A stretch of 64,000 nucleotides of DNA, taken from contig AP026128.1 of NCBI GenBank assembly GCA_030295235.1, forward strand, positions 310,001-374,000, written 5' to 3'. The position numbers and the translations under genes were made by a program. This document shows, piece after piece, positions 1-64,000 of this stretch; within the stretch, counting starts at the first letter, position 1, and every line of letters begins with the position of its first letter. The notes below the pieces were generated by a model. The model worked only from the letters and a program-made list of their open reading frames with translations. It did no database searches and was not told where the DNA came from. The DNA comes from Fistulifera solaris (lineage: Eukaryota > Bacillariophyta > Bacillariophyceae > Naviculales > Stauroneidaceae).

Positions 1-2
1 AA

Positions 3-896
3 TCATACAATCGGAGACTGGATTGAATGTTTCGTCGTCGTTTGTGCATAAATCCAGTCGAAGTAATAGGGTTGGAATGATATTTTTCGGGCCACGCGAA
101 TGCCTGGGCCCGATGAATCCCGCTTCAATAACCCATCAACTTGGACTTGGAGGGGTATCGTCTCCGACCCGACATGTTCGGGATGTTGGGAAGCAAACGC
201 GCAGACGGGATCGTACGATACAAAGTGTCCCGACCCATCGTGTTCCAATAAACGCCGAAAAAATTCCGAGTCTCGTTGAGTTCGCTCGAGAAATTCGGCA
301 AAGGCATCGTCTGTTGGAATAAGTTGTTCGCGACTACTCACACAGGCTGTTACGAGATAAATCTTGTCTGTCAAGTGCTTCATTTGAAGCACTGTTTGTG
401 CGGCCCTGGGATCCCAATGAAAGTTGAATTCCGGTTGTTGATGATGAGGATGATTGCCACCCATGATCCATATCGAACGTATCTTGATACTCAGGCCACA
501 TTGAGTAAACCAATGAGCTACATTCGTCAGCGGTCCCAAGCATAATAGGTTTACGCTTTTCTCGGCACTTTGCAACAGATGGTTTCGGACCATTGTCCAG
601 GCATTTGAAAAAGGAGGACTTTGGGGAAGACCCTGCGTTGCTGGCAATAAGGATGCGACCGTATTCGATCGGTACTGCTGTAGCCAATCCGGCACCGCAT
701 TTTCGTTCGGACTATCAAGTCCGATCGCAATATCGAGCGAAGGAAACAACTTTTGCAACGTATCCGCCGCGTGAGACGCCGAAAGAACACCACCGACGGT
801 CGTAAGAATGCAAGGTTGTGACAGGCATTGTATGGCCAGGAGATCATCCATACCGGCATCGGTGTCGATAATCCATGATGTTGTTGTGGTTGACAT
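3..896 (-). CDS. Nucleoside hydrolase (inosine-uridine type)
   Basis: A 297-residue, intron-free protein of the inosine/uridine-preferring nucleoside hydrolase family, which cleaves the N-glycosidic bond of nucleosides to give ribose and free base in purine/pyrimidine salvage. The N-terminal DTDAGMDDLLAI (about residues 11-22) is the Asp-rich calcium-binding signature. The motif EFNFHWDPRAAQ (near residue 155) supplies the conserved Asn and Asp that bind ribose and metal in the family. Length is close to the usual 300-330. The start is the first ATG, placed immediately before the catalytic strand. No targeting peptide is visible, so it is probably cytosolic. Substrate preference cannot be read from the sequence. 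Confidence 0.9.
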   Translation of the reverse strand: MSTTTTSWIIDTDAGMDDLLAIQCLSQPCILTTVGGVLSASHAADTLQKLFPSLDIAIGLDSPNENAVPDWLQQYRSNTVASLLPATQGLPQSPPFSNAWTMVRNHLLQSAEKSVNLLCLGPLTNVAHWFTQCGLSIKIRSIWIMGGNHPHHQQPEFNFHWDPRAAQTVLQMKHLTDKIYLVTACVSSREQLIPTDDAFAEFLERTQRDSEFFRRLLEHDGSGHFVSYDPVCAFASQHPEHVGSETIPLQVQVDGLLKRDSSGPGIRVARKISFQPYYFDWIYAQTTTKHSIQSPIV

Positions 897-1331
897 CTCT
901 AAAAGGAAAGTATTTTATTTCTTCGGATATACATTCGCTACTTATTATTTTATGATATGATCCGTCGTGTGAATGATGAGAGAATGATGAGGGGCAGTTC
1001 TTTATTGTGACCGCTTGTCGACTGAGGTTACGCGTTAAGTTGAAGAGGATCATCCGGCGCAACCAACTTTTAATGGTAAAACGTGTATTATGATAAAATG
1101 AAACAAGTTATACTAATCGCAATTATATAAATTCATTAGAATAGAGCAAATGTCACGCAGGCATGGCCAAACGCCATACTTTTGTGTTTCATTTGCATTC
1201 ATCTCAATCGACGCAAGCAATATTCGTCTCATTCATTGCGTTTGATTTCATCGACACAACAGAGTGCATAAATCTCTTGAGATCAAGGTGCTGTGATACG
1301 ATCATTGTAAATAGCAAAAGCACTCGCGGAG
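897..1331. other. Divergent intergenic region
   Basis: Sequence between the divergent starts of the nucleoside hydrolase and the TPX2-like gene, so it must hold both promoters. It is AT-rich around 1085-1145. I see no gene, RNA or clear repeat in it. Confidence 0.5.
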
Positions 1332-4300
1332 ATGAACACGTCGGCTTCGTCGTTTACCATGGATACTTCCGGAATTCAGAATCATGAGTACGATGATCTG
1401 GGTCTCGACAATCTATTGACCTGTTCGACCCGGTTACCCAGTGACGATGATGAAGATGAACGATACGTTCCCGAATCGTTAGCTTCATTTGTACACGCCT
1501 TTGATGCGGCCTTGGAAGAAGCGAAGCAAAACTTTTTCGAAACCATTGCGTCGCCCCGACCCGCCCTCACGGAAGAGGAAGACTGGAATCGGACTCCGTT
1601 ACCGAACCCGGCCAACCAAATTACGGTCCGTGCGGCGAAACGGGAATTGCAAATTTTCACGATACCGCGGCCGGTTGATCCGCCTTCCACGTGTACTCCA
1701 TCGAAAACCTCGTCGATGAAAGCCATCCGTCCGATGGTGGCTTCGCCGCAAGGCACTCCAGCGCGACAAAAATTGTTTGAATCTCCGGCGACGGATACAA
1801 CAATTAAACAGGATTCATCCAAAGAAATCGCCTCCAAAGGATCCACCAGTCCTACCTGGACGACGGGCATGTCCGCCGCGAGCAAACGACGGACGCAGTT
1901 TATCAAGGCACGAAAGGCATCCAAGCGAGCCACTCCGGAACCATCGACAGTCAAAAGAGACGAGACGACTTGTCTTTCCGCCATGAAAAGTTTGCGATCG
2001 AGAAGGATGAATGCGAGTCGTGCGAAAAAGCCGGAAGAGCAGAGAGAAGAGGAGAACAGTCCGGAGACAAAGGCATCGACCATGGATTCACCAAGGACCA
2101 GCACGACCGACAACAATGCAGCAGCGTCATCTATAGGCGCTGGCGTTGCAATGGGTGATTCATTGACGGATGATGATGATGATGATGACGGTACAATTAC
2201 CCACGAACCAGTTACGAAAACGACACCGTGTGACCACGTAACGGAGACTACGATGGACGACTCTGTCGCCGAGACTGCAATAGACGATTTTCGGGCGAAT
2301 CAAATGGAGGAGACACCAGTTGCTACACCTTCTGGAGACGCTGGAGACACCAATATGGTCGATTCGCCAAAGAATGGAAATGATGATAGTACGACGCGGT
2401 CCCCAGTCGCGGAATCAGCACCAGACTACTTCGACAGCACGATGCAAACCCCAGTCGCGGAAAAGCATCCAACCGACTTGAAGAGTACGATTGGCGATCC
2501 GCTGACGCTTGATGAGGTAGTAACAACGCAGTCCCCAGTTGTGACCGCGGCGCCTCCAGAAGCAGTGTCGGACGACTCGCTAGTGAGTGATGATGTTGCG
2601 ACAACGCAACCTCCCGTAGCAAAAAGGACACCATCAGAGAAAGCCGAAAGCACCTCAGAGGGCAAAGCTTCGACGGTTGTTAGTGTGACGGCACACGTTT
2701 CAGCCACGAAACGAACGCCATCCGGTCGAGCCCGGACGAGCACGAGAGTTTGTTCCTCAACAAGTACAAAGGCTGATACGCAGACTCCAGTCGCGAAACG
2801 AGTTTCACCAGAGAAAGGCATATTGGGCGGAAAGGGTTCTTCGCCGAGTGTTTCTAGGATGACACAAACACCAGTGGCGAAAGGATCGCCACCCAGAACA
2901 GCCTTACCCTACACGATAGTTCATTCTACGACGAGTGACACCGCCACGACGCATCTTTCAGTCGTGAAAAGAGCGCCGTCTGTTAACGTCAGCCGATCTG
3001 TAAGAGTCGAAAGTCGAGACAAAGAGAACCGAAATACAACTGTGTCAAACAGATTAAGGAAGCCGACGCTTGATGAGAAGATTGCGGCCGCTAGGGAACG
3101 TGCCAGGCGAAGGAACCTAGAGAAAGAAACCTTACTTGCGGAGAAAATTGCGTCAAAGTCGAAGCCATCTAAAATAGTGTCTGTTCACCCGGTGGAAAAT
3201 GATCGCCTACGTCGTCCCGCTATGAAGGTAGCACCAGTCTCCTCTAGAACTCGGGTGGTAAAACCAAGAGTTACCATACCGCAGTCACCCAACTTCGCAA
3301 CGAACTTCAAGCTTGGCACCAGAAAGCCGCCCCCTCCCGCATCTGCACAAGTCAGCCTCGCTCAAAGTACGGATGTGTTAAGAAAAAATTTGCGGAGTCA
3401 GGGATCAGTTACCAATGTCAGACGCGCTGGTCTCACTATCCCCAAAACACCCAAATTTGCAACAACTATTCGCCTCAAACCGCGCTTTATTACACCTGGA
3501 GCCAGGGCTGGTATTGTCACGCTGGCACAGAGCAATGATGTGCTTCGGAAAGGACTACGTGCTATGACGGCTCCGGTCTCTAAGCGGCCAAACGGGCTCA
3601 CTATTCCCAAATCGCCAAAATTTCAGACAATTACGAAGCGTGCACTGCCACAAAGCGCGGCGGAAAAAGACGCAGAAATTATGAACTACTACCAGTCTCA
3701 TCCTTTCAAAGCTGCTCCCATCATCAAGGAGCATCCACGGGGCAAGCCAAAAGTCATCCAAACAAGCAACCAACAGCGTCCGTCAGCTAGTGTTGCGCCT
3801 AGCTTGCGTGGCGGCAGTCGGGTTCCTATTGCGACTCGCCCGCCACAAGCATCAAGCAAAGAAGACACCGAGAACACTCAGTTCAAGTTTCAAGCACGTC
3901 CTATGCCAGATTTCTTTCGGCACAGTACCAGCATCATCAAAGCTTCGAGCAAGAAGCCCCAAACAGAACCTATCCCATTTCGTTTGTCGCCATGTTTTAC
4001 TAGTCCAGGAAAGACCCGTGATAGATCAGAGGAAGTAAACGAAACGCATTTTCGTGCGCGACCTTTACCGAAAACTACGTACGAGTATCAGCCTCCTCCA
4101 AAAACTCCACCTCGCGTAACGATTGACGCAAAAGCCCCAGATCTCGCTACAGCGAAACGAACTGTCAAGCATGATGCAGTTATTCAATTATCTCGGGCTC
4201 GCGCAGAAGCGTTGTCTACTGAAAAGGCAGTGTTGCAAGAGGCGCGAAAACGCGAGCAGCATAAAGAAGCTTTGAAAAAGTCTGAACTTGTGAGCCATCG

Positions 4301-4884
4301 CATCATTCCGAATATCGAGAATATCAAGCCTTTCGAGTTGCAAAGTACAAAGCGACACGAAATATATAAAAAAGCAACAAGAGGAGAAGAAAAGGCGAGA
4401 GGAAGAAGAACGTCTTAAGCAGATGGAATTTCATGCGCGCTCATTTCACCCTTCACCCGCCCCATCACCAATTCAATCGCCGAGAACTCCGACGCAACCG
4501 GAACCGTTTAAGATATCGGGGATGAACTCTGTCGAGGCCGAAAAGGCGGCGGCTAGGGAAAAATTGCGACGAAAAGAGGAGGAAAGAAAGTCTAAAGAGC
4601 GAATATCGCCATTTAAAGCAAGGCCCGTCCCTTCCAGTACCTATACTTCACCGTCGAGTTTAGCGTCTCGGGCATCGCCCCAAGTCTCGTTTCGAGCATG
4701 CCGAACACCAACGCGCGCTTCACCAGCACAGTCCTCCTGTTACAATGATTCCCCGAGTGACCTATCTGATTCTCGTGACGTGAATGATGATGAAATTGAG
4801 ATTGAGTTCACGGAATCTGACGCGCGAGACACGGAAATCGACCATTTCTTCACCAACTTGATGAATGCTGAACGTCGTAGATAA
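1332..4884 (+). CDS. TPX2-like spindle/microtubule-associated protein
   Basis: A basic, mostly disordered protein of about 1,180 residues. The C-terminal third carries TPX2-family signatures: three repeats of the LTIPKTPKFAT type (from about 3265, 3430 and 3595), each followed by a basic stretch, and the microtubule-binding block around 4330-4450 reading PFELQSTKRHEIYKK and then a Lys/Glu-rich helix ending FHARSFHPSP. A second FKARPVPSSTY block follows at about 4610. TPX2 relatives nucleate spindle microtubules and activate Aurora kinases; that role is inferred. The middle (about 2390-2990) has roughly nine degenerate TQTPVAKRxPS units. The frame breaks once, in the A6 run at 4368-4373: removing one A joins the two halves in the middle of the conserved helix, so an assembly error is likely. 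The two frames meet only 4 nt apart. Confidence 0.8.
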
Positions 4885-4894
4885 AACTGTGATG

Positions 4895-5845
4895 CTACTT
4901 AAAGTAACAAAATAATCGACTTGCGTCATACTCGGATTTGTATTTCATGATCACTCCCTCCTTGACTAACTTGGTATCCGGTACATTCTCATCGGGATGT
5001 ACGGTCACAAACATCATGCGATCGAAACGACGCAGTTTGCGCTGGATTCCTTCTTCGGCCCAGCGGTGGAGCAGGAATTTCTCTGGATTATATCTGGGGC
5101 GGGAAAGTTGTTTCGCATAGGATTTCGGCTTTTGTAACACCGGGGGTAGTATATTGAGTACATCCAGAATATCCTGACGGCTGGCAACGACATGCCGATC
5201 CGTTACCCCTTGAAAATCTTCGCCACGAGGGACCCAGACGTAGGCGGGGTTCAACGTCCTAAGATCGTGTTGGCACAGATAAAAATGATCCGATCGCGTC
5301 ACGACGAATCGATCGTATTGGGTAGTCAGTTTTTGGAGCTGTTGCGCTAAAAAGTATCGCAACGAAAAGATCATGGCGCCGTGACCGGGAATGTTTCCAA
5401 TGCCTCCCAAGATTGTGTTCAAACCACCATTACCGTCCTTATAAATATCAAACAAAGGTTTTCGCCAGGAGTTACTGTTGCCATTCATTACATCGAGTGC
5501 TTTCGTCCAGTCTTTGTAGTCGGGAATCTGCCACACGTATTTGGCTCTCGCAAACAATGAAGCATTTTGGTACAGAGGAGGAATGTCCTCAAACGTGAGA
5601 ACGGCCAAATCGGCCCCATTGACATCCAGAACATTTTCATACAACGACTGCCAGGCTTTCTCATCTCCACGAATCCGTCCCATGACCGTGACGAGTGTTT
5701 TGCCGTGCCGAGTACTGGCTGGTAAATGGGGTGCTCGTCGTGTGTTGTTCCAAAGGACCCCCGAGGAGAGGAGCAGCACTATGATCCATGTGCGACATCG
5801 ATAGCGGCCAGCCGATGAGATGATACGTTTCATAGCGGAGAACAA
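4895..5845 (-). CDS. Type II membrane protein, probably Golgi, glycosyltransferase-like
   Basis: A 316-residue intron-free protein. A short basic N-terminus is followed by one hydrophobic segment (about residues 20-34, TWIIVLLLSSGVLW) and a lumenal domain, the topology of Golgi enzymes. The domain contains VVTRSDHFYLC and VWVPRGEDFQGVTDRHVV, where acidic pairs could bind metal or nucleotide sugar. I associate this arrangement with uncharacterised algal glycosyltransferase-like proteins, but I cannot place it in a named family with confidence. It converges tail to tail with the TPX2-like gene, the stop codons lying about 10 bp apart. The alternative is a lumenal protein without enzymatic activity. 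Confidence 0.7.
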   Translation of the reverse strand: MFSAMKRIISSAGRYRCRTWIIVLLLSSGVLWNNTRRAPHLPASTRHGKTLVTVMGRIRGDEKAWQSLYENVLDVNGADLAVLTFEDIPPLYQNASLFARAKYVWQIPDYKDWTKALDVMNGNSNSWRKPLFDIYKDGNGGLNTILGGIGNIPGHGAMIFSLRYFLAQQLQKLTTQYDRFVVTRSDHFYLCQHDLRTLNPAYVWVPRGEDFQGVTDRHVVASRQDILDVLNILPPVLQKPKSYAKQLSRPRYNPEKFLLHRWAEEGIQRKLRRFDRMMFVTVHPDENVPDTKLVKEGVIMKYKSEYDASRLFCYFK

Positions 5846-6153
5846 GTGTCTTCAGTCGTCACTTTGCTTTTGAATGTGTGTCTTCTCGTCGTTAGGATGA
5901 TGTCGTCATGGTCATAATTCTTGATTCCATCATTCGGTGGCAAAAACGAAAAAACCGCGAACCTGCGTGTCGCAGTGTGACCATAGGCAGTACCGTAACC
6001 TCGACCAGTATAGAAATTTAAGATGAATAGAAACATCCAGACCCGTAGCATAAAATAAGGACAGGCGTGCGAGAGCGCCAGTCGAGCCATTCATCCACTT
6101 TTTTGTCATCGATCGTTGTCACACAATGCCAGTCAACAACCACCAAAGCTACC
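5846..6153. other. Divergent intergenic region
   Basis: 308 bp between the divergent starts of the type II membrane protein and the GCNA-like gene, presumably a shared promoter region. No motif stands out. Confidence 0.45.
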
Positions 6154-8059
6154 ATGAAGGCATCGGTGCAAATCTTCGACGACGATCTATTAGAGGATTC
6201 CCGGGAATGGAAGGAGACGAAAGCTTGTCTCGAATCGCATCTTCCCCGCTATCGCGCTATCTGGATGGCTTACGCGAACCGTGAAGAGAATGTGGCGTAC
6301 GAAGCCGATGATGAAATGGTGGTGTGTTGCAACAAACAGAATTGTTCTTGCGGAATATCGTCGTTTCTTCCTCCAGAGCTGTTGGTCGTTACCAACCAGG
6401 AAAGTCCCGATGCTCTATCGGAATGGGAAGAGGCGTCGCGAGCGAGCGCGGCAGAATCATCATCCTCGAGTTCGGAGGATACGGAATCGTCGGGTGGCAG
6501 CACCTGTGTGGCTTTTGACGTTTCATTCCTTCCTTCGCCGACTGGTTCATCGCATACGAATAACAATCTCTCACATTCGAAACCAACCAAAACGGACGTG
6601 CTAGAGCTACTGGATTCCAGCCTTAGTGATGAATACAGCGACAAAGAAAACGCTTTCGCCGGAGGTCCATTCAACATTCCACAAAAGCCAGAGATCATCG
6701 TCATTGATTCAGACGATGAACCAGTTTTACAGCCATCAAAGCATGTGCAAAGCAATAACGGACTGGCTTATCATCAACAGTCGTTTAATGACAGCAGCTG
6801 CAGTGAGATCGAGTACGAATCAGAGAAGAAAAAGGTTGCTGATAGTATGGGGGCAAACATCGCAGACGTGTTGCAGTCGACTCTTCGGACGACGATAGCA
6901 TTTCGTCACCAGCGATGAAACAATCGCTTTCCGGAAAGTCTTCGCGTATAAACAAATTTATTGTTGACAGCGATGATGAGGATGACGATGACAGCCGTCG
7001 AGATACCTATGATGAAAGACAAGCGAATGAGTTACTGGCAAAGATCAAGTCTTTGAGCTTACGGGAGTCGAAGGAGAAGGCGAGCTATGACGATACGTGC
7101 CGTAAAAATACTTTTCGTAAAATGAAATATGATCTCATCGATAGTGACGATGAAGAAGCAGATACCTCGAGTACTACTTCACACAAGGAGACCCGTGCAG
7201 ATGCCGTTCGAAAAGGAGCAAAAGCAAAGCCCGCAGAAGCAGGGATTCGTTTATTGTCGATTCAGATGAGGAGAATTACAGTAATGACAGCGACGTATTC
7301 AGTGATGGTAATGACAATGCCTCTTCTTTCGACTTTCGACACGACAAAGATCGCAAGCTGAACAACAGTGATAAAAGGGCCAAATCTACTTTTCGTCGCA
7401 CGCGGGAACAGTTAGCTCAGGATTATTTCGTGGAGTTTGATAGAAAGGTGTTTGATGGAAAATTGTCGGCAAACACGAGAGTCGTCTGGTCAAACAAGCT
7501 GCGAACAACGGCTGGTTTGACTCGCCTCAAAGCACAACGTCGCGGTGATGAAATTATTGGGCGCTCTGCCGTGGTTGAGTTAAGCACAAAAGTTCTCGAA
7601 GATAGTCAACGACTCCGTGCCACGTTACTGCATGAGCTTTGTCATGCCGCCCAGTGGTTGGAAGATGGCGTTTCAAAACCGCCCCACGGTGATATCTTCA
7701 AGAAATGGGCGAAACTGGCAACACGTCGGATGCCCGATATCCCTGTGACCGTCAAACACGACTACGAGATCTCGTTCAAATACACCTGGAAGTGTGTGCA
7801 GTGCCATGGTTTGTTGAAACGACACAGTCGGAGTGTCAATGTTCAAAAGCATGTCTGCGGACGCTGCCAGGGTCGACTCGTCGAAGTGGAGGCCGACGGA
7901 ACGAAGAAAGCACGTCCTCCTTCCGCTTACAATCAGTTCATCAAGGACAACTCCGCCGACGTTCGACGCGAGCTGGAGAAAAGACAAATGGAGAAAGTCA
8001 CGCAAGCGCAAGTCTTGAAGCATTGTGCTCGACTTTGGAAGGAACAGAGTCAGAGCTAA
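6154..8059 (+). CDS. GCNA/ACRC-type SprT metalloprotease with SIMs and HMG box
   Basis: About 635 residues with the full architecture of GCNA (germ cell nuclear acidic protein). First comes a long acidic disordered region with repeated SUMO-interacting motifs: EIIVIDSDDE near 6690, FIVDSDDEDDDD near 6957, YDLIDSDDEE near 7130 and FIVDSDEEN near 7248. A SprT-like domain follows with the zinc-protease motif HELCHAAQW (about 7631). Then come a zinc ribbon (CVQC about 7797, CGRC about 7857) and a C-terminal HMG-box-like segment (PPSAYNQFIKDN, about 7917-8040). In animals this family degrades DNA-protein crosslinks under SUMO guidance. Two frame breaks lie in the disordered part, best placed at the G5 run 6849-6853 and the A4 run 7220-7223. 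Adding one base at each keeps the acidic SIM pattern running. The first ATG in the correct frame is used. Confidence 0.85.
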
Positions 8060-8247
8060 TACTCACATAAATACTAGAACTGACTTGACAAAGTGTAAAT
8101 GAACACAGGATATTGTGCCATACTTTCACTAAGCGTCTTACGTTCAACATAGTATCGTATTGAAGCAGATAATAAAAGCCGATCGTACTGTGAAGCTCTT
8201 TGATCATGCAATCAATAAATTTAACACAACAATACACAAGGAAAGAC

Positions 8248-9048
8248 TTAATCGACTCGTTGCTCCTCCATATCTGTGGCACGAATCGCCGTTCCTTTTA
8301 AAACATTGGTTTGGGTGACCGTGACGGTACCATCCGGATTGTGCGTTCGTTCGTAGGTCACTTCTTGCGTTTCCGGCGGCGGACGAGGTTCCCGTACCGG
8401 TCGACCTAAAATGAGCATGGTCGCTCCCGCGAGGAACCACAAGACAATCCCAAACACGTTGGCGGTCGCACCACTGTTCCACTGACAACTACCGTAATCC
8501 TCCCCTTCCAGGGAGATTGGCGATTTGTTCGAGCACAAGTCACTGCGGAGCATGAAAAATGTGAGTCCCTGAAAGAGCGGTAAAATCACCATAAAAAGAC
8601 CCGCCAGTTGGTTCCAGCTCGTTTGGCTCAGTCGATGACAGAGCGAACCAAAGATCGCTGCGAGAATGGCGAATCCACCGATCAGGAGTGTGAGGCACCC
8701 AAACGCCCGGGCCGTCTTCCATGCTGCGTCATAGTCCAGGTCGTCATGATAAAAGCAACCCACTTTCGTGCGATAATTGTTGCTGGGGAATTCCTCGACA
8801 TAATATCGTTTCTCCGTGAAAAGACTGAATTCGACCGTGGGTAAACTGGAGTCGTTCGTGGGTTCCATTTGCACCGATTCGCAATAAAACGTAAAGAGAG
8901 CGGAGCAACCAAATGCGGCCACCGCCAGTAGAATGGGGAAACTGAATAATAGTGAACGTAGTGAAAGTAAGGAACGAACCCAGAACGCTTTATTCCTTCG
9001 GATCGCATCACGATTGACTTACAATGTCTTGACGACTGCGGAGAACAT
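8248..9048 (-). CDS. Four-span membrane protein, paralogue A
   Basis: A 239-residue protein with four predicted membrane spans (about residues 8-30, 75-99, 110-135, 158-178) and a hydrophilic tail. It is a tandem paralogue of the next gene, sharing the CSALFTF-CESVQ segment after span 1, the KRYY-EEFP loop and the ILPLFQGLTF span. The N-terminus needs a short first exon: ATG at 9048, donor GTAAGT at 9022, acceptor CAG ending at 8942 (81-nt intron), giving MFSAVVKTFFPILLAV. The intron position and phase are the same in the paralogue, which supports this model. The topology recalls claudin/tetraspan proteins but no family signature is convincing. Function unknown. Confidence 0.75.
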
Positions 9049-9477
9049 GCTGGAATATTGAATAGTCCTCTCACCGATAGGCTTTCTGGTTTATCTAGGT
9101 AATAGGAAAACACAACAGAATGGAAGTTGTTTGAATGATTCTTCTATTACAAAGGAACAAGAACACGAAGCATCACAATAATTATACGGGCGCGGCGCGC
9201 CAAGATAGAAATGTCTTTTAGGCGGTCAGAGTTTCTTGAAAAGCGCACGCGTTCTCATCGCGCTTTTTGGAGCTCGTGATGAAAGTAATGAGTAATGATT
9301 CATTCGTGTAACCTTACCGATAATGAATTCGCTTCCAGGCGGGTTGAACACATAACAATGATACGGCGTACAATAAAACTTGGTCCAACTCTCGAACACT
9401 CATCATTTGTAATGAAACATTGTATTCTAATTCACTTTAAACAACAAGTAGTAACAGATCGAGACTTAAGAGCAACC
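9049..9477. other. Intergenic region between the tandem paralogues
   Basis: 429 bp upstream of paralogue A and downstream of paralogue B. It holds the palindrome GGCGCGCC at 9194-9201, about 150 bp before the paralogue A start, and otherwise nothing I can name. Confidence 0.4.
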
Positions 9478-10248
9478 TCAATATGAAGGCTGTTCCTCCG
9501 AGGAGTCGGCGACGGCGTTTCCCTTCACAACATCGACTTCATTGACACCTCCGTTTTCCCTTTGCTCGTAGGTGACTTCTTGCGTTTCAGCTGGTTTATT
9601 GGATGTTTCACGGACGGGCGCGCCCGCGAACAGCATGGCGGCACCCGCGAGGAACCAAAGGATAACACCACACACATTCGCCGTCGAGCCACCATTCCAC
9701 TGACAGCCACCGTAATCACCTTCCATGAAATCAAAGATTTGAGAATTTTCCGAACAAAGTTCGCTCCGCAGCATTAAAAAGGTCAGTCCTTGGAATAACG
9801 GTAGAATGACCATATACAGCCCCGCCATTGCTTTCCACATCGATTCACTGATGGGATAACAGAACGGCCCAAAGATCGATGCAATAATGGCCAGTCCACC
9901 AAGAACGACCGTCAGGACACCAAACGCGCGGGCCGTTTTCCATTTCGAGTCGAACGGATAGTCTTCATCGAAGTAAAAGCAGCCCGCTTTGACTTTGTAG
10001 TTGTTATCGGGGAACTCCTGAATGTAATATCGTTTGGTGGTGTAGAGACCGAATTCGACCGTCGGCAAACTCGCGTCGGTCGACTCGACTTGGACGGACT
10101 CGCAGAAAAAGGTAAAGAGCGCCGAACACGTGCAGGCGGCGACCGCGAAAATGGCCGGAAAACTGGAAGACAAGGTGAGCGAAATCGAACGATACTGCAA
10201 TTGTCTTGCGACAGCTCTCACTTACACTACTTTGGCGTCGTTACACAT
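9478..10248 (-). CDS. Four-span membrane protein, paralogue B
   Basis: About 235 residues, same orientation as paralogue A and clearly homologous along the whole length, including the cysteines flanking span 3 and the QEVTYE motif in the tail. The first exon is ATG at 10248 to 10226 (MCNDAKVV), with donor GTAAGT at 10225 and acceptor ending at 10163. The intron is 63 nt and interrupts the codon just before FPAIFAV, exactly as in paralogue A. An unspliced reading would give a different N-terminus beginning upstream of LTLSSSFP, which I reject because only the spliced form matches the paralogue. Likely a plasma-membrane or endomembrane protein of unknown function. Confidence 0.75.
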
Positions 10249-11292
10249 GATTGCACAATGGATGATGGCAAATGGATGATTGACTGTTTGCTTTTATGTT
10301 GCTTGTCGTTGCATTTGCCATGAAGGCACACGGCGAAAACGAACGGTACCTGGTATCTTCACCAAAAGCTCAAAGATCTACTTTAAGTACTATGGCGGGA
10401 GAAGTAGTTATGACAATGAGAACCCTAAGGCCAAGTGCACGATTTCGTGGTGATCGGAGTCGCGATTGTTCTTCATTCTCAAAAGTGATACCAAGTGATA
10501 CATTACTCTATGTATTTTATGTAGCCAACGGATGTTCTGTGCCAATGTTGCACACATTGTGATGCGTGTACAAGCTCAAGTACTGTTTGTATCATAATAT
10601 CTACGTCACTTTGTCCTTTATTATTTCAACGAGCCGGTAGCTTTTCGTCGGCGTAAAGCCCAACAACATCCCATCGCTGCTTTGCCATCATTATTGTGAA
10701 AAGCTTGTGTTTCGTGCTATTTGTTTGTTGTCGCCATTTTATTCGTTTTCGGTGATCGTATCGTGACTGAAAGTTCAGCCGTGGTCTCTGTCGCGCAACC
10801 AACACTTTGACTCTATAGTGACCCTAGCAATCAACGAGCCGATAGCTTTTCGCGTTGCGTAAAACCTGCGTTCCAAGTTCCAAATGAAGATCAGTCTTTG
10901 ATTAACAAACCTCGTTGTCTCTTGTCAATTTCCTCTATTGATTTTCAATACAGGCAATACCGTCCCTAAACCTCAACCCTCATCAGCGCATCATTAAATT
11001 TTCGCTTTGCTAATTGCTAAGGCTTCGAACGAGGGGGGAGCGAAGAGCGGTAAAAAGCAAAAAAAATTAAGTGCTCATTTTCCCACCAAAAGCCAGAAGT
11101 ATTGGGACAACGCTTTCGGCACTATAGATAGTGACTGGGGACAATATATGACACTTATTTGTCTTCTTGTCGATTTGGGATATTCATTTCAGGTATATGA
11201 CGATAAAGCTAGAGGTCATTTTCAAGTTCTATTGTCAATGTATTCATCATGTTTTCTGCTTTCATAGTGCAGCAGATAAATCGCAGTTCAAT
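10249..11292. other. Intergenic region with diverged repeat copies
   Basis: About 1 kb with no convincing gene. It holds a pair of ~35-bp direct repeats and a diverged relative of the 48.7-kb tandem repeat (listed separately). A short reading frame at 11040-11260 contains KSQKYWD, reminiscent of the small membrane protein at 45534, but has no good start and is not called. Confidence 0.4.
10628..10870. repeat. Direct repeat pair and diverged copy of the 230-bp repeat family
   Basis: The segment beginning CAACGAGCCGGTAGCTTTTC at 10628 recurs as CAACGAGCCGATAGCTTTTC at 10832. Between them, from 10761, TCGTGACTGAAAGTTCAG, then AACCAACACT and CTATAGT, runs in the same order as the units at 48.7-49.3 kb. 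This suggests an old dispersed copy of that family. Confidence 0.5.
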
Positions 11293-12243
11293 TTAGGGCA
11301 CGTCACAATCACCTGCTTCTGCGGACGGTTTCTTCGCTTGACGCAGGAGATCCATGTCTTCCTCGCTCAGTTCAAATGAGAAAAGATCCATGTTTGACAG
11401 TATATGATCTATGTTGTTGCTTTTGGGTATAACGCCACCGATGAAGCTGCCCTCTTGTAATGCTTGTTGCACAATGAACCTCAAGGAAACCTGTGCTCCC
11501 GTGACGTTATACCGCTGGGCTATTTCGCTCACTAATTTTCCCGTAATCAAAGAGTCCTCGGGCTCGTACTGGCAGGGTCCGCACAACGGGCTAAATGACA
11601 TGAAGGTTATGTTGTTCGCGCGACACTTTTCCATGACGCCATCGACATCTCCCGATCCCACATGATATTCCACTTGATTGATGCTGGGCATGACCGTAGC
11701 GATCTCCAGTATATCATCAATATGCTGAGGACAGTAATGACTGATACCGATCGATCGGGCTTTGCCGGTGTAATAGATCTCTTCCAGAGCTCTCCATTCT
11801 TCTTGTCGCCTTTCCTTTGATGCTTTCGTTGCCTCCCAATCGGCCGGAAAATGTGTCATCAAGTGATCGACGTATTCAATGTTGAGTTGAAATAAATTGT
11901 GATGATGCGCCGCCCGTACTTCATCAAAGGTTAAACCACCGGGCACTTTGGTCAAGACGAACAAATCGGATCGATGGCCCGTATAACAATCGTGAATCGC
12001 CCGGCTCACTCCCACCTGGTTTCCGTAGCCGTACGCTGTATCCACAAACGTTAACCCGGCTCGAAAGGCTTTGCACAAGGAATCGTACGCTGTAGTGTCA
12101 TTGTATTGCCACGTTCCGGCTCCGACCAGCGGCATTTTGACCGCATGTCCGTGGACGTCGTAGCCAATCGTTATACGAGGGATTTCGGTGTAGTTGCTGC
12201 TCACGGGAATCACTAAAGCCATGAAAGCGACTAGATATTTCAT
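11293..12243 (-). CDS. Aldo/keto reductase with signal peptide
   Basis: A 316-residue, intron-free aldo/keto reductase. The catalytic tetrad is visible: Asp and Tyr in FVDTAYGYGN, Lys in VLTKVPG, and His in LMTHFPADW. The C-terminal NADP-binding loop reads GGVIPKSNN. The family reduces aldehydes and ketones, usually with NADPH. A hydrophobic leader (MKYLVAFMALVIPVSS) precedes the barrel, so this copy is predicted to enter the secretory pathway, unusual for a family that is mostly cytosolic. A second leader-bearing aldo/keto reductase lies at 43967-45049. The substrate cannot be inferred. The start is the only ATG that gives the leader. Confidence 0.9.
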   Translation of the reverse strand: MKYLVAFMALVIPVSSNYTEIPRITIGYDVHGHAVKMPLVGAGTWQYNDTTAYDSLCKAFRAGLTFVDTAYGYGNQVGVSRAIHDCYTGHRSDLFVLTKVPGGLTFDEVRAAHHHNLFQLNIEYVDHLMTHFPADWEATKASKERRQEEWRALEEIYYTGKARSIGISHYCPQHIDDILEIATVMPSINQVEYHVGSGDVDGVMEKCRANNITFMSFSPLCGPCQYEPEDSLITGKLVSEIAQRYNVTGAQVSLRFIVQQALQEGSFIGGVIPKSNNIDHILSNMDLFSFELSEEDMDLLRQAKKPSAEAGDCDVP

Positions 12244-13013
12244 TTTAAGTAAATAGTTGGCAACTGAAGGTCACGGAAGTCTTTTTTGTTTCTATATTGT
12301 AATAGCAAGAAGATGGCAAAAAATAAAGCAAAAAGAAAAAGGAGTGCATGTCGTGCGAAACGACGATGAAGAAAAAAATTTTTTCTTCATGTTTCATGAA
12401 TGACTTTACTGCAGTCGTGCTAGAGCGTAGAACCAACATTTTTGACCTATAATAAAAAGGGTAAACAATGATCCGCAATGTTTTTTTTTTCATTTCAACA
12501 AATAATGAAGAAGAGAGTAGACTATTCCAAATGTCAATATTTTGATGAATGGAAGTAGCCTCAAAGTAGATTTATGCGGATAGAGAGAAATGACTTCTTA
12601 CCATTGCGGCTGCGAGAGACAAAAGCGAGCGATGGATTGTTTCGACTATCGATTGGTTTCAATGGAGCTGTGGCGAATATCCAACTATACTTTGGACTGC
12701 TGTGAACAATAACCATAGATATTGTAAATCATCGTGAGGAATAGTAGCAACGTAGCGAATTCGTGCCTTATCAACGTCACTGTTGTGAAAAGAAAAGAGC
12801 AAGGAAGACGTTAACTGTCTCATGACTGAAAATCAGTCTTGGCGAAAATCTCTATACATTTTGATACTATAATGAAATTATGAAAAGAATCGGACGTTCT
12901 TCATTGCATTTGTTATTTATAAAAACGTTGAGATTCTTGGTTATAAAATAATATTGATAGATTGCTTCTCTAAGCATCCATTAAAAGATGGCATGAACAG
13001 AACATCAGTTTGC
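12244..13013. other. Intergenic region, AT-rich
   Basis: 770 bp upstream of the aldo/keto reductase and downstream of the secreted-protein gene. It has A- and T-runs near 12370 and 12480 and one copy of the short dispersed palindromic motif at 12821. No gene seen. Confidence 0.4.
12821..12841 (+). repeat. Short dispersed palindromic motif
   Basis: CATGACTGAAAATCAGTC contains the inverted pair GACTG/CAGTC also found at 10766, 34011 (opposite strand) and 49258. It is probably the most conserved core of the repeat family seen at 48.7 kb. Confidence 0.35.
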
Positions 13014-13796
13014 TCATCCACAGACGCGGCAGAACAAACCGCAACGGTCTTCTTGGGCACGAGGGCCGCCGGTGGTGATCAGCGGATCGTAATCGTACAA
13101 GGCGGCACCTCCTTCGACTTCCTTGGGGAAACGAAAGACGAAAAGGGTCTTGCCGTTCTTGGTAACAACCTTGGGATATCCGTCGGGCATGGCGACATTT
13201 TCGCCGTCAATGTTGATCAATTCGGACATGATGACGGAAATACCTCCACCTAGGTCGTCTTCGGTAGGCTGGTCGTCCTTGCCCTTGAGTTCCACACCGA
13301 CATCAATGTGCGTCGCATTCCCGTCGGCGCACGGGTTGCACCAGTTCCAGTCAATGAGCTGGATGGCGAATTTGAAATCGCCTTCCACGACTTCCAAAGT
13401 CTCGTTGGTGCTCGTGGTGATGGTTCCATTCTCCTTGAAGATGTAGGTTTCGACTTTGATGGTACCGGCTTTGTACACGTCGGCGTCAAAGCTCAAGTAA
13501 TCGGCGGTGAGATTGGAGAAGACGACTTCTTGAATGTCCGAGTACGAGAACTGCTGGTTGGCAAACGTCTCGGTACTGTGCTTTTGTAGGGGAGAACCGG
13601 CTTTTCCGACCACGTTGTCGTTCTCATCGAGCTCGTACAAGTAATCCATGGTCATGGTGACACGGTCCGGATCACTCTTGCCGAGAGCGGCATCGTAAAT
13701 CATAATCTTACCACTCTGGCCGAGAACATCGACTTCAATTTCGGCGCTCGCGAACGCGGCCATGAGTGTGGAGAGGAAAGCGGAGCGAAAAAACAT
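13014..13796 (-). CDS. Secreted protein of unknown function
   Basis: A 260-residue intron-free protein with a clear signal peptide (MFFRSAFLSTLMAAFASA) and a mature part rich in acidic residues and beta-strand-like segments. Three N-glycosylation sequons are visible (NLT, NGT, NAT). Cysteines cluster in WNWCNPC and at the extreme C-terminus (CGLFCRVCG). I recognise no domain. The codons lean towards GC-ending forms, as is common in highly expressed genes. A cell-wall or extracellular role is possible but only a guess. The lack of a transmembrane segment argues for a soluble lumenal or secreted product. Confidence 0.75.
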   Translation of the reverse strand: MFFRSAFLSTLMAAFASAEIEVDVLGQSGKIMIYDAALGKSDPDRVTMTMDYLYELDENDNVVGKAGSPLQKHSTETFANQQFSYSDIQEVVFSNLTADYLSFDADVYKAGTIKVETYIFKENGTITTSTNETLEVVEGDFKFAIQLIDWNWCNPCADGNATHIDVGVELKGKDDQPTEDDLGGGISVIMSELINIDGENVAMPDGYPKVVTKNGKTLFVFRFPKEVEGGAALYDYDPLITTGGPRAQEDRCGLFCRVCG

Positions 13797-14250
13797 GGTT
13801 GATGTTGTGATTGCTGTTGTTTTGCGTTTCGCGCTTGTGGATGCTTATTTTATTGCGGGCTTATGAATTTATGACGACTATGCGGTTCGCAATCTTATGA
13901 GTGAATTGGTGTTGCGTAATTGGCACGTGGCCTTTGATCACGCTTCAAAGAATGGCCGTCAAAATGAAAGTCTTTTGCGAACTTGTCAAGACGTAAGTAT
14001 CTTGCGGGCAATAATGAGGAACACTTTTTCAAAATAAATGCAAAAAAGGGATTTTACTGAAACACGACACACAAAGTTTCAACGGAATATATGACATATT
14101 CGATTGTACATGACAAAGGAGAGGGCATAAATTCGGATTTCCGACTCCTTTTCGATAATAACGCCCCGAGATTTATGCTCAGTTAGACGGAGTACACAAA
14201 ACGTCATGACTTCAATCTCCACCATCGAAATCCAAAAAATTACTATCAGA
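13797..14250. other. Intergenic region
   Basis: 454 bp between two minus-strand genes: the promoter of the secreted protein and the 3' region of the transglutaminase-like gene. I see no feature. Confidence 0.4.
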
Positions 14251-15269
14251 TCAGAGTACTAATTGCGCGCACTGGCCGCATGTCTGTTGGTAATAAGCCG
14301 TGCGATTCTCGGCTGGAATAGCCTCATTCCCCTGTTCCCATGCCAAAGGGAAAAAAGTCCCATTGATGGCGCCTTCCAATCGAGCCGCAAACGCTTGGGT
14401 CCCATTCCATCGGCTGGCGTGACAGAACCACCGCTCACAAGGATCCCGTTCGATCCGATCGGCGTCTTCGTCGTCGGAGGCCGTTGGTTCTAAAAATGCC
14501 ATCCATCGTGCCAGACTTCAATCCAGTTGTGATTGCCATGTTCTGGAACGTTATTCCACGCGGCAGTCCCGGCCACGCGAGCGGGAACACCCACCGCCCG
14601 CAAAGCACTCGCGAATAGAATGGATAATCCCGTGCAACTGCCGTATCCATAGACCAAAACGGACATGGGATCAAAGATCAGTGGCGTCGATCCGGCCACA
14701 AAGGTAATGGAAGATGTTCCCGGGGCCGCCAATCGTTGCCACATGTACGTGTTCAGAATAAAAACGGCTTGTGTCAAAGAAGTAGTCTCCTCTTGAATGA
14801 GTGACGAGAGTTTTTGAAACAAATAAGGTCGCCAGTTACTCCGTGCTTCATTGAGATGCAAATAATTCAGGACGTATTCTTCCCATATTTCCCGGGGCAA
14901 TTCATCGGTGTAACGAAACAAGACTTTGGCTTGTAACGCGTATTCAATCGTCGGTCCAACCAATCCATCCGCGAGACCGTCCACCGCATTCGAATCGTTG
15001 GAAGTAAAACCCATGGTTTCACGAAACGGCCGATCGAACGTAAGAATGTGTTCTTCCAAATAGTCGTACGCATCCCGTCGAGCATGTTCAATCGTTTGCC
15101 ATTCGCAATATTCTTGTTGTTGTTGTAAATGACGTTCTTGGCGGGTCATCGTGACAGGACGTGGCCAAGCCACGTGAGTGGAATTGCTGCGGCAGCCGAC
15201 GATCGCCGGCACGAGCGGAGCGACTAAGAAAATGATAAATTGCGACACAAGTCCGAGTCGAATTATCAT
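14251..15269 (-). CDS. Secreted transglutaminase-like (papain-fold) protein
   Basis: About 340 residues with an N-terminal hydrophobic leader (LVSQFIIFLVAPLVPAIVG) and a C-terminal transglutaminase-like domain. The catalytic Cys is in GYGSCTGLS, the His in NHNWIEVW, and the Asp probably in LEPTASDDED. The order and spacing fit the Cys-His-Asp triad of the transglutaminase/PNGase superfamily, whose members act as proteases, amidases or crosslinkers. The frame breaks at the A5 run 14492-14496 (T5 in the gene), right after GWHF. One extra T gives GWHFLEP, the usual continuation, so this is probably a sequence error. Several cysteines in the tail (CERWFC, CGQC) suggest disulfides in an extracellular protein. 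Confidence 0.8.
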
Positions 15270-15770
15270 TGCTCTTTTTATAAAAGGAAGCGAGTTCCTT
15301 GATGCTTTCGTCGTAATTCCTATGGATCGTTGATTGCGTTTCTTTGGTGTCCGTTTTTCTTCGCATGGTCGACCATTTTCGTTTTTGTTGTTCTGTTTTT
15401 TGAATGAGGCGCGGCAAAAACTGCGTACATTACAACCTATGGTGTATGAATGATGACGTCATAGTGTTGTCCGAGCGGTTCGATCACAAGACTGGATGCA
15501 GCGGCGCGCCAAAAAGAGACATTTTCGCACGGCGATGACGCGACGAGTGACCCGCACGCATTGCCTTCCAATCGAGCCTCGCATATGCGGGAAAACTATA
15601 GTATCCTGAAACACCACAATCTTCTTCTTTTCCTTTATCATTACTTACTAACGCTCTGAAGAGACGGATTCAACGTCGATGATGAGCTCTCCGACGCCAA
15701 AAAACGCGACCTGCCGACCACCACACTGTCGTCGTCCAGCAAAAGCCCAAAACACCCACATTGCAGAGCA
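15270..15770. other. Divergent intergenic region
   Basis: 501 bp between the divergent starts of the transglutaminase-like and SNARE-ankyrin genes, containing the E2F-like site listed separately. No other gene or RNA seen. Confidence 0.4.
15503..15513 (-). promoter_or_regulatory. E2F-like site (TTTGGCGC)
   Basis: The complement reads TTTGGCGCGCC, an exact match to the E2F/DP consensus TTTSSCGC inside a GGCGCGCC palindrome. It lies about 260 bp before the SNARE-ankyrin start and about 235 bp before the transglutaminase start. A similar palindrome is at 9194. Regulatory use is only inferred. Confidence 0.3.
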
Positions 15771-17615
15771 ATGTCATTGACTCTACAAGGGTTGTTACAC
15801 GCCATGGAGACAAACAGGGAAGGAACGGACGCTGCCTTGGCGTTCCGTGTCGAAAGATGTCAATCGTTGTGGAATCAAGTTGCCGACGAATTGCTGCAGG
15901 TCGATCCAGAGCGGCATCAATCGTTGCACCAACGCGTCCAAAACGTCTGTCAGGACAGTCAGCCACCTTCCATTCCTCCGACCATTCAACGAATCTTTTT
16001 GGACTCATCAAGCAACACTACTCCGGCGATGGAAAGTGAACCGAACGATGGGAACGATGATAGTCAAGAGAACGACATTTTGGAGCCGCCAACCCGACCT
16101 TTCGTCGTCAATGTGGCCGAAATGCAAAAACAACAACAGGAACAAATGCAAGAAGCTGTCTCGCAAATGGCGTCGCAACTCAAACGAGAAACGGCCCGCA
16201 TCCATTCGACGTTGCAACAACAGACCGATCAACTGGACGAAATGGAAGATCTGGTGACCGAAAATGCCACGAAAGTCACGGATTTGACGAAAAATGTCCA
16301 AGAGCATGTTGCGAAAGGATGGAGAAAAACAATGGGGACATGGACCTTGTTGTTCACCGTGGCGGGAGCGTTTCTGTTCTGTATGGTGACGATATCCATG
16401 GTACCCAAACGAGAAGGGACGTGTTTGTTCTTTTGTGCGAAAACAGAGGATCAGTATTGTCGGATCTTACCGGGAGGACGTCAGGAATGTATACCGGTCG
16501 CGGAAATGAATGTTGGAAAACAACAAGCCAGCGAATCTTCGCTGGATGGTGAGTGCATGGAAAATCATAAGGAAACAAATCAGCGAGACGCACGATCGGC
16601 TGTCAATGTATTCGCCGAAGAGGCGGCCATCGATGAGATTGATCCAAATATTCCTTTTTACAATGGTCGACCCTTTTCGGGGAAAGAAATACGTAAAGCT
16701 GCCGCGAGTGGTGATTTGCGAGCCTTGTCGGCCATGTTAGAGATGAAGCCAGAATTCATAGATGCACAAGATTCGAATGGATGGTCGGCTTTGCATCTGG
16801 CGGCTCGATCCGGTCATGAAGAGGTTGTTCTGTACTTGTTAGAGCATGGATGTAATGCGGCATTGGAAACCAGCAACGGACGCAGTGCACTCGATATTGT
16901 CTACGGGAAGCATGGAGCGGATCATCCCGTAGCCAAATTGCTCGAGGAAGTGTTCGAAAGTCGTTCCACTCCTCCGCGGGAAACAGGCAAACAGCCACCA
17001 GCGGGGGACGACATTCGGAGCGCGGCCCAGACTGGAAATTTATCGCAACTGATGGAAATGCTCTTGGCTGCCCCCGATCTCATCGATGCACCAGATGATA
17101 ACGGCTGGGCGGCAATTCATCTTGCGGCGCGCGCGGGTCATATACCCGTCATTCAGTATTTGATCGAAGCAGGATGCCAAACACAAATCAAAACGAAGAG
17201 CGGTGAATCTGCACTATCGATCGCTCTTCGAGCGCTGGGCAGTGATCATGCTGTTGTGCACCTGCTAGCGGCACGTCCGGACGCCGAACCAATGGTCCAG
17301 GGACGAATTTTTACCGAGCATGATGTTCGTCTCGCTGCGCAGCAAGGGAATTTAGAGTTATTGAAAGAGATGGGTGCTATCAAGCGAGAATGGCTAGAAA
17401 GTCAAGATGAAAATAAATGGGCCGCAATTCATCAGGCAGCCCGCAGTGGGCACATGAAGGTTGTTGAGTATCTCCTTCAACAAAGATGTGATCCAAACAC
17501 GCTAACGAAAAGTGGCAGCACGGCGTTGGATATTGCTAGAAATCGTCATGGAGACGATCATCCTGTCGTCACCTTACTTATGGAGAGCCAACGATCCCAA
17601 CATACGGAATTGTGA
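15771..17615 (+). CDS. Use1-like SNARE with C-terminal ankyrin repeats
   Basis: 614 residues in one uninterrupted frame. Residues 1-65 form a helical N-domain. Residues 110-182 are a heptad-rich coiled coil that lines up with the Qc-SNARE motif of Use1, including the block ending VQEHVAKGW before the membrane (human USE1 has RLEQHTQKSVNW). Residues 190-211 are a single membrane span. Use1 acts in Golgi-to-ER retrograde fusion. In the family the chain ends just after the span; here about 400 residues follow, so they would lie in the ER lumen. They hold a Cys-rich linker (216-262) and three long ankyrin modules (about 303-605), each with a WSALHLAARSGH-type helix and an acidic DDHPV-type end. 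No targeting peptide is visible at the N-terminus. The alternative is a plain tail-anchored ankyrin protein with an unrelated coiled coil. Confidence 0.75.
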   Translation: MSLTLQGLLHAMETNREGTDAALAFRVERCQSLWNQVADELLQVDPERHQSLHQRVQNVCQDSQPPSIPPTIQRIFLDSSSNTTPAMESEPNDGNDDSQENDILEPPTRPFVVNVAEMQKQQQEQMQEAVSQMASQLKRETARIHSTLQQQTDQLDEMEDLVTENATKVTDLTKNVQEHVAKGWRKTMGTWTLLFTVAGAFLFCMVTISMVPKREGTCLFFCAKTEDQYCRILPGGRQECIPVAEMNVGKQQASESSLDGECMENHKETNQRDARSAVNVFAEEAAIDEIDPNIPFYNGRPFSGKEIRKAAASGDLRALSAMLEMKPEFIDAQDSNGWSALHLAARSGHEEVVLYLLEHGCNAALETSNGRSALDIVYGKHGADHPVAKLLEEVFESRSTPPRETGKQPPAGDDIRSAAQTGNLSQLMEMLLAAPDLIDAPDDNGWAAIHLAARAGHIPVIQYLIEAGCQTQIKTKSGESALSIALRALGSDHAVVHLLAARPDAEPMVQGRIFTEHDVRLAAQQGNLELLKEMGAIKREWLESQDENKWAAIHQAARSGHMKVVEYLLQQRCDPNTLTKSGSTALDIARNRHGDDHPVVTLLMESQRSQHTEL

Positions 17616-17735
17616 ATGCAGTTTGTGATTAAGAGTTAATGTGACATATTAATAAACGGAACGGATATCAAGGGACAAGGTACTTGCAATTTCCGGCACT
17701 ACAAAAATAATACTCGTTGTTCATTTCCCAACGCG

Positions 17736-18224
17736 CTACGCGGTGGACAATGTTGTCACTTTGCGTTGTTCCGCGTTCCATCGGCGTCCCCCAACAACTT
17801 TGCCGGCGAGTAGCTTTTGCGCCACATTACACCGCAGGATTAAAATGTTGCCGTCGAGTTTATTGGGATGCAATAGTGTGTCCGCATTCTTTCTCCATAC
17901 GACCCAACGTCGACACGCCGGATGTCCGGGGGGTCCCGATCGAGCTCGATCTTGACCTTTCGTTTCTTTGTAGGCACATTTGAGGCAGCACGGTGGCTGT
18001 GCGTATCCCAACCGCGCAAAGAAGCACATTTCGACAAAAAGTTCCTGGAGTTGCTGTTCGTCAAAATCAACATCGCCATTCCATAAATCTTCTGGTTCCA
18101 GGATGCCATGTGACTTGTCACCGGCTCTAGCCGTATTCTTTGTTTCTTCATCTGAAAACTCGATTGGTAGCGTTTCGATTTGGTTGCTTCCCCAACTGAC
18201 ACGGCCTTTTTTTCGTCCACTCAT
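17736..18224 (-). CDS. Conserved protein with Cys motifs, function unknown
   Basis: 162 residues, no intron. The N-terminus is basic (MSGRKKGRV). The core has MCFFARLGYAQPPCCLKCAY and later WVVWRKNADTLLHPNKLDGN, with four cysteines and a further Cys in a CRRW motif that could bind a metal. I recognise this layout as a conserved stramenopile protein but know no function. The start is the first ATG. It lies only 46 bp upstream of the end of the next minus-strand gene. No signal peptide or membrane span is visible. Confidence 0.65.
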   Translation of the reverse strand: MSGRKKGRVSWGSNQIETLPIEFSDEETKNTARAGDKSHGILEPEDLWNGDVDFDEQQLQELFVEMCFFARLGYAQPPCCLKCAYKETKGQDRARSGPPGHPACRRWVVWRKNADTLLHPNKLDGNILILRCNVAQKLLAGKVVGGRRWNAEQRKVTTLSTA

Positions 18225-18270
18225 GGTTGTTGTTTCGGCCGTGATTTCGCGATCGAATACTTTCCTTGTC

Positions 18271-18985
18271 TTACTGCGCTGGGTAAGGTCGTCCAGATAC
18301 GTACTGATTCTTTCTACGTAAAAAGTCGGATCTGTATCGTTTCAGAAGCTGTTGATAATGTTGGTAATCTTGTTGAGTTAGACGTCTTTGTTTTCGAAAA
18401 TCGTCCAGTCGCTGAAATAAGGCTAATACTTTCTGTTGATGCAGTAAACGGGGGTCTTCCTTCCAATTGGGTCGACTGGTGGTTGGTGTTTCGACGTGAA
18501 TGGGATCGCTTTGCTGATCTCCTGTGCCTTCCACCGGGTAATTTGCTTTTTTGAATGGAGGCCGACTTTACTGACTTGGAAGAAAACGACCTGGCAGTTG
18601 GTAGACGATAGATTGTTGATTTCGGCGTTCCTTCGGTGTATGAATGATCGGATGAACTGTTGTCACTGTCAAAACTGGATAGAACGTAAAGGTCCGATAT
18701 ATCCGAATAACTCTGGGCTGATTCTTCCGAATCAAAGGAAGATGCTAAAGTGCTGCTGTCTTGGATGACGAGTTCAAATCCGTCGGGACTTGGACGATGC
18801 ACAAAGGATTTATGGCGCACTTCCTTTGGCTCTTCTTTCGATGCCGCTTCTTCTTCAAGACTTTCCTCGACTTCTTGCAATCTCCGCTCTTTTCTCCTGA
18901 ACGGAACAATTATTCTTTTTACCAATGAACGACCTTCATGGACATCAAACGAGGGATGATGATTATTGCGGGTTTTCCAGATCAT
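18271..18985 (-). CDS. Ser-rich, charged protein of unknown function
   Basis: About 238 residues. The first part is Ser/Asp-rich (SSFDSDNSSSDHSYTEG) after a basic and then acidic helix. The C-terminal third is a predicted coiled coil (HQQKVLALFQRLDDF, then QQLLKRYRSDFL). The frame breaks at the T6 run 18547-18552 (A6 in the gene): the upstream frame runs on to a later stop, while the coiled-coil frame is open from the break to a stop at 18271. I treat the two as one gene because the coiled-coil frame lacks a plausible start of its own. No known domain. The join is less certain than in the conserved genes. Confidence 0.5.
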
Positions 18986-19650
18986 GTCGTTCCTTTTTTT
19001 TCAAACGGTCAATGCGAGCAAGGACAACCTTTCTCCATTTCCGTTGGCGATGCTGAAATACGAGATGGTAGCTTTCTATATAAGCTTTCTACAAGAATGT
19101 ATACTTTCCAAGAAAAATTTCAAATTTTCTATAGATGAATTTGAACGGACAATTTTCACGTTTCGCTAATATGGGTCAAAAGACCGTTCAATCTTGTGAA
19201 CGGATTTCATTTTCATACAAATGTGATCCGAATAGGGAAGTGGTTCGCATAATACTCGAATACATAGGCCCTTCCATCGTCGCTCTTCCATCGCGAACAG
19301 CGATGTTCGTCTAAGTGTCTTTCAGTATTAGGAACGACTTCTTGGTGGGAGAATGGAATGGTTTTTCAAAAGGGCACACCCGACGGCGTCCCCATCATTT
19401 GGAAACAGCTTCAACAGAAGAAAGGCAACAAACACCGTCAACATGATTGTTGCCTCGCAGAAATCGCCTATGAAAGCTTCTCCAGTGCGGCTGGATGATG
19501 GAAAAGCATTCACGTTCGATGGAGGACACAATGCCGGAGGCTTTCCTCTGTCGGCCGAGTCGGATGTACGTATATAAGTTTGTTTACGAAAAGCAGGTCA
19601 CTCAAGTTCATCAATCTAATGTTCTGTATTCTTTCATCAAGGACTCGAAA
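18986..19650. other. Divergent intergenic region
   Basis: About 660 bp between divergent genes. The frame of the next gene is open further upstream, to an ATG at 19495, but that stretch looks non-coding and includes promoter-like AT-rich sequence near 19565. No other feature seen. Confidence 0.35.
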
Positions 19651-21399
19651 ATGGACAAGCGTCAGGTTGACGTCGGTCCCAATCTATCCGACAATTTGAG
19701 CGGTCTTTCGGCGGAAGAGAGAGAAGGCAGGTGGGTCGAAGATTGGGATCGCCAACAGGAACGAGACGCTCCTCCTCCCATTGCTCCAGCGGCCAGTGAT
19801 GCTTTGGAGAAAATTCGGGAAATGCGTCAAATTTTGGAGGCCGATCCGACGGTGAAAGAATCCTTGTCCAAGACGGAGAGTAGTATGACGCTATCGAAGA
19901 ATGACTCCTCCAATCCGGAGCTGTATCCGTATGTCTTTCGCAAAACATCGAGCAACGCTTTAGATGCCTTGCGCGCGGTACGAATGCAACTGGAAGCGAA
20001 CAAAGATGTCGCCAAGGCCGTCTCCGAAACTATGCATGGGACGTCTCCTCGGAAGGGTTTACCCCTCGTTCTCCTGCCAAACATTCGGCAGACCGCTCCT
20101 TTCCAAAAAGTAACGGCACTGATGTCTTGCAATCTTTACCGGAATCTTTGCCTGAATCGGCGCGTGACAAGGAGCATGACCAAGATGGTGAGGAAGAGGA
20201 GATTGCGGACGATCGAAGTGTTGCATCTCTGGTGGGTCCACCGCCACCTCCTCCGCCCATTGAACGTTCCGAAGGAAGCGTTCTCAAGGAAAAGCAGTCT
20301 GGTGCGCGTTCCGACTGAGCCCATGTCGCCATGTGCGGGTGGAAGTACTATTCGTGACGAGGAAAGGATCGCGAGTCCGCGTAATGTCGAAGAGCAAGGC
20401 ACTCTTGACCCTGAATTTGATGTATGCCCTCGGTCGAGTAAGCCAGGAAGAGGAAGACTATCGATTAAACGGATGTTCAAAAAGGGTGCGGCGAAACCGG
20501 AACCAGAGGCGCGGTTGTTATCTCCGGATCCTACTCCCAGTGAAGAGGGCAATCATCAACAATTGAACGCGGCGGACGACGAAGATCTTCAAGATCCATG
20601 TGTAGAGGTTGTTCTGAAAGGATATGTCGCTCCGGAAGAGATTGAAGAAACCAGCCATTCGAAAATCCGTCGCCGCGGCGTCAAAAGTCTTTTCAAGAAG
20701 TTGGGAAGGAAAAACAGGGCTGAAGCGCCTGACCCGAGTCCTGAGACGGTCAGTACAGAAGAAGAACCTACGAGTAGTGAAGTGGACAACGGAGAAAGTT
20801 CCCAGCGCCTTTTCTCGTCAGATTCTTTTATTAATGAGGGAGCGGTGAACATGGACAATCATAGGGTAGATGCTGTAGATGATGACGACTCTGTTGGACC
20901 AGCTCCTTATGGCGAATCCTCTGGTGTTGTGCATTGCAACAAGGTTGTAGAAGCCGACGAAGATCCTTTCCAAGAAATCATCAACAGACACAGGCCGACA
21001 TTTGCCCCTGCCGACCCGGAAACGATTGACACCTTCGACATTGTTAATGACCTGGATTTTGAATCTCGTAGGCTGGACATTGATGTTAGAGAAATCGAAC
21101 GTAAGATGAAGCAAAAACGTGCCACTGATGCGTCAAGTTCATCTTCGCGGGTTCCTGTGGCGTTGGCCGGAACAGCAGGTAAGAAAGTTGGGCATATGTC
21201 AGGTACAGCCAGTGTGAAATCATCTCGAACGACCAAGAACAGAACTAGCAAAAACCGTTCTACTCCCAACATGAAGCCGAAAAAGCCTGCGATCTACTAT
21301 AGCGGTAAACTTGCAGGAAATGCAGGAGCGACACAGAGAGGAGACCGAGGAAAGTATAGAGATGACAACATGTCGTTCACACGATGGCCTCAAGAATAA
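19651..21399 (+). CDS. Low-complexity acidic/proline-rich protein, function unknown
   Basis: About 580 residues of mostly disordered sequence. Two similar segments near the N-terminus (SDALEKIREMRQILEADPTV and SNALDALRAVRMQLEANKDV) form a short helical repeat. A polyproline run follows an acidic block (about 20190-20260), and paired basic motifs recur (RLSIKRMFKKG and GVKSLFKKLGRK). Between about 20040 and 20312 the natural frame is shifted: one extra G at the G3 run 20038-20040 and one base fewer near 20311 give a consistent Ser/Glu-rich segment with PPPPPPP, whereas the unshifted reading is atypical. I chose ATG 19651 (MDKRQVDVGPNL) over the in-frame ATG at 19495. No family recognised. Confidence 0.6.
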   Translation: MDKRQVDVGPNLSDNLSGLSAEEREGRWVEDWDRQQERDAPPPIAPAASDALEKIREMRQILEADPTVKESLSKTESSMTLSKNDSSNPELYPYVFRKTSSNALDALRAVRMQLEANKDVAKAVSETMHGTSPRKGLPLVLLPNIRQTAPFQKVTALMSCNLYRNLCLNRRVTRSMTKMVRKRRLRTIEVLHLWWVHRHLLRPLNVPKEAFSRKSSLVRVPTEPMSPCAGGSTIRDEERIASPRNVEEQGTLDPEFDVCPRSSKPGRGRLSIKRMFKKGAAKPEPEARLLSPDPTPSEEGNHQQLNAADDEDLQDPCVEVVLKGYVAPEEIEETSHSKIRRRGVKSLFKKLGRKNRAEAPDPSPETVSTEEEPTSSEVDNGESSQRLFSSDSFINEGAVNMDNHRVDAVDDDDSVGPAPYGESSGVVHCNKVVEADEDPFQEIINRHRPTFAPADPETIDTFDIVNDLDFESRRLDIDVREIERKMKQKRATDASSSSSRVPVALAGTAGKKVGHMSGTASVKSSRTTKNRTSKNRSTPNMKPKKPAIYYSGKLAGNAGATQRGDRGKYRDDNMSFTRWPQE

Positions 21400-21569
21400 G
21401 CCCAAATACTCGACCTATGAACAAAAGCGAAATACCATGCATAGTCCTTACCTTCCCTATAGGGTGCAATAACTTCCTTCACAGATGAATAACTGGTCCT
21501 TAGTAAAATCAAATCAGTTAAACTATCACAATGTTACGTTGAGCATCAATGTATCTACTCCCTAAACAT

Positions 21570-24500
21570 TCAATCTCCTAGACACAACACATATACACGC
21601 CCAAGCCTTTCCAGCTCTTCGATTCCAGCTAATCCATCTGGCCCATCTCCTTGGTAGTCTCGTCCTCGTCCGGCTTTTGAACTGACCATGTGAAGCGTGG
21701 AAGCCAACAAATCGCGGGCCTCTTCACCAAGGAACTTCTTTAGAGTTGAGCGCAGAAAATCGAGCTCGTTGGCAAGACGATCGGCCTGCCGCACCCTTAA
21801 CTTCATGCGTCGCTTAGATATCTCATCACAAATACCCTCAATGACACCATTTGCAACGGTGTTCATCGCCAAGTGTTGATATTGTAGGTTAGCTGCCTTA
21901 CGTATCTTCTCCCCAACAGCTTGCTCGACTTGAGCGCGGCATCGCACGATAGCTAATAGCGATGCAGAAAGGTACGCGGGAAAAGCGTCTTCTTTGTCTT
22001 CTTCCTCTTTATCGAGCCATCCAACCTTAACGCTTTTCGAAACGGTGTGCTTGATACTGTCGAGATATTCGTCAAACATTACATTCTCGAGACCGGTGAT
22101 CTCCTCTCTCATTACTTCTTGTAAAGTATCGGTATTCGGTGTCAAAGGCATACTCTCGCGGACAACATCATCGAGACGATCGGCCAGCACATCAGCGCAT
22201 TCAGCCACAGCAATAAGTCGGGCCGCATCGCCTCTATCTCTAACGTATGAGGCTAGACCTTCACAACAGCGCCTGATGACAAGTTCGCAACCCTTCTCTA
22301 CCTCCGAAGCACACTGATCAGGTCTTGAAAGCTGTTCACTTAGGTTTTTCAGACACTGTGACAAAGTGTCTGTATCGAACTTGCCACTCCCGCTGGCGCG
22401 ATTCGAGCAAGCGCGAGCGCATACATCAAAAGCGTAGATGCAGCGACGTTTTTCAATTGTCACGACAGCACTATCACCCAACGACTTACAATCGTCGAGA
22501 AGGCTGAGCGTAAAGACGCTCGTAGTGTTGTTTTGAAGTGCGCGTGCACTGCCTGAGCTTTCGGAAAGGAGTGTGACGAGATCGGCCAATTCCTTGCCTA
22601 CCTTCGTGCTCTGAGAGGGTGGCAACGGCGATCTTATTAAAGCATGCAACTTCTCGTTCGCACTTTGCCCAAAAGTCATGCGAACATCCTTAGCACCACT
22701 CCTCGTATTGCTACCTATGGCACAGAATGTCGCGTGTTCAACAAGATTCTTCAAAGGTGGAGAGATATCACGGACAAAGACATCGAGAGCAGTCATATTT
22801 GCCGTCTTTGTACTGCTTCGGCCTTTCGCGGCTCGGCGTTTTTCCTCTTCCCGAGCTGCCTGAGCAACAGCCAACAACCGTGGCAACCAGCGTCGTGCTA
22901 AAGTGACTGCTTTCACTGTCGCCACGACGCGAGCATCAAGAACATCATACTTCCACTGGTTTCCTTTCTTCGCATCATCACTGTCATCAGCGAAAATACG
23001 TTGACAAGCTTCATCCGTATTATTGATAACTTGTTTCACTCCTTGAGAAAAGTACGCGGCTTGCAGCAAAAGGCAAGAGAGAGCGGGATGATAGTCTCGA
23101 ACCTGGATCTTAGTTCCTCCGATTTCAAAACACCCATCCAAAGTAGGATCAAGGTCGCTTTCCGATGATGGGGGCAATGTTGGAACGTCTAGTTCAAGCA
23201 AATCACTCAAATCCCGAATGCCACCCATAAGATCATCAATCGATACTGTGTCTTGAGCAAGACGCAACTCCAGATCACGTCTAGCTTCCAGCACACACTG
23301 CTCAGCTTGCTTCTTGACGTGGTTCAACAAAGCGATTTGGCAGTTATCACCAACCACAAGAACGCGACGAAAAGTCTTTAGAGCCTGTGAGTAGCGTCGA
23401 TTTTCCAAGTGCTGACGCATCAAAGAAGGAACTTGTAAAATTGGCGCTACGCGGTGCAAAAACAGAAATGGCACTTTGCACCTTGCGGACTTCAGACGTA
23501 TTATCAAGCAAGGGCTTGAAAGATTTTTTGGCCTGAAAAGCGCATGATTCTGCAATCGCTTCAAGCTTTCCGATTCGTTCGTGAACCCCCATTCCTACCT
23601 CGTTCTCACTGTTGCGTCGAAATTCCTCAAAACCTTCCGCGCATCGTACAAAGAGCGGAAAATTTTCTCTTACAAGATTTTGCAGCTGTTCGGCTTGATT
23701 TTCCGTCTTGCCTGTGGTGCAGTAAACGCAAATTGAAAGATTAGCAGTGTAACCGACGAGAAAAAGGAACGAAATGATACGTGCATACTTACTTGACAGA
23801 CGCCCCATTGAACCCATCAAAGCGTCGTAAGAAGTCTTCCGATGCACCAGAGTTAAAAAGAGAAGTGGATCGAATTTGGGATGCGACGGTAAAACCGAAT
23901 GTGTGGCATTCTGTGGGTTCTCCATCATTTCCAATCCCCCCATTCGTTCCACCAATGCCTCCAAACTCTCCTTCTGTGCGGCTGCCTTACGAACCAACTC
24001 CTCACTGCCAGCCGACTCGGCCTTTTGGATTTCTTCTTGTAAATCATGTAGAGCTTGCTCCATCTGCTCTGCCATATTAATTTCGACCTGTCGCAGGTCA
24101 AATTCTTGGTCGTTGATGAGACCGAGAGGATCTTTGCCGACCAGCTTATCTCTCACTTCCTCACGTTCGGCCGCTTCCTGGGCCGCATCTTGGGAATCGC
24201 GGACACTCTGATGCTGTCCCGCTCGATTCGCGGAAGCCGCCCAAGCGCGCTGTTCCCGAGCCAGTTGACTGTCTTCCCACCGAGCGGCAACCCCTTGTTT
24301 GGCACTGATCTCACCACGACCTTCCGCTTGCTTCAATTCCTTGCGTAAATTCTTCTGGCGTTTCCGAAATGCCGCCATAATGTCATCCGAGTCACCATAA
24401 TCCTGGTCACTACCTTCTGATCCATCGTCTTTGTCGTGATCGGACTCGGCGGCATCACTGTCGTCATCATAATCTTCCTGCACACCACCGCCGAGTGCTT

Positions 24501-25288
24501 TGTTGGCTAGCATGTCTTGACGTTGCTGCAGGGCGAGTTCGGCTTGACGGGCCGTCGCACTCTTTTAATCTTCTCCTGCACCGACGCCGAAGTCGAGTTG
24601 GCCAGCCAAATTTCGAATTCTTGCTGCGCGATGGGTCTCGTAATCAATTCTTCCATAATGAGTGGTTGAGCCTTTTCTCCATCTTCGGAACGATGTTCCG
24701 TGAGAATGAGGACAATTACTTGACACGCTTCTTCTTTCGCACCACCTCGATCTCCTTTCCGATCGTCGCAATGAAAATCCAAACCCATGTATTGATACTG
24801 CTGCGGATTGAGACACAAGAAACTGGTCTTGAAAGGATTCGGTGCATCGGAATTTTGTTCCAATCCAGGAGCAGCCATTTGAGTAACGTCATGGCGTGAC
24901 GCGCGGATCGTTTGAGGGTGCCGTCGTGTTCACCGGACGGTGTTCCGCAGGCTTGTAAAAGACCGTACAACCCCGCGAGCATTTCCACATCGTCCGGATC
25001 ATCGAGAGAAGCGGCCGGTGCCGCGCTGCCCAAGAATAGTAACGGAATGTCATCGTCGTAAAACTCGGGAGTGGTTCCTTTCTGTGAAAGCATCGAAAAG
25101 CATTCATTAGAGATATTCGAAGAAGGAACGATGAAGAGATATTGCATATTACTTACATTGGAAATGTAATTGCGGAAACGATTCAAGCGACGAATACGAT
25201 CTTTGTGATTGCCCTTATCGGGATGGAGTTTGCGCAATAACTGTTTGATTTCGATCGACGAGCGGTCGGCATTCTTCTCGTCCGCCAT
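21570..25288 (-). CDS. SEC5: Exocyst complex subunit Sec5 (EXOC2)
   Basis: About 1,190 residues. The core matches Sec5: FDPLLFLTLVHRKTSYDAL, the tethering region around VRENFPLFVRCAEGF, and FKPLLDNTSEVRKVQSAISV, continuing into LMRQHLENRRYSQALKTF. A long helical C-terminal body ends in the typical DRLANELDFLRSTLKKF. Sec5 tethers secretory vesicles to the plasma membrane in the exocyst. The N-terminal ~390 residues are extra: a conserved-looking helical region (EIKQLLRKLHPDKGNHKDR) and an acidic, Glu/Gln-rich linker. Introns: 25082-25156 (75 nt) and 23712-23792 (81 nt). Frame breaks lie at 24878-24880 (T3), 24563-24566 (T4) and 23453-23454 (GG). The N-terminal part could be a separate gene, but the spliced, corrected frame runs through. 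Confidence 0.85.
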
Positions 25289-25915
25289 GATGTGAAAATC
25301 AGACTTGATGATAGAATGGAAATGAGAAAAGATATTTTGATAAAGAAAGCAATGAAATGAAATGCTTTTGGGTTGCGTTGAAAAATATTCCCTCTGCAAA
25401 TAAAACACAACGCAGCCCGAAAAAGGCAAAGCGTCGTCCAGTGTGTCGGAGCGACACCTGGATATAATCTTTGAGTACCGAACAAAGTTTGATACGACTA
25501 TAGGCTAAGGTGTATCCTCACTTTTCCAAGACTATATTTTCAGTCACGAGAGGCGGTTCGCTTGTTAACGTTGAGTCACGGAAAAACTGGCTGCTCAGGT
25601 CAATCACTTTCGCAACATCATTACTTGTTAGAGCAGCAGTAAAATCAGAGGTTAGTGAAATCAGAATGACGTCGTTGGTTGCAATCATTGGCTTACAACC
25701 GTCACCGCGGTTTTTTGTTCTGTTCCGGTACTGCATTTCATTTGAGTCACGCAACGGAGGTACTACATTTTACCCTTAGTGTACGAGTTGCGGAAGGACA
25801 CTCGGACGCGGACGCGTTTTTCTCGTTGTTGCTGAGCAAGAAAACAAGAAACGAAGGTGCTTGGCTTTCACAATCGTTCAATCATACAACTTCCTTCTCA
25901 CAATCGCAAAGGATC
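25289..25915. other. Divergent intergenic region
   Basis: 627 bp between the Sec5 and CbbY-like starts. A half-copy of the dispersed motif (TTTTCAGTCACGAG) is at about 25537. No gene seen. Confidence 0.4.
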
Positions 25916-26881
25916 ATGTTGTGGAGAATAGCTGCGTTCTTATCTGTCGCTGTTTCTTGCAGCGCCTTCTCGGGTCGACAAACCTTCCTTCCACAACGAT
26001 GGACGTACGTCATTCGTTTGGTATTTCCGGAAACGAGTTACTCCTTCTTCTCACTCCTACCTTCTCTCCTTTTACACTCTTCCTTTGTTGCTGTTTGTGT
26101 TTTCTATTGTACGCAGAACTATGTCGTCTTCGACGGGCTTGTACGCCGAATTGCAAGCCATTCTGTGGGATATGGATGGTGTTTTGGCGGATACCGAGCG
26201 CGATGGTCACCGTCTGGCGTTCAATCAAGCCTTTCAGGAAAACAACTTACAGACGGAATGGGATGTGGAACGATACGGAGTCTTATTGGAAGTCGGGGTG
26301 GCAAAGAACGCATGACGGCGCATTGGAATGAAGTGGGTTGGCCCGCCAACCTGTCGGAAGAGAGTCGACAGGAAAAAGTGAAGGAATTGCATTTGCGGAA
26401 AACGGATATTTTCATGGATATGATCAATGAAGGACGCATTCCGCTGCGACCGGGAGTGTTGCGTGTCATTGATGCAGCGATTGCGGAGAACATTCGTTTG
26501 GCCGTATGCTCGACGAGCAATGAGAAAGCCGTGACCAATTTAGTTCAGACATTGATGGGACCCGAACGAGCGGCTCAGTTTCGCATCTTTGCGGGCGACA
26601 TGGTGCAACGGAAAAAGCCCGCTCCCGATGTGTACAATATGGCGGTCGAGCAAATGGGTTTGGATAAATCGCGCTGTGTCATTGTGGAAGATAGTGGCAT
26701 AGGTCTCAAAGCCGCACTAGCGGCCGGTATTCCGTGTATCGTGACGAAGAGTTCATACACGGCCGGAGAAGATTTCACAGGGGCCGCCATGATTGTGGAT
26801 GAGCTGGGCGATGATCCGCGGACGGGTGTGACTCTGGAAACATTGGCAGGTCTCCTTGTTGCTGGCTCTCCTTCTAGTTAA
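25916..26881 (+). CDS. Plastid CbbY-like HAD phosphatase (xylulose-1,5-bisphosphatase type)
   Basis: About 284 residues. The protein matches plant/algal CbbY, a haloacid-dehalogenase phosphatase that removes xylulose-1,5-bisphosphate, a misfire inhibitor of Rubisco. HAD motifs are complete: nucleophile in WDMDGVLADTERDGHR, motif II in CSTSNEKAV, Lys in RKKPAPDVY, and the acidic pair in VIVEDSGIG. The leader MLWRIAAFLSVAVSCSAF ends in a CSAF site, close to the ASAF signature of diatom plastid import, followed by a basic transit-like stretch. One intron, 26005-26116 (112 nt, GTACGT donor), separates the leader from the enzyme. The frame breaks at the G4 run 26295-26298; one more G gives the conserved GGGKERM. 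Calvin-cycle repair in the plastid stroma is the likely role. Confidence 0.88.
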   Translation: MLWRIAAFLSVAVSCSAFSGRQTFLPQRWTYVIRLVFPETSYSFFSLLPSLLLHSSFVAVCVFYCTQNYVVFDGLVRRIASHSVGYGWCFGGYRARWSPSGVQSSLSGKQLTDGMGCGTIRSLIGSRGGKERMTAHWNEVGWPANLSEESRQEKVKELHLRKTDIFMDMINEGRIPLRPGVLRVIDAAIAENIRLAVCSTSNEKAVTNLVQTLMGPERAAQFRIFAGDMVQRKKPAPDVYNMAVEQMGLDKSRCVIVEDSGIGLKAALAAGIPCIVTKSSYTAGEDFTGAAMIVDELGDDPRTGVTLETLAGLLVAGSPSS

Positions 26882-27662
26882 AGCGGACCGTTTATTACTT
26901 CGTTATGGAGATGAAAGTTTTTAGCTAAACATTCCTTTTTTACATCGAAGTAGTGTCGCGCTTTGATTTAATGCTTGGCGTGTGTGTGCACGTTTGTTTT
27001 AAATTTGCAAGGAGGAAGTCGGATATTGATGCACGAGAATGACGAATTTCCAATTCCTCGTCTTGATAACTTGCCTTAATGGGAATATCTTCTGGCTTCA
27101 TCCAGTATTCTTGAGCTAGGTAGAGACTCTGTAGAGAAGTCGTATCCCTAGCTAGGAACCAAAATTTCCGTGCAACGGATCATCGTGAAAATTCCACAGA
27201 AGAGGTGCGCGCCGGCGCAGCTTACAGAATGCAGAAGCGGACGAACTACTTTCCGTAGCCATACACAAATAGTGGACTTAATTAGCAACTCGTCACAGAG
27301 GGATTTTACTTAGGAATTTGAGTTACACCGCGAAACTGTTTGAAATGAAACGTTAAACCCATGCACATTACAGTTATGCCTGCGCGAAAATACACTATCA
27401 CTTTTAAAGTAATCTTGCTTTCTTCATCTTCATGTCCGTAGATTGTTATACAGGATGGCGCTGCAACGATTTGGTAAGTGCGCCTTTCGCACCACGCAGC
27501 TGGCGTGGATAAAAATATTCACCAACGTTGCACCGCAAACCTTTTTCTTTCACACAACCAAACAAGAACCCACCGTCATCTTTTTCCTTCCAGACGGTGA
27601 ATAATCGACCACAACAAACGAATTTGTGTCTTTCAATTCAAGTAGAAGCAAATTAAGCAGCC
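26882..27662. other. Intergenic region upstream of myosin
   Basis: 781 bp without a gene. It should hold the 3' end of the CbbY transcript and the myosin promoter and 5' leader. Nothing specific stands out. Confidence 0.4.
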
Positions 27663-30600
27663 ATGGAGGTTGGCGCTCAAGTGTGGCTTCGCCGAGAGGA
27701 GTCTCACTGGGGGTGGGTTCCAGCCATCATTTCGAAAAAAGAGACTGTTGTAATTCGGGGCGTTGAGCTCATTAATCTTACTCTCAACGATGACACGAAT
27801 ATCGAGGACACAATGCCATCTCCTTCGGTTAAAAAGTTCGGCAGGAGCGACTCCAGCCATTATGGCGAACACCATCAATTTGAAGTGGTGATTACCGTGG
27901 ACCCGGAACAACTCAAGACGGCGGATCATGATGAAATCAAGCTGCGTAACCTTCCCTCGTCCTATCATCTATCCGGAGAAGACCCCGAGGCCCACGTCTT
28001 GACAAGTCCCAGCACTCATTCTAGCTCGCGAATTGTTGGAGGAGTCGATGATCTGATTGGATTAACACATCTTCATGAACCGGCAATCTTGCACGCCCTC
28101 CGATTGCGTTACGATGCGAATATAATCTACACAAATACGGGCCCGATTCTCATCGCAGTCAATCCTTTCAAAAAGATGGATATATATTCGGACGCCATCA
28201 TGGCGCAATACTGTCTGCAAGGCGAGACGGGCTCCGCGAAGCCTAACGCGAATGCCTACAAAACACCCTTCCGACACCGCCCGAGCGGCACGCTGCATAC
28301 TCCTGGACTCACTCAATCGTCAGATAAACTGCCACCACATGTCTATCAGACAGCTGACGATGCTTATCGAGCCATGCTGCGTGGGTTGGAAAACAAAGAA
28401 CTGATGAAGACTCCTGCCTCGGTTCGACGAGGAGATAGTGGGCTTGATCAACGAGGTGTTCCAACCAATCAAAGCGTTCTAGTGTCCGGTGAAAGCGGGG
28501 CTGGCAAGACGGTTACCACGAAGATCGTCCTGAACTATCTGGCGATGCTTTCGAAGAGGCGTGGGTCTGACGCATGCCCACCTACTGATTCGTCGCGCAG
28601 AAGCTTTGATACGCACTCCATTGAACAACAAGTGCTTCAAAGCAATCCTATTCTTGAATCGTTTGGAAATGCCAGGACGATTCGGAACGACAATTCTTCT
28701 CGGTTCGGAAAATACATCGATATCCGCTTTTCTCGCGCTGGAAAACTTTCGGGTGCTTCCATCGAAACGTACTTGCTAGAAAAGGTTCGATTGATTCATC
28801 CTGGCCAAAACGAGCGAAATTATCACGTCTTTTACCAACTTCTTTCGGGTGCCACTGGTGAAGAAAGACGTGAGCTGCTCTTGGGAAACATGCAAGCGAA
28901 GGATTTTAAGTTGTTGTCTCAAACAGGAACGTTTGGACGGCGCGATGGCATTGATGACCGCGAGAATCACACCGAGATGCTGGATGCGATGGTAAGTCGT
29001 CTCTTGACCCTGTGTTTCCACAAGCTACTACTGTTGCTAATATCAAATTTGCTTGTCAGATCACCATGGGTTTCCCACCCTCGCTCATACAATCATTTAT
29101 GCGGATGGTTGTTGGCATCCTTTACGGCGGTAATGTGTCCTTCACGGCGTCACGAGACGGTGAATCCTGTCAGTTGAATAAGGATAACGCTGCTCTTCTC
29201 TTTGCCGAACTGTTGGGACTACAATATGAAGACCTGGCGGCAGCACTGACAACTCGCGTGCTCTTGGCTGGTGACGAAATCGTAAATCGGTCACTGACAG
29301 TCGAGGCGGCAACGAAAGCCCTCGAATCTTTAATGAAGACACTCTATGGAGCCATGTTTGATCTGCTCGTTGAGTTGGTCAATGCTTCGATTACCAACGA
29401 AGGAGACGGCGTGAGTACTGCATCTATTGGTGTTCTCGATATTTTCGGTTTTGAATCGTTCGAAATGAATAACTTCGAACAACTATGCATCAACTATACG
29501 AACGAGGCTCTGCAGCAGCAGTTCAACAAGTTTGTTTTCAAGCTCGAACAGCAAGAATACGAGAAGGAAGGCATCATGTGGAAATTCATTTCCTTTCCCG
29601 ATAATCAAGACGTTCTTGATCTTATTGATCAGAAGCACTCCGGAATATTGGCTTTGCTTGACGAACAGTGTATACTTCCTAGTAGCACTGACGAAAAGTT
29701 CACGAGGTACTTGTACGCAAGATGCGACAAACATCCGCGTTTCCACGCGTCGTCATCACAGCGTGTTCGCTACGTATTCAGTGTGCAGCACTATGCCGGG
29801 CATGTCGAGTACACGACCGATACATGGCTCGAAAAGAACAAAGACGAACTTCCTGCCGCATCGTCAGACCTTCTCAAATCATCTTCATTTGGTCTGATCA
29901 GCGAAATCCAGCGTTACATTCGAGCGGAAGAACGTGGAGGTCGAGGAACTGTTGCCACCAAATCCGTCAGCTCGCAGTTCTCGTCGCAGCTACGTGTTTT
30001 GCGTGCTCGCATTGAGCAAACGGTACCGCACTACGTACGTTGTCTAAAACCGAACGACGACCTTGCGCCTGATTTCTTCGAACCGAAAAACATCGTAGAA
30101 CAACTTCGTTGCGGTGGTGTCTTAGAGGCTGTTCGTGTCAGCCGCGCTGGTTACCCAACCCGTTATCCTCACGATGTTTTCTTGGCGCGTTACTATATTC
30201 TAAACGACAGCAGAGACAATTCACCTCAGAGCCCTGCCTTCTCTCCCGGAAATCAAACTCCAAAGATAGACAATTTGAAAAGGCTCATTTCTAAGATCGC
30301 GTATGATCTTTGGTACGCAGATCATCAAATCACTGCTCTTTTGACTGCCGAAGCCGAACAAGATGAGGATAGAAAGTTGGAATCGCAGCAAGTCACACAC
30401 GTAAGTATTCGTTAAGCTTTGTGCTAGATGTGCTAGATTAGTATCGAACTAGTATCTGACAATGTGCTCCATTCTTCTTGCGACTACAGCAAATTGTTCA
30501 CCGCAGCTCCTTGAGTGCGCTTCAGAAAAAGGTTAAACTGCACAATGGTCCACGGGGTCCCAACGTGAATCTTGTCGTTGAAAGTTCAGTTATTAGTCCT

Positions 30601-33600
30601 GAAAATGCGCGTCGCAGATCTCAGAAAGATCTTCCGACTGCTGTCTTACGAGAGAGACGAGAACGCTCAACTATCATGCGTCCTGAGAATAAAGCAGAAT
30701 TCTTGTCACTTGACTTTGCCTCTCGATGCGCCGTAGCGGGCTTGCAACTTGGTCGTACCAAAGTGTTTCTTCGCCGCGAAGCTTTTGATCGCATTGAAGC
30801 TCTTCGCTCTGAGCGCTTCTTCACTGCAGCGGCCACTATCCAGAAGATTGTCCGCGGAAAGATCTGCCGAGAATATTTCCTCACTTTACGCGCTGCGGCA
30901 ATCAAGATCCAATGCATGTTCCGAATGAAATTATCTGCATTCAAGCTAGAAGGACTCCGAATCTTAAAAGCGATTATTATGATTCAATCGAACTGGAGAC
31001 GGTACATATCGAATGTCATGGTGTCTGACTTGATCAAAGCTCGAAACGCCGAACGCCGCAACAGACAGCCCAGCGAAGACGATATTATTCGAGCTGTCAT
31101 ATCTCTTCAAACTAAGCACAGAGGAAAAATTGCCCGCCGATTGCTTTCACAATTTAAACTGGAAGCTTCGAAGAAGGCTCGAAGATCTTCCTTACGTGAA
31201 ATGGAAGAATTGAAGAAGAAACGAGAGGAGAGTGAGCGTGCTGAGAGAGAGCGTCTGCTTCAATTGCAACAAGAGAAGGCTCGAAACGCGAAATTAGTTA
31301 CGCAATCTAGCAATCCCATTTTGTCAGACCTATTTACGGAAATCCAGAATGAGAACTGGGCTACTGTTGAAAGTATTCTCGACAAACACCCAGAGTTGGC
31401 GGAAGCTGCCGATCTCAAGTCAGGAGAGCTTGCATTGCACAAGATAGCTCGGCATGCAAATGCTTGGACGCTGCTTATTGATATGGTTCTCGTTTTGTAT
31501 CCGAAAGCACTAGTCCATCGCGATAATATGGGCGCGCTTCCGATTCACCATGCTTCTGCCCACGATAACCTGGCTGCATTAGAGATCATCTACACTGCTT
31601 ACAAAGAAGGAATAAATGAGCACGACAAAATGGGCCGTCTTCCTATTCATGTTGCGGCCTACTACGACGCTGTTGACGCAACAAAGTTTCTTCTCTCAAA
31701 GTCTCCTGATGGCGCCTACACAATGGTATATCGTCCTCCGCCGGACTCCGGTGGTGGTCTTCCTACACGTAGCTTGCAGCAACCATGCTTCCATCGGTGT
31801 AATAACTGCGCTGCTTGCAGAAAACTTCGCGTCCGCCAAACGTGCCGATGAAAATGGGGATCTTCCGCTCCATCTCCTTCTTCGTTGTGGCGAAGTGGTT
31901 GATCCTGTCGTCGTCAAGACTCTATTGACGTGCTTCTCAGGTGCTTTATCGAGAACTGATATGAACGGTGACCTTCCCCTGGCGATCGCACTTAAACATC
32001 AATGCAGATCTCCCGTCGTAAACGCGCTGCTCATGCAGTATCCGAGTGCAGCAAACGTTCTGAACGGCGAGGGTCATAGCCCTATCTTCCTCGCTTTCAA
32101 GCATAATGCCGATGACCGAACTATAATGGGTTTGTTAAACCATGCACCAGAACTTGCCACTGCCGTTGACAAGAAAACAGGTCTGCTCCCTATCCAGATT
32201 GCCACTGAGAACGAACACTCTCACTTCATTGTTCACAATTTGCTCAAACGAGATCTACCAATCGACATCAATGAAAAGGTGAGAGCCCAGCTCATTCCTC
32301 ATCATTATTCATGGAATCATGTCGTATCGAACACTGAAGACCTTTATCATCAAGTGGTCACGAAGATTCTTCAATCGTGCACGCAACCTCAAGTGTTGGC
32401 CTTGGCTCATGTTGAAGGACCGGATGGGAAAATTGCCCTTGCATCGGCTACCCCTGTTTGCAAACATGAAATGCGAGTTATGCTCCGCCTTTTCAACACT
32501 CTTGAGGTTGTGAACCAACGTCCCGCCTACACGAACCCAACCAGCGATACGCAAATCTTCTATGCCTTGCGATATGAGCCGCCTCCTTCGTCCCACGGTG
32601 CCTATACGATCATCCACGACGAAAAGAAAGACGGAGGAGACAATGACTTCGTCGAAGAGTACGATGATCATTCCATTGTTTCTGCTGTATCTCGTGCCAG
32701 CATGAGATCCACTCTCACCAGTCGATCACAGCAAACAATCGAGGACAAACTTCGTCACATCCGCAAGGAGAAGGGACAGCAAGTCATCGCAAAACTGACT
32801 TCTCGGTCGGATGTTGTAGAGCGGGAGCTCAAAGTTCGCAAAGACCATCATCTGTCGCGCCACTACGTCCCAGCCATTATTAGTGTTCACCATACAGTGC
32901 AACACGCAGCCTATGCGGAAGCAATGGCTGAACCAGGGTACTGCATCACCATGGAAGGTGCTGATACGACTGCCGAAAATCTTATGCTAGACTTAAGGAA
33001 ATCCGGCAAGACGTTCCCTATCAAGCCGCTGAAACGAATCGGTATTTCTCTTTTGCATATGCATGAACATGGTGTCATTCACTGCGATTTCGGAACACAC
33101 AACATTGGCAAATTTGGTAGCAGGTGGAAACTGCTTGGAGTTGGAGGTAGTGTACCGATCGGCGAACCAACAGACCCGAATCGAGGCTTTTACCACCCGC
33201 CCGAAGCGATCGTTGTGGAAAACAAGAGAGTGTCTATCGGCAAGAAAAATTGCTCAGCCGACATTATTTCCGTTCCTGCCCATCCAACTTATGATATTTG
33301 GGCGTATGGGATTGTTGTTTACGAGGCTATTGCAGGAATTCCTCTGTCACCTTACGCTTGTCGTGGTAAGCGCCAGATGACAATGGCCGAGGTATACAAG
33401 ATTGGTTCATGGGACGAAAGCAGCCTCAAGAAGGCACTTCGACATGTTAGCGATGACGATGTCGCCAGAGACTTGCTCAAGGGACTGCTCCATCATGACC
33501 CCCAACGACGATTTTCGTCGATGCGTGATGTGTTGGAGCACCCTTTCTTCACAGGAGGCAGTCTGCCAAAGGACGCTACAAGAAAAAGCACCTCGCCCGT

Positions 33601-33850
33601 GGCGGTACCTGTGAGCAACAACCCGTCGCCACCGATGGATAATGTTCGTTCATCGAAAGGAAGTTTTAACGACAAGGATGTTTCATCGGTACGTTTGTCC
33701 CAGTCCAGTGACAATAGCATTGAAAATCGCGAGAACAACACGAGACGGCGACCCCGAATCTTTTCCTCCGATTCGTCCGTCAGTTCGGAGAAATCGTCTC
33801 GCAGCGCGCGGGGCTTTCGATTTTTGCGCCGCCAACATCTCAAAGGTTGA
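27663..33850 (+). CDS. Myosin with IQ motifs, ankyrin repeats and a pseudokinase domain
   Basis: About 2,010 residues in three exons (introns 28992-29059, 68 nt; 30401-30489, 89 nt). Order: an SH3-like N-domain (VWLRREESHWGWVPA); a motor with P-loop GESGAGKT (about residue 277), switch I NDNSSRFGKY and switch II DIFGFESFEMNNFEQLC (about 571); four or five IQ-type repeats (about 1000-1110); a Lys/Glu-rich helix; six or more ankyrin-like repeats (about 1170-1490); a linker; and a kinase-like domain (about 1650-1915). That domain keeps HCDFGTHNI in place of HRDLKPEN, and YDIWAYGIVVYEAIAG, but where DFG should stand it reads LLGVGGS, so the Mg-binding Asp is missing and it is probably inactive. 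The frame breaks near 31759-31765 inside an ankyrin repeat, where correction gives LPLHVAC. Likely an unconventional cargo motor of a stramenopile class. Confidence 0.88.
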
Positions 33851-34164
33851 TTTGACGTAAAGTAGTAAAATAAAAGATTGAATGAATGCATGATTTTGAT
33901 TTTATTAAATTTACTTTCGCTTGGGTCACGTCGAGATCTCTGCTATAATTGAAAGTGAAATAAATGTTGTCTTGTTTTTACTATACATTCAAAAAGTATT
34001 CAACTTTTCGTCACGACTGCATTTCAGTCATGAGTCATTATTTTCTATGCGACGCACACAGTATGAGGCTTGCCTGATAACGTTGGATGTCTTCCTTATT
34101 ATTTTATTTGACTCATCCTTCATTACCTTGTGTCAAAAACTCCTTAATTCTATGAAAAGAATGC
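33851..34164. other. Intergenic region
   Basis: 314 bp, AT-rich, between two plus-strand genes. It carries a copy of the dispersed palindromic motif at 34011-34031, listed separately. Confidence 0.4.
34011..34031 (-). repeat. Short dispersed palindromic motif, minus strand
   Basis: The complement reads CATGACTGAAATGCAGTCGT, matching the motif at 49017-49045 almost exactly, and at 48793 and 12821 in part. It is a stray core of the 230-bp repeat family. Confidence 0.4.
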
Positions 34165-35201
34165 ATGAAAGGCTCTTCGAATAAGGCGTTATGCCGCTGT
34201 AGACAGCATCCCGGAAGAGCGGCAAGAATAAGGTGTCTGTGGGTGACCTGTTTGTTCTATTCCTTCGGGTCGTTTTTAAGGACGATCCCGTACGAGACAT
34301 TGCATCCGAGTTGCGAAGAACCGTGGCTTCGACTCCTTTCCGATGCCGGAATGGATTTGAATTGTACCGGTCTTCCCTCGTGGCAGCAAATGACACGTCT
34401 GTACGGAACGAAACCGATCATTGTCGGTCTCGAACGATGTGCCGCGTACCGTCAATCGGTGGCTGCGGGCGTAATTCCGCGCATTGCCGGATTGTACAAT
34501 ACCGGAACCAATGCACTGGCGAAACTGTTCGAAGCGAATTGGAACACGGACGAAATGGCGTGGATGTTGGAAGGTTCGTATTTCAAATGGGATGTTCCCT
34601 ACGGGAAACATGTGCCCCTGCATTTGCGAGAAAATGTCACGGTGCCGGCCCGGAATCCGACCCCCAAAGACCAAGTGTTGCCCATCGTATTGATCAAAGA
34701 CCCCTTCTGGTGGATGCAGTCCATGTGTAAGAATCCGTACGGAGTCAAATGGCCGCACCATGATCACTGTCCCAATCTCGTCGATCGGGAGGGTCGACCA
34801 GTCGCCGTCACGACCAAATATACCTTTGGTACACCCAAAAGAACAATGTCCAGAAATTTCAAATTCACTATGCGTCGTTGGTGCATTTGTGGAATGATTA
34901 TTATCGCGAGTATTTCGATAGTCCGCAACCGCGTCTTCTGATTCGTTACGAGGATTTACTGTATCATGGACCCGAAGTTTTGACGGCAATATCCACGTGT
35001 GTCGGCTTGACGATGCCCACATTTCGGTATGTGACGGAAACCAGCAAAACCCATGGCAGTGGTGCGGATTTTCGACAAGCTCTAACGAAATATGGCAATG
35101 CTGCCGCACGTCTCGCACCATTGACCGCCGCCGATCAACAATTTGCGCGGGACATGCTGGACGAACGACTCATGACCACCTTTCAATACAAGTATCCGTA
35201 A
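34165..35201 (+). CDS. Type II membrane sulfotransferase-like protein
   Basis: About 345 residues. A short basic N-terminus is followed by a hydrophobic segment (LWVTCLFYSFGSFLR, about residues 25-39) and a lumenal domain with sulfotransferase features: the PAPS 5'-phosphosulfate loop GLYNTGTNALAKLF, the strand-helix around VLPIVLIKDPFWWMQS where the 3'-phosphate site lies, and LLIRYEDLLY. Such enzymes sulfate glycans or proteins in the Golgi using PAPS. The frame breaks at the A4 run 34837-34840: one more A joins the two halves and gives a continuous NNVQKFQIHYASLVHLWND. The acceptor is unknown. The gene ends about 50 bp from the convergent ABCG gene. Confidence 0.75.
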
Positions 35202-35254
35202 CATAATAGAAACGAAAGAAAATAGCATTACGCAGTTTTATTGATTTATGCTAT

Positions 35255-37642
35255 TCAGTAGAATCGTTGGGCCGACTTGTGGAGAATGGCGAGCGCAATG
35301 AGTCGAAAGACCACAAACTGTCCAATCAGAATGCACCAGTACCATAGCACTTCGTCGGGATCGGCTCCGGTATTGTCCAGTAGTGACTGACAGTAAATTT
35401 TCGAAAGAAAGCTTTCCTCGCAGGTCTCAAATTCGGACACGAGCAAGATGCGGGTCGCGTACGTCATGGGACAAATGTATTGGATCCAGCGCAACCACAC
35501 GGGGATCAATTCGGGGGACACAAAATATCCCACAAACAGCATTTGCGGTAGCAACACCAGTGGTAGAGCCGCGGTGGCAATTTTCGAGCTGCTGCCCGCG
35601 GCCGCTCCCAAAATCACCGCAATGGCCGTACTGCCCATGGCCAATGTGAAGCACGCGCCGTAATAGTTGATGAATGAACCCCGAAAGTCAATGGCAAAAT
35701 AGCAAATCAGAGTTGTCAACATCGATTGCAGTGCGCCCATCATGGCTTCGATGGATAAGCGTGATAAGAAATAAGAACTGACGGAGTAGTGCTTGGTGGA
35801 ATATTCACGAAGGAAAACCGGTCGTTCGTCCGGAAATGACAGAAGCCTTTGAAAAAGAGTTAGCGCGAACTGCTTGTGAAAGAACAACAGAAAGATAAGC
35901 ACGAAAAACTTACGCAGCTTGCGCTGGTCCCATCATAATAATCGTGGCAACCATGATGATGGCTCCAAAATGACCCTGCAGATTACTGACGGAGTCATTG
36001 GGAGCATTTCCCACGTCGAAGAAAATAAGACCAATGACGGATGCCAGAACAATGGACTGAATAATCCTCGCCACTGTTACAGATTTCGCCCGACGAATGT
36101 GTACGAGTTCTCGCCAAATCAACATGGAAATCTCCGTGGCCATGGTTGGCGGTTTTTCCTTTGCCTGAGGAATGCTTTGATTGCGAAGCACGAGCAGCTC
36201 GGATGTATCTACCTCATTTGTCACTGTTTCCTTTCGTTCATCCTTCGGAAAAAATCCTGCTTCTTCGAGCTCCTGAATCGGAACCTTTTGGGCCACCTTC
36301 ATAATCCAATCCGCCGGGTTGTAATTGCGAGGACACGGGTGTCCGCGTGCACCAAAATAATCGGCAATGGTACTGACCGGTCCCTGGTACATGACGCGCC
36401 CTTTGTTCAATAAAATCAGCTGATCAAACTCTCGGAAAATACGGGAAGATGGTTGATGGATCGTAAACATGACACTGGCACCAACGCGGGCTACTTTCTT
36501 GAGCAACTGACAGAGCTGGACGGCCGAAAACGAGTCCAAACCACTGGTGGGTTCATCCAAAAACAGCATGGCGGGTTTGACCACCAGTTCGACCCCCACA
36601 CTGGTTCGTTTCCGTTCGCCCCCGCTGATACCCTTGATTAAGGGCCCACCCACGATCGTGTCCGCGCAGGCGGTGAGTCCGAGTTCATGCAACATGCACT
36701 GCGTCATGATATCGAGTTGATCGTCCGTAAGGGATCGTCCCAACCGTAATTTGGCCGAAAATCGAATCGCTTCGCGCGGCGTCGCCGTCACTTGCAAGGA
36801 ATCGTCTTGTGCGACGAACGCAATCATTTGTCGCACGCCAATTTTGGTCGGATCCGCCGGTACCTGGTCCAATGTAATGTTGGCTTTCACTTGCACGTTC
36901 CCACCGCTGGCCGTTCTGCCGGACAATACGTTCATTAACGATGTCTTTCCCGCTCCGGAGGAGCCCATGATGGCGGTCGTTTCTTTTTTTGGAACTTCAC
37001 CCCACACATTTTGTAAAATACGACGGTCCGGTATTTTGCCTCGACCTTTCTGTAAACAAATGAATGAGATGACGAGAAAAAGAATGGCTTGCACTTTCCA
37101 GTAGGAGAGTAGTGACGACTTACCACTGTCAAATTGACATCCTTCCAAGCCAACGTCATGCCCTCCCGGATCGCAAACGGATCGGCCTCGGGAGGAAGTG
37201 TTTCACGGATCGACTCGGGAAACTTGTCAGGGAAACCAGAGAAGGAAGCACTACTTCGATGACTGTCATCGGCCGATGGCAAATATTGTTCGGGAGCATG
37301 TTTGACGGCTAATTGTATTGTGGGACGTTCTGGGGGCACTTCCGTAGCTACCAGGAGGTCCGTAAGGGTTTCGTTCATCGACAATCTGTTTTCACCCTTG
37401 GCTTCCGATTCGCGGATGGATTCATCGACCGTGCGGAGCATTTCGGAAACGAGTTGAATGAGTTGCGCGCCGGTATTTGTTGCGTTCTTGTATTCTTCGG
37501 GTGTTAATAGGTCACAATTGTACAGCGCTTCGCCGGGCATGCACGAAGGCATGTCAAAGACGGCGTCTTCCGTCGGAGCATCGGCGATTGCCGGCGTCGA
37601 CGCACTTTCACTTTCGTCTCTTTGTGAGGAAGAATCGGTCAT
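35255..37642 (-). CDS. ABCG-family half transporter
   Basis: 748 residues in three exons (introns 37050-37123, 74 nt, and 35847-35913, 67 nt). The layout is that of White/Brown half transporters, with the nucleotide-binding domain first: Walker A GSSGAGKTSLM, signature ISGGERKRTS, Walker B MLFLDEPTSGLD, H-loop FTIHQPS. An ABC2-type membrane domain of about six spans follows, with the typical FPDERPVFLREY segment after the second intron. The first ~190 residues are an acidic, disordered extension absent from most relatives. Half transporters must dimerise. They commonly export lipids, sterols or other hydrophobic compounds, but the substrate cannot be told here. No frame break is seen over 2.4 kb. 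Confidence 0.92.
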
Positions 37643-38314
37643 TTTTCTTGATTATATACAAATTGGCTCGGCCCCGGCAGCTATCCGCTTTAATTGTGGA
37701 TCCGATATAGCTTAATACAGGGCAGAGAACGAATGCCTTGTTTCTTATCAATGATGATGGAACAAAACAAGCGAGAAAAAAGGACCAGCCAAACACGTTA
37801 TTGAGCGATAGCTGTTTTGTATACTGTACTACTGTAGTGGGTCTTGCTAGTTCCGTCTACAGTCGAGACAAGTGTGTATTTTGTTAGTTAGCAAAGCCGG
37901 CGGTGGTACGACACGGAGGTGCACGACTTTGAGATATTTTTAGCTTTTGCGGAAAAACCAAGCGCGGTCATTCCAACCGATCGCCGTACAGACGAGCTGG
38001 TAAGACTGAAACGAAATATTGCAGTCGTGGCGAAATCATGCTACACATTACGTCTATAGTATAGTAGATCCCAAAGCTGAAGGTCTAAGGAGCCCACGAA
38101 TCATGATCCTTTCATCTGCTCGTAGCAAGAAATCTTCTCTTTAAATTGTCTAGTTACTAAGGATAATGAATTGAATACCTCAGTGAACTGAATCTTTGAG
38201 TTGATACGATATTCATTTTGCTAATTTGAACTCTCAATTTTTATTTTATTTTATGTCTTGATCATTGAACTGATTTCAAAGAAGGGGAAGAGAGAAGAGA
38301 TGTAGAGACGTAGC
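37643..38314. other. Intergenic region
   Basis: 672 bp between two minus-strand genes, becoming AT-rich towards 38200. No gene, RNA or repeat recognised. Confidence 0.4.
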
Positions 38315-39023
38315 TTAGTACGCCCGTATCTCAAGAATCTCAAGATCCACATCCCCTAGCGTAAATTTGGGATTCAGTTCTCCGCCGTACTCAAACTTGG
38401 AATAAATGAGTTGTAGGCCAACCACATTGCTTCGGTTCAGTTCGACACCACTCACAACGGTCGCAAACTTTGTAGGCGTCAGTTTATCAAAAGGAATGCG
38501 TATCTTTTTGGTGGCCGTGGGCAAGTCGAAACTGGCGGCCCACACCAAGCCATTGAAATCGGTGCTATCGCGAATGCCTACTTTGAAACGACTCACTGAC
38601 GGGCCTTTTTCTTCGACGGAGCGTCAGTTCCAAGCCCCGACACGCACTCAAATCCCAGTCAAAGTTGGGTGTATTGCGGATCCCGATAAAGCCACCGTTG
38701 TTCGCATCCGTCACGGTGCCTTGCCACACCCCATTCGCAAAGGTCGAAGAGGAGGCTCCTCCCATGACGACATCATCGAGCGGTGCAAACTTAAATGAAG
38801 GTGACGAGGCCTTCCACAGTACATCATTTGGTTTCACGCGCTGTTTCAACGCCTTGGAGGAGAATGGAGACGGAACGAACTTGGAGGATTGGGACACGAA
38901 ACGAAATACATCCCAGGGCTTGCGTTCCTTGCTGGCCAAAGCTGTTGGCGCGGTACTTTTTTTATTCGGTAGAAACGCCCAAGTCGAAGAGGCAAGAAAT
39001 AGAATCAAAAGGAAACGCTTCAT
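38315..39023 (-). CDS. Plastid-targeted CIA30-domain protein
   Basis: About 235 residues. The CIA30/NDUFAF1-like domain is marked by DDVVMGGASSSTF and NGGFIGIRNTPNFDWDLS, then a beta-rich second half with IRIPFDKLTPT and VGLQLIYSKFEYGGEL. The family assembles complex I in mitochondria, while plastid members bind RNA or help build photosystems. The leader MKRFLLILFLASSTWAFLPNKK has a signal peptide followed by a WAF-P-like site and basic residues, as in heterokont plastid preproteins, so a plastid role is favoured. The frame breaks at the T5 run 38606-38610 (A5 in the gene); removing one base restores LRRRKGPSVSRFKVGI. I use the ATG at 39023 because it gives the leader; an upstream in-frame ATG exists. 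Confidence 0.78.
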
Positions 39024-39408
39024 AATGGTAAATGTCCTCATCGGGTGGCATAAATAATAATGTGGTGAGTTTTTGTGATGCAAGAAAACGGCGACGAGAA
39101 AAAATCGCGAACCCAAAAACCACACGCGGGGATGAGGAGTCATTCACTAGATTATTGTACCGGTTTCGCATTTGCTAAATAAAACTACTGCTTGAACACG
39201 ATCAGACATCTCGTTCCTCGATCTACTTCACTAGAAAAAATACCTTCAGGTCTAAAGTCTAACCTAATCCAACTTTACTTACTAGACTTAACACAAATCT
39301 CAACCTATACTGTATCCTACCGGGAAACCGATTGCTCTGATGACGGAGTCATCAATGAACAAACATAATACTGAAAGAGTGCTTCTCTAATGACCCCATC
39401 GGCATTCA
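39024..39408. other. Intergenic region
   Basis: 385 bp between two minus-strand genes. Nothing recognised. Confidence 0.4.
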
Positions 39409-40382
39409 TTACCACGGAATTTCCAGTCCATCCTCGCAGTTTCGGAATTTGCCCGATTTCTCCATGGAGAGTTGAATTGTTTCGTAGAGAACACGTTTGG
39501 CTCCAACCGAAGGATCTACCGCGCCTTCCGACTCCCAGGTATCCTTCATTTCGGAAGTCATATCCGTCTTTTGAAAACCAGGATGAAAGATACCAACGGC
39601 AATTCCCCGATTCTTGACTTCATTCGCCAACAAGACCGACAGCATGTTGGCGCTCGCTTTCGACATCTACATATTGCAATTTGAGTTCGTGTTTGTGTGG
39701 ATTCAGCCTGACACGATCTTTTGACTTACATGGTGACCATAATTGCCGCCATTGGGAGACTGAACCTCTCTCCAACCAATGGAGCCGGCTTGTGACGTGA
39801 TCATGATTACTTTGGAGCCTTCCTTCAACAGACCTAAGAGAGCGGAAGTCACACGAAGGTGTCCACAGGCACTTATATCGATCGTTTTAATTTGCGTGGG
39901 AAAGTCAAGACTATCGAGTTGTTCACCCTCTCTTTTTAGGAACCCAACGTTGTTAATCAACTGATTGACGAAAAGAAAAGTGCATGCGTTAAATAACATA
40001 AAAGTGAATCAATAGCGGAATGAAACTAGTGACTTACAATGTCAATGGGACCACCTTCGACCTGTTCGCTTAACCCAGCGCACTTCTCATCATCCGTCAC
40101 ATCAATTCCCGATATGATCTGTCGTACACCGAGTTCTTCCAATTCCGACGAAGAGGATTTGACAATGGCAATGACTTCGGCGCCGACGTGAGTCAACTCC
40201 GCGGCCAAAGCCAGGCCGAGACCCTTGTTTGCTCCGGTCACCGCGACGCGTTGGCCCTGGAGGGAGGAAGGATCATAGACTGTGGTAATATCCAGGTAGC
40301 GCCGGTTGTTTTCACGTTTCGCGCGGTCAAAACGAGCCTTCTGGTCGGCGATGCTGTAGCGTTCGTCTGACATGACAAGCAT
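39409..40382 (-). CDS. Short-chain dehydrogenase/reductase (SDR)
   Basis: 277 residues in three exons (introns 39961-40037, 77 nt, and 39667-39729, 63 nt). The Rossmann fold is clear: the cofactor loop VAVTGANKGLGLALA, the NNVG motif at LINNVG, and the catalytic-Ser strand VIMITSQAGSIG. The active-site segment at the exon 2/3 junction reads NYGHHMSKAS. The Lys is present, but the position four residues before it, normally Tyr in YxxxK, is His; a Tyr sits two residues earlier. This could reflect a family-specific active site. The first 40 residues are an extra charged segment before the fold, with no leader. Substrate unknown. ATG 40382 or 40373 may be the start. Confidence 0.85.
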
Positions 40383-40762
40383 TGCAGTACTGATGAAAAC
40401 GGAGTATAAATCAATAAACTGGTTGCTTCAAACAATCGCAACCGAGGTAGGTGTACGGAGAAAGGGAAAATTCTCAAATGAAGCCGTGGAACCGAACTAT
40501 TCTCATAATTTTCATAGTATTCCGTAGGATCTCCGTATCTCGTTCGTTCTGTCATCGAAAGAAAACGATTTCTCTGACGAACGGATGAGAACGTCAAGCA
40601 TCATCGCATAGAAAATGCCGATCAACCGCTCGATTCTGCCTGCACAACTCTGCAAACGTGAAGAAAACAAGACCAAAGACGAGACTTGTGTTACCAGGCT
40701 TCGTGTCTACATCTTCATTTTTCATTCGAACGTCGTGGTCGTGCCTGCATCGCGGACCACAT

Positions 40763-40985
40763 TCCAGATTTTCTGGATACGCGCAAATAACACATTCCCT
40801 GATTTTCTGGAGACGTGCAAACAAGGCATACCCAGATTTTCTGGAGAATTGCAAACAATACACTCCCACATTTTCTGGGTACGTACAAACAACCTTAGAT
40901 TTTCGGGAGACGTGCAAACAACACACTCCCAGATTTTCTGGAATCGTGCAAACTGCAAACAACACTTGCCTAGATTTTCTATGCA
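40763..40985. repeat. Degenerate ~35-bp minisatellite
   Basis: About seven diverged tandem units of the type CCCAGATTTTCTGGAGACGT followed by GCAAACAACACACT begin near 40764, 40799, 40831, 40865, 40894, 40928 and 40969. Looser copies of the AGATTTTCT core continue to about 41080. The array lies between the SDR and acetyl-CoA synthetase genes. Both strands are largely open by virtue of the repeat, so apparent reading frames here are not genes. Confidence 0.75.
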
Positions 40986-41108
40986 CGTGAAGACACCAAA
41001 AAGCCCAGATTCTCTTTTGCACCTCTGCACGTGAAGTTGCCAAAATCTTAATTTTTTTGTGCACGTGAAGATTTTCTGTGGACCTGAAAAGCCACACGCC
41101 CAGGAAAC

Positions 41109-41177
41109 GACGTTAAAATTCTGCCTCGCCGTAGGCTCTACGTAGAAACTTGTACTGAGAGGCAGAATTTTAACGTC
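41109..41177. repeat. Perfect inverted repeat (19-bp arms, 31-nt loop)
   Basis: GACGTTAAAATTCTGCCTC at 41109-41127 is exactly complementary to 41159-41177, with a 31-nt loop. The arms could fold into a strong hairpin in DNA or RNA. It lies just after the minisatellite and about 270 bp from the end of the acetyl-CoA synthetase gene. A miniature transposon or a small-RNA hairpin are possible origins. Confidence 0.7.
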
Positions 41178-41450
41178 CTTCCAGATTGCTAGGCACATGA
41201 AACCACATGCCCAGATTATTTTCAGCTGTGCGAACTATAATAATTTAGCATGGTGTCATATATTTGTAGAATAGGTGCTCTGACGAAACTAAGTGTAAGA
41301 TGCTAAAATCAAGCTCGAATCATTTCTTTAGGCAAATTTTATACTAGTTGAGTAGCTCCTCCAGCAATTTATGTTAAATTCAAATATTGTGAAAGACTGG
41401 TCGACTCACACAAGAGATAATACGTTTGTTATAAGCTCCTTGCAATTCCA

Positions 41451-43653
41451 TTACTTGTTAAAACTGGCAACCTTTTCAATCAATACATCCACAATAGAAG
41501 GGTCAGCAAGCGTGCTGGTGTCGCCCAAACTATCTACTTCATGACAAACAATTTTGCGTAAAATACGTCTCATAATCTTTCCGGACCTCGTCATAGGCAA
41601 GGAGGGCGTCACCAATATCATGTCCGGCGATGCGAAACCTCCAATGTCCTTTCGAACCAAATTTTTCAACTCATTGACCAACGCCTCCGACTCCGATTGT
41701 CCTTCGACCAGCATGACGAATGCCGCAATGCTTTGTCCCTTGATTTCATGCGGCTGACCAACAACCGCAGCCTGCGCGACGGCTCCATGAGCCACCAGAG
41801 CGCTCTCTACTTCTGCAGTCCCGATGCGATGACCAGAGACGTTGAGAACGTCATCGACACGGCCAATAATCCAGTGATATCCATCCTGATCCAAGATAAC
41901 TGAATCGCCCGTGAAATAGTATCCCTTATAAACGTGAAGGTAGGTCTTTAGATAGCGTTGGTGAGCATTGATGCATGTGCGGGCCATTCCAGGCCAGGGT
42001 TTCGAAATGGCCAGGACTCCTTCATAGTGACCCTTCTCATCCGGTTCTGTGACGGGCGTCCCAGCTAAAGGATCCAATACGGCGGTTGCGATACCATAAC
42101 TCGGCAACGTACAACTACCAGGTTTCATTGGCGTAATACCGGGGAAATTGGTAACGACGTGTCCTCCGGTCTCCGTCTGCAAAGAACGATGAGTATCAAG
42201 GAAGTAGATCGACTGCGTCAGCTGTCGCATCGCTTGTACGCACCTGCCAATACGTGTCGACCACCGTGCATTTGTTTTTCCCCACGACCTCAAAATACCA
42301 ACGAAAGGCTTCCGGATTGATGGGTTCTCCGACCGACCCAAGAACACGAACGGTCGAAGTATCATATTTGGTGGGGTACTCATCCCCGTATCGCATCAAG
42401 AGACGAATGGCGGTCGGAGCCGTGTAAAATTGGGTGATTTTGTGACGCTGCACCATATCCCAGTAACGGCCGGGATCCGGGTAGACCGGCGTCGATTCAA
42501 AGAGAAATGTGGTCGAGCCATTGAGCAACGGACCATACACGACGTACGTATGACCCGTAATCCATCCACAGTCCGCGACACAAGCAAACAAATCACCGTC
42601 TCTCAAATCGAACGTATTTTGGGTCGTAAATGCCGCATACAACGCATATCCTCCCGATGTGTGCATCAATCCTTTGGGTTTTCCGGTAGACCCAGCTGTT
42701 TCAGTGAAGCAATTCAGAAAAATGAAAAGATCACAAGAAACATTACTTCACGTCGATCACTTACACGTATAAAGCAAGAACAAACCATCTTCGGAATCCA
42801 TGATTTCCGGAGGGCAGTACGGCCGCTGTTCCGCCACCAACTCGTCCATACGCACATCCTTGGGCATTTGTTCGTACGGTAATTCACTCTCGGGATCGTA
42901 AAAACGCTCAAATACCAAGACTTGTTCTAACAATTCTTCACAATCCAATTTTTCCCGAGCCGCATTGGCAATGTCCTTGAGGGGGAATGGATTTGCCGCC
43001 GCGTCGTCCTTGATCGGCCGTGATCAAAAATTTGGAAGCGGCTGCCGAAATGCGTTGCGCCAAAGCTTCGGCGGAAAATCCGGCAAAGACGACCGAATGC
43101 AAGGCTCCAATGCGAGCACACGCCAACATGGTCATGGCCAACTCCGGAATCATGGGCAAATAGACCGTGACGACTGGTAATGACATTGTTGTGAGTGTCA
43201 CTGCATCGAACAAAAGGCACTACAAAGAATGGTGTACGTACCATCACCTTTCCGAACACCCGACATTTTGAGAGCATTCGCAATTTGCGAAACTTTTCGT
43301 TGCAGCTCCAAATACGTAATTTTGCGAACATCCGTCGGTTCATCACCTTCAAATACCATGGCCACATGATCGCCTTTGCCGGCCAACACGTGTCGATCCA
43401 CGGCGTTGTAACACACGTTCAATTTGCCTCCCGCAAACCACGTGACATCTCCGGCATGAAAATCTCCCGCGAGACCTTGCTGGAACGGCGTAAACCAATC
43501 CAAACGTTTCTGCGCTTCCGCCGACCAAAAGGAAGACGGATCGGCGATCGATTGGGCGTACAATTGTTTGTAGTCGTCCAGCGACATGGCGCCTTCGCCC
43601 AATGGAGCAATTTCCTTCGCAATCACGTGCGGAGCCAAGCTCTTTTCTGTCAT
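41451..43653 (-). CDS. Acetyl-CoA synthetase (AMP-forming)
   Basis: 665 residues in four exons (introns 43174-43241, 42696-42764, 42177-42243; 67-69 nt). It makes acetyl-CoA from acetate, ATP and CoA through acetyl-AMP. Motifs in order: [11 protein letters not shown]; the phosphate loop [11 protein letters not shown], formed across the second splice; [26 protein letters not shown] across the third splice; TGD and the hinge [14 protein letters not shown]; and the C-terminal acetylatable Lys in [11 protein letters not shown]. The length equals the family norm. The frame breaks in the G5 run 42981-42985 (C5 in the gene); removing one gives [11 protein letters not shown]. No leader is visible, so a cytosolic or nuclear enzyme is likely. 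Confidence 0.93.
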
Positions 43654-43966
43654 TATTGTTGTAGTTACTGTTGTCGAATGAGAAATAATAATGAATTGGA
43701 TGCAACACAGTAATAAGCGAAGAATGAAGGCAGCGATCCTTTTGCGTTGTCATTCATCGTCCGTCCGCCTCAGATTGTTTGCACCTACCGCGAACCGCGG
43801 ACCGGTACTCTTTTTGGAGACACAATGAACGCGCGATGGCGCGCATACGTCATCTCTATAACTTCAACTGCATCCTAAATCCTAACGTTTTAAAAAACGT
43901 CTACAATGTCGTAGCAGTTATCGAGTTGCTCTGGTTTACAGAAATAATAATAGTACGCATTCACTG
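43654..43966. other. Intergenic region
   Basis: 313 bp holding the acetyl-CoA synthetase promoter and the 3' end of the next minus-strand gene. Nothing else seen. Confidence 0.4.
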
Positions 43967-45049
43967 TTACAGTATCTCGTGAGGATTCGGTAAGCCCCAA
44001 CCTCCATCGGGTCGATTCAAGGAATCGAGAGCCTTCATCTCTAAATCCGATAGCTCAAAATCAAATATATCCGTATTGGAGACCATCCGTGTTTCGGTAT
44101 TGGTCAAATACACGATCGAGTAGCCCAATTGGTACAAATACCGTAACGCAATTTGCCCGCCGTCTTTTCCGTACTTGGATGCGAGTTCAAAGACCAATGG
44201 CGGCAGGTCGGTGTATCCTCTGCCAAAGGGAGAATACGCCTGCGGAACAATGTCGTGGGCTTGACAGTAGGAAAGAATTTCGGGATACTGCAAGGTAACA
44301 CTGGCTTCGAACTGATTCACCATGGGCAGTATTTTAGCCCCATCTTCTTTTAGTTGTTCCAAATGATCGGGCGAAAAATTGGACACACCAATGGACCGCA
44401 CCCAACCCTTTTCGTACGCATTCTCCAAGACCTTCCACGCCGCGATGCGACGCTGCCGGTTTTCTATAGCAGTACCTTCCTTCCATCCAGCCGGCCAATG
44501 CAATAACATCAAATCGACATATCCGACACCCAACTCGATCAAATTGGCTTCAAATTGTTTCTGTGCTGTCGTTGTGACTTGTTCGGGCGTCATGTGGGGC
44601 AGATCCGCCATTTGATTCGTCGCAAAGGTGGAAGCGGTCGCGTCCGGGTGAAAGATTTTGGTCGTGATCCACACTTGTTTGCGATTTTCCAAGCGTTGTG
44701 TTCGAAGCCATTCTCCCAAGACGTATCCCATGGATCGTGGCGTCCGGTAGATATACGCTGTATCAAAGGCTCGCACACCCTTCTGTAACGCCAGTTCGAT
44801 CTGTCGATAGCCTCGTTCGGGGAGCATGCCCCGAAACGTCGAATGAACCGAGGGATCTTTTCCGGGAAATGCGATCAGTTGTGCCGTTCCGAGCTGTAAC
44901 AGAGGCATCTCGACGCCATTGTGGAGTGTGACGGTGGGGATGGCGAGAGGAGGAGAATCATAGGATGAAGCACAAGCTCCTTCTTCGGCGACCGTGGGGT
45001 GTAGCAGTAGAGCGATGACTATGCAGCAGTTTTGAAGTTGTGTTCGCAT
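43967..45049 (-). CDS. Aldo/keto reductase with signal peptide
   Basis: About 360 residues, intron-free. The aldo/keto reductase barrel has Asp and Tyr in AFDTAYIYRTP, Lys in WITTKIF, His in MLLHWPAGW, and IGVSNFSPDHL. The tetrad is complete. The cofactor loop near the C-terminus (YLTNTETRM) lacks the usual PKS-type NADP signature, so cofactor preference is uncertain. The ATG at 45049 starts a hydrophobic leader (CCIVIALLLHPTVAEEGA) and is preferred over upstream in-frame starts, which would bury the leader. It is only distantly similar to the aldo/keto reductase at 11293, so this is not a recent duplication. Confidence 0.88.
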   Translation of the reverse strand: MRTQLQNCCIVIALLLHPTVAEEGACASSYDSPPLAIPTVTLHNGVEMPLLQLGTAQLIAFPGKDPSVHSTFRGMLPERGYRQIELALQKGVRAFDTAYIYRTPRSMGYVLGEWLRTQRLENRKQVWITTKIFHPDATASTFATNQMADLPHMTPEQVTTTAQKQFEANLIELGVGYVDLMLLHWPAGWKEGTAIENRQRRIAAWKVLENAYEKGWVRSIGVSNFSPDHLEQLKEDGAKILPMVNQFEASVTLQYPEILSYCQAHDIVPQAYSPFGRGYTDLPPLVFELASKYGKDGGQIALRYLYQLGYSIVYLTNTETRMVSNTDIFDFELSDLEMKALDSLNRPDGGWGLPNPHEIL

Positions 45050-45533
45050 AATGTGTTCTTGTTTGTTTCGTTTGACTTGAATCGTTTGTTCTTGTGATAC
45101 AATAAAGGAGGAGCAGCTGTTTTTGTTGCGGTGGCGATGGATCTTGTTCTTTCTTGGGTCGGAAGGCGGAAAATCGGTTCGCAAAAGATACCACACACCC
45201 GCTCTATAGAAGAGAGTACAATCCAGCTTTCGGTAAGACATTTGCGTCAAGTGCCGGATACAAAATTTCCTCCACCGCGCCTCCAGCCTCCACCACCTTT
45301 TTTCATCGCCATCAAAAGATCGATCGCGTCTCTCGCAACAAGCCAAAAATCGTCGGAGAGAATAAAGCTGACTGCTGAATTATTTTTTGTTACTTCTGAA
45401 ACTTTGCAAACCTATTACGTTTCTGCAGGGTACAAAGCGAAGAGAAGACACGTTCTAACAAGCAACTGCAGCGTCAATCGTCGGGACGCAGTTCTCCAGT
45501 CGAATAAAATCAACAACAAGCAAAAAAACGACG
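45050..45533. other. Divergent intergenic region
   Basis: 484 bp between the aldo/keto reductase and the small membrane protein. The reductase frame happens to stay open to about 45346, but that part lacks family similarity. No other feature. Confidence 0.4.
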
Positions 45534-45932
45534 ATGCGGCACAACTGTAGAGTCTTCTTCGTGTCTCTGTTACCTTCTTTATTGGTGCAAGGAACCGAAA
45601 TCAAATGGAAAGGGACGTCGCACGGCGACGACCCGGCCAAAACCGCACCCAAATCCCAGCGCTATTGGGACGAACACAACATTGCGCGGCCCGACTATGC
45701 CAAGACGGATGCCGAGATAGCAATGGAGCGCGGTGACACCAACTACACAGCAATCGCCTTTGTGATCTTACTTTTGACGATGGGTGTTTTCTACTTCTTT
45801 CGAATGAAACACAATGGGCAACGTTTGGGAGGAACGAATGGGATAGTATCACCCTTCTCACAGCGCATGGACGAGGAACGGGCGAGGGAGGCTCGATTGG
45901 CTCGTTTTGAAAATCAGAGCAAGAGTGATTAA
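45534..45932 (+). CDS. Small single-pass membrane protein
   Basis: 132 residues: a signal peptide (about residues 1-20), a short hydrophilic lumenal part with KSQRYWDEHNIARPDYAKTD, one membrane span (AIAFVILLLTMGVFYFF, about 73-89) and a charged tail ending RAREARLARFENQ. It looks like a type I ER or Golgi membrane protein. The YWDEHNI--PDYAKTD block has the feel of a conserved eukaryotic motif, but I cannot name the family. The start is the first ATG and gives the leader. Confidence 0.7.
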   Translation: MRHNCRVFFVSLLPSLLVQGTEIKWKGTSHGDDPAKTAPKSQRYWDEHNIARPDYAKTDAEIAMERGDTNYTAIAFVILLLTMGVFYFFRMKHNGQRLGGTNGIVSPFSQRMDEERAREARLARFENQSKSD

Positions 45933-46724
45933 TATATTTGAAATGCAAGTATCCGCTGTCACACAAAAGACGAGGTTGCCTTGCATCAATCTCACGTCGC
46001 TTATGAAACTTTTGTAAACACGGGTGCAACAAGCAAGTTTTTGAGAGTAATAGCATGCACACCCGCAACTTACGGCTCATTTTTTCATCGAGATACTGAT
46101 CTTCGTCATGATTATTTCATGATCGGATTGATGCCAAGTGCAACCGATAGTTTTCATCGGCACTCAAAATCGGGTAGAACGTATAATTACAATGTAAGAT
46201 CATCGTGCGTCGATGTAGTGACGCAATAGCTAATACTCGGAGTAATTCGTCGCTAGAATGGACTATCTTCAGGAGTCGTTTGTCGGGTATTAGATACCGG
46301 AGATGATGATTGCTGAGATGGTGATGAGATGCCTTTCATTCATTTGTTTCATTAGCGTTTGGCGTTCGCATTCCACAGAATATACACAATAAATCAATAA
46401 GTAAGGTGTCCGTAGTACGTATAGGCCAAAGAAACAGAAGGTTTCCGATTTTGCGCCATCAATTGTACTATATCCAGTACCGATTACGTGCGAGATTACT
46501 TTGAAGCTCATAGTAACTTCCCCTTTCAGGAATCTCAGAATATCGACAAAATTATAGACGCGAATGAGAATGTTGTGCGCTTTTGGGCCGAACAAAAGAA
46601 AGGGAGAGAAAAATGGCGTCTATGCTAAGGAAAGCTGATGCGTTTTGATGATCGTCTATGCTCGAATGGATTTGAGATTCCATAAAGAAACAAATATCTT
46701 ACATAGCATTGATCCTTTACAATA
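45933..46724. other. Intergenic region
   Basis: About 790 bp, AT-rich. A minus-strand frame at 46290-46595 has no recognisable feature and is not called. Nothing else seen. Confidence 0.4.
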
Positions 46725-47312
46725 ATGACACTACGTCGCATCCAGAGTTTTTTCGGTAGACAACATAATAGCTCATCGAATCTGCCAGACCCTGAAATCT
46801 CCATTCTCGCCCATCATGAACAGTATCCTTCTTGCTCGGACAAACTAAAATTGCACTCTACACTAGAAAACTCCTTTTCTACCGTAACCACACGAAAGCA
46901 AAGCTCTGTTTGCTTCTCTACCGTCCAAGAGCGTCGATACAATCGAATACTAGGTGACAATCCTTCCTGCGAGTGGCCGCTCTCTTTGGGCTGGCACTGG
47001 GTGGAAGGAGGGCCCATACCTTTACAGCAATACGAGTTGACCAATCACGAGGCCAATCCTACGTACACCGACGCGAAACGATACGAGGCACTCACTGCGG
47101 AGGAACGGAAACTTGTTCTGCGTCGTTGTACGGGGCTCTCCGAATCGCAAATACGACTGGAAGAGCGGAGACGGCGAATGCAATTGATCTTGGAAGTGTT
47201 TTCTTCGAGCTCATCCAAAACAAGTGCCAGTGCCTGTTCGGTTCTTCCTGCCAATGCGGAACGACTGCTCGTCCGATACTCTTGCGAGCAAGGATATCAG
47301 ATTGGGAAATGA
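46725..47312 (+). CDS. Conserved diatom-type protein, function unknown
   Basis: 195 residues, intron-free. The middle carries VCFSTVQERRYNRILGDNP and then WPLSLGWHWVEGGP, a motif (V-F-TV-R-Y-R-LGDNP-C--GP-SLGW) I know from a large, uncharacterised diatom gene family. An Arg/Glu-rich helix follows (about residues 125-155), and a Ser-rich stretch lies near the C-terminus. No targeting sequence or membrane span is visible. The start is the first ATG. Function unknown; membership in the family is inferred from memory of the motif. Confidence 0.7.
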   Translation: MTLRRIQSFFGRQHNSSSNLPDPEISILAHHEQYPSCSDKLKLHSTLENSFSTVTTRKQSSVCFSTVQERRYNRILGDNPSCEWPLSLGWHWVEGGPIPLQQYELTNHEANPTYTDAKRYEALTAEERKLVLRRCTGLSESQIRLEERRRRMQLILEVFSSSSSKTSASACSVLPANAERLLVRYSCEQGYQIGK

Positions 47313-47874
47313 CTCCATGTGTTTCTCTGGACGATCATGACATTGATTCATTCATACTTTATAGAACTTTATCTCCCAGTGTATTCTGATTACTGAAGGA
47401 CACCTGGATTGCATTTTGCGACGACGGCAAAGATCCGAAAGATCATGCGGATGCTTTGGTCAGGAATTATTACATTTTTGTGAACTATAACCCCCACTCT
47501 ATTTATTTTGACGCTATCTTTTCGATTTATCTCCACCTTTTGCGGAACGAGTAACATGTATTATCACCGATAAGGAGCTTTTATGTAGGTCTATTGAAAG
47601 GAGTTTCACAAAAAAAATTGTCAGCCATAGCTACTGATGACCTCCAAAAAGAAAAAAGATCTTTCTTGACGCCTTCGTGACTTGGTGACCGTGAATAACC
47701 GTCATTCAGTACCGGTACGAATGGAGCATTGTTTTTCTCCTTCGTTTTTCCCCTTTCCTTTTTTCGCCATTCATTATCTTCTTACCGTGTAATTCGAATA
47801 CTCCGTAATACCTATCCTTGTTCGCAACCGAATGCAACTATCTATGTCGGCTGAAGTAACCGATTGCATTCATT
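47313..47874. other. Intergenic region
   Basis: 562 bp, T-rich near 47730-47770, between two plus-strand genes. No feature recognised. Confidence 0.4.
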
Positions 47875-48604
47875 ATGCGTTCACTGGCTCGGAGGATCCC
47901 TATACGCGGTTACGATGTGGCGGTGCAATCGTGCGGCCCGCTGGGTTGCAATCTGTACGCTTTGACGTGCCTGGCAACCCGTGAAGCGGCCATTATCGAT
48001 CCATCTTTACAAATCCCGCCGAGTATAGCCTTTTACAAAAGTATATGGAAGGAACATCCGTGAAACAAATTTTGTTAACGCACGGACATCCCGATCATGT
48101 GATCGGTGTCGCCGACTGTGCCCAGCAATGGCCCGACGCGACGATTGCCTTGCATCCGTGGGAAGACGAGAATTATAGCGAAGCGTGTCATTTGGGTCCG
48201 TTTTTGGGTTGAACATGCCCGAAAAGTTACCGAAACCGACCTGCAGTCTTTCCGATGGCGATGTGATTGCGGTTGGTTCATCGATCCGTTTGCGCGTCGT
48301 CCACACGCCCGGGCATGCCCCGGGTCACGTAGCATTCGTCGACGAACAGGATGGTTCCGCTGTCATTTGGGGAGGAGATTTGCTCTTTCGGGGATCGGTT
48401 GGTCGGACGGATTTTCCCAATGCTTCGTCGGAGGATTTGCTGGTCAGTCTAGTGCGATTGTATGATCTATTTGCCGACGAGTCGATCGTACTCTCGGGAC
48501 ATACGACCCCTACAACACTTGGGACGGAAGAGCAATTCAATGTGTTTGTACACAAAGCTTTGAGTATGTCAAAAAAAGGAATCGTTAGAGGCGCTGAAGC
48601 TTAG
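47875..48604 (+). CDS. Metallo-beta-lactamase-fold hydrolase (glyoxalase II-like)
   Basis: About 243 residues. The metal-binding motif THGHPDHVIG is at about 48079, followed by the His in HTPGHAPGHV, the Asp in GGDLLFRGSVGRTDFP, and the terminal His in LSGHTTPTT. This order is diagnostic of glyoxalase II-like and related thioester or sulfur hydrolases with two metal ions. Two frame breaks are inferred, at CC 48029-48030 and TT 48209-48210; one extra base at each joins the N-terminal substrate-entry strand, the metal loop and the C-terminal half. No leader is visible. The exact substrate cannot be read. Confidence 0.8.
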
Positions 48605-48700
48605 AATGGGCTGGAACTCTTGGTAAAACTTTTGTTGGTTGGCTTTGTGGCCCTGCAGTTTTGCATTCAGGAGTTCAAGCTATTTCGATGCTCATACTAA

Positions 48701-49320
48701 ATGCTGCTTGACTTATTTTCAGCTGGCAACGCTCGAAGAACAAACGGGAAAAAGCGAGCATAGACCAAAACTTCGTCTTAAAACATTATGATTCGTGACT
48801 GCAATGCAATCGTGGGTGGGTTGAACCAACACTCGGGGCTATAGTAAAAATGGACGAGACCGATTGAACAAGCTTTTCACCGCAAGTCATCGAAAAATTG
48901 AATGTTAATGATGCTTAACGTAAATAGATGCTGCTTTACTTATTTTCAGTTGGTAATGCTAGGAGAAAAAACGGAAAATAGCGAGCATAGACTAAAATTT
49001 CGACTTGAAATCTTACGATTCATCACTGAAATGCAATCGTGGGTGCGTAGAACTAACACTCGGGGCTATAGTAAAAATGGACGAGACCGATCGAACAAGC
49101 TTTTCACCGCAAGTAATCGACGAATTGGTTGCGAATTGGATGATGCTCAACATAACTAGATGCTGCTTTACTTATTTTCAGTTGGTGTACGCTAGGAGAA
49201 CGAACGGAAAAATAGCGAGCATATACTAAAGTTTCGTCTTGAGAAATTTTGTTCTTGACTGAAATTCAGTCGTGATTGTCGTAAACCAACACTGAATGCT
49301 ATAGTAAAAATTTATTAAAA
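48701..49320 (+). repeat. Tandem repeat, 227-232 bp unit, about 2.7 copies
   Basis: Three head-to-tail copies begin with ATGCTGCTT at 48701, 48928 and 49160; the last is partial. Shared blocks in order are TTACTTATTTTCAG, AGCGAGCATA, the palindromic GACTG-AAT-CAGTC motif, AACCAACACTCGGGGCTATA, and AACAAGCTTTTCACCGCAAG. Copies 1 and 2 are most alike. The array lies between the metallo-beta-lactamase gene and the alpha/beta hydrolase. Diverged relatives occur at 10.6-10.9 kb and, as motif cores, at 12821 and 34011. Confidence 0.8.
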
Positions 49321-49451
49321 TTGTTACGCCTTGTATACCTACACTTAGGACTTATAGTTAAAGTCACGAGTGATGAAACAAAAATGCAACCACAGGAGCA
49401 TTTCATTTCATAACACAGCAAGTTTCCTTTCAGATAAACAAATCTTTGAGA

Positions 49452-50536
49452 ATGACAGATAGGACAGAAGAAGGGAAGCGAATTTTGCAGTATCGCCGGA
49501 TCGCACAGCGTCCATGGGGGGCACAATGGTGGGAAGACGTGCAATTGTTGTCGCCCTTTACCTGGAGAGGAGCCGCCCGTATCGGAAAAGTCCAGTGGGA
49601 ATGGAAGAAATTATTTCAATCCGCCCTTGCCTTATTGATGCCCCTGGTGTTCGGGAAAAGATTCGAATGTCAGAGATCGTTCCACGTCATTCGGTGATCG
49701 GTCTGTCGGCGATTTGGTCCATGGCGTGGTTGTGGAGGGGAACGACCGGTCTTCGAGCGGTCTGGCACAAAACGTTTACCTTCAGTCGATGGTCGCAAAT
49801 GCTGGGGTTTCCTTCCGTGCGGTCACCGGCCCAGGAAGATGCGTGGCGTGTCTTGTCGGAACGCATCATGCAACAACGTGCCTATCGGACGCGGAAGTAT
49901 GATGTGTACTTGCCTTTGCCGACGGGACGGGCCATGGAAGCGATCTTGTTTCTTCCTGGATTCGGTGTTGAGCATGTGGCGTATGCCGAGTCGGCGGCGC
50001 GATTGGCGGATGCCGGATTTGTAGTGGTTGTTGTGTCGGCGGAGCCTTTGCGGGTTGCCTCGAAAGAATTGGGATTTGCTTCATCGAGAATACGAGATAT
50101 TCCGTATCAAGTTTGTCGAGAATTGAATGTACCTTTATCGTGGAGTGTCATGGGACACTCGTTGGGGTCATTCACGGCGACACATGTTTCGTTAGAACTC
50201 GACATTCCTCGCGTCGTTCTGTGGGGCTCGGCTCCTATGGATGATCTCATTGCCGATTTATCGAATTCGAACAAACGAGTCCTTATATTGCAAGGTTCCG
50301 AAGACAAAATTATCGAATTTATGGTACCGGATGAACACGTCCGGCAACAACAAACAGAAAACTTTTACCGGAAATTGCCGAAAAACACCATTACAAAAAT
50401 GATTGAAGGAGGAAATCACAAAGGTTTTGGAAGCTATACACCTGCGTTCTCGATTGAAAAATCATCAGGAATACCTCGGAGTGAACAACAATCTCAAGCA
50501 GTAGCGTTCACTGTTGATTTTTTGCAAAATGTTTAA
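49452..50536 (+). CDS. Alpha/beta hydrolase
   Basis: About 361 residues. The hydrolase core has the strand-loop AILFLPGFGVEHVAYAESA, the nucleophile elbow MGHSLGSF, an acid in LQGSEDKIIEF and the catalytic His in IEGGNHKGFGSY. The triad is therefore complete. The pattern is that of small esterase/lipase-like hydrolases. The first ~70 residues (Trp-rich, PWGAQWWEDVQLL) come from another frame: one extra A in the A4 run 49656-49659 joins them to IRMSEIVPRHSVIGL and a possible membrane-embedding segment. If that join is wrong, the protein would start at an internal Met. Substrate unknown. Confidence 0.75.
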
Positions 50537-50630
50537 TGCTTATAAATAATGGCGTTTGCATTAGTAAAGTGGTTCGTCTATTTGCAGCATTCTACTCTCT
50601 ATCGACAATTCAGGTCGGCTTCGCGTCAAA

Positions 50631-51916
50631 TCACTTGGCACGGCAGCACTGTCGAATGTCATGGATGAAATTAGTGGCCGCCTGCAACCCGATCCGCTTC
50701 GCAATCATCATGGGCACGAACGGTGACCGTATGTGGTTGACGGCAATCAAAAGACAGCGCTTCTCGTCTCCGGGGATTCGCCATATGACATTGATGCCCA
50801 ACAAAATCTCCGATTTCAGTGCGGTCGCCGATCCAAAGGGAGATTCGACCGCGCGCGTGACCAGCTTGTATCCCGCCTCCGTTTCCCGAGCGTGCATTAA
50901 ACTGGTAAATTGCAACGTTTTGCGCATAATGGTCGTTTGGCTCGTCATTACTTTCGTAATTCCTCCAAAAGGACCATCCGAATTCAAAGATTCCTGTAGA
51001 ATGAGCTCATCGGTCCGGCCCAAACTGAGTTTATTGTATTCATGGACGCGATTGGAATCCACCAACAGTTGCATCAAATCTTTCGCCGACGCGGGAACAA
51101 TCCCTGCGACTCGAACGGCTGGTATTTCACTCCCGTAACCACCTCCACCCAAAGTGGTCGACCAAACGAAGATACGATCATCTTCGGGTGATCCAGCGGC
51201 CGGAAAATTCTTCCATGCGCCGTTCGCATCTTCCTGCGGCGGTGTCCATGTACATTGATCCCAGCCCGCAGGATGTTGTTCGATCCATTTTGCGGTACTC
51301 GAGTCGGGCGTCCACTGGGCGGAAGACCCCGACCATTGCTTCGCCGATTGCACCAACGCTTCGACCGCAAAGGGCGCAATCGGCGCGTGACATCCGTCTC
51401 CATTGTCGAGTGCAATCCACTGTTCGCGCGGATCGTGGGAGACTCCCGGTGGCGGATCGGAAGCGGGATGATGGAAATTTGGAAACGAAGTTGTTTCTTG
51501 TTCGTCACATGTCTCGGAGGACGAGGCCATGCTGGGGACAACGCTTCCTTCGATGTGGAGATCGGAGACTCGTAAAAAGGAAGAAGAGCTGCGAATGAAT
51601 TTCGGGGGCTTCGCTGACGCGCTACCATTTGTATCAGGCAGAGATAGGTTCTCTAGAGCTTTCGCTACTAGATCCGTCTCCTCTTTGCCGAATGTCGTTG
51701 CGTCGGACTCGGAGGGTTGGACGAAGAGAAGCTCTCCACGGCTTCACAATCGAACGTCATACCTCCCGATCCTAGCGACATACTAACGGATGCTCTAATT
51801 GTCTTCGTCTCTGGTAGTCCCTTCTTCTTGGATGCAAACAATTTCATGGACTTCATTCCGTTCGTTCTCAATACACCAGTAAAACAATGACCTCCATCGT
51901 CCATCGTCGTCTCCAT
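50631..51916 (-). CDS. START-domain-like lipid-binding protein
   Basis: The C-terminal ~200 residues resemble a START/SRPBCC domain: IPAVRVAGIVPASAKDLMQL, the helix-strand around VHEYNKLSLGRTDE, then VMTSQTTIMRK and the final long helix. Such domains bind lipids in a hydrophobic cavity. The ATG at 51530 would give 299 residues, but the frame stays open upstream, and one extra base at CC 51736-51737 (GG in the gene) joins it to a further segment (MTFDCEAV, then GELLFVQPSESD). I place the start tentatively at 51916 (METTMDDGG). The 5' end is uncertain. The gene is convergent with the alpha/beta hydrolase, about 95 bp away. Confidence 0.65.
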
Positions 51917-52418
51917 GATGTTATTCACGCACATCAGAAACGAAAACGTTCGCACTGTAGGTTCATAAAGTAGGAACGACGAAGGAAGCTGGAAAACGGA
52001 AACGCGGACAAACAAGTTTTGCTCATAGAAGAAGCGTTTCTCGAACTTTCTGTTGTATCCGGGAGTCTGTGTTATATTGTAGATTACTTTTTTCTGATAC
52101 CGGACAGACACATGGTGTTCCTCACTGTGTAGACCTACAGTGAAGTGTCTTTGTGATAAGACACACATGAAATGAGACATGTGACAAGTGACATGTGACC
52201 CGTGACCGATGCAGTACTGCATCTTAACGTGACTGGAACACGCTGGAACGAAGGTGTGCGCAAGGTGTGCGGGGCGGAGCCGGAAAGAGAAAAAAGGCGG
52301 GGCGTTTTTGTTGTCGCTCATTTGCTTTATCAAGAGAGTCTTTTCATGTAAACCCGGTAAAGGAGTTGCATTCGAGTAGCAATTAATTTAAAAAAATACG
52401 GCTGCACTAACGACACAA

Positions 52419-55400
52419 ATGGAGACGCCGGAAGAAATTGTCATGGACGAGGATCAGTTGAAGGCGTATCATGAAGCCAGCGCTATCCTGCAAACAACGA
52501 CTGGCTTTTTGGCTCCACTCTTCTCGGTAGTACCCGTTCAGGAAGGAATTCCCTCGGAAGAGGCACCGAGATCTCCAAATGCACGACGGAGAAGTCCCTT
52601 TCGTCTCGAGAGCAATAATAGTCCGGCACGCCCTTCGTGGTTCAACGATATGGGAAATTTGACACGAAATCAGCCTTTACAAGATGCTTTGAAGCAACTG
52701 GAGGGACTCGAAAAAGAAGAAGCCTGTTTAGTCGAACGGTCCGATTTGAGTCGCAAGCTCACGCAGGTCCTCACAGACGAATTGTATCCCGATACGGCCG
52801 CAGCGTTGCGGCGCCTGACCGTCTTGGGCGAAGCGGTACCGCGACGGGTCTGTCAGCACCCTTTTCGGAAGAATGATATTGTATGGGTCTGTCGCACGTG
52901 TCAAGCGGACGAAACTTGTGTCCTCTGTCATTCTTGCTTCTCTCAGTCGGACCACACGGGTCACGATGTCAATTTCTATCACGCGCAAGCCGGAGGATGT
53001 TGCGATTGCGGAGATCCGGATGGTAAGTCGCCTATCGCAGATAAAGTTTCGAGTCAACAGAAAGCGCAATGACTCACTCTTTTTTTAGCCTGGGATCCTG
53101 CTGGCTTTTGTCCGTTCCATGGTCCCAACGCCGCGTGTTCTTCATCGGATCCCGGAGCACTCCCGCCCTCGTTGGTCAATCGAGTGCGCGGAGTAATACC
53201 GGCGGTGGTCGATTGGCTCGTTGGTACCATTGCCGAGAACGCTGAGAAAGCCTATGCGCGTGTCAACTACTCGGGAATGCCCGTTGACACGGATATGGAA
53301 ATTATGGATGATCATATGGTAATTTCGCCGAGATCGCACATCTTTTCTCCCACGGCCGCATCGACAAATCGATCGCAGAGAGATGAGTTGTCGTTATCGG
53401 CGAACAATGAAGTGGCTCATTCCATAGGGCATTTGGGTTTTACGGGCCGTGGATTGTTTCTTGTACTACATGCGGATGACATACATGTCAAATCACAGGT
53501 TGTCGAAGCGTTACGTCATTTTTGGGGCACGAATATGTTTATCTCCGATATGGTTCTCAATCGAATGGTTGATGCGCTGAAACAATATGGTCAGCTGGTC
53601 ATTTGGGGGACGTCCGATATTTGCGCGGAGTTGACTTCCGCTCAAGCGCACCTTTGGATGGACGGTGACAAGGTGGCGTGTACGAGAGTGGGCGAAATCA
53701 TGCTGGAGCGGGCCCATCGGCTCCTGCGACACGGCATGTTTTGCAGTATAGTGTCGTACGATGAATTGTTGCTAGAACAGCAAGCGGTAGGAATCTTACA
53801 GTGGCTCTCCATTGTCGCTCGAAGCTGTGACCCGCTTTGTCTGGAAGTCGCGGAATGCATTCTGCCAAACCGACATTTAGTGCCTTTGCTTCGGTCCGAT
53901 TTCAAAATGAGTTCCCGCGTGACGAAGGCCTGGTATGCTTTGCTGCTTACATTATTAGCTGTCCCTACGTTTAAATCCCATCTTGCGGCAGCGTACTGCG
54001 ACACGTATGCTGATGTCACCTCAAAGTATGCGCGCGGGATGGGCGTTTTGGAACGTAGCGGGTACACCCTCTCCGTTCAATTCCTCAACCGTGTTACCTA
54101 TGTCATTGACTTAGTTCAAAGTCGGGATCTTCTAGGAAAACTCGGCGAGTCGCTTTTGGAGACGATGAAAGTCGCGACAAAATCGCAACACTACAACGGT
54201 CGACTGGATCCGAACCATTTTGTCCTTGCCCACCGCCGCTACTCGCCATGCGTTTCGGATTTAAAGTGTGTACTTAATGTTGCCGGTATGCCCCGCGTTG
54301 CTTGTTGCGCTAGAACCACTTTTCTCAAGGACTGGGTTGCGACTCTCGCCATCGCCCAGTTCATGGATCCCCAAACTTGGAGAAACTGGAACCAAGGCCA
54401 TGTAGAAGATGAATCCAGAGGCTGGGTTGGAGCATTCAACGCAAGTATATCCTTAGGGAGTTTGTTTGAACGCTTGCTAGGGTGGCAGGATGACGATGAA
54501 TCCCCTATCAAAGATTCTAATTCACCGCTATCGAGGGACTTGATGACTTTCGTCGATTTGACATTCTATATCGTCGTGAAAGGTATAGGACCGTGGCAAC
54601 TTAAAGAAGCAGAAACGTATCAAGCTACTACGCTGTCGTCGTCGATTCCACCACACAAGCGGTGTTCTCGCAGCCTCCCCTTTTCGACGGTTGCTGCGAA
54701 GAGAGGAACACCCTCGCTATGCGTCAATTACCTGTGTCCCAAATGACACCATTTAGTTTCCATCTGCCACTACATCGCTTTGCGGCGAGTGCAATGCGAG
54801 AGTTGTGTCTTCGAAAAGATGACTCCAATTTCGGCATGGACAATCTCATGCAACGCCTTCGCGCAGAGGTGCAAGATGATACAACTGATAATCTCTTTTT
54901 GGGATTAATGGAGTTTCCGTTGCTTGTCCTTTCCAGAGTTGCCCAAATTAGATCGGATTTATGGAGGAGGAACGGTCCAAATTTGACTGATCAAGTACTT
55001 AACTACCAAGAGCCTCCATTTTGTCGGAATATGAGAGACAATGATCTTTTATTGGTCCAGTTTGCTGTTCTCGGTCGAAATCGATGCCTTAGTCGATTGA
55101 ATACACGAGAGAACTCAGAAGTGGGGATGGCGTTCTTGACGAACTTGCTGCTCCACCGACTGGGTATCTTTGATTTTGTAGGCTTTTTCATGGCCCCCAA
55201 ACAGTGATGCAGAAATGTATAAACAAGAAGCAGAGTCTGGCCTGTATCCTGGGGAAGAAGCTGTACCAGACGCATTTTCGAAGGATACACCACTTCCGTG
55301 GACGTATAGCCCCGCTAGAGACACTTCATCTCGGATGAAACTTCTTGAAGAATATCTTCATTTTATGATCGTCTTTGTTTCCGAGTTGCCCCCAGTGGTG

Positions 55401-58400
55401 CCCAACAGCAAGGCTGAACAAACAGAACAGGCGAAGCACAGGCTTTTCAGAGAAGTTATTCATAGGTTAGCTTCTGGTCCGAAAACCCATAGTGAGTTGT
55501 CGGAGGTGCACCACGTACTTTCGCACTGGGACAACGTGCTGTTGAGCGAAGAGGGAAAGTTAGTGAATCCTGATGACGCCACGGGGGCTGCTCTCGGGGC
55601 TGTATTGAGCGACGTAGCTGATCGGAGGGTGAGCCGGGGAGGGAAACCGGAACCAGATAAGTGGGAGCTTAAGAAGACTGCTTGGGCTGCTTATGATCCA
55701 GCCTTCTTTCACATAAGTACTAGGCATCACCAAGTTGCTGCAGAAAGTAGGCCAAAACCAAATCTTGACCCGTCTCGTCAGTACAAATGGGAAGGTACAC
55801 CTTTTGCCCCGATGCCTGCTAATGCCCACCAGTGCTTTACTCGACTTCGAAGAGATGCAACTGCGGATGCGTGCGTTTTAGCATTGGCCTATAAGGTTTT
55901 GCATCTTCATTTCCGGAGTGACTCTGGGAAAGAACTTTCATGTCTCAGGGGCAGGGAGATGTACGAGGATAAGGAAATGAGTGAAACAGCTGTAGCTCGT
56001 GTGGTGCATCTGCTGACCTTGGCTGCGTATGCTTGGGATGGAGCTGACAGCTCAAACGAAAAATGGAGAGAAGACGGAGGGGGTCCGCTGGCAGCATTTT
56101 CTTCCATTGGCAAGGAGAAAATGCACCGACTGTCACTGACTGGATAAACCATTTTCTCCTAGAGGATCCTAGTGTACTATTGGATTGTGAGTGGTACAAA
56201 GGCGAAGAAAGCGCATTTGTGCTATTGCAAAAACTCGCTAAAAGTGGAGGTGAAAATGGTTCATTTATCGCTCAAGATGCATCGCTGAGATCCGGCGCGG
56301 CGTGGATATGTTCGTTTGCTTCGAGACGGTCGGAGAGAGCCGCTTCCAATTTTCTTGGTAAAAGTTCAAATAATGGGATGATTGGTAAAAGGAAAACGCA
56401 GCATTGGATATGGAGACGAGAAAGAGATTAGCAAAGGAGAAAGCGCTTGCCAGAATGAACGCACAGGCAGCCAAGTTCGCTTCTATGATGGATGTCAAGC
56501 TGGGCGATAACGAAGAAAGCTCAGATCAATCCATGGGTGTTGAGAACAATCCATCCGCTCCTAGCCCGATGACTCCCAATAGACCCATACGAGCAGGAAG
56601 TTTTGGCTCTTCTCTCAGTTCTGCGTCTAGTATGAGTTTGACGTTAGGGGACAGTGATGGTCCCAATGTACCAAATTTTGTCTCCCTTGCATCTGATGTG
56701 CGAAATATTGAATTGGCAACAATTCCTCAGCGTTTGCTTCAGTGTCGACCGCGCTGCATTATTTGTAATGACGAAGAGCATGTTGAACCCAGACAGTTCG
56801 AGCGAGTCAATCTTGATGAAAATGACGACGGAGAGAGCCAACGGAAGAAGAGTCGCCGACGTGGTGATAACGCTTTGGGTTTTGTTGGATACGCACAGGC
56901 AAGTACCGTGTTGAAAGGTGGAGGAGGCCCCCCTCCAGGGCTAGACTTAGCAGAGTCTGCTGTCCGCGGGTTTGTTGGAACGCACGTTGCTTTATGTGGC
57001 CATGCAGTTCATTTTGAGTGTTGCGAATCGTACCTTGCAACAGTGTCGCACAGAGAAGATCGAGCGATTGGAAAGCGGGATGAATTCCGTTGTCCACTTT
57101 GTCAGCGCCTGAGTAATTGTTTGGTTCCATTCATAGATGTTGGGGTAGATTGGATCGAATCCCCAACGATTGACTCGTCGGTAGGCGAGCCCAATCATTT
57201 GCAATCACCTATGATCGACAACTGTTCTCAGGATTCCATGGTGATTGATAGTACTTCCCAGCCAGGAGTATCGCGTCGCACATGTCTGAATGATTTCTTG
57301 GAGTGCACCAACTGGTGGGTGTCGAAGCATAATGCGCACTATGGATGGGATGGACATAGCGCGTTTGTCGATAGATTGGCTCTCTTTCCGTCAATGTCCG
57401 ATCATGCTGAAAACCTTTCCAAGAAACCAGCACGAAAGCTCAGGTCACTCAAAAGAAAGATCTTTACGCCGCCTGGAATGCAATGATGAGAACCCCAAGA
57501 TACGTCAAACGAAGACTGCGCCCTCGATCGACAGCGTCGCGAAACGAAGAGAATTCAAGCATGCATAGTGCAGATATCGCGATTGGTGAGGAATCGTCAG
57601 GAGAAACAGTAGTTTTTCGGCGATTTCTAGATCAGATCACTGATATCGGCTACAAAGCGGATAGTAGACGTTTGGGGGATGAACAGTTTCATAGCTTCTT
57701 TGGAGAATTTCGACATTTTGTCGCTGAAAAGCATGCATACAATACGTTGCGGAATGCTGGGACCAGCAGAGAAACAAGAGACGTAAGTTGTTTCCAGTTG
57801 TCAGCTTGCTTGTTCCTGATTTTTTCGTCTAATCTTGGCTCCAAAAGTGGCCATCCTGCATGTTCGAGGAACCTCTATCAGACCAAAAACGGCAGGAAAT
57901 GTCCAGAGAAAAGCTTCTGGCGAAACTTTTTATGACAATTCAGTCGTTTGCGTATAGTGCCTGTTGCGAGATGCATGATGCGAAGCGGGCTTACCAACGA
58001 AGCCAGTCTGTCGGTGAATTGAGACAGAACGTGGGCATTGAATCGATTTTCGCCCGATATGGAATCAGCCGAATCGACTGCGCAGGAAGTTTAGTCCTGC
58101 TTCCTCTTCCATCAGCCGTCAAGGACTCCGGGGAGCAGCCCTTCGAAGGTCGCTTAGGAAAACTCAGATACTTAGCATTGGCGATTATGAGTGCTGCAGG
58201 TGCGGTATCAGCCGATCTGATTCAATTGTCTTTGGGGTTCCCTACAGATTCTGCATTTGAAGCTGTTTGCCAAAAAGGCCTACCGATGAGAGCCCCGATT
58301 GTGTACCCTGTTTTACTCGGTCATGTCATGACGCACGTAGTCGCAGCCATGTTTGCCACATGTGGAAGAGCACGAGCTCTCGGTGACTCCATCGAGACAT

Positions 58401-59770
58401 GGCAAATTCCTGTGCAAGGAGAAAGTATTGGTTTGTCGTCGTCACTACCACATAGTGACACAAAGCGTATCGACACGGTAGTTGACGACTGTGAAAACTT
58501 CATCAAGCTAGGCATGCTTGCGCGCGTACAACAATTTTTGTTCGGTAAATTCGAGTTTCCGGTCCGTGGAGCCCGTAACACCGAGTCGTTCCTAGAAGCC
58601 CTCAGCTCTTCGTTTAATGCGCTAGTTAATGAAACACCTGATCTCGAGAGAGAATGGATGAAGCTGTGTGTAGGTATACTACAGATATCTTTAAAAGATA
58701 CCACAGCGCGTTCGTCTGGGGGAGTAGCTGCATTGCCAACACCTCAACATTTGAAGAACGCTTGCCATTGTGCCTGCGAAGTCGCTTGCCCTTTGTTGCT
58801 GAGCTCTGTACGATTCTTCAACTTATCGTTCCTGGCATATCCGTGAAATACAATGGACATGGAACGGTAGATGGTATTGAGAGTGAGGCGACCCCATTCA
58901 GTATGATGGATGAATTACGAAACCGAATGGGTTTTGAGCGGATGAGCGAAATGATTGAAGGAAAACTGGTGCAACAAATTATAGAGTTTTGGTACGAGTC
59001 TGCGAATGACTTCGCGCTCGAGGCGATTAAAGTAGATGGTACTGTGACTCCGGAACTCGCTGCTTACTTGCGTAAAACGCAAGGCTTTCGCCATCTCGAC
59101 TGGCCCTCGGTTTGCTCTCTTGAATCTTTCGAAAGTGGGAAAGCAGTTTCCTCAACGAAAGGATTGGAAAGTGTGGAATCATCCAATGGGCAGCCACAGT
59201 TTACTCTGCCTTCGGAATCTGAAGAATTGTTAGCCCGGTTGCATAGACCTGTGTATGATCCGAGTCGAGAGTCTGGACCAGTCCTAGTAACATTTAGCTC
59301 GAAAAGAGTGTTCCCCTCCTCGGTGGAGTCAGCATGGACGCTAGCAAAGCATCCAAATCACCCAGAGTAGTAGCGCTACCGACCTCATACACCGATTTAT
59401 ATGCCGAGCTGGGATCGATCATGCCAGATTGCGAGCAAACTGCGGTGTGCCTAATTTGTGGATTAACCCTAAACGCCAGCGGAAAGGGTGAATGTACGCG
59501 CCATTCGTATCACTGCGGCGCCGGCGCCGGTATGTTCTTTTGTTACAGGAATGCACTGGACTGATTATGCACAAGTCTAAGGCAGCATACATCCATAGTC
59601 CCTACGTGGACAGCCATGGTGAAACGCCTCAGTACCGTGGACGTCCGCTCAACCTCGACTTAGATCGGTACAATCACCTGGGTGAGATTTGGTTTGGTCA
59701 TGGTGTCCGGCAACAAGTTGTCGCGGAGCGAGGAAGTTCCCGACAGGTCATCCTTCCCGATTTTTATTAG
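52419..59770 (+). CDS. Giant UBR-box E3 ubiquitin ligase (UBR1/PRT6 type)
   Basis: About 2,400 residues. A UBR box lies at about residues 145-220 (CQHPFRKNDIVWVCRTC, HAQAGGCCDCGDPDAWDPAG), the N-degron-binding zinc fold. A long helical body follows, then a RING-H2 (CRPRCIICNDEEH about 56749, LCGHAVHFECC about 56995, CPLCQ about 57090). At the C-terminus is the UAIN-like domain (AVCLICGLTLN, HSYHCGAGAGMFF, ECTGLIMHKSKAAY). This is the layout of N-recognin ligases that target proteins by their N-terminal residue. Introns: 53023-53088 (66 nt) and 57783-57847 (65 nt). Eight frame breaks are inferred: about 54636, C5 55194-55198, A4 56118, A4 56387, A4 57451, C3 58789, A3 59355, T4 59538. Each is a 1-base change restoring conserved sequence, so I regard the gene as intact in the organism. 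Confidence 0.9.
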
Positions 59771-61003
59771 CTTCTTTCGACATTTTATCATAAACAAGGA
59801 AATAACAATCATTTCATTTTTATAAGGTACTAGGAATCTTGTGAATACCAGGTTCCAGGTACAAAAACATTCTTCAGCAAAGCAGACCCAGACTAATTCC
59901 CTATGACAGCTACGTGAAACCTACATAGGCATTAAAAGCATTCCATCTAAGATATCTTTAGGTTGAAGTTTATTTGATAACAATTATCGTTATTTGGCAA
60001 GAAGGGTCTTTGTAAACGAAAGTGACGGAGAAATGAGGACAAGGCTGATTTTTTATTTTTTATAAATAAATAAAGCATCGATGGAGGACAAAGCACAACC
60101 TCCGGGTACCCCCTCTGTCGATAATTTTCCTTACGAGAGCTACGTGGAATCTACGTAGGCATTCTAATCATTGCATCTCTCATTTTATTTTACGTTTTGA
60201 AATCAATCGGATGTCGACTCTAGTTAACGGGTACGAAATGTCTATGTCGACAACAAGAGTGATGACGACAATGATGCAAAGCAGACAGCAGACCCACCAT
60301 TTACTCAAGGCCGACCCACAAATAATATTAATAGATCGGTGAGGCCGAGCTTACACATTATCCGAATACCGCATGAAGTACCAGTATAGAGTAAAGAGAA
60401 GATTACTTTTTCCCCGACGACTCGCGATTCAGTCCCGGAACTTGTCATCTCGCACTTTACCCGTTATTATTATTTACCAGAGCATGGCTGCTGCTCAATG
60501 ATGTCGTTGGAGGTTGATGGCTGGTACAAGTAGCTGCCTTTCATCAATCAAATCATCAACTGAACCAACAAACAACAACAACATCATTCACATCTCAAGT
60601 TACAAAGTCTCCGCCTCATCGGGTGTCATACGTCAGCCACAAGATCGATCGCACGTCGATCGTCGTGAGTGCATCAATTTGCTCGGCGTTCCCCTTTACA
60701 AATTCAGAAAAACAAGGAAAACGAAGTTTACATAAAAAGTCGCTTTTCTCAACAACCAACGAGATAACCTTTCCAAAAATCGAGTTCGGCTGCTTTATTT
60801 GCCCGAGTAATAGTGAAAACGGCGCGATAAGAAGTGGCGGCAAGTACCAGGTCTCATTTTTCTATCCTACGACGAGAAAGAGAATATTCAAAACATGCAA
60901 GTCACTATTATTCTTTACTTCTGTTTTCAATGGGAAAACTTGACTCTCTTTTGCTCAACAAACTGATATCAAAACGAACGAACTCTTCGCGCTCTCTCCG
61001 GAA
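59771..61003. other. Convergent intergenic region
   Basis: 1.2 kb between the 3' ends of the UBR and ABCC genes. It holds the diverged direct repeat listed separately and AT-rich sequence near 60050. Short frames around 60500-60940 look random. No gene called. Confidence 0.45.
59898..60178. repeat. Diverged direct repeat with a palindromic core
   Basis: A ~50-bp segment at 59898-59948 recurs at 60129-60178. Shared blocks are CAGCTACGTGAAACCTACAT / GAGCTACGTGGAATCTACGT, then AGGCATT and ATTCCATCT / ATTGCATCT. The second copy contains the inverted pair CTACGT/ACGTAG (60140-60145, 60153-60158). The spacing is about 230 bp. Confidence 0.55.
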
Positions 61004-64000
61004 TTAATACGCAACATTGGCTCGAGCGCGCGCGGCCAAGACTTCGAACTGGGCTCGGCCGGTATTCATGCACAATTCATGGAAAATCGAATCGGTCTTT
61101 TCCAACAAGTTGTGCGGCGTATCAAACTCGGCCACCACACCGGCATTCATCACCAAGATACGGTCGGAATCGATGATGGTATCCAAACGGTGCGCAATGG
61201 TGAAAATGGTGCGGTGCGAAAAGTGCTGCTGCAAGACCTGCTGCACGGCCGCGTTCGTATCGGAATCGAGGGCGGCTGTCGCTTCATCCAACAACAATAC
61301 ACGAGAAGGGTTCAACATGGCACGCGTCAAGCAGATCAACTGCTGAGTACCGAGCGAAAAGTTGGAGCCCATCATTTCGACACGAGCATTCAAACCGTCC
61401 TTGTTCGCGCGGACGACGGGGCCCAACAAGCACTTGCCCAACACATCCCAGAGGGCTTCGTCGGTGTGCTGGTTGAAAGGGTCCAAGTTGTAACGTAGTG
61501 TACCAGAGAACATGACGGGTTCTTGGGGAATGATCGCCATGCTGCTGCGGAGCTTGTGCAAGTTGACCATAGAGCAATCGACGTTGTCGACGCGGATGCG
61601 ACCTTCGGAGATCTCGGCCAAGCGATACAAAGCAACAATCAACGAACTCTTGCCGGCACCTGTACGTCCGACGACACCTATCTTTTCACCTTCCTTGATG
61701 GTAAAGTTGATGCCCTTGAGCGTCGGAGGCTGACCGGGCAAGTAGGGCATCACCACACCTTCGAAGCAGATCTCTCCCTTGGATGGCCAGTTGGCCGGGG
61801 GCTGAACTTCGCGTTCGGGTTCTTGTTCGGCTTCCAAGTTGCAGATCTCACGGGCCATGTTCACGGACTTCATGTTATCGTGGAAGTCACCCATCAATCG
61901 AGACATGATACTGAAGAAGAGGAGAATCTGGAACGAGTTACTGACAATCAAACCGGCAATGGGAGCGTCCATCGAGGTATCAATGACGGCCAAAAGGCAG
62001 CAACCCAACACCAACAAAGCACCGATCAAGTCAACACGGAAGGCCAACCACAAGGACAAGTTGGCAATGGAAAAGGTGGTGACGGCCGACTTAGCTTGCA
62101 ATCCAACGTTCTCGTTCACGAAGCGTTCTTCCATGCGGAAGGCACGTACCACAGCCAATCCGCTCAAAGTCTCGGCGGTATGAGCGACGACGTGACTGCC
62201 CGACTCTTCCGCGGCGCGCATGAGGGGCACGGAGGCTTGAATGTAGTTGTAGACGGTGTAGATGTATACGACGGCCAAACCACCAACGATGACCAAGAAG
62301 AAGATCAGGTTGTAAGCGACGACACCACAGGCCATGATGAAGATCCAGAACATGATTTGAAACATGAGCACGTTGTCAACCAACTGATCGTCGATGATTT
62401 CGACATCCTTGGAGAAGAAAGCCAACAATTTACCGACGGGTGTGACATGGAAGAAATGCATGGGGGCCTTGAGGGCGGCAGCAAAAGCAGCGTCGTGAAT
62501 GTTCATGGCACCGACTTTACCCGTGCGGAAGTAGAAGAAGGCACGCAAGAAGGACATGCACAAGAAGACAAAAACCAACAAGCCGTAGAGACCAGCATAG
62601 AAAGAATCGGCGGTGCGTTCCGGCTCGTACTTGCGCTTCGTCCAGACCGAAACCCAGTTGTCACTGTACACACGGAAAATTTGGCCGATGACAAAGATCA
62701 TGGTGGCGGTAGTGAACAAGCAGACGCCAATCTTCTGGATGTACCACAAGTAAATGCTTCCTTCTTCGCCATGGTCGTTCACCTTGGTAACCAGCTTCTT
62801 GGTGGAAGGGGTCGGAGTCATTGGAGCATGGGGCTTGAGGGGGACCAATGCGTCGTGCGTCACCTTGACGGAATGATCGGGGTGTTCCAAAATGTCTTGC
62901 GAACCGGTGTGCGGATCCGTGGGCTTGGGGTGCTTGACGGCTTGGGAAGAACCGGGTGCAGTGCTTTCGGCAACTTCATCGCCGCAAAAGTTGGGGAACA
63001 AATGCTTGATGCCCTTGAAGGAGTACTTGGCATTGTAAGCGACCTTGTTCTCTTTCATCACGACCAAGTGATCTGACATGGCGAACAACTCCGTTTGATG
63101 CGTTGCCAAGACGACCGTTCCACCACCAGCAATCATCATGTCCTTGATGCAAAGCTTGAAAATGTGTTGGCACGTGTACATGTCGACGGCTGACAAAGGC
63201 GAGTCCAATACGTAGAGCTTGGCACGACTGTAGGCAGCACGAGCGAGAGCGATACGTTGCTTCTGTCCACCGGAAAGGTTACCTCCGCGTTCTCCGATCC
63301 AAGTCTGGTCGCCAAGGGGCATCATCTTCAAATCCGGTTCCAAGGCGCAGGCAAAGATGACCTTGCGGTAGAAGGCTTCGTCAAAGGGCAAGCCGAACAC
63401 AATGTTATCTCGCACGGTTCCCAAGGCTGTCCAAGGGGTCTGAGGAACGTATGCCTTGGATGACGGAGAAAGACACTGGCCGCTACGGATGGTCATGTCA
63501 CCGAGAATGGCTTTCAACAAGTTCGACTTTCCAGAGGCGACCGGACCAGCAACCATCACGAGAGAGCCTTGCGGAATGGTCATGTTGACATCGTTCAACA
63601 AGATAGTACCGTTCATTCCGTACGACATGCAAGCATTGCGGAAGGTGATGCCTTGGTAATCGTAAGACGCGTCGCTCCTCTTCTCGGCAACACCCAGTTC
63701 GGGCTCGAGCAAAAGGCTTGAATACGCTCCATGCTGGACATGGCGTCGAGCACATCACGGAGACTCTTGGGTAACTTGGAGAAAGGCACACGGAGCGTGT
63801 TAAAGAAAGACATGGCGGTGAAGACGACCACCGACTCGATGTCGCCCATCGCCTCCTTGGTACCGAAGATGACAACACACAACATGGGAGGCAAACTGAA
63901 AATCAATCCGAGGATGGTCGACTTGTAGTTATTGATTCCGTCAGCCAAGCGACTCTCTTGGGCACGAATCTCGTTGAGGTTCTTGAAGAAGGAGGCCTCC
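61004..64000 (-). CDS. ABCC (MRP-type) transporter, 5' part beyond the window
   Basis: The C-terminal ~1,000 residues of an ABCC full transporter; the start lies past 64000. Order: the end of membrane domain 1 (VVVFTAMSFFNTLRVPFSKLP); NBD1 with Walker A GPVASGKSN, signature LSGGQKQR and Walker B YVLDSPLSAVD; a linker; membrane domain 2 (about 61900-62750); NBD2 with Walker A GRTGAGKSSL, a degenerate signature FSLGTQQLICLTRAM and Walker B VLLLDEATAALD. In NBD1 the residue after the Walker B Asp is Ser, so the catalytic Glu is absent and only NBD2 should hydrolyse ATP, as is usual in ABCC proteins. These pumps export conjugates or organic anions, often to the vacuole. The frame breaks at the A4 run 63711-63714 (T4 in the gene); one extra T gives RIQAFLLEPELG. 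GC-ending codons are common. Confidence 0.92.

Follow-up and report, generated by a model that had tools for sequence, protein, structure and literature searches.

Use1 proteins are tail-anchored SNAREs in which the chain ends at or shortly after the membrane span, and the Use1/Slt1 family (PF09753) combines a heptad region with the single span that follows it. To our knowledge, no ankyrin repeats occur in yeast Sec20, a member of another SNARE family that is said, going by the title of a 1992 paper of Sweet and Pelham, to be sorted by the HDEL system. TANGO1, a further point of comparison, is a protein in its own right rather than a SNARE. According to excerpts of one report (PMC4709264), TANGO1 takes part in cargo export together with three ER SNAREs, STX18, BNIP1 and USE1, and in excerpts of one phylogeny K/HDEL retrieval is listed as a signature of ER-localised SNAREs (PMC6143360). 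The gene of Fistulifera solaris described here appears to resemble known systems in that an ER SNARE bears a retrieval tail, and to differ from them in joining a Use1-like family to ankyrin modules. In the open-licence literature, no description was found of a SNARE or Use1 protein with lumenal ankyrins.

The gene lies on the forward strand at 15771..17615 of the window, meaning the whole 64,000-nucleotide stretch that was analysed, and consists of 614 codons plus a stop in the open reading frame listing, with no internal stops. This single frame encodes a Use1-like SNARE region, a membrane span, a linker, three ankyrin modules and a C-terminal HTEL. In the organism's own genome (51.7 Mb in 61 contigs), where the locus is found on contig C13, a search with the Use1 model revealed a second copy on contig C14 with the same layout and syntenic surroundings, the two contigs sharing one block of 84% identity that spans window positions 13951-21511. 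Matches to several queries were paired by contig (for instance C13/C14, C17/C18 and C23/C24), which fits the account of F. solaris, in excerpts of its literature, as an allopolyploid diatom with 42 homoeologous chromosome pairs (PMC5935921). Separately, the 43 kb contig C52 carries two loci (L015 and L024) that resemble near copies of C24 loci (L013 and L028); this resemblance in sequence suggests that C52 is a duplicated or misplaced contig relative to C24.

The C13 and C14 copies were compared over seven segments, with residues 1-11, residues 396-404 and gapped codons omitted. In the gene's own frame, dN/dS is 0.25 for residues 12-110, 0.08 for the SNARE and pre-span region, 0.29 for the span (few sites), 0.15 for the linker (segment 211-305), and 0.25, 0.22 and 0.21 for ankyrin modules 1, 2 and 3, whereas the two alternative frames gave computable values for 12 of 14 segment comparisons, each at 0.76 or above. 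Because dN/dS is low in the gene's own frame only, the linker and the ankyrin modules are coding in the same frame. The linker (16404..16679, forward strand), which carries five cysteines at residues 218, 222, 230, 240 and 262, also contains the donor-like hexamer GTGAGT at 16549, as might be expected if an intron or a transcript end separated the SNARE and ankyrin parts and the fusion were an artefact of the gene model. This explanation is very improbable, given the one frame, the linker dN/dS and the hexamer GCGAGT in the C14 copy, where the donor-like site is not kept. The coding constraint in one frame accordingly led us to reject an artefact of frameshift or intron at this junction. The original prediction had excluded a frameshift there, and the uninterrupted frame, coding across linker and ankyrins between copies, bears it out. 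The fused gene is probably a genuine variant, new in form.

Two further observations come from the comparison of copies. Unusual conservation of the linker at the DNA level was suspected and discounted, as identity over 100-base intervals is 92-97% at 16400-16699 versus 94-95% in several intervals of neighbouring genes; synonymous divergence is lower in the linker (dS 0.18) than in the N-terminal part (dS 0.54). In addition, because one base near the first ATG is missing from the C14 copy, between that ATG and the equivalent of Met12 (15804..15806, forward strand), which is in frame in C14 also, the true start of the Use1-like gene may be Met12 rather than the first ATG.

The assignment of the N-terminal part to a Use1-like SNARE, made originally from family resemblance, is supported by the order of its elements and by the best-matching family, at a score below Pfam's curated threshold. 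Residues 9-206 (15795..16388, forward strand) match positions 39-238 of the 243 in the Pfam Use1 model, and, ankyrin families aside, no other Pfam match of the protein comes close to Use1 (E 3.8e-7 versus 0.0021 for the next), with no SNARE family other than Use1 listed at E up to 1. The score is 30.4 bits for the full-length protein, 33.7 bits for residues 1-210 alone and 33.1 bits in the genome search, all below the curated cut-off of 38.3 bits. The profile match anticipated near residues 120-190 is likewise present but sub-threshold, and does not clearly contradict the assignment. SNARE-like heptad layers -7 to +8 extend over residues 127-179 (16149..16307, forward strand), with Q151 (16221-16223) at the centre layer; when 3/4 heptad registers were scored, this register was the best that stays clear of the span. 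A polar centre layer and heptads shortly before one span, as in Use1 SNAREs, are found here in the predicted succession. The AlphaFold2 model, made from a four-row alignment, shows one long helix over residues 115-194, partly at low confidence, and at full length has a mean pLDDT of 58 and a pTM of 0.30, with low confidence in the linker.

Alternatively, the N-terminal part may not be Use1 or may not form a working SNARE, being instead a Qc SNARE, either Syp7-like or specific to the lineage, or some other membrane protein with a coiled coil; the C-terminal part would still be lumenal. The sub-threshold score and weak Pfam matches to several unrelated coiled-coil families are in keeping with this, as are published accounts: excerpts of one phylogeny confine Use1 to animals and fungi and group it with Syp7, found in plants and protists (PMC6143360), and excerpts of a study of Toxoplasma mention that no clear Use1 was found (PMC8406237). 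A search of PDB sequences with residues 1-210 returned no Use1 chain, and weak matches to unrelated, mostly coiled-coil proteins. Set against this alternative are the lead of Use1 over all other non-ankyrin families, the coverage of most of its model, and the absence of any further Use1 match in the organism's own genome, where the Use1 model and a query of SNARE plus linker both matched at the C13 and C14 loci only. Departure from Use1 is thus rather improbable, and if the genome has a Use1 visible to these searches, the gene under study would be that Use1. The SNARE plus linker query had no relatives in a prokaryotic contig collection, a result uninformative for other diatoms. The protein was also considered as the genome's own Sec20 and rejected, as PF03908 does not appear among its Pfam matches at E values of 1 or below and its locus is absent from the six own-genome Sec20 matches. 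The best of these, on C24 and C23, are over the cut-off (34.1 bits for the C23 protein), and the genome has a separate short Sec20 of its own.

A single membrane span is placed by hydropathy at about residues 191-211 (16341..16403, forward strand), where the 19-residue Kyte-Doolittle mean reaches a lone peak of 2.33 at residues 193-211, the next best value elsewhere being 1.19. Unlike the short tail of Use1 proteins, the chain beyond this span continues for 403 residues, in agreement with the roughly 400 originally noted. An N-L-S site, a potential glycosylation site, is present in this part at residue 423. Basic residues flank the span equally, with three among the 15 residues on each side, and the charge rule gives no orientation. 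At its end, the chain carries HTEL (17601..17612, forward strand), a putative KDEL-like ER-retrieval tail that likewise ends the C14 copy. This tetrapeptide presumably falls outside the PROSITE KDEL pattern. Excerpts on human CES2 attribute retrieval and ER retention to the HTEL tail of that enzyme (PMC2266714), and elsewhere, again in excerpts, CES2 with HTEL was undetected in culture medium in which the form without HTEL was abundant (PMC4624787). Within diatoms, antibodies with a C-terminal DDEL were ER-retained in Phaeodactylum tricornutum and those without it were secreted, according to an excerpted report (PMC4593558), and in F. solaris the KDEL-receptor family is over its cut-off at four loci. 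Four thioredoxin-family loci sampled for the usual ER tail were uninformative, as two ended otherwise and two ran beyond the stretch. Since HTEL closes both copies and relatives of the ankyrin modules occur on secretory-type proteins, the ankyrin part is most likely lumenal. The lumenal placement first proposed on the grounds of tail-anchored topology has in this way gained two lines of evidence, while topology itself continues to be judged from sequence features.

Three ankyrin modules, at 16680..16964, 17004..17270 and 17316..17600 of the forward strand, are delimited by Pfam, module alignment and the AlphaFold2 model. Ank_2 scores 123.8 bits against a cut-off of 27.3, one of five ankyrin families over their cut-offs, which confirms the three modules originally noted past the span. 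In the model, ankyrin helices begin at residue 304, with pLDDT mostly 60-88 across the block, and each module of about 90-100 residues forms approximately three helix pairs. All 50 listed fold-search matches of the full-length model are ankyrin-type chains or titles, a result silent on the SNARE part. All three modules keep the residues that are invariant in this module type. Each module also has one cysteine at an equivalent position (residues 361, 469 and 573; codons 16851, 17175 and 17487); these cysteines are kept in the C14 copy and absent from that position in all six aligned modules of other proteins. Neither the whole protein nor the module alignment had relatives among viral contigs, which is uninformative for other diatoms.

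Within the genome, the ankyrin part had at least 37 matches, three of them to the two SNARE copies. On inspection, 20 of the 37 listed belong to one module type carried by oxygenase-like or short secreted-looking proteins, and every one of the 15 best-scoring non-self matches in the list is among these 20. Of the 14 matches to ankyrins of other types, those at L022, L026, L027/L054, L029, L050 and L053 were read and those at L021, L023, L030, L031 and L032 were read in part, with the matches on C27, at C13:521505 and at C14:508526 left unfetched. Kinship was also assessed with two profiles, both applied to the fetched loci and the window. By best domain, a profile of the SNARE modules gave 58-68 bits to complete modules of the same type and 36-37 bits to the related pair L051 and L052, versus at most 36.8 bits to other-type ankyrins; the order by whole protein differs, as the many-repeat L021 and L032 reach 91 and 69 bits. 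In the reverse direction, a profile built without the SNARE modules gave these 67-78 bits and other-type ankyrins no more than 42.1 bits.

The final EL of the SNARE recurs in most carrier proteins whose end is visible. In 15 of the 20 carriers the end is visible after the module, and 13 of these end in EL, including HIEL in L018, with one EF (L016) and one EH (L011); as homoeologue pairs and near copies are among these 15, they are not independent. In the other carriers (L019, L020, L024, L025 and L028) the frame stops short of the end of the module, and a frame in L049, possibly representing the final L020 exon, has SEK at its end. As a control, an EL end occurs in none of 40 window frames of at least 200 residues, many of them spurious, and in 11 of 104 frames of at least 250 residues from the window and loci, namely the SNARE, nine carriers and the other-type ankyrin L030. 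In most carriers the end reads GEL or PEL, and we know of no role as retrieval signals for YGEL, EGEL, NGEL or GPEL.

Two kinds of protein carry the module type. One is a prolyl-hydroxylase-fold family (L039, L040, L041, L043, L045, L048 and L051) with one C-terminal ankyrin module and mostly -EL ends, clustered on C17 and C18 and also found elsewhere. Its members have the same module type as the SNARE and in many cases a G.DHP-like motif, but are enzyme-like, with one module and no span seen past the start, whereas the SNARE is a membrane protein with three. In the proteins scanned, the catalytic domain is unrecognised by Pfam, and an NCBIfam scan of the catalytic part gave nothing. A model of this domain (mean pLDDT 62) matches the fold of prolyl 4-hydroxylases and other 2-oxoglutarate oxygenases, with a best E of 7.4e-9 and modest TM-scores of about 0.4-0.6, while its profile found only two weak, unrelated matches among PDB sequences (E 0.04 and 0.6). 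A PHROGs match to a family named ferrochelatase (E 5.8e-19) was also obtained, and that name is doubted because the fold search favours prolyl hydroxylases and 2-oxoglutarate oxygenases. The second kind is short, with a single module and a GPEL end, as in L041:3129-3608, for which Pfam lists ankyrin families only, and in the similar L013 and L015; a hydrophobic start is seen in the short proteins of L041 and L013, giving them a secreted look. By eye, signal-peptide-like starts are present in L045, L043, L041 and L048, several others (e.g., L006-L010) starting in unseen exons. Such a start is also seen in L021 (C3, frame starting at 910, reverse strand), a many-repeat ankyrin of another type, suggesting that secretory ankyrins in this genome are not confined to the module type of the SNARE. 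In the open-licence literature, no description was found of lumenal ankyrins joined to prolyl-hydroxylase-type enzymes.

Taken with the features above, these relatives lead us to favour, as somewhat more likely than not, a Use1-type Q-SNARE of the ER that has taken on a type II membrane topology and whose lumenal ankyrins bind a client of the hydroxylase-like system. The N-terminal 190 residues would be cytosolic and zip with other ER SNAREs, a single span would cross the membrane of the ER, and the three ankyrin modules, within a stretch of about 400 residues, would lie in the lumen. Should the SNARE leak to the Golgi, its HTEL would be recognised by the KDEL-receptor route. We infer client binding because the same module type otherwise occurs on prolyl-hydroxylase-fold or short secreted-looking proteins; the partner of the modules would be an enzyme or client of the prolyl-hydroxylase-like system in the lumen, and the client-bound ankyrin part would hold the fusion machinery nearby.

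The ankyrin part could instead be a passenger whose HTEL keeps the SNARE ER-resident, while it senses or binds nothing specific. Precedent exists in the retrieval tail of yeast Sec20, an ER SNARE, and the C14 copy may itself have lost the ankyrin part through frameshift. In that copy (L002 and L055), the ankyrin part has two uncompensated one-base losses, each within or next to a short run of G, and as assembled its first frame stops soon after the linker, cutting off the ankyrin part. These frameshifts may be assembly errors, or the ankyrin part may be lost or decaying in one homoeologue. However, a mere spacer would not need the dN/dS of 0.21-0.25 found in all three modules, nor their invariant residues, and the passenger role is possible but unlikely. 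Returning to client binding, a stronger form is a cargo-gated SNARE, in which the ankyrins bind prolyl-hydroxylase-type enzymes or hydroxylated cell-wall clients and the state of the ER lumen positions or gates the fusion SNARE; this we consider decidedly speculative. TANGO1 offers a functional analogy only, as cargo binding by the SNARE studied here is presumed.

SNAREs are normally viewed as cytosolic machines with little beyond the membrane, and a lumenal ankyrin tail is unusual for a fusion protein. If the proposed arrangement is true, a conserved lumenal recognition domain together with its own retrieval tail would form a one-protein handle linking ER contents and fusion, in organisms whose secreted cell-wall proteins are elaborate. 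The gene is also a pointer to ankyrin modules of the secretory pathway, in a fold mostly regarded as cytosolic. Were the SNARE cargo-gated, a single chain would combine roles that in animals fall to two proteins, TANGO1 and USE1.
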